A DNA stretch of 25,149 nt, taken from positions 1 through 25,149 of IMG/VR virus record IMGVR_UViG_3300030104_000135. The stretch is one strand, 5' to 3'. Shown here in pieces: positions 1 to 25,149 of this stretch (position 1 is the stretch's first letter; each line of letters begins with the position of its first letter). Below the pieces are notes generated by a model. That model searched no databases. It saw only the letters and a program-made list of their open reading frames with translations, and was not told where the DNA came from. Made by a program: the position numbers and the translations under genes. This stretch comes from a virus.

Positions 1-1
1 T

Positions 2-211
2 AAACCTTCTGAAGTAATAGAGGTAATAACTCTCCAAGAAAAGCCTGTCAGAAAAGGAAAGGTTGCTTTTGATTCTCCAGAGCTAAAAGAGCTGAATGTT
101 AAGAAAGGAGATGTCGTAGGGTTTGCTAAGGATATGGACTATCGAATAATGATAGACGGTAAGGAGTATTATAGAGTAAGATCTGAAGATTTATTGTATG
201 TCGAGTCCTAA
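2..211 (+). CDS. GroES-like co-chaperonin, C-terminal part (5' end outside window)
   Basis: An open frame enters from the left edge and ends at TAA 209-211, giving 69 residues. The second half, with VKKGDVVGFAKD, then IMIDGKEYYRVR, then SEDLLYVES, follows the C-terminal half of the Cpn10/GroES fold: a G-D-x-V beta strand, an I-x-x-D/E-G-x-E-Y turn, and a final S/E-D-I/L-L-x-x-x-E segment. GroES-family proteins cap a GroEL ring so that client proteins can fold. Phage versions, such as T4 gp31, are classically needed to fold the capsid protein. The next gene starts inside this one (ATG 198), so the two are translationally linked. The mobile loop that would contact GroEL lies upstream of the window and cannot be judged. 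Family assignment is by pattern only. Confidence 0.62.
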   Translation, partial: KPSEVIEVITLQEKPVRKGKVAFDSPELKELNVKKGDVVGFAKDMDYRIMIDGKEYYRVRSEDLLYVES

Positions 212-488
212 GTTTACTACCATAGGCGCTGCTAAAAGATTGATGAATAGCATGGAGACTGCTATCGACAATATGATAGAGGAAATAAAAAAGCCTGTAG
301 ATCCAGAAGCCGGTGGCTCTTCACGAAAGGCAGAGCTCCAATCTATCAAACAGACAGCTATAGACTGCAAAGAGCTTCTAGTAGAAAGACAAAAGCTAGA
401 GCAGATGGTAAAGGAGCTCACAGAGAATGGATCTATCGAAGAAGATAGAGACTTTAGCGGAGGAATAGCTGAGAGGTTCAGCAAATAA
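198..488 (+). CDS. Small charged coiled-coil protein upstream of the terminase
   Basis: This 96-residue, strongly charged protein looks largely helical. Residues about 12-30 and 43-78 have the heptad-like spacing of a coiled coil (for example VERQKLEQMVKELTEN). It overlaps the end of the GroES-like gene by 14 bases and stops 14 bases before the large terminase gene. Small terminase subunits often occupy this position and are short, helical, oligomeric DNA-recognition proteins. No helix-turn-helix is evident, so that role is only a positional guess. A scaffold-like or head-assembly accessory role is equally possible. The reading frame and the gene are well supported by the tight packing and by the absence of a competing frame; the function is unknown. 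Confidence 0.7.
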   Translation: MSSPKFTTIGAAKRLMNSMETAIDNMIEEIKKPVDPEAGGSSRKAELQSIKQTAIDCKELLVERQKLEQMVKELTENGSIEEDRDFSGGIAERFSK

Positions 489-502
489 AAACATCCTGAA
501 TA

Positions 503-2626
503 ATGTTAATTGACGTAGAAGGTTATGACGATAAAGCTATTGTACTGGATCCTAGAGGCACGAAGGGTGAAATTAAGGAGTTCCACGGGCTACTTATTTG
601 TCTTCCAAAGAAGCCGCCCAAGAAAGAAATCCTCTTCTCAGGAAAGTCTAGGAGTATGCAGATGTGGGGAAGGATTAACGTGCCGGAAGAACTGTCATCA
701 ATTAGAAGTATGGACGAGTGGTATGAAAAACCTTCTGAGTTTCGGAAAAAGTTTCTTCCATATATCGAAAAAGAATTTGACCGCCGGCGCAACGGTGTTT
801 GGTTTTACAATGATGGGGAGCCTACGTATATTACTGGCCGGCACTACATGCTACTCCAATGGACAAGACTTGACATTGGAAACCCGTATTACTTCGAGTT
901 CCAGAGAGACATTTTTATTCACATGGCTGCGTGCGAGATTGACCCACGCTGCATCGGTCAGCTTTATACTAAGTGTAGGCGTTCTGGTTACACTAATATC
1001 TGTTCTTCGGTTCTTGTGGATGAGGCTACTCAAGTTAAAGAGAAGCTTCTAGGTATTCAGTCAAAGACTGGTAAGGACGCACAGGAGAACATATTCATGA
1101 AGAAGACAGTAGCTATGTTCAGGAGCTACCCTTTCTTTTTCAAACCTATTCAGGATGGTACTACTAATCCAAGAATGGAGCTGGCTTTCCGAGAGCCTTC
1201 AAAGCGTATAACAAAAAACTACAAGACCTCAACTAAAGGAGATGCACTTAACACGGTCATCAACTGGAAGAATACTACTAACAATGCCTATGATGGTGAG
1301 AAGCTGCACATGCTGTATCTGGATGAGGCCGGTAAGTGGGAGAAGCCTTCAGACATACGTGAGGCTTGGAGAATACAAAGAACCTGTCTTATTGTAGGTA
1401 GGAAGATCATAGGTAAGGCTCTTGTAGGTAGCACCGTAAACCCAATGGATAAAGGCGGGGAAGAGTTCCGTGAATTATGGGACGACTCTGATCCTCTCGA
1501 AAGAAATGCTAATGGCAGGACGAAGAGTGGATTGTATAGAATATTTATTCCGGCTTATGATGCCCTTGAAGGATTCTTTGATATATATGGTAGATGCGTA
1601 GCTGAAGATCCAGAAGAACCACTAGAAGGTATTGACGGTGTACCAATTGATATTGGATCAAAGACTTATTTGCGAAATGAGCGTAATGCCCTCAAGCATA
1701 ACCCTAAAGAAATGAATGAGATTATCCGTCAGTTCTCTTGGAGTATTGATGAGGCGTTCAGGGATAGTATTGAAGGGAGTGTGTTTAATGTAGGAAAGAT
1801 ATACCAGCAGATAGACCATAACAATGAACTATACCCCAACCCTGTAGTTCAAGGTAATTTTGTATGGAAAGAAAAAAACAAAGAAGTTGTATTCTCCCCA
1901 GACCCTAATGGCAGGTTCAGGGTTTCATGGCATCCTAATCCAGAGAATAGAAACAGATTCCAAGAAGATAGATCTGGGAAGAAATCTCCGGCAAATGCTC
2001 ACATTGGATGCGGTGGAGTTGATAGCTATGACTTAGATCAAACAGTAGACGGCAGAGGATCTAAGGGGGCAATGCATCTATACAACAAGTTTAATATGAG
2101 CGCCCCTTCTAATATGTTTGTACTAGAGTATGCATCTAGACCAGACTTAGCAGCTATCTTTTATGAGGATGTTTTGATGGCAGCTTTTTACTACGGCTAT
2201 CCATTATTGATAGAGAATAACAAGTACGGTATTGCTAGATATTTTGAACAGCGTGGATACGATAACTATCTGATGGACAGGCCAAAACACCTCTCTAGTT
2301 CAAGTTCTGCTGTAAAGGTAAAAACGAAAGGAGTCCCATCAAACTCTGTCGATATGATACAGTCACACGCGCAAGCTATTGAGCATTACATTCACAACTA
2401 TGTCGGCGTTAGAGTAGACACTGATGATATTGGCAACATGTATTTCAACAGAACTTTAGAAGATTGGATTAAGTATAAGATTGACAAGAGAACAAAGTAT
2501 GACCTTACTATATCTTCTGGTTTAGCTCTTCTTGCAGCTCAAAAAGTAAAGGAGAAAAAAGCAGAATCTAACTTTGAAGAAAAGAAGTTTTTTAGGAAGT
2601 ATACCCCTAAATCATTCCACTCATAG
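503..2626 (+). CDS. terL: Terminase large subunit (packaging ATPase/nuclease)
   Basis: This 707-residue protein is the motor that pumps DNA into the prohead and cuts the concatemer. The N-terminal part contains a segment typical of marine and crAss-like terminases (NGVWFYNDGEPTYITGRHY, residues 97-115). The ATPase core has a deviant Walker A region near residues 155-165 (YTKCRRSGYTN), a clear Walker B (MLYLDEAG, 270-277) and a coupling-motif candidate GSTVNP (309-314). The C-terminal RNase H-like nuclease shows GGVDSYD (504-510, first acidic residue), LLIENNKYG (568-576, second) and a late acidic position around YDLTISSG (666-673). The length is somewhat above the usual 450-600 residues. The ATG at 503 has no Shine-Dalgarno sequence, which is normal for Bacteroidetes. 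The portal gene follows after a 21-base gap that carries a promoter-like box. Confidence 0.93.
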   Translation: MLIDVEGYDDKAIVLDPRGTKGEIKEFHGLLICLPKKPPKKEILFSGKSRSMQMWGRINVPEELSSIRSMDEWYEKPSEFRKKFLPYIEKEFDRRRNGVWFYNDGEPTYITGRHYMLLQWTRLDIGNPYYFEFQRDIFIHMAACEIDPRCIGQLYTKCRRSGYTNICSSVLVDEATQVKEKLLGIQSKTGKDAQENIFMKKTVAMFRSYPFFFKPIQDGTTNPRMELAFREPSKRITKNYKTSTKGDALNTVINWKNTTNNAYDGEKLHMLYLDEAGKWEKPSDIREAWRIQRTCLIVGRKIIGKALVGSTVNPMDKGGEEFRELWDDSDPLERNANGRTKSGLYRIFIPAYDALEGFFDIYGRCVAEDPEEPLEGIDGVPIDIGSKTYLRNERNALKHNPKEMNEIIRQFSWSIDEAFRDSIEGSVFNVGKIYQQIDHNNELYPNPVVQGNFVWKEKNKEVVFSPDPNGRFRVSWHPNPENRNRFQEDRSGKKSPANAHIGCGGVDSYDLDQTVDGRGSKGAMHLYNKFNMSAPSNMFVLEYASRPDLAAIFYEDVLMAAFYYGYPLLIENNKYGIARYFEQRGYDNYLMDRPKHLSSSSSAVKVKTKGVPSNSVDMIQSHAQAIEHYIHNYVGVRVDTDDIGNMYFNRTLEDWIKYKIDKRTKYDLTISSGLALLAAQKVKEKKAESNFEEKKFFRKYTPKSFHS

Positions 2627-2632
2627 ATTTTC

Positions 2633-2640
2633 TATATTTG
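2633..2640 (+). promoter_or_regulatory. Bacteroidetes-type -7 promoter box (TATATTTG) before the portal gene
   Basis: The box matches the Bacteroidetes sigma-A -7 consensus TAnnTTTG exactly. It sits in the only gap between the terminase and portal genes, 7 bases before the portal ATG (2648). A start point about 5-7 bases downstream would give an almost leaderless transcript. No TTTG -33 element is visible at the usual spacing. Call by motif and position only. Confidence 0.55.
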
Positions 2641-2647
2641 CAAGGAT

Positions 2648-5125
2648 ATGTACGGAAGCCAGAATAAATCAAAAATGGGTTTTCCCGACCCGCTAGAAAA
2701 CAGGGAGGTAAAAGAGAGTAAGGCTTACGGTGTTAAATACGCAAAAGCTATTCTTGATCAATGGGGCGACATGGATAAAGCCAATTCACTCGTCCGTAAA
2801 AGACATAGCGTTTTCAGTAGAAACAGAAGGTATGCGAATGGAACGCAAGACACTTCTATTTATAGACAGCTACTAACTTCTTTAGATCCATCAAATGGCG
2901 ATGGAAGCTTTCTAAACCTAGACTTTACTCCTGTACCTATACTCCCGAAGTTTGTTAGAATCGTAGTAAACAAAATTCTTTCAAAGAAACCATACCCCAA
3001 CTTAGAGGCTGTTGATCCTTTGTCTTCTTCAGAGAAAGACATGGAGCGTAGAAAGATAGAGATGCAAGTAAACGCTAAGTCTTCTATGAAGCAGATCTCA
3101 CAGAAGCTGGGGACAGATGAAGCAAAGGTTGATCAGATTCCGGATACTTTAGAAGAGGCAGAGATATTTATAGGCAATAACATAAAGTCTTCCTCAGAGA
3201 TTGCGGCTCAGATTGCCACCAACATGACTCTTGAGTGGAACGATTTTTCTGACACTACTTACAGAAGATGTGTAAAAGATCTTGCTGAGATCGGAATGTC
3301 TTGTGTCAAAAGATCTAATGATCCTAATTACGGGATTATGGAGGAGTATGTTGATCCGGCAACTTTCATACATAGCTATACTGAAGACCCTAACTTCAAC
3401 GATCTTGTTTATGCAGGTCATGTTAAGCGCATGACAATATCTGAACTCAGAAGGCTCTCAGCTGGACAGCTTACTGAGGAGGAAATAAAAATGATCGCCC
3501 AGAAAGCACAGAAGAAATACGGGTATTCATCAGGAAGGCTGAATGAGTCTTCTTATGATGAGCACTTGAAAAGACATAAGTTTGGTTATGATGAGTTTAT
3601 GGTTGATGTCTTAGACTTTGAGTTTAAGTCTGTTGACTGTATGACTTTCGAGTCCAAAGAAAGTAGACATGGTAATGTAGGTTTTTACTTAAAGCCAGAA
3701 AATTACAAAGAGCCAGAAAACTCAGTTTACAAAAGAGAAGTGAGGAAGATGGAGAACGAAACTATCTATGGCGGCTATTACGTTGTAGGTTGTGGAGCTC
3801 TATTTAATTACGGAATAAAGACAAACATACCAAAGAACATTCATGATTTAAGTAAGGCTAATATGTCTTACTCTGTTGTTGCTACAAACTTCATGGACAT
3901 GATTCCTAAGTCAATGGTAGATGGCTGCATTGGATTTGCAGATCAGCTTCAGCTCACGCATCTTAAGATACAGCAAGCTGTAGCTAAAGCTAAGCCTGAT
4001 GGTATCATCATTGACATTGAAGGACTGGAGAATGTACAGTTAGGTAAAGGCGGTGAGCTTCAGCCACTTGACTTACATGACATATATGAGCAGACGGGTG
4101 TATTCTACTACCGGTCTAAGAATCCAGAAGGAGGATTCCAGAACCCACCAATTAGAGAAATAGGCAATTCGATAAGAAACATAAATGAGTTTATTGGATT
4201 GTATAACCATTACTTACGCCTCATTAGGGACACGACCGGAATTAATGAAGCTATGGATGCTTCTACTCCAAAAGGTGATGCTCTTGTGGGAGTGCAGCAA
4301 ATGGCTGTTACCGCCGGCAACAATGCTATTTACGACATTACTAACGCATCTATGATGTTGTTTAAGAAAGTCTGTGCTGACATTGTTAAGTGTGTTCAGA
4401 TAATCCCTAAAGATTCTGTTCTATACAATATGTATGCTAATGCTATTGGTAAAGAGAACATATCTCTAATATCCACTTTCAACAATATGCCGATGTATAA
4501 CTTCGGTGTGACTGTCCAGAAAGAAATGGAGGAGATTGAGAAACAATACCTTGAGCAGAACATTCAAATCTCATTATCGCAAAAAGAGATTGATATTGAG
4601 GATGCTATTGCAATTCGCCAGCTAAAAGATATTAATCAAGCTGAAAGACTTCTTGTTGTTAGAAGAAAGAAAAGGATAGCACAGATGCAGCAGACGGCTC
4701 AGCAGAACTCTCAGATGCAGGCACAACTTCAAGCTCAAGCAGCTCAGCAAGCTTCTCAAGGAAGAATGCAAGAGATGCAGATGGAGGCTCAATCAGAAGC
4801 GCAGATGTTACAGTTAAAGAGTCAGCTTGAAGCACAGATGGAGCAAATGAAGCATCAGCATAGAATAGAAGTTGAAACACTCAGAGCTCAAGCAACGCTA
4901 GGATTTAAGACAGACGATCAAGAGTTTAAAGAAAAGTTAGAAGTTCTAAAGGAAGATCGTAAGGATGAGCGTGTAGAGAAGCAAGCAGTTAAGCAGTCTC
5001 AGCTTATCTCTCAGAGACAAGGTGTTAGAGACGAGCTCACTGAAACTCTCACTAAGGCTGGAGCTGAGCCAGCAGAAGCTAAGGATCAAGTTGATCAGAT
5101 CATTGACCAAATAATAAACGAATAA
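2648..5125 (+). CDS. Portal protein with long Gln/Ala-rich coiled-coil tail
   Basis: This 825-residue protein lies directly after the large terminase, the classic portal position. Portals form the dodecameric ring through which DNA enters and to which the tail attaches. Two segments look like crAss-like portals: EEYVDPATFIHSYTEDPNF near residues 236-254, and GINEAMDAST followed by KGDALVGVQQMA near residues 530-552. The second is typical of the conserved region where the ring's stem and crown domains meet. From about residue 675 to 790 the chain becomes a predicted long helix of repeated Gln, Ala, Met and charged residues, compatible with the C-terminal barrel seen in some podovirus portals. 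The stop codon overlaps the next start by one base (TAATG). Assignment to portal is firm; closeness to any named group is inferred. Confidence 0.88.
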   Translation: MYGSQNKSKMGFPDPLENREVKESKAYGVKYAKAILDQWGDMDKANSLVRKRHSVFSRNRRYANGTQDTSIYRQLLTSLDPSNGDGSFLNLDFTPVPILPKFVRIVVNKILSKKPYPNLEAVDPLSSSEKDMERRKIEMQVNAKSSMKQISQKLGTDEAKVDQIPDTLEEAEIFIGNNIKSSSEIAAQIATNMTLEWNDFSDTTYRRCVKDLAEIGMSCVKRSNDPNYGIMEEYVDPATFIHSYTEDPNFNDLVYAGHVKRMTISELRRLSAGQLTEEEIKMIAQKAQKKYGYSSGRLNESSYDEHLKRHKFGYDEFMVDVLDFEFKSVDCMTFESKESRHGNVGFYLKPENYKEPENSVYKREVRKMENETIYGGYYVVGCGALFNYGIKTNIPKNIHDLSKANMSYSVVATNFMDMIPKSMVDGCIGFADQLQLTHLKIQQAVAKAKPDGIIIDIEGLENVQLGKGGELQPLDLHDIYEQTGVFYYRSKNPEGGFQNPPIREIGNSIRNINEFIGLYNHYLRLIRDTTGINEAMDASTPKGDALVGVQQMAVTAGNNAIYDITNASMMLFKKVCADIVKCVQIIPKDSVLYNMYANAIGKENISLISTFNNMPMYNFGVTVQKEMEEIEKQYLEQNIQISLSQKEIDIEDAIAIRQLKDINQAERLLVVRRKKRIAQMQQTAQQNSQMQAQLQAQAAQQASQGRMQEMQMEAQSEAQMLQLKSQLEAQMEQMKHQHRIEVETLRAQATLGFKTDDQEFKEKLEVLKEDRKDERVEKQAVKQSQLISQRQGVRDELTETLTKAGAEPAEAKDQVDQIIDQIINE

Positions 5126-5514
5126 TGGCATCAGTAAATTTAGACACAGCGTCAAGATTAAATATTACTTGTAGGAGGGGAGATACCTTCACTCTTGAGG
5201 TTGACTTTGGGGAGGCTGTTAATACAACCGGATGGACTTTCAGAGTTAAAGATCGTCAACAAGTTATGTCTGATAAAGTACTATCAGAAAAAGCAGATGC
5301 TTCAACTATTGTTCTTGATGACGGAGATATAACTATCGGAGAAGGTTCAGCAACAGGTACTGCTATTGCTAACTCTAAAGCTACGATAACCATTCCAGCA
5401 GAAACAATGAATGGCATTGTAGCAGGAACATATTCATACGATTTCCAGAATGCTTTAAATGGAGTCGTTAAGACTTACATCTTTGGATCATTTAAAGTAA
5501 ACTCTGACGTATAA
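5125..5514 (+). CDS. BppU-like N-terminal domain virion protein
   Basis: This 129-residue, all-beta-looking protein begins with a segment containing [17 protein letters not shown] and ends with a strand pattern of the form G-x-Y-x-Y-D-F-Q, then T-Y-I-F-G-S-F-K-V. This resembles the small beta-sandwich at the N-terminus of BppU-type baseplate/fibre attachment proteins, where the domain anchors a fibre to the virion. The next gene encodes a collagen-repeat fibre and is joined by a TAATG overlap, so this protein may be the adaptor for that fibre. It is also joined to the portal gene by TAATG. The structural role is inferred from fold pattern and neighbours; no catalytic residues are apparent. 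Confidence 0.6.
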
Positions 5515-6485
5515 TGGCTATAACTGTAACAGTAAACTCCGGCTCTCCTGTTACTACATCTGTAGACTCTGTGTCTACAATAAGCGTAACCCCGCCTACA
5601 ACTACTACTGTAAGTGTTAGCGTTGTTGGTGCTACAGGGCCAACTGGAGCTACTGGTGCTACGGGGGCTCAAGGCCCACAAGGAGACACTGGCCCACAAG
5701 GAGCTACAGGGTCTACCGGCGCCACAGGGTCTACCGGCGCTACAGGCTCTACTGGCGCAGCTGGTGCAGACGGCCCCACTTATTCCGTCTCTTGTGTTGA
5801 CGGAGATAATAGCGATGAAGAAAAAATTAGACTCACTGCCAGCACTGGTGGCACAGATGATGTTGTGCTAGAGGCAGGAACGGGGCTGACAATTGCTAGA
5901 AGCAGTGATAAGATTACATTTACTAATGATCGTTATGACATAAGGTTAAAGGGCGATCATTTTCCATGTAGCAACGATAGTGCTGCCTCATCTTTTGGTC
6001 ATGTTGACATATCCGCAAATTACTGGTACGGAGGTATATTTAGAGTAGAAGGCCAGATGAGTATTTCTCATATTGGGATTCAAACAAAAAATGGCACTAA
6101 CACAGACCATGATATTGTTTGTGGAATTTACAAGTATGTTTATTCTAGCGACAGTTGGACTAAAGTTGTACAGGTTGGGCCATTTACTACTGGAGTTGAT
6201 GAAAGACAAGCTATTGCATTGTCTAGCACAGAGACTCTAGCTCAAGGGTTGTACATGTCTGTATTATTAGCTGATGGGGCGCAACAAGATATGGGGGGTA
6301 ATTATGTAGCAGATACTCAAGCATTAGTTCCTATGGCTACAGCAAATGCACGAGGAGGATTCTATTTGTTCGACAACTCGTATACATACACTGCAACTCT
6401 CCCATCAACTGTAGCTAGTGGTGCTCTTTCAGTATGGGAGTATAATGGACACAAACTTCCCTCAGCATTTTTTGTATTAGGATAG
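5514..6485 (+). CDS. Collagen-repeat tail fibre / virion surface protein
   Basis: This 323-residue protein has three parts. Residues 1-38 are rich in Thr, Ser and Val. Residues 39-89 form 17 consecutive Gly-X-Y triplets ([15 protein letters not shown] and onward), a collagen-like triple helix. From about residue 95 to the end there is a beta-rich domain without recognised motifs, probably the trimerising or receptor-binding tip. Phage collagen-like regions typically act as rigid trimeric stalks in tail fibres. The triplet region contains near-perfect 18-base DNA repeats around 5709-5756. It is joined to the preceding BppU-like gene by TAATG and followed 3 bases later by another small gene, so the three probably act together. 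It could instead be a head fibre, because the gene lies between portal and capsid genes. Confidence 0.78.
5709..5756 (+). repeat. 18-base tandem repeats in the collagen coding region
   Basis: The codons for the Gly-Ser-Thr-Gly-Ala-Thr unit recur nearly identically (GGGTCTACCGGCGCCACA, then the same unit with one silent change, then a more diverged copy). The low divergence suggests recent slippage or unequal recombination, which would change stalk length. Confidence 0.75.
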
Positions 6486-6488
6486 ATT

Positions 6489-6890
6489 ATGGGTATATAC
6501 AAGATATATAAAGACAACTGGGAAAATGTTGCTCACTTTGACAATGAAGCAGCAGCGCAAGCTAGGGCTGACAGTTTAGGCTCTGGCTACTTAGTAGAGT
6601 TTGTAGGTAATGATGTTGTACCTACTGCTGAGGAAAGATTGTGGATGGATCAGGATTTTTGCAAAGAACTGGTAGATATTTTTTTAAGAGACAATAGAGC
6701 AGCAGGAGTTACTGGAGCGCAAGGGGAATCTCTAATGGGGAAGTTTGCAACTGCTTTGAGTCTTGCTCAAGTGGGTTCAGTATCAAGTGTTAACTACCAC
6801 ATAACTAATATGGCTGTGGATTCAATATTCACTCAAGAACGAAAAGACAAGTACCTAACCCTCATACAAAAATATCTAAGCCAGTTTTAA
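6489..6890 (+). CDS. Small conserved phage protein after the fibre gene (function unknown)
   Basis: This 133-residue protein has no recognised catalytic motif. The N-terminal third is a compact alpha/beta-looking segment (IYKIYKDNWENVAHFDNEAA), with a helical C-terminal part ending in SIFTQERKDKYLTLIQKYL. Similar small proteins occur downstream of fibre genes in marine phages as far as I recall. Fibre assembly chaperones commonly occupy this place, but nothing in the sequence proves that role. The start codon is preceded six bases upstream by AGGA, one of few Shine-Dalgarno-like sequences in the window. It sits 3 bases after the fibre gene and 1 base before the DUF5675 gene, so it belongs to the same transcription unit. 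Confidence 0.7.
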   Translation: MGIYKIYKDNWENVAHFDNEAAAQARADSLGSGYLVEFVGNDVVPTAEERLWMDQDFCKELVDIFLRDNRAAGVTGAQGESLMGKFATALSLAQVGSVSSVNYHITNMAVDSIFTQERKDKYLTLIQKYLSQF

Positions 6891-6891
6891 C

Positions 6892-7362
6892 ATGAAACTA
6901 GAAGTATTAAGAACAAGCTCACAGTCAGATTCTACTAATGGAATTCTGTATAAAGTAAATGCAGATGGAAGCAGAGACTTCTTAGCTTACACGTTAGAAG
7001 ACGAAGACAGAGACGAGAAGGTAATGCATGAGACTAGAATTCCTGCCGGTACTTATAGAGTTACTTTAAGAACTGAAGGGGGCTTTAATGCTAAGTATGC
7101 AAAAAGATTTAAAGATATTCACAAGGGCATGTTATGGGTGCGTGACGTACCTAATTTCCAGTATATACTTATTCACTGCGGTAATACTGACGAGCATACT
7201 AGCGGTTGCTTGCTGGTGGGTAAGACTCAAACGAGCAATAAAGACACGAAGGATGGGTTTATAGGAAAGTCTACTCAGGCTTACTTTGATGTGTACCCGC
7301 CAATAGCTGAGGCTCTTGAGAATGGAGAAGACGTATCTATTACTTATATAGACTACGCATAA
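6892..7362 (+). CDS. DUF5675 family protein, candidate lysis/peptidoglycan-acting enzyme
   Basis: This 156-residue protein matches the pattern of the DUF5675 family: TLEDEDRDEK (34-43), then TRIPAGTYRV (48-57), then VRDVPNFQYILIHCGNTDEH (83-102) and SGCLLVG (104-110). The spaced His-95, Gly-97 and Gly-105/Cys-106 resemble the catalytic H...G-C arrangement of L,D-transpeptidase-like (YkuD) folds. The family is common in phage and prophage lysis or tail regions. Its enzymatic activity is not established, so peptidoglycan cleavage or rearrangement is an inference. There is no signal peptide, so it would need a holin or other route to reach the wall; a one-helix membrane protein is encoded downstream at 11530. 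It is linked to the following gene by TAATG. Confidence 0.78.
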   Translation: MKLEVLRTSSQSDSTNGILYKVNADGSRDFLAYTLEDEDRDEKVMHETRIPAGTYRVTLRTEGGFNAKYAKRFKDIHKGMLWVRDVPNFQYILIHCGNTDEHTSGCLLVGKTQTSNKDTKDGFIGKSTQAYFDVYPPIAEALENGEDVSITYIDYA

Positions 7363-10130
7363 TGAAGATACTGTTAACTTTCCTTCTGTCTCTATTAGGA
7401 TTAATTAGCACAGCTCAGTTTTCCTACGTAGACTTAACCATTGGATTTGATCAGTACCCACAAGAAACAGCTTGGGCTATTACTCAAGGGCCGGATACCA
7501 TTCTGTCTGATGATGACTACGGTTATACTAACTACGTTAGCACCACTATAACAGAGAGACTTCTAATGGAAGCTTCTCCTTTCCCTTACAAGTTCACAAT
7601 GACTGATGAGTTTGGGGATGGAATCTGTTGTGAGTATGGTAGTGGATTCTTCTCTGCTGAGAATCAATGTCAAGGAATTTTGTTTGAAGACTATGACTTT
7701 GGATCAGAGATGGTTGAGTATGAGTTTAATCTCGCTCCTTGTGACCTGCCTACAGTAGACGTAACCTTTCAGTTAGACTTAAACGATGCTCCTCCAGAAA
7801 TAATCAATCCTGAAGTAAATGGAATATTCAATGGGTGGTGCGGTAACTGCGCTCCTATGGAAGATCCTGATGGCAATGGAGTGTGGGATATAACAATCCC
7901 TTTGTCTGCTGGAACCTATTCATGGAAGTTTTCTGCTAACAACTGGGAATATCAAGAGGCTCCTGACGGAGTTAATGAGTCGGGCTGTTTTATTTTTGAT
8001 GAGTTTGGTTTTATCAATAGACAGCTAACGGTTGGAGATGAAGACATTGTTTTGCCTCCATTCTGTTGGGAAAGCTGCTTACCATGTGGGGCTGTACCGG
8101 GATGTACAGATCCAGAGGCATACAACTGGAACCCGTGGGCAAACTTTGATTTAGGCTTTTGTGACTTGCCTATAGAGATAGAATGCGAGGAAGGTGAGTC
8201 TGCAATTATAGTTACAATAGTTCCGGACAGCTACCCTGCTGAAACAGGCTGGGAGTTGTACGATCAAACAAATGCTGAAACTATTTATGAAGTGCTCCCC
8301 GGAGAATATAACACTCCCGGCATTCCTGTTCAATCGGCTGTGTGTGCCTCAGTAGGATCAACACTACAGTTTGAGATTACAGATACTTATGGGGATGGAT
8401 TGAATGCTGCTCAGTTTGGTGGTGTTGATGGAACTGCTGTCGTTGGTTCTTGTGATTCAATCTATTACTTCACTAACCCAATGAATGTTGACTTTGGATA
8501 TGAAGATGAAATTTTCTTTGAAGTCTTGGCTTGTGCGGGTGATGTTGATATTGAAGGATGTGTTGACTCTGATTACATAGAGTATTCTCCAGATGCTACG
8601 ATAGATGACGGAAGCTGTTCAACTCTAGTGGTTGAGGGGTGCATGGATGATACGCAGTACAACTATAGTCCAGAGGCGAATGTAGAGGAAATGCTAATTG
8701 CTTGTGACTTTACTCTGACAATTACCGATGGTGTAGGTGACGGTTGGTTTGGTAGCTGGCTAGGAGTTTATCAAGAAGGATGGCTATCTCCACAGTATGA
8801 GATGAATCCTGATGATGGATTTGAAAAAAGCTACTCTATCCCATTAAATGCTATTGATGAAGCTAAAGTATATTTCTTTGCTAACTCTCAGTCAATAAAT
8901 ACTATCCAGCAGTGTGGCTTTAAGATAACGAATCCTGAAGGTGAGGTTGTTATTGATGTGCCTCAGTTCTTTGTTAATGCCTTCCCTTTTGTATATGAGT
9001 TCCAGCCTTACTGTGGTAATACCTGTATACCATTTGCTTACGGATGTATGGATGAGTCTGCATCTAATTATGTGGCTACGGCTAACACAGATGACGGGAG
9101 CTGCTACTATGCTCCGGGATGTATGTCAGCAGGGTACTTAGAGTATTACACTCAGGGCTTTGAGGCTGACTATGATGACGGGAGCTGTCAGACCTTAGCG
9201 GCGTTTGGATGCACAGATTCCCTAGCCTTTAACTATGACGCTGAGGCAAACGTAGATAATGGGGGCTGTATTGCTGTAGACTTAGGATGTACTAATCCTT
9301 TAGCGTATAACTACGATCCATTTGCAAATGTAGATGACGGAGGCTGTATTCCATTTATATATGGATGCACAGACTCTACGATGTTTAACTATGATCCAGA
9401 AGCTAATACCGATGACGGAGAGTGTGAGCCTTTTGTGTATGGCTGTATGGATTCAACGATGTTTAACTTTAATCCATTAGCAAATGCTCAAGATAATTGT
9501 ATTCCTTTCATTTATGGCTGTACTGATTCTAGCATGTTTAACTACGATCCGTCAGCGAATACCGAAGATTTTAGCTGCATCCCCTATATATACGGGTGTA
9601 CTGATATGGCTGCTCTTAATTACGATTCAATGGCTAATACAGACAATGGTTCGTGCATTGAAGTGGTTGAAGGATGTATGGATCAGTCTGCATGGAACTA
9701 TGATATTACGGCTAATGTCGATGTTCCTGCTTCTTGCTTATATAGCGCTGATTGTATCACTGGTGCGGGTAATCCTTATTGGCTTAACGACCCCTGCTAT
9801 GCTTGGGTAATTGAAGTAGATCCTTATTGCTGTGAAACTGATTGGGACAATACATGTGTTACTCTCTATCAGTACTGTGGAGATAACTATGTTGGAATGG
9901 AAAATCAATCATACCTGCACTTGAGTATATATCCAAACCCTACAACAGACATACTGAATGTAAAGTCTTCTCTTCCTACAATTTCAAGCATATATGATCT
10001 TACCGGTAAACTTATAATAGATCAAAGCCTTTCTGATAGATTGGACATGTCAGCTTATCCTTCCGGGGTTTATACAATACAAGTAAAAGTTGGAGAAAGG
10101 ATTCACTGTGAAAGAATTATTAAGCAATGA
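7362..10130 (+). CDS. Phage-encoded T9SS cargo-like surface protein with Cys-rich repeats
   Basis: This 922-residue modular protein has a Sec signal peptide (MKILLTFLLSLLGLISTA, cleavage before Gln-19). A beta-sandwich resembling CBM48/glycogen-binding E-set domains lies at about 131-205 (NGIFNGW, DGNGVWD, GTYSWKF). Twelve repeats of about 21 residues follow the pattern GC-T/M-D...YNY-x-P-x-AN-x-D-D-G-x-C; they begin near 247, 399, 426, 561, 586, 616, 642, 668, 694, 719, 745 and 771. A Cys-rich module spans 798-840. The C-terminus (855-922) is a type A T9SS sorting domain: IYPNPTTDILNV, IYDLTGKLI, LDMSAYPSGVYTI and a basic end, ERIIKQ. Such proteins cross the outer membrane through T9SS and lose the sorting domain as they are anchored or released. 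The gene sits within phage genes in the same orientation and overlaps both neighbours (TAATG, ATGA). A virion role is unlikely given the signal peptide. Function is inferred only: adhesion, receptor masking or glycan binding. Confidence 0.88.
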   Translation: MKILLTFLLSLLGLISTAQFSYVDLTIGFDQYPQETAWAITQGPDTILSDDDYGYTNYVSTTITERLLMEASPFPYKFTMTDEFGDGICCEYGSGFFSAENQCQGILFEDYDFGSEMVEYEFNLAPCDLPTVDVTFQLDLNDAPPEIINPEVNGIFNGWCGNCAPMEDPDGNGVWDITIPLSAGTYSWKFSANNWEYQEAPDGVNESGCFIFDEFGFINRQLTVGDEDIVLPPFCWESCLPCGAVPGCTDPEAYNWNPWANFDLGFCDLPIEIECEEGESAIIVTIVPDSYPAETGWELYDQTNAETIYEVLPGEYNTPGIPVQSAVCASVGSTLQFEITDTYGDGLNAAQFGGVDGTAVVGSCDSIYYFTNPMNVDFGYEDEIFFEVLACAGDVDIEGCVDSDYIEYSPDATIDDGSCSTLVVEGCMDDTQYNYSPEANVEEMLIACDFTLTITDGVGDGWFGSWLGVYQEGWLSPQYEMNPDDGFEKSYSIPLNAIDEAKVYFFANSQSINTIQQCGFKITNPEGEVVIDVPQFFVNAFPFVYEFQPYCGNTCIPFAYGCMDESASNYVATANTDDGSCYYAPGCMSAGYLEYYTQGFEADYDDGSCQTLAAFGCTDSLAFNYDAEANVDNGGCIAVDLGCTNPLAYNYDPFANVDDGGCIPFIYGCTDSTMFNYDPEANTDDGECEPFVYGCMDSTMFNFNPLANAQDNCIPFIYGCTDSSMFNYDPSANTEDFSCIPYIYGCTDMAALNYDSMANTDNGSCIEVVEGCMDQSAWNYDITANVDVPASCLYSADCITGAGNPYWLNDPCYAWVIEVDPYCCETDWDNTCVTLYQYCGDNYVGMENQSYLHLSIYPNPTTDILNVKSSLPTISSIYDLTGKLIIDQSLSDRLDMSAYPSGVYTIQVKVGERIHCERIIKQ
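7752..7976 (+). other. CBM48/E-set-like domain inside the T9SS cargo protein
   Basis: Residues 131-205 carry V-D-V-T-F-Q-L-D-L, NGIFNGWCGNC, DPDGNGVWDITI and LSAGTYSWKFSANNWEYQE. This strand order is typical of the glycogen-binding or isoamylase N-terminal type beta-sandwich found repeatedly in secreted flavobacterial proteins. It suggests carbohydrate or surface binding. Call by pattern. Confidence 0.6.
9351..9656 (+). repeat. Tandem 25-26-residue Cys repeats in the T9SS cargo gene
   Basis: Residues 664-765 hold four consecutive units with nearly the same linker (IPFIYGCTDSTMFNYDPEAN, EPFVYGCMDSTMFNFNPLAN, IPFIYGCTDSSMFNYDPSAN, IPYIYGCTDMAALNYDSMAN) at periods of 25-26 residues. The DNA differs by many silent changes, so the duplication is not very recent. 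Two cysteines per unit could form one disulphide. Confidence 0.8.
9924..10127 (+). other. Type IX secretion C-terminal sorting domain
   Basis: The last 68 residues contain the hallmarks of the type A Por-secretion signal: a Y-P-N-P motif, three hydrophobic strands ending in L-x-L-S-x-L/Y-P-S-G-V-Y, and a basic end. The outer-membrane translocon of Bacteroidetes recognises this region. Its presence in a phage gene implies dependence on a T9SS-positive host. Confidence 0.87.
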
Positions 10131-11164
10131 GATATATACTAACTATTATAACTTGTTTACTTTTTGTTACTGCAAGCGGTCAGTCCTTGAAAAAGCTGGT
10201 TAAGTTCTCTACCTTCTACATCGGGGCAAGCGGTAACAACTCCTTAGCTCCTAGCAATGTATATGGCGTGTCTAATGGACTGACTACAGATGTTGTAGAA
10301 ACTCCTTTTGATTACGCTATAACAGCAGGCGTTAGAAAGATAGCTAGGTTTGGTTATGAGAACAGAGCTAATGCTTTTTACGATGGTACTGAGAAGTCTT
10401 ATTCAGATGCTGCTACTATAGGTAAGATCAAAGGCTTTGAGTTTTTATCTGAGGTGGATTGGAAGAGACAACAGGGCATATCATTTTTTAATCAAGATCA
10501 CTTTGTTAGATACGTAGCTAAGAACTGGATAGTTAAGGCTGAGTATCTCCAAGATAACTTTGCAGACGTTAAGTACTTTGAGGCTTCACAAAGGTTTAGA
10601 TTAAACTTAAATAGTAAGCTAAGCTTAAACATAGGAGCTGTTCAGCGTATATCTGAGCCATACGGTTATAATCCTTTGAGTGAGTGGGTGCTGGATAATG
10701 GACAGATTCATTATACTGAGCTTGCTTTACAGGAGGGGTATTCTATTGATGTAAACAACTTAGAGTTTTTTTCGCCGGAAGGACAGCTTGTTGCAAACAG
10801 TACTGAGGTTTGGGAAGCTGTCGTTGTCCCTCAAATGCTCAGTGATTACGTTAACAGAAAGAGAAGTGAGCTATCTAGTCAATGGGTGCATTCACTTGTA
10901 GTTGGTTACGATTTGTACCATTACACAGATGAGTTCTGGCTACACAGCTGGGGTAATGTTCTGCCTTATCATTTAGATTCAAATGGAGAATATTCTTATA
11001 GCGGATTCAATGATGACGAGCAATGGATTGATTTTTCAGGAGGTCTTATATTCGGAAGAAGATTTAGTAAGAGTTTAGGCGTTTACCTTGAAGGTAAATA
11101 CAATAGATATTGGGACAGGCAGTGGTATGATTTTTCAGTTGGTCTTAACTACGTAATACTTTAA
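10127..11164 (+). CDS. Predicted outer-membrane beta-barrel protein
   Basis: This 345-residue protein has a signal peptide (MRYILTIITCLLFVTASG, with mature Gln-19). The rest is dominated by short alternating hydrophobic/polar strands rich in Tyr, Phe, Trp and Asn. It ends in strands such as SLGVYLEGKYNRY and YDFSVGLNYVIL, like the last strands of Gram-negative outer-membrane barrels; the final residue is Leu rather than the usual Phe. No long hydrophobic helix follows the signal. The ATGA overlap with the T9SS cargo gene means the two are co-translated. In hosts, T9SS adhesins are often encoded next to a PorP/SprF-type barrel partner of similar length. Similarity to that family is not visible here, so a partner role is speculation. 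A superinfection-exclusion or receptor-blocking porin is an alternative. Confidence 0.72.
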   Translation: MRYILTIITCLLFVTASGQSLKKLVKFSTFYIGASGNNSLAPSNVYGVSNGLTTDVVETPFDYAITAGVRKIARFGYENRANAFYDGTEKSYSDAATIGKIKGFEFLSEVDWKRQQGISFFNQDHFVRYVAKNWIVKAEYLQDNFADVKYFEASQRFRLNLNSKLSLNIGAVQRISEPYGYNPLSEWVLDNGQIHYTELALQEGYSIDVNNLEFFSPEGQLVANSTEVWEAVVVPQMLSDYVNRKRSELSSQWVHSLVVGYDLYHYTDEFWLHSWGNVLPYHLDSNGEYSYSGFNDDEQWIDFSGGLIFGRRFSKSLGVYLEGKYNRYWDRQWYDFSVGLNYVIL

Positions 11165-11166
11165 GT

Positions 11167-11526
11167 ATGTACGAATACAAGATAACACTAGACAGGGTTG
11201 TTGATGGCGATACTATAGACGCTCATATTGATTTAGGTTTTGATATTACAACTAAGAAAAGAATTAGATTTGCTGGTATCAACACACCTGAATGTAGGAC
11301 TAGGGATATAGAAGAAAAGCAGAAAGGCTTGGCTGCAAAAGAAAGATTAACAGAAATACTAGAGGGCGCTAAAGAAATACATTTAGATTCTCATGGAGTT
11401 GGTAAATTTGGTAGAGTATTAGGGCAGCTTCATGTGGATAGCGAGCATTCAATTAGTATGATTGATGTAAACCAATTATTAATAGACGAGGGTCATGCTG
11501 TGGAGTATCACGGTGGTAAAAGATAA
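11167..11526 (+). CDS. Staphylococcal nuclease-like (thermonuclease) protein
   Basis: This 119-residue compact SNase-fold protein has the family signatures VVDGDTIDA (11-19), RIRFAGINTPE (32-42) and GKFGRVLGQL (79-88). The residues matching the catalytic Arg-35, Glu-43 and Arg-87 of staphylococcal nuclease are Arg-34, Glu-42 and Arg-83. The metal-ligand Asp-40 position is Asn-39, while Asp-15 matches Asp-21. The enzyme would hydrolyse single- or double-stranded DNA or RNA with calcium. Unlike the secreted staphylococcal enzyme it has no signal peptide, so it probably acts in the cytoplasm on host nucleic acid, or in the virion. Its position between a barrel gene and a membrane protein gene is odd for a nucleotide-recycling enzyme. 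It follows the barrel gene by 2 bases. Confidence 0.88.
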   Translation: MYEYKITLDRVVDGDTIDAHIDLGFDITTKKRIRFAGINTPECRTRDIEEKQKGLAAKERLTEILEGAKEIHLDSHGVGKFGRVLGQLHVDSEHSISMIDVNQLLIDEGHAVEYHGGKR

Positions 11527-11529
11527 GCG

Positions 11530-11814
11530 ATGGCAAAAGAGCTGAATGAAGAGACTGGATTTAAGGTAAGTATAAAAACGCTTGCTGGTATTGGCGGGGT
11601 TATGGCAACTGTTATTAGTATGTGGTTTGTTCTACAGGCTGATATTGCTGAAGCAAAAGAACTTCCTGTTCCCCCCGATCCAGAAGTAACACGTATGGAG
11701 TTTGATATGAAGGATCAACTTATACGTCAAACAATTATGACTACACAAGAAGATGTTGGTGAGATTAAAGAGGACATGAAGAGGATTGAAGAGAAAATAG
11801 ATAAACTTAAATAA
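11530..11814 (+). CDS. One-helix membrane protein with coiled-coil tail (holin/spanin-like candidate)
   Basis: This 94-residue protein has a polar N-terminus and one hydrophobic segment at about 14-36 (SIKTLAGIGGVMATVISMWF). A Pro-rich link follows (ELPVPPDPEV), then a charged helix with heptad spacing (DVGEIKEDMKRIEEKIDKLK). The pattern fits a type II or N-in membrane protein. Size and layout resemble single-helix holins and i-spanin-like proteins, and the gene lies near the DUF5675 lysis candidate. No specific family motif allows a firm choice. Two bases separate it from the next gene, which encodes an exported protein. Confidence 0.7.
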   Translation: MAKELNEETGFKVSIKTLAGIGGVMATVISMWFVLQADIAEAKELPVPPDPEVTRMEFDMKDQLIRQTIMTTQEDVGEIKEDMKRIEEKIDKLK

Positions 11815-11816
11815 TT

Positions 11817-12188
11817 ATGAAAGGTTTGTTGCTTAGTTTGCTTTCTTGCTTTATTTTTTCTGGAGCATTACTTGTATCTATCCCACAAGCTAAACCATTA
11901 ACATTATCTTCAGACGGTATTGTTGTTGTAGAGTTTAACGCAGCTTTTAATAAACAAAACAGTGTTGACTGGATTGAAAAGCTTAGTGATTGCAAAACTG
12001 ATAGAGTTGATATTGCCGCCTCCCCACAGCTTCAGGCTGAACATAAGATAGTTGTAGTGCCTACTATCATTGTATTTAATGAAGGAAAAGAAGTAAAAAG
12101 ATTTCAAGCAAACATTATGATGCAGATTGACGCTAACAGAAATGACGTTCAAGAAGCAGTAGATGAAATTATAATGAGTGATTTCTAG
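11817..12188 (+). CDS. Exported thioredoxin-fold protein lacking the CxxC motif
   Basis: This 123-residue protein has a signal peptide at residues 1-about 22 (MKGLLLSLLSCFIFSGALLV). The mature part reads like thioredoxin: VVVEFNAAF (36-44) for the strand leading to the active site, DRVDIAASPQLQAEHKI (62-78) for strand 2 and the following helix, and VVVPTIIVFNEGKEVKRF (79-96) with the conserved cis-Pro at 82. The active-site loop, AFNKQNSV, has no cysteine; the only Cys in the mature part is residue 59. Disulphide chemistry by the usual dithiol route is therefore unlikely. A binding or scaffolding role, or a role with a host redox partner, remains possible. The gene overlaps only the GTG alternative start of the next one. 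Confidence 0.72.
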   Translation: MKGLLLSLLSCFIFSGALLVSIPQAKPLTLSSDGIVVVEFNAAFNKQNSVDWIEKLSDCKTDRVDIAASPQLQAEHKIVVVPTIIVFNEGKEVKRFQANIMMQIDANRNDVQEAVDEIIMSDF

Positions 12189-12192
12189 AAAT

Positions 12193-12756
12193 ATGAATAC
12201 TACTACAAACTTCCGCATAGACTTAAGTAAAGTGATTTATATAGCAATAATGTTAATCACGATACTATTAAGTTCATGTAAAAAAGAAACTGTTGCAAGT
12301 CAAAAACTATTGCAGCCTTCTTCACTCGACGAGCTTTTAGATAGCGACTTTTATTGTTACAGGGCTCAATATCCGGATAGCAACACTTATCACTTCAATG
12401 TACCTACAAACAATGAGTTCCTTGCAGCTTTTAATTCACCTCCATCTGAGTTTGATTTAAATGATGATCAGCATGTTAATACAGAAGATGTGCTATTGAA
12501 TCTTTCTGGGTTTGGAAATCCTGAGCCAGCATATCCATCTTTTGAAGACTTTACTCCATTCCAAACTTTTGGAGAAGGTAATACGTGGCTTACATATACA
12601 GGTGGTAATTCTGATATTAGCTTTGGCTGGATGCATAGAACTCCTTATGATGAAACGAATGAAGCTAATTACTCTGGGTATGAAAACATATATACATGGA
12701 CTCTAGATGTCGTTAAACAGGATGAAGTAATTTTTTATTATTTTGTAGAAGCATGA
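12193..12756 (+). CDS. Lipoprotein with dockerin/EF-hand-like calcium loop
   Basis: I prefer the ATG at 12193 over the GTG at 12178; this gives 187 residues and leaves 4 bases after the previous stop. A lipoprotein signal is clear: basic and polar N-terminus, hydrophobic stretch 14-26, and lipobox LLSSC with Cys-29, followed by KKE. The mature part holds a loop DLNDDQHVNTED (88-99) followed by VLLNLSGFG. This resembles the dockerin-like motif DxNxDGxVxxxDhhxhhxxFG common in secreted flavobacterial proteins, with the usual Gly replaced by Gln. The C-terminal half is beta-rich and unrecognised. Lys directly after the Cys may favour periplasmic retention, while Bacteroidetes surface lipoproteins use other signals. 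The role is unknown; surface exclusion is one possibility. The stop overlaps the next start (ATGA). Confidence 0.78.
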   Translation: MNTTTNFRIDLSKVIYIAIMLITILLSSCKKETVASQKLLQPSSLDELLDSDFYCYRAQYPDSNTYHFNVPTNNEFLAAFNSPPSEFDLNDDQHVNTEDVLLNLSGFGNPEPAYPSFEDFTPFQTFGEGNTWLTYTGGNSDISFGWMHRTPYDETNEANYSGYENIYTWTLDVVKQDEVIFYYFVEA

Positions 12757-13043
12757 AGGCAAAGAGAGATCCTAAGTTAAAAAGAGCTGGAGTTAGCGGT
12801 TATAATAAAGCTAAGAGAACTCCAAGCCATCCAAAGAAGTCACACGTTGTTGTGGCTAAGGTTGGTGATAAGACTAAGCTAATTAGATTCGGAGAGCAAG
12901 GAGCTAAGACTGCTGGTAAGCCTAAAGCTGGCGAGTCAGAAAGAATGAAAAAGAAACGTGCAAGCTTTAAATCAAGACATCGTAAAAATATTAGGAAAGG
13001 AAAAATGTCTGCTGCTTGGTGGGCCAACAAAGTAAAGTGGTAA
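12753..13043 (+). CDS. Very basic small phage protein 1
   Basis: This 96-residue protein is extremely rich in Lys and Arg. It carries TPSHPKKSHVVVAKVGDK (23-40), then KLIRFGEQGAKTAGKPKAG, then ERMKKKRASFKSRHRKNI, and ends AAWWANKVKW. The pattern recurs in many marine phages as I recall it, always without a known function. A charge this high suggests contact with DNA or RNA, for example an internal virion protein or condensing factor, but no nucleic-acid-binding fold can be named. It is the first of three basic proteins encoded before the capsid genes, and it overlaps the lipoprotein gene by 4 bases. Confidence 0.78.
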   Translation: MKAKRDPKLKRAGVSGYNKAKRTPSHPKKSHVVVAKVGDKTKLIRFGEQGAKTAGKPKAGESERMKKKRASFKSRHRKNIRKGKMSAAWWANKVKW

Positions 13044-13048
13044 CAATT

Positions 13049-13117
13049 ATGAAATGTAACTGTAAAGTTTGCAACTGTGGAGCGCCATGCGATTGCTCTT
13101 GTTGTGATTGTAAATAA
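13049..13117 (+). CDS. 22-residue Cys-rich metallothionein-like peptide
   Basis: The ATG at 13049 opens a frame of 22 codons ending in TAA 13115-13117. It reads MKCNCKVCNC then GAPCDCSCCDCK. Nine of 22 residues are Cys, arranged as CxC, CxxC, CxC, CxC, CxCC and CxC, with no aromatic residue. This is the pattern of metallothioneins, which bind soft metals through thiolate clusters. It fits exactly in the gap between two basic-protein genes: 5 bases after one stop and 8 bases before the next start, in a region where other gaps are only a few bases. It is shorter than known metallothioneins. A spurious frame in a short gap cannot be excluded, but the composition is far from chance. Confidence 0.55.
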   Translation: MKCNCKVCNCGAPCDCSCCDCK

Positions 13118-13125
13118 CGATTAAC

Positions 13126-13380
13126 ATGAAAGCAAAAAAGAAAATACCAGCTGACAATAAAGGATTAGCTAAGCTTCCTAAAGATGTACGCAACAAAATG
13201 GGGTACATGAAAGAAGGGGGTAAGCTTAAAATTTCTAAGAAGTCTGTTAGCATTGATCCACCTAAAGGCTATCACTGGATGGAAGAGCAGGGGAGATACT
13301 ACCTAATGGAAGGAGAGTATAAGCCTCATCCGGGAGCTGTAGCAAAGGCTAAGTTTAAACTAGCAAGCCATTCAAAGTAA
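13126..13380 (+). CDS. Basic small phage protein 2
   Basis: This 84-residue basic protein contains KAKKKIPADNKGLAKLPKDV and PPKGYHWMEEQGRYYLMEGE (50-69), and ends HPGAVAKAKFKLASHSK. The segment around residues 48-70 looks like a small beta-hairpin rich in aromatic residues. It resembles hypothetical proteins in marine phages as I recall. It is linked to the next gene by TAATG. Function unknown; a minor virion component is plausible from charge and location. Confidence 0.76.
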   Translation: MKAKKKIPADNKGLAKLPKDVRNKMGYMKEGGKLKISKKSVSIDPPKGYHWMEEQGRYYLMEGEYKPHPGAVAKAKFKLASHSK

Positions 13381-13739
13381 TGAAAGTAAATAAGAAATAC
13401 TTAGAAGGTAGCAAGAACCCAAAGCGTCGAGAACAGCTCATACGTAAGATAGCTGACATCTACGAAAAGGGTAAACCTTATCCGGCTAACCTTGACGCTC
13501 TAATGAAAGAAAGAGACTCGCTAGAAAAAGGCGGTAAGATCCTTAAGTATAAGAAAGGCGGCATGGCTGGATTAAGTGCAGCACAGAAAGAAGTATACAG
13601 AAGAGGGCTGGCTGCTTACATGTCTTCAGGCAATAGACCTAAAACATCTCAGCATGCTTGGGCTATGGGGAGAGTGAAGAGCGCCTTCGGAAAGAAAGAG
13701 GCCGCTAAGATCAGAGCCAAAAAAGGCAATAAGAAATAA
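13380..13739 (+). CDS. Basic protein with DUF5872-like domain
   Basis: This 119-residue, Lys-rich protein has two parts. Residues 1-60 are helical (KNPKRREQLIRKIADIYEKG). Residues about 61-110 match the DUF5872 pattern: GLSAAQKEVYRRGLAAYMSS, then RPKTSQHAWAMGRVKSAFG. Proteins with this domain occur in phages and large viruses and are often annotated as small basic virion-associated proteins; their biochemical role is not known to me. It starts within the previous stop (TAATG) and ends just before a promoter-like box, closing the cluster of basic genes. Confidence 0.74.
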   Translation: MKVNKKYLEGSKNPKRREQLIRKIADIYEKGKPYPANLDALMKERDSLEKGGKILKYKKGGMAGLSAAQKEVYRRGLAAYMSSGNRPKTSQHAWAMGRVKSAFGKKEAAKIRAKKGNKK

Positions 13740-13742
13740 ACT

Positions 13743-13750
13743 TATATTTG
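13743..13750 (+). promoter_or_regulatory. Bacteroidetes-type -7 box (TATATTTG) before the capsid gene cluster
   Basis: An exact TAnnTTTG match lies in a 35-base gap, 24 bases before the ATG at 13775, followed by an A-rich leader (CTAACTAAGAAAAC). It would start a transcript of the head genes up to the terminator at 17594. No clear -33 TTTG is seen. Confidence 0.6.
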
Positions 13751-13774
13751 CAACAAACATCTAACTAAGAAAAC

Positions 13775-14194
13775 ATGGCATTTGCAGACGTACCGAGACT
13801 ACAAGCCTCGCTTACAATAACAAGCCCGAACTTGACAAACGATTCATTGTCTCTGTCTTCTACCACGCAGTTTAAGAAGGCTGGTACGTCAGTAGCTTTG
13901 GATCAGACATCAGGTGTCGGAAGAAAGACAACAACATCAACAGCTCAATACACGTTGTTTGATGGTGCTGATTACTCAGCTAATAAAGCTCACAAAGTTT
14001 ACATTAGAAACGCAAGTACAACAGATACAGAGTATGTAACTATAGAGATGAACTCTGAAGGTCTTGGCAGACTATATGCTGGAGACTTTATGTTGATGCC
14101 TTACGGCGCTACAGCAGACACTAACGATATTAAGGTTACACCTAGTGTTTCTTCTTCATTGACAATAGAGTACGCAATCTTTTCTGAAGCATAA
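13775..14194 (+). CDS. Putative virion protein (decoration or head-fibre-like) 1
   Basis: This 139-residue, Thr/Ser-rich, beta-strand-dominated protein has no signal peptide and no catalytic motif (LQASLTITSPNLTNDSLSLS, then TEYVTIEMNSEG, then SLTIEYAIFSEA). It is the first gene after a promoter-like box and stands three genes before the probable major capsid protein. This location and composition suit a decoration, cement or minor head protein. The identity is unproven, and a tail component is possible. It is separated from the next, similar-looking gene by 5 bases. Confidence 0.68.
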   Translation: MAFADVPRLQASLTITSPNLTNDSLSLSSTTQFKKAGTSVALDQTSGVGRKTTTSTAQYTLFDGADYSANKAHKVYIRNASTTDTEYVTIEMNSEGLGRLYAGDFMLMPYGATADTNDIKVTPSVSSSLTIEYAIFSEA

Positions 14195-14199
14195 TAACT

Positions 14200-14706
14200 A
14201 TGGCATATTCACTTGTAAAACTTACACCTACTACGGCTGCTGCTGAAGTTGCTGCTGGTGACGTATTATTTGACTCAACAGAGTTTCAACTTCCGGCTAA
14301 GACTTGTAAGCTTGTAAGCGTTACTTTGGTGGATTTTGAAAAGAAGTTAACGGATGACGATTTCGTTTTTATCTTTCATCAAGATAATGCTGGTGGAACT
14401 TTTGGAACTTCTGCGGCTGCTGAGAGTTTGTCAGTAGCTAACGCCATCTTAAACGTCCCTATGGGAATAGTTCGTGTGAGTGGTGAAACGTATGGCACGT
14501 TTGCTAACTTTGGAATGTTCACGTCTGCTGGATTTGATTCCGTTAGAGGAGGTAGCAACTCTGGCCCAGTTATACTAGAGAGAGATGATAATGACAGAAA
14601 GATATATGTCGCTTGTCGTTGTGAAGCTGTCTCTACTGCTGGTACTCTCGCAGGGACAAACGCTGACGGGGGAGATATAGCCGTGTACTTGGGCTTTGAA
14701 TACTAA
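14200..14706 (+). CDS. Putative virion protein (decoration-like) 2
   Basis: This 168-residue beta-rich protein starts MAYSLVKLTPTTAAAEVAAG and ends GGDIAVYLGFEY, with a central KLTDDDFVFIFHQDNAGG. It looks like the small structural proteins encoded before scaffold and capsid genes in marine phages. There is no signal peptide or enzyme motif. It and the preceding gene probably form a pair of head-surface proteins. The gap after it is AT-rich, and the following scaffold-like gene starts after an A-rich leader. Function is inferred from context only. Confidence 0.68.
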   Translation: MAYSLVKLTPTTAAAEVAAGDVLFDSTEFQLPAKTCKLVSVTLVDFEKKLTDDDFVFIFHQDNAGGTFGTSAAAESLSVANAILNVPMGIVRVSGETYGTFANFGMFTSAGFDSVRGGSNSGPVILERDDNDRKIYVACRCEAVSTAGTLAGTNADGGDIAVYLGFEY

Positions 14707-14731
14707 AATTAATTCTATAAATATAATTTAA

Positions 14732-15835
14732 ATGGAAAACACTGAAACTCAGGAAGTTACCAATGAGACGGAGCAAAGCACTCCGTCTTGGTCGTTTGTG
14801 ACAGAGCAAGAGGTTGCGGAAGCTCGTTCAAGCGAGCCAAGTACTGTTGCTCCAGAAGTAACTCCTCAAGAAGAAAACATTACAGAGGCAGCGCCAGAAC
14901 AGACTCAAAAAGAAGAACCTGTTCAGGATACTCCTCCAGTACAAGAAACTATCAGCAATACTGCTGAAAAAGAAAGTAGGGCTATCAATGACGATGATGT
15001 TCTCTCATATCTAAGCGAAAAGCTAGGTCGAGATTTTAATTCGTTTGAAGATATTTCCTCTAATACAAATGCTGAGGCTCAGATCGAAGATGAGAGACTC
15101 CAAGCTATTGCACAATTTGTGGAAGAGACTGGAAGAGCTCCTCAAGATTGGTTTGCATATCAACAGTTGGATACGTCCGAAATGGATGACTTCACGGCGG
15201 TGTCAGTTAAAATGGCAGCGGATTACCCAAACTTATCGCAAGAAGAACTGAACACCTTAATTGGGAGTAAGTATAAATTGAATTCAGACTTGCACTCAGA
15301 GGAAGAAGTAAAGCTATCTCAGCTTCAGCTAAAATTGGATTCAGCGGATGCAAGGAAAGGTATCGAAGAAATTAGAAATCGGTATCGAGCTCCAGAGCCA
15401 TCCAATGAACCAGACTCGCCAATAGATGATGAATGGATTAGTTCTATGAAATCAAACTTAGACGCTTTAGAAGGGATTGAATTTGATCTTGGGAATGAGC
15501 AGTCTTTTACGTTTGGTTTGAACAATGACTATAAGTCTGAGTTGGCTGATAAGAACACTCGCCTTGACGAGTATTTTGATCCTTACGTACAACAGGATGG
15601 GTCTTGGGATTACGACAAGCTTAATATGCACAGAGCAGTCGTTGACAATATCGAAACGATTATACAATCAGTCTACCGGCAAGGGCAGTCTGATGGTCAG
15701 CGTAACATTGTAGATAGAGCAGCTAACATTGATTCTAAGTCTCCAAATCAAGGAAATGTACAGCCTAACACTAACTCACTCACAGAACAATTAAAAGAAG
15801 CTATGGGTGGTGGTAGTAGGATGAAATTTTTATAA
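14732..15835 (+). CDS. Acidic scaffold-like protein upstream of the capsid gene
   Basis: This 367-residue protein is rich in Glu, Gln, Ser and Asp. Residues 1-about 85 appear disordered (ENTETQEVTNETEQST, EEPVQDTPPVQE). Helical, coiled-coil-like segments follow, including DLHSEEEVKLSQLQLKLDSA, and the C-terminus ends SLTEQLKEAMGGGSRMKFL. Acidity, helicity and position immediately before the probable major capsid gene are the usual marks of a scaffolding protein, which templates the prohead shell and leaves before packaging. No protease-like motif is present. Sequence similarity to a named scaffold family is not evident, so the assignment is from features and order. Confidence 0.74.
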   Translation: MENTETQEVTNETEQSTPSWSFVTEQEVAEARSSEPSTVAPEVTPQEENITEAAPEQTQKEEPVQDTPPVQETISNTAEKESRAINDDDVLSYLSEKLGRDFNSFEDISSNTNAEAQIEDERLQAIAQFVEETGRAPQDWFAYQQLDTSEMDDFTAVSVKMAADYPNLSQEELNTLIGSKYKLNSDLHSEEEVKLSQLQLKLDSADARKGIEEIRNRYRAPEPSNEPDSPIDDEWISSMKSNLDALEGIEFDLGNEQSFTFGLNNDYKSELADKNTRLDEYFDPYVQQDGSWDYDKLNMHRAVVDNIETIIQSVYRQGQSDGQRNIVDRAANIDSKSPNQGNVQPNTNSLTEQLKEAMGGGSRMKFL

Positions 15836-15857
15836 ACATTTTTAAACTTAGATAAAC

Positions 15858-17222
15858 ATGGCTATTACAGCTACACAAAACTCGACAGATTTAGCTACGC
15901 TGCTAAAGACGAGTCCGGATGCGTATGTTGCTTTAGGCACATTGCTTTCGTATAACAAGCCTGATAACCGAGATCTTTTGATTGAGACTTACGGTGATCA
16001 AGGTATTACAGGTTTTCTTGAACTAACAGGTGCTGTTAAGAATGCAGGAACTGCTGACCACGTACAGTACTGGGAGGAAGGAAGACTTCACAAAACAGTT
16101 GCTATCTCAGCAGGTGGTGTTGATGCCGGTGCTACTGGTCACTTCACTGTTGCTGCATATACTACAGGTACAGACCAGCCATGTCGATTGAACGATGTTC
16201 TTTTGACTCCGGGTGGACAGAGACTTGTTGTTGTTGCATTAGATGATTCTAACGAAGAGATTGATGTTAAGAGACTTGATGGTGAGAACGTAGTAGCAGA
16301 AGATTCAGCTACAACTCTTATTATCATCGGTAACATCTACGCTCAGGGTACTTCTCAGCCAAGCACATTCTACCAGAATGATGTTCAGAAGAGAGAGAAT
16401 CCTTTCATGATCACTAAGGAGACTTACCAAGTAAACGGATCTCAGGCTACTAACATTGGCTGGATTGACGCTAACGGTAATGGAGACTACAGATGGTATG
16501 TTAAAGGTGAGATGGATACTCGTAAGAGATTCTTGAACCAAAGAGAAATGATGATGTTGTTTGCTGACAAAGAGAACACTGACAATGAAGGTGTTGCTTT
16601 GGCTTCTGGAACTATCACTGGATCTGAAGGTTACTTTACTGCTGTTGAAGACAGAGGTATCACTACTACTGGTGACTTTGATTCTATGACTGATCTTGAT
16701 AACATCATTCTTTTACTCGATAAAGAAGGTGCTCCTTCTGAGTATGCAATGTATGTTAACACTCAGACTTCATTGAACATGGATGATATGGTTGCATCTG
16801 GAATTGCTACTGCAACTACTGCCGGTCTTGCTGGTCAGTTTGGTGCATTCAACAACTCAGCAGATATGGCTGTTAAGCTTGGATTTAAGTCATTCACTCG
16901 TGGTGGTTACACTTTCCACAAGCATGACTGGAAGCTATTGAACGATCCTACTTTGTTAGGTGCATTCTCTACTCCATTATTCAAAGGTGCTATGGTTCCT
17001 ATGGCTCAGGTTGCTGATGCTAAGACTGGTAAGAAGTCTCCTGCTCTTGAAATGAACTACAAGTCAGCTAACGGGTATTCTCGTGAGATGGAGCACTGGG
17101 TAACTGGTGGTGGAGTTCTTGGGTTTAACACTGACGGAGATGATGTGGCTAAGTTCCACTACCGTTCAGAGTGTAACCTAATCACTCGTGCAGCTAACCA
17201 ACACGTAGTACTTAAGTCGTAA
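15858..17222 (+). CDS. Major capsid protein (probable)
   Basis: This 454-residue protein follows the scaffold-like gene. Its size suits an HK97-fold capsid subunit. Recognisable stretches are SYNKPDNRDLLIETYGDQG (31-49), RENPFMITKETYQVNGSQA (177-195), and a C-terminal part with DVAKFHYRSECNLITRAANQ. The first resembles capsid proteins of marine and crAss-like phages as I recall. From about 16380 on, codon choice is strongly biased (ACT for Thr, AAC for Asn, TTC for Phe, GTT/GCT), as expected for the most abundant virion protein. The leader before the ATG is A/T-rich without Shine-Dalgarno. The GroES-like protein at the window's start might help fold it. The HK97 fold is inferred, not directly visible. 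Confidence 0.82.
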   Translation: MAITATQNSTDLATLLKTSPDAYVALGTLLSYNKPDNRDLLIETYGDQGITGFLELTGAVKNAGTADHVQYWEEGRLHKTVAISAGGVDAGATGHFTVAAYTTGTDQPCRLNDVLLTPGGQRLVVVALDDSNEEIDVKRLDGENVVAEDSATTLIIIGNIYAQGTSQPSTFYQNDVQKRENPFMITKETYQVNGSQATNIGWIDANGNGDYRWYVKGEMDTRKRFLNQREMMMLFADKENTDNEGVALASGTITGSEGYFTAVEDRGITTTGDFDSMTDLDNIILLLDKEGAPSEYAMYVNTQTSLNMDDMVASGIATATTAGLAGQFGAFNNSADMAVKLGFKSFTRGGYTFHKHDWKLLNDPTLLGAFSTPLFKGAMVPMAQVADAKTGKKSPALEMNYKSANGYSREMEHWVTGGGVLGFNTDGDDVAKFHYRSECNLITRAANQHVVLKS

Positions 17223-17249
17223 TTATTAATTTTTTAAAAAACAGAAACG

Positions 17250-17579
17250 ATGAACGTACCTGCTAATAACAAATATTTTGTATTTATTGATGGAGCCGAT
17301 GATGCAGCAATGTATCCAATCGAAAGATTGCAGTCTGCAACTTGTGCATCTGATGGAGCTATTCTAATGAAGTTTGCTCCCGGATCACTTGGTGTAGGCC
17401 AAGCGGCTAGTATTGATGTAGTTACTGTAACTATTGCAGCTGATGGCGAAAAAGCTTTCTTTGAGGCGCTCGCCAATGAGATCAACTTCGGTAACAGTGC
17501 GGCTATTGTAGTTGCTGACGATGTAAACTCTGTTTATCTCGGAACTGCTTCTGCTGTAGCAATTGCTCTAGATGCTTAA
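17250..17579 (+). CDS. Small capsid-associated protein (function unknown)
   Basis: This 109-residue protein is Ala/Val/Asp-rich and beta-strand-like (NKYFVFIDGADDAAMYPIER, then IDVVTVTIAADGEKAF, then NSVYLGTASAVAIALDA). It lies 27 bases after the capsid gene and just before a strong terminator, so it is co-transcribed with the capsid gene. A minor head, cement or decoration role fits its place, size and lack of enzymatic motifs. The leader between the genes is A-rich (TTTTTTAAAAAACAGAAACG), a typical Bacteroidetes translation start. Confidence 0.7.
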   Translation: MNVPANNKYFVFIDGADDAAMYPIERLQSATCASDGAILMKFAPGSLGVGQAASIDVVTVTIAADGEKAFFEALANEINFGNSAAIVVADDVNSVYLGTASAVAIALDA

Positions 17580-17593
17580 TATTGATTAACACA

Positions 17594-17626
17594 GAGGAGG
17601 GGCTCCGGCCCCTCTTCTTTTTTTTC
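17594..17626 (+). terminator. Rho-independent terminator after the capsid genes
   Basis: A perfect 7-base-pair stem GAGGGGC / GCCCCTC with a TCCG loop (17597-17614) extends outward by three more pairs, including one G-T wobble. It is followed by a T-rich run (TTCTTTTTTTTC). It lies 14 bases after the stop of the small capsid-associated gene and would strongly separate the head operon from the next gene. Confidence 0.9.
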
Positions 17627-17646
17627 TTTTTTAATTTTATTTAATT

Positions 17647-18492
17647 ATGTCTGAAACAACAACACCGACCCCTAAGAAGGGTCGTCCCGCGAAAGCGAAG
17701 GAGGCTGCTACTATAACTCCAGTTGCCTCAATAGAAGTCGAAAATAAACCCGTTCCAAAAGCTAAGCCAGCAATCAGGAGGGAGTCTAAGAAAAACACAA
17801 TCCTAGAGTACAGATTAGTTAAAAAGTCTGGAGCTACGTTCCTTATGACTCAAAAGAATGTTACTGTCGTAGAAGATGGTAGACTTCGTGAGATTAGATA
17901 CTGTCCTAATGAGCCTACTATCTATCGTGATGAACAAGAGAAAAGTTCAATTAGACAGCCTGTAGTATTCTTGGACGGCGTTATCTATGTTCGCCCAGAC
18001 CAGCCTAATCTTGCAGAGTATTTAGAAAAGCATCCTGAGAATCGAGCGAATGGAGGAAACAGATTCTACCTTTATGAAGAAGAAAAAGTAAGTGAGGCTA
18101 GGTTAGAGGATGAGTTTGAAGTCCATGATGCTATTGGATTGATTAGAACTAAAGACTTAGATGACTTGTTATCTGTTGCTATTTCTTACGGCATCAATAT
18201 TGACAGACCTGTAAATGAGATTAAGCATGACTTAATGATTACAGCTAAGAAGAGTCCTAAGAACTTTATAGAGGCTTTTGATAATCCGGTTACTGAGATG
18301 AAGTCAAAACTGTCTCAAGCAAGGAAGTATCAAGTAATTAAGATTAGAGACAACGGAGTATTCTGGTATGACTCTAACAAGTTAATTATCTCTGTTCCTC
18401 AAGGAAAAGATCCGATGGACATTCTTATTAGACACTGTATGACTGAATCTGCTGCGCCTCTTGTAGCAGAAATAGAAAGACAGTTAGGTTAA
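17647..18492 (+). CDS. Phage protein of unknown function flanked by two terminators
   Basis: This 281-residue protein begins with a Thr/Pro/Lys-rich, apparently disordered tail (residues 1-50). The tail includes KKGRPAKAKE, which resembles the K/R-G-R-P core of an AT-hook that can insert into the minor groove of AT-rich DNA. A folded domain follows (EYRLVKKSGATFLMTQKNVT, QPVVFLDGVIYVRPDQPNL, RFYLYEEEKVSEARLEDEFE). The C-terminal part is helical and ends PLVAEIERQLG. No catalytic motif was recognised. It stands between capsid and connector genes, where structural proteins are expected, yet it has terminators on both sides and no clear promoter box in the 20-base gap before it. It may be reached by read-through or by a weak promoter. 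Confidence 0.78.
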   Translation: MSETTTPTPKKGRPAKAKEAATITPVASIEVENKPVPKAKPAIRRESKKNTILEYRLVKKSGATFLMTQKNVTVVEDGRLREIRYCPNEPTIYRDEQEKSSIRQPVVFLDGVIYVRPDQPNLAEYLEKHPENRANGGNRFYLYEEEKVSEARLEDEFEVHDAIGLIRTKDLDDLLSVAISYGINIDRPVNEIKHDLMITAKKSPKNFIEAFDNPVTEMKSKLSQARKYQVIKIRDNGVFWYDSNKLIISVPQGKDPMDILIRHCMTESAAPLVAEIERQLG

Positions 18493-18519
18493 GATTACCC
18501 TTATATATGTCACTGAGAG

Positions 18520-18547
18520 AGCCGTCTAAATGACGGCTTTTTCTTTT
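18520..18547 (+). terminator. Rho-independent terminator before the connector genes
   Basis: A perfect stem AGCCGTC / GACGGCT with loop TAAAT (18520-18538) is followed by TTTTCTTTTC. It lies 27 bases after the preceding stop, and a promoter box starts right behind its T tract, so it insulates two transcription units. Confidence 0.9.
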
Positions 18548-18549
18548 CG

Positions 18550-18557
18550 TATATTTG
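18550..18557 (+). promoter_or_regulatory. Bacteroidetes-type -7 box (TATATTTG) giving a probable leaderless transcript
   Basis: The exact TAnnTTTG box ends only 4 bases before the ATG at 18562, directly downstream of a terminator. The predicted start point falls at or next to the start codon, so the mRNA would have no 5' leader. No convincing -33 TTTG is visible. Confidence 0.65.
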
Positions 18558-18561
18558 TGAT

Positions 18562-19320
18562 ATGAAGGCAAGAGTTAGTACAGTGTTTCAAACCCTTAAA
18601 GATCTTTTAAATAAGGATCAGAAGGGATTTGTTACCCCAGCTATTTTTAATAGCCTTGCCGGTGTAGCTCAACTCAATCTATATAATAGGCTGTTCGATG
18701 ATCTTAAAGACGCGCATCGAAATGCCAGAGCTAATTTTAATCCGGGAAGAGACAAGTCGCTATTTAAAAGAATGAGAGAAGACCTTTCGCACTTTGTGAA
18801 AAGAGAATCTCTAGTAGTTAACCTCGATGGAGTGTTTGATAAACCAGCAGATCTGTCTAGGATTATATCTATTAGAACAGGTGAGGAGGTTGCTACTAAT
18901 GGTGAGGTTACTCACGTTCAAGTAGAAATAGTTTACGATGAAGAAAAGATTGACAGAATTCTTAGAAGCAATCTGAGTTCTCCAAGCGAATCCTTCCCAG
19001 TATCTTTGGTATCTAAAGACATTGAAGTATTTCCGTCAACTATAAGTGACATTCAGGTTTCCTATTACAAAGTTCCTCAATCTGTATATGCTAAAGATGG
19101 AAGTCTTTCTCCTAACTCTCCATCGGTTAGCTTTATCGGTGGTGCTTCAGGAATAGTAGACCCTGAAAACAGCTATAACTTTGAACTGCCTAGACACTAT
19201 GAGTCAGAGCTAGTAATTGAAATTGGCGAGATGATGGGAGTTAATCTCAGAGATCAGTTTGTGGTTAACTACGCCGCTACTGAGCAAGCGTCAAATAACA
19301 TTCAACAATCTTTTAGCTAA
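18562..19320 (+). CDS. Head-tail connector / ring-type protein 1
   Basis: This 252-residue protein has a helical N-terminal half with LNKDQKGFVTPAIFNSLAGV (16-35), then SLFKRMREDLSHFV. A beta domain follows (VNLDGVFDKPADLSRIISIR), and the C-terminal stretch contains NFELPRHYESELVIEIGEMM and VNLRDQ. This 'ELP-x-x-Y-x-x-x-L/I-V-x-E-I' element resembles connector or ring proteins of crAss-like and related podovirus-like phages, which sit beneath the portal and bridge to the tail. It starts a new transcription unit after a terminator and promoter box and is joined to the next connector-type gene by TAATG. The exact position in the virion neck is not determinable from sequence. Confidence 0.62.
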   Translation: MKARVSTVFQTLKDLLNKDQKGFVTPAIFNSLAGVAQLNLYNRLFDDLKDAHRNARANFNPGRDKSLFKRMREDLSHFVKRESLVVNLDGVFDKPADLSRIISIRTGEEVATNGEVTHVQVEIVYDEEKIDRILRSNLSSPSESFPVSLVSKDIEVFPSTISDIQVSYYKVPQSVYAKDGSLSPNSPSVSFIGGASGIVDPENSYNFELPRHYESELVIEIGEMMGVNLRDQFVVNYAATEQASNNIQQSFS

Positions 19321-20150
19321 TGGCAAGAAACTACGTACCATTAAGCCAAGTAGTAGATGACTTCATTATCACCCTTGAAAGTGACGATTACGCTAGTACG
19401 GCTTCAGACAATACTGTAAGGACTCATGCTCTCAGAGGTATTAGAGAGATGGGTTTTGATTTTCTTAAGGTTATACGATCCTTAAAATTAAGTGTAGACA
19501 CAACCAATAATACTGTGGCTTTACCAGACGATTATGTGGACTGGAGTAAAGTAGGAGTAGTTGGCAGTGATGGGTTAGTCTATGTACTAGGAGAGAATAA
19601 GAACTTAAACTACTCACAGATATACTCTACTGACGCAGCAGGAAATACATCTGACACGGATGGAGATGGACTGCTTGACAGAACAGATTCTAAAAGTGCT
19701 ACTGATAGTGGTACTCCGTCAGTCGGAAGTGATATTAGCGAAGGAACTGATTCCTACATGTTTAGGAACTATGTCTACGACAACAATCAAGGCAGACTTT
19801 ATGGAGCCGGCGGTGGACATTACTATGGCCAGTTTAGAGTTAACTTAGATCAGAACAGAATTGAGTTAAAAGGTAACAACTCTATGAGTCAGATTGTAAT
19901 AGAGTATGTTGCTGATGAGGGTAGAGCTACAAACCCAAGAGTTCATGTTTACGCTGAAGAGGCGTTAAGATCATACATGTACTACAGAATCATTGAAAGA
20001 AAGTCTTCTGTTCCTGCCGGAGAAAAAGCAAGAGCAAGGGCTGAGTATTACAATGAGCGCCGTAAGGCAAACGCTAGGATGAAGTCTGTTACTAAAGAGG
20101 AAATCCTAAAGACGATTAGAAAGAACTTCAAGCAAGCACCTAAGAGATAA
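19320..20150 (+). CDS. Head-tail connector / ring-type protein 2 with calcium-loop-like insert
   Basis: This 276-residue protein has an N-terminal region with LSQVVDDFIITLESDDYAST (8-27), RTHALRGIREMGFDFLKVIR (34-53) and VALPDDYVDWSKVGVVGSDG (66-85). This pattern is shared with ring or adaptor proteins of crAss-like phages as I recall (helix, then L/V-P-x-D-Y-V-x-W/Y). Residues about 104-138 form a Ser/Thr/Asp/Gly-rich stretch with DTDGDGLLDRTD (112-123), like a thrombospondin type 3 calcium loop, which looks inserted into the connector fold. The C-terminal part is helical and basic (EEALRSYMYYRIIERKSS, IRKNFKQAPKR). It is linked at both ends by TAATG overlaps, consistent with balanced synthesis of neck proteins. 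Confidence 0.65.
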   Translation: MARNYVPLSQVVDDFIITLESDDYASTASDNTVRTHALRGIREMGFDFLKVIRSLKLSVDTTNNTVALPDDYVDWSKVGVVGSDGLVYVLGENKNLNYSQIYSTDAAGNTSDTDGDGLLDRTDSKSATDSGTPSVGSDISEGTDSYMFRNYVYDNNQGRLYGAGGGHYYGQFRVNLDQNRIELKGNNSMSQIVIEYVADEGRATNPRVHVYAEEALRSYMYYRIIERKSSVPAGEKARARAEYYNERRKANARMKSVTKEEILKTIRKNFKQAPKR

Positions 20151-23100
20151 TGGGGATAGATAAAATCTTACCGGGGAAGCTCAACACAGACACTGAGGAG
20201 AGACTTCTCCAGCAGGGCAATATGAGTGATGCAATGAACATTACCATTTCCGAAGACGGAGAAGGTACTGCTTCTATTGCAAAAAATATTATAGGCACTA
20301 TTCCGGGAGATGCTTTATCTAATACAGATGAGATCTTAAACAACAGACGTATTGTCGCTATAGGATCTGCTAGTGATTCTCAAAGAGGTTTTATCTATTA
20401 CATCGTGGCTGACGCAAATTCAGGAGTACCCTTGTCTCAGAGTCAGCATGCTATATATCAGTACAATGTAACCAATGACACTTACAGGCTTGTATTAAAA
20501 GACGGTAGGTTTAGATTCAATCCAGATTCTTTTGTAAAGTTAGATGTAGTAAACGCAGACTTTGCTAGAAACGGAGGACTGCAAACGGTTTTGTTTTTTA
20601 CCGACAACATAAACCCTCCAAGAAAAGTAAATGTAGATAGAGCTATAGCTGGAGACTATTCTGACTTAACCGCCAATGAGTTTGAGTACTCTCTAAACTG
20701 TATAAAGGCTCCAAATGTTTACGAGCCAAAAGCGTCATTCACTACAGACAAGACTATTGATACAAACTTGTTTAGAGATGAAGCCTTTCAGTTTGCTACT
20801 CAAATAATTTATAAGGATGGAGAGGAGTCTGCTATATCCCCTTACTCTAAGTTAACTATACCTACTCAGCTGACTGCATATAATGTTCAGGAGTCTGGGT
20901 ATGGGCTGGGGTATAATGTAGATAATGTATGTGTTATAGATCCAAACTTATCTGCTGATGATTTGCTTTCTTCTCCTGACGTTTCTAAATTGCGAATTCT
21001 GTTTCGGTCTGGAAATATTGGGGCTTTTAATATTGCAGATGAGGTTCCTTTAAATGTCACTACTTCTAGGTTAATCAACGGATCCTCAGTTACTATATTT
21101 AATGGGTCTACTAATTTCAGATTCTACAACGATAGAGTTGTAACCCCTGTTGCTCCATCAGAAGTAAACAAGCTGTTTGATAATGTACCATTTGAAGCAA
21201 AGGGTCAGGCTGTTTCAGGAAACAGATTAATGTACTCTAACTATACTGAAGGTAGAGAAAACACAGATATTTCAGCAACCCTGTCAGTTAATTATAGAAG
21301 TGCTAATGTAGCTAGAGAAGAACTGGTTGATCAAACTGATAGCGATTTAAACGGCGTTCCTGATGTAATTGAGGCAGGGATCTCTGCTCCATTTGGTGTG
21401 ACAAACATCTCATTTAATATTCCAGAGATGATGGGTGTTGATGCTGCTGATGCTGAAACAACTATAATACAGGCCGGCACATCGGTTAACTTTTCTTTTT
21501 ATTGGTCTGCTTTACCCTTAGCCACGTTAATCGGAGATCCAAGTAGTCCTTTAATGGTTATTGACACTATTGATCTTGATGGGTTTAACGATCCTGCTGG
21601 GCCGCCTATTGAGATCTCGTCAGTGTCTTTTGCACAGAGCGAAAACAATCCTACTGCGCCTCTTGTTCCAGAAATAGAATCCACAACTATTGATTCAGAA
21701 TCTACTATTGAAGAGATCCTGCCAAAGTTTGATATTTCATTTACGGTTCCAGAAGACATGCCGTTATATGCTGAAGGTGTCACTAACTTTATAGATACGT
21801 TTAGAAACTTTCTTGAGGTCTCAACTTTTGCTCCTAAATACGAATTGCGATTTAACGGAACAGTCGGAGATGAAGAGTTGGTTGATTATCAGTTTTTTCA
21901 ATTCGCAGGACTTACTCCTGACAAAAAGCACCCAAGATTAGTTATTGGCTTTGATCCTCAGCCGGTTGGAGCCTTTCTAGATTTTACGGCAAACGCTGTC
22001 CCTAAAGGAATCTACTTTGAAGATCCTGTGCTTACAGTTAATCCAATGACAGGCGGTGAAGCACTTGGTGGTCTTTCGCTAAAAATTGAAAGTAATCAGG
22101 TTTCTGACTTTGAAGTAGATCAGCAGCAACTTACTATTGGTGGTTCTGTTAATGTATTCACAGGACAAGATCCTGTTATTCAGGTGTTCTCTAGCAACTA
22201 CTTAGTGGACACTAAGCTCAGTATAACTGAAACAAATCAAGTGTCAGGCTTTAAGGCAGGAGCATTACATAATTTTGGAGTTGTTTATTACGACAAGTTT
22301 AACAGGTCTGGCTTTGTTAATGAGCTTGGTAATGTCTATGTGGAGTGGTTCAATAAGGACGGAAGTAATTTTAGAGGAAATAAAGCCGATCCAATTAATT
22401 ACTTGGCTGGCCCAGCTGAAGTAGAAGTCAAGATTAACAGTGCCCCTCCAGAGTGGGCAGAAACGTATCAGATAGTTTATCCGGGGAACTCAAGTGTATC
22501 TGACTTTGTTCAGTACACGGTTGGGGGCGCGTTCCCTGCTAGGGTTAAACATGCAACAGATCAAGGTAATTCTCTTGTGCCAAATAGAGATATTGATACA
22601 GAATCAAAAAGATTATACATTAGTCTTGAAACTTTAGATCAATACAGATCAGAAAGAAACACGTTTAGAGATTATTCTTTTACTGAAGGAGATAAGCTTC
22701 GAGTTATTAGTCTTAAGAATGAGATCGGAGATAGCATAAGCTTAGACACGGATGAGGACGACCTTGAAAGTATTTACAAAGGAGCGTCTGACGGAACTAT
22801 AATTGAGTTTGACGTGGTAGGTGTAGAGCTATTAGCAAAAGACCTTGACAATCCTATATCTCACAGCCCAACTGGTACTGTGATCAATAATATTACTACA
22901 GATACTGAAGACTATTTTACAGGTAAGTTTCTTGTAATAGAGGCTTCTTCTATTGCGTCTGGAGCTGTTGGGGAGGACGGTGAAATACTTAAGTATCCGG
23001 GATTTGATTGGAATCATGTGTCAGCCTATTACAGCGGAACAACAGCAACTCAAGATTCAGGTGAAGCAAACTCGCAAGACTTTGAATATTTATCTGCTGG

Positions 23101-25149
23101 AAACAATGTTCCTACCGCTGTCAACTCATGGAGACAAAGAGGTTTGGTAGAAATATTTACACCAAAGTTAAGTACGGCTAATGAGTTTTACTATGAGATC
23201 GGAGAAAAGAAAAATATAGGACGGTTTGGAAAGCCTCAAGATCCTATTAATCATGGCCCTAAATTTACTTTAGATTCTGGAGATATAAACTACAGACCGG
23301 TTCCGTGTAAGACTCTGTTCTTTGATGAGGATGCAACCGTATTAGGCAATGTTTTTAAGAGTGACTTTAAAGACTTTGTGTATAGACTAGAGACATTAGA
23401 AAGCTTTACTGTTTCAGATAAGCTTGGAGAGAACATGTGGAATCAAGGAAGACCGCATGTCAAATATGATAACGCAGCTACGTTCAGAAGATTTAACGGA
23501 GTAACATACAGTGATGCGTATGCAGAAGATGTAGACAGACTCTCCCTTAGTTCTTTTAATGCTACCCTTGCTAACTTCTATTCCTTTGATAGTCAGTATG
23601 GTGCGTGTAACTACATATCAAACTACGGCACTGAGCAGAGAGGGTTTGATGAGTTGGTTGGTATTCAAGAGAATAAGTTCTCTAAGACTCCTGTAAATAA
23701 AAGTATTCTTCTTGACGGATCAGGAGCTAACAATGTCGCGTTATCTACAAACGTATTAAACAGTACTACTTACTACGCAGGAGATTATGGGTGTGGTAAT
23801 CATCCGGAGTCTGTCTTGGTTCAAGATAATGATGTTTATTTCTTTGATAGAAGTAGAAAGAAAGTACTTCGGTTCAGCGGCAATCAGTTAAACCCTATAT
23901 CAGACGCAGGTGTTTCATCTACTGTTAATGACGCAACAGATGCTTTTAACAGGGTTTTTGACAGACAGTCGGGAAGGATTGTTTCTGGCTATGATCCTGA
24001 TGATAACGTCTATTACATTACTTTCCACTATCCTCAAGCTCTTTCTTATCATAGCGAAGAAATTAACACCCTAGTTCCTTTATACTTAACTACAGATTTC
24101 AATCAAGACGGAACAGTTACCGGAGAAGACTCTGTTGCTTTTATGGATGTGTTTAATCAAATAGGCACTGGAGAAATTACAGAAGCTGAGGCAGCCGAAA
24201 TACTTGACGTTTCTTTTCAGGCTCTTGATCCAGACAACCCTAGCGTCCTTACGTTGTCAAGTGCTGCTACTTTTGACGTAACTAATAATGCCGGAACTGG
24301 AAATGATGGACTTGTTACTACTGCGGATCTTCTTGAAGCTATAACTCAACTTGGCGTGCCTTCTCCAGTAAATAGTATAATTGACGGAGTGACTTACATT
24401 CAGTACGTAAACATGTATGACGCTGATGGGAATCCTATTCCTGTAATGGCTAATGGTCAGCCTGTATTTATTGATGTTACAACAAATGAAATTGTTTTTG
24501 CAGATGGCTCTCCTGTTAATGGAGAAGCTACAGAAGGTGAGGCTGTCATAGGTTCTGAAATAGATATACCATTTAACCCTGAGTACAATAGTTTTATTAC
24601 TCTTTCTTACAATGCTGAAGGTAATTTTTGGCAGTCTAAGATTTCTTACTATCCAGACATATACGCTAATCAGGATAATAAAATGTACACAGCAAAGTAT
24701 GTTATTGATTCAGCTACGCCGCCGCCTTCTGTAGAAGGAAATGCTCTTATGTTTCATAGGCATGAAGATTTAAAAACAGAAGGAAATACTATTCTTAACA
24801 GATGTACATTCTATAATCAACCTACAAGCGAATCTTTCATTGAGATTGTTTCTAACGCCAATCCTAGTGGTGTAAAAGTTTATGATGCACTGTCTTATGA
24901 AGGAGACTCTGCTGCATTCAAAGCGAGTGTAGAAAGCTTCTTAGGTAATAAGAAAGGAATGTCTAATGTTGGTCGGCTTGACTTTGTTAATAAAGAAGGG
25001 AGTTACTATTCATCTATTGGAGGAGATGTTAGTGAGAATAGCACAAATCACATAAGACCTGTTGGCTTTGTAGTAGGAGTTGAGGGGCTTCAAATAATAA
25101 TAAATGATGCTCCGGCAGGTGCTATCGCAGGAGCTGTATTGAAAACGGT
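20150..25149 (+). CDS. Very long stabilization/tail-type virion protein (3' end outside window)
   Basis: An ATG within a TAATG overlap opens a frame with no stop up to the window end, at least 1666 residues. The start, KILPGKLNTDTEERLLQQGN followed by SDAMNI, matches the N-terminal signature of 'stabilization' proteins of crAss-like and marine phages. Further matches are GQAVSGNRLMYSNYTEG near 354-370 and AGALHNFGVVYYDKFNRSGF near 703-722. These proteins are thought to lie around the neck or tail and to stabilise the connector. The protein is longer than I expect for the family. It includes a thrombospondin-3-like loop, TDSDLNGVPDVIE (396-408), and two dockerin/EF-hand-like loops, DFNQDGTVTGED at 1316-1327 and DVTNNAGTGNDGLVTTAD at about 1376-1393. 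The late part may be a separate tail or spike domain. Confidence 0.75.
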   Translation, partial: MGIDKILPGKLNTDTEERLLQQGNMSDAMNITISEDGEGTASIAKNIIGTIPGDALSNTDEILNNRRIVAIGSASDSQRGFIYYIVADANSGVPLSQSQHAIYQYNVTNDTYRLVLKDGRFRFNPDSFVKLDVVNADFARNGGLQTVLFFTDNINPPRKVNVDRAIAGDYSDLTANEFEYSLNCIKAPNVYEPKASFTTDKTIDTNLFRDEAFQFATQIIYKDGEESAISPYSKLTIPTQLTAYNVQESGYGLGYNVDNVCVIDPNLSADDLLSSPDVSKLRILFRSGNIGAFNIADEVPLNVTTSRLINGSSVTIFNGSTNFRFYNDRVVTPVAPSEVNKLFDNVPFEAKGQAVSGNRLMYSNYTEGRENTDISATLSVNYRSANVAREELVDQTDSDLNGVPDVIEAGISAPFGVTNISFNIPEMMGVDAADAETTIIQAGTSVNFSFYWSALPLATLIGDPSSPLMVIDTIDLDGFNDPAGPPIEISSVSFAQSENNPTAPLVPEIESTTIDSESTIEEILPKFDISFTVPEDMPLYAEGVTNFIDTFRNFLEVSTFAPKYELRFNGTVGDEELVDYQFFQFAGLTPDKKHPRLVIGFDPQPVGAFLDFTANAVPKGIYFEDPVLTVNPMTGGEALGGLSLKIESNQVSDFEVDQQQLTIGGSVNVFTGQDPVIQVFSSNYLVDTKLSITETNQVSGFKAGALHNFGVVYYDKFNRSGFVNELGNVYVEWFNKDGSNFRGNKADPINYLAGPAEVEVKINSAPPEWAETYQIVYPGNSSVSDFVQYTVGGAFPARVKHATDQGNSLVPNRDIDTESKRLYISLETLDQYRSERNTFRDYSFTEGDKLRVISLKNEIGDSISLDTDEDDLESIYKGASDGTIIEFDVVGVELLAKDLDNPISHSPTGTVINNITTDTEDYFTGKFLVIEASSIASGAVGEDGEILKYPGFDWNHVSAYYSGTTATQDSGEANSQDFEYLSAGNNVPTAVNSWRQRGLVEIFTPKLSTANEFYYEIGEKKNIGRFGKPQDPINHGPKFTLDSGDINYRPVPCKTLFFDEDATVLGNVFKSDFKDFVYRLETLESFTVSDKLGENMWNQGRPHVKYDNAATFRRFNGVTYSDAYAEDVDRLSLSSFNATLANFYSFDSQYGACNYISNYGTEQRGFDELVGIQENKFSKTPVNKSILLDGSGANNVALSTNVLNSTTYYAGDYGCGNHPESVLVQDNDVYFFDRSRKKVLRFSGNQLNPISDAGVSSTVNDATDAFNRVFDRQSGRIVSGYDPDDNVYYITFHYPQALSYHSEEINTLVPLYLTTDFNQDGTVTGEDSVAFMDVFNQIGTGEITEAEAAEILDVSFQALDPDNPSVLTLSSAATFDVTNNAGTGNDGLVTTADLLEAITQLGVPSPVNSIIDGVTYIQYVNMYDADGNPIPVMANGQPVFIDVTTNEIVFADGSPVNGEATEGEAVIGSEIDIPFNPEYNSFITLSYNAEGNFWQSKISYYPDIYANQDNKMYTAKYVIDSATPPPSVEGNALMFHRHEDLKTEGNTILNRCTFYNQPTSESFIEIVSNANPSGVKVYDALSYEGDSAAFKASVESFLGNKKGMSNVGRLDFVNKEGSYYSSIGGDVSENSTNHIRPVGFVVGVEGLQIIINDAPAGAIAGAVLKT

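Follow-up and report, generated by a model that had tools for sequence, protein, structure and literature searches.

A conserved nine-cysteine peptide of 20–23 residues in marine phages and bacteria is a candidate minimal metallothionein

Many marine phages and some marine bacteria share a family of real coding genes, not chance frames, for peptides of 20–23 residues that carry nine cysteines in a nearly invariant spacing. One such gene lies in the window, that is, the entire 25,149-base viral record analyzed here, which also encodes a large terminase, a portal and a capsid-type protein. From the Cys layout, we consider it probable (roughly two chances in three) that this open reading frame (ORF) is translated and serves as an accessory gene encoding a minimal, single-cluster, metal-buffering metallothionein. 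We lean, if only slightly, to the broader view that these peptides constitute an unrecognized metallothionein family common to marine Bacteroidota and their phages, which in phages would be a movable accessory gene controlling metal in the infected cell and the first phage-encoded metallothionein.

Results

The mini-gene and its neighbors

The first-pass annotation described a 22-residue ORF with nine cysteines that fills its intergenic gap, and both statements are accurate. Translation of 13049–13117 (+) yields MKCNCKVCNCGAPCDCSCCDCK, in which 9 of the 22 residues are Cys (positions 3, 5, 8, 10, 14, 16, 18, 19 and 21), and the ORF takes up 69 of the 82 nt between the genes for a 96-aa and an 84-aa protein, leaving 5 and 8 nt. 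The features are as follows.

12753..13043, + strand: upstream cistron, 96-aa basic protein (phrog_7595, unknown function); 5 nt separate its TAA from the mini-gene ATG
13049..13117, + strand: mini-metallothionein-like gene, 22 aa, MKCNCKVCNCGAPCDCSCCDCK, so labeled from its spacing and its fit to the family
13055..13111, + strand: nine-Cys core C-x-C-x2-C-x-C-x3-C-x-C-x-C-C-x-C, a spacing common to at least 90 distinct peptides from at least 155 loci
13126..13380, + strand: downstream cistron, 84-aa basic protein; its ATG lies 8 nt past the mini-gene stop

With up to three mismatches allowed, this Cys spacing has a single match in the window and none in 100 dinucleotide shuffles, and the non-Cys residues of the window peptide fit the columns of the family described below better than all of 20,000 permutations. 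A capsid-type gene (PHROG 13704, virion structural protein) begins at 15858, 2.7 kb 3' of the mini-gene. No recognized metal transporter, metal sensor or metal resistance gene was found among the neighboring genes in the window.

A family of nine-cysteine peptides

The first scan of IMG/VR demanded the exact Cys spacing and left the other residues, the start and the stop free. Among many poly-Cys artefacts, at least about 20 short frames of a single design emerged, with the ATG 0–2 codons 5' of the first Cys, the stop right after the last one and non-Cys residues in common. A second scan, of IMG/VR and of bacterial genome contigs, additionally demanded CCxC followed by a stop and returned many more frames from the former and at least 11 from the latter. 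Poly-Cys antisense frames of Gly/Ala/Gln repeats, together with simple repeats, flooded the raw scans; to exclude them, we capped the core at 10 Cys and kept only frames with a nearby start and a short tail. In an order-wide search of 395 Flavobacteriales genomes, one true copy was detected, the three other matches being TGT repeats.

Altogether, the loci collected (at least 155) encode at least 90 distinct peptides of 20–23 aa, every one starting with ATG, against none in a reversed-spacing control run on the same loci; the earlier proposal, that the short frame is a genuine coding gene whose Cys layout is conserved and resembles that of metallothioneins, stands. The consensus is M-x(0-3)-C-N-C-x-x-C-N-C-G-x-S-C-x-C-x-C-C-x-C; MKCNCKTCGCGKSCDCTCCNC and MDCNCKSCDCTKSCDCTCCNC are two further members. 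Nine Cys are present in 89 of the 90 distinct peptides, the remaining one having His in place of one Cys, and apart from this swap the spacing is invariant while most other positions vary. The last Cys is the C-terminus in 89 of 90, too; the exception is the window copy, which fits the design with one additional Lys between the last Cys and the stop. Across the 90 peptides, Cys amounts to 43% of the residues, arranged in four CxC motifs and one CC, and just three peptides contain any aromatic or His residue. The family therefore shows the broad-sense metallothionein traits, namely, low mass, very high Cys content in CxC and CC, and few aromatic or His residues, and four CxC plus a CC in about 21 residues amount to a metallothionein layout.

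Profile searches of Pfam, NCBIfam, PHROGs and PDB produced no significant matches, with low power at 21 positions of biased composition. The sole echo in Pfam was metallothionein PF01439, at a non-significant E=0.54 and for 2 of 32 members. A tblastn search of isolated phages with the consensus gave no match, with low-complexity filtering active and hence little power. No phage or viral metallothionein was found in the open-licence PMC literature.

Coding constraint in loci selected by flanking genes

Given that selecting loci by their cysteines builds in Cys conservation, we selected loci by flanking genes instead. The anchors were the 163-aa gene that adjoins the peptide in T4-like phages (set A), the gene for an FAD-dependent protein in phage loci (set B) and a 119-aa gene in one genus of streamlined marine Cryomorphaceae (set C). 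An intact peptide was present in 36 of 78 loci of set A, 14 of 76 phage loci of set B and 12 of 17 bacterial loci of set C, these 12 being all the set C loci in which identity of the upstream protein to the query reaches 57.3% or more. In these anchor-selected loci the peptide is either intact or absent, and at set A sites a loose filter (at least 4 Cys, at most 50 aa) recovered family peptides and nothing else.

The first-pass annotation suggested looking for synonymous bias, and it is pronounced. In disjoint closest pairs of copies, drawn with slight conditioning from those that fit the pattern when one position may be either Cys or His, the Cys codons show 34 synonymous differences on 57 sites and 2 non-synonymous ones on 456. 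Both non-synonymous differences trace to a single TGT-to-CAC (His) change in one locus, L590. The non-Cys codons vary freely (about 25 synonymous and 52 non-synonymous changes). Thus, strong purifying selection acts on the Cys codons. For the window copy itself, coding constraint would be read from the family, the carriers in its own lineage being only distant relatives.

Across set A (L571–L649), the mini-gene looks like a clean cassette, present whole or not at all. It lies 9–17 nt before the anchor gene in 31 of the 36 loci and about 1 kb away in the other 5, and the gaps inspected in loci that lack it contain no decayed copy. In two loci (L595 and L596), all that remains is a scar that exactly matches the final bases of the mini-gene. 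The proposed comparison of homologous gaps in related phages, as to whether they lose the Cys pattern, calls for a cautious reading: the close relatives lack the gene entirely, and no decaying version was seen in the gaps inspected.

Genomic context and distribution

Members of the family were found in T4-like marine phages, in the terminase lineage of the window and in streamlined marine Cryomorphaceae; for most phage contigs, the host was assigned from gene content. Within the terminase lineage to which the window belongs, three phages carry it. In one (L330) the terminase and portal are 65% and 58% identical to those of the window, in another (L104) the terminase is 45% identical, and in both the peptide is encoded 5' of the terminase genes, not near the capsid gene. 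The peptide is absent, in the DNA compared, from the 80 closest terminase relatives and the 80 closest capsid relatives. In four of the nearest relatives of this phage (L491, L492, L494 and L496), the corresponding gap is filled by an unrelated ORF of about 74 aa. Loci selected through the 96-aa and 84-aa neighbors likewise lack the mini-gene. Taken together, the absence from close relatives and the other position in L330 and L104 identify the mini-gene in this lineage as an accessory cassette whose proximity to the capsid gene in the window is incidental.

In 77 of 82 loci, the mini-gene and the gene upstream of it share a strand, and the two mostly overlap or lie at most 42 nt apart. In phages the neighbors differ: the mini-gene is found before the gene for the FAD-dependent protein, after a small cupin-like gene (about 90 aa), beside gp23-type capsid genes or near a primase gene (the labels gp23, primase and cupin-like were read from the sequences by eye, without a database match). 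In Cryomorphaceae, it occupies a conserved chromosomal site, 3' of a gene for a Na/Ca-type (CaCA-type) exchanger and the 119-aa gene and 5' of lipoprotein and pirin genes, with glutamine synthetase nearby. The exchanger and pirin genes hint at a metal link, an association that is only suggestive. The initially proposed link with virion assembly or with a structural protein is not borne out, given the relatives in many phage contexts and in bacterial chromosomes and the unrelated ORF in the same gap of the nearest relatives.

Other short Cys-rich frames were observed in related phages. In five loci (L668 and L670–L673), a different conserved Cys-rich peptide of 33–34 aa (MKKFICDLIYALSFRNLCLGWCGSKLKCDCNCNC and kin) is encoded 111–121 nt upstream of the gene for the FAD-dependent protein and is perhaps a replacement in the slot of the mini-gene. 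Further very short Cys-rich frames in phages related to the window are MICETCCNCPLCALCPFCKG (L494:1407 +) and MCNVCGCSPCKCDSLKCEKV (L037:2137 +).

Comparison with known metallothioneins

Among the closest analogs are the fungal family 8 Cu-metallothioneins of Neurospora crassa and Agaricus bisporus, which are likewise very short, consist mostly of CxC with small polar spacers and share with the mini-family a CxC-x3-CxC block. Their pattern, x2-CxC-x5-CxC-x3-CxC-x2-C-x3, comprises 7 Cys in 26 aa and was once held to be the shortest (PMC4755600). The mini-family, in contrast, is found in phages and bacteria and has 9 Cys in 20–23 aa, spaced CxC-x2-CxC-x3-CxC-x-CC-x-C; with this different count and spacing, and no detectable sequence homology between the two, it falls outside family 8.

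SmtA and BmtA (family 14) resemble the mini-family in an N-terminal C-x-C-x2-C-x-C block and are bacterial cytosolic metal peptides, as is proposed for the mini-family. The SmtA-type proteins are much longer and have a zinc-finger fold (PMC7558416, PMC10612145). The window peptide does not belong to this family: at 22 aa it is too short to house the finger that family 14 holds within its four-metal cluster, it lacks a conserved His, and it has no Pfam match. MymT of Mycobacterium tuberculosis, a 4.9-kDa Cu(I) protein, was found from an unannotated ORF (PMC7558416). Like the mini-gene, it is a small Cys-rich ORF missing from annotation; unlike it, MymT has a mass of 4.9 kDa, another sequence and an origin in another phylum.

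The beta-domain of animal metallothioneins (M3Cys9) has nine Cys ligands, the same count as the mini-peptide, but is about 30 residues long and part of a two-domain protein, and its Cys spacing differs. The M3Cys9 cluster type is documented for metallothioneins (PMC10612145). Most likely, judging from sequence, the mini-gene family works like a metallothionein yet belongs to no known metallothionein family, and even the shortest classic metallothioneins would be longer than this peptide.

Discussion

The proposed minimal metallothionein and its alternatives

Under the interpretation that we favor, the product would stay reduced in the cytosol and use its nine thiolates to enclose soft metal ions, Zn(II), Cu(I) or Cd(II), within a single cluster, with a ligand set formally equal to that of the M3Cys9 beta-domain and a putative stoichiometry to match. 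The gene would be a short middle cistron in a virion-gene operon, read probably by translational coupling, and infection would benefit from metal being buffered or sequestered inside the marine Bacteroidota cell. Such metal might be freed as host metalloproteins and ribosomes break down, or might be excess copper or zinc. A buffering role is proposed for the free-living bacterial carriers as well. The Cys-to-His change in L590 retains a metal ligand and so lends indirect support to the predicted metal binding.

The most serious competitor, although an unlikely one, is a metal chaperone or scaffold that passes metal, or an Fe-S or Cu center, to a partner such as the upstream cupin-like protein instead of buffering in bulk. 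A gene of the cupin-like family of about 90 aa (c1) is the immediate upstream neighbor at 15 of 82 loci, at several of which it runs into the start of the mini-gene, and the bacterial copies lie near pirin, itself a cupin fold. However, most copies, including that in the window, have no cupin-like neighbor, the partners vary by lineage, c1 was called a cupin by eye alone and has no Pfam match, and nine Cys are more ligands than a one-ion chaperone requires.

We regard as still less probable that the cysteines, at 43% of the residues, supply reducing equivalents or cysteine during infection, with metal binding incidental. Metallothioneins do scavenge oxidants, in keeping with such a thiol buffer or sulfur store, but a store needs no fixed spacing, and the one exception to the invariant spacing, the swap to His, loses a thiol and keeps a metal ligand.

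It appears quite improbable that the short ORF, rich in Cys codons, is a regulatory leader peptide, at which ribosomes stalled on Cys codons would sense cysteine or charged tRNA-Cys and control the next gene. In one phage group the mini-gene does precede the gene for the FAD-dependent protein by 114–134 nt, but a Cys attenuator needs RNA structure between the leader and the controlled gene, and the next gene is 8 nt away in the window and 9–17 nt away in other phages, which leaves no room for it. Moreover, the downstream genes are unrelated, the non-Cys residues are conserved along with the Cys spacing, and the mini-gene usually lies close behind another gene.

We give very little credence to a disulfide-rich secreted toxin or antimicrobial peptide: the product is small and Cys-rich, but it has an odd number of cysteines, no signal peptide and a hydrophilic sequence, CxC is poorly suited to disulfides, and a conserved chromosomal copy exists in free-living bacteria. 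A non-coding or chance frame, suggested by a length below gene-caller size and the least credible reading of all, is already refuted for the family by the at least 90 homologous peptides against none in the control, by Cys-codon changes that are synonymous with the exception of one swap and by the 12 of 12 bacterial loci with a closely similar upstream protein that have the peptide intact.

Significance

Gene callers drop frames this short, so that a conserved gene has remained invisible in the genomes of marine phages and bacteria. If the peptide binds metal as its layout predicts, phages own a metal buffer, an auxiliary gene of a kind new to the searchable literature, and natural metallothioneins get hardly any smaller than this peptide, which at 21 residues can be made by chemical synthesis as a model for a three-metal thiolate cluster. 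Through the mini-gene, one can also ask directly whether phage infection in the sea is limited by the release of metal or by metal stress.

Other genes of the window

The 96-aa basic protein upstream of the mini-gene is a very widespread phage protein, which occurs in at least 600 IMG/VR stretches (the best 80 of these are 80–89% identical) and has DNA matches in Roseobacter and Synechococcus phages. In the 84-aa basic protein (13126–13380, +), residues ~29–84 and ~1–47 match different sets of phage loci (L202–L281), which suggests two shuffled blocks. Positions 7362–10130 (+) encode a Cys-rich, predicted secreted protein of 922 aa with repeats GCTDSxxFNYDxxANxDDGxC. Its C-terminal tail is of the type IX secretion kind (PF18962, E=1.3e-10), which points to a Bacteroidota host for the phage, and the protein seems to be built for the type IX secretion system of that host.
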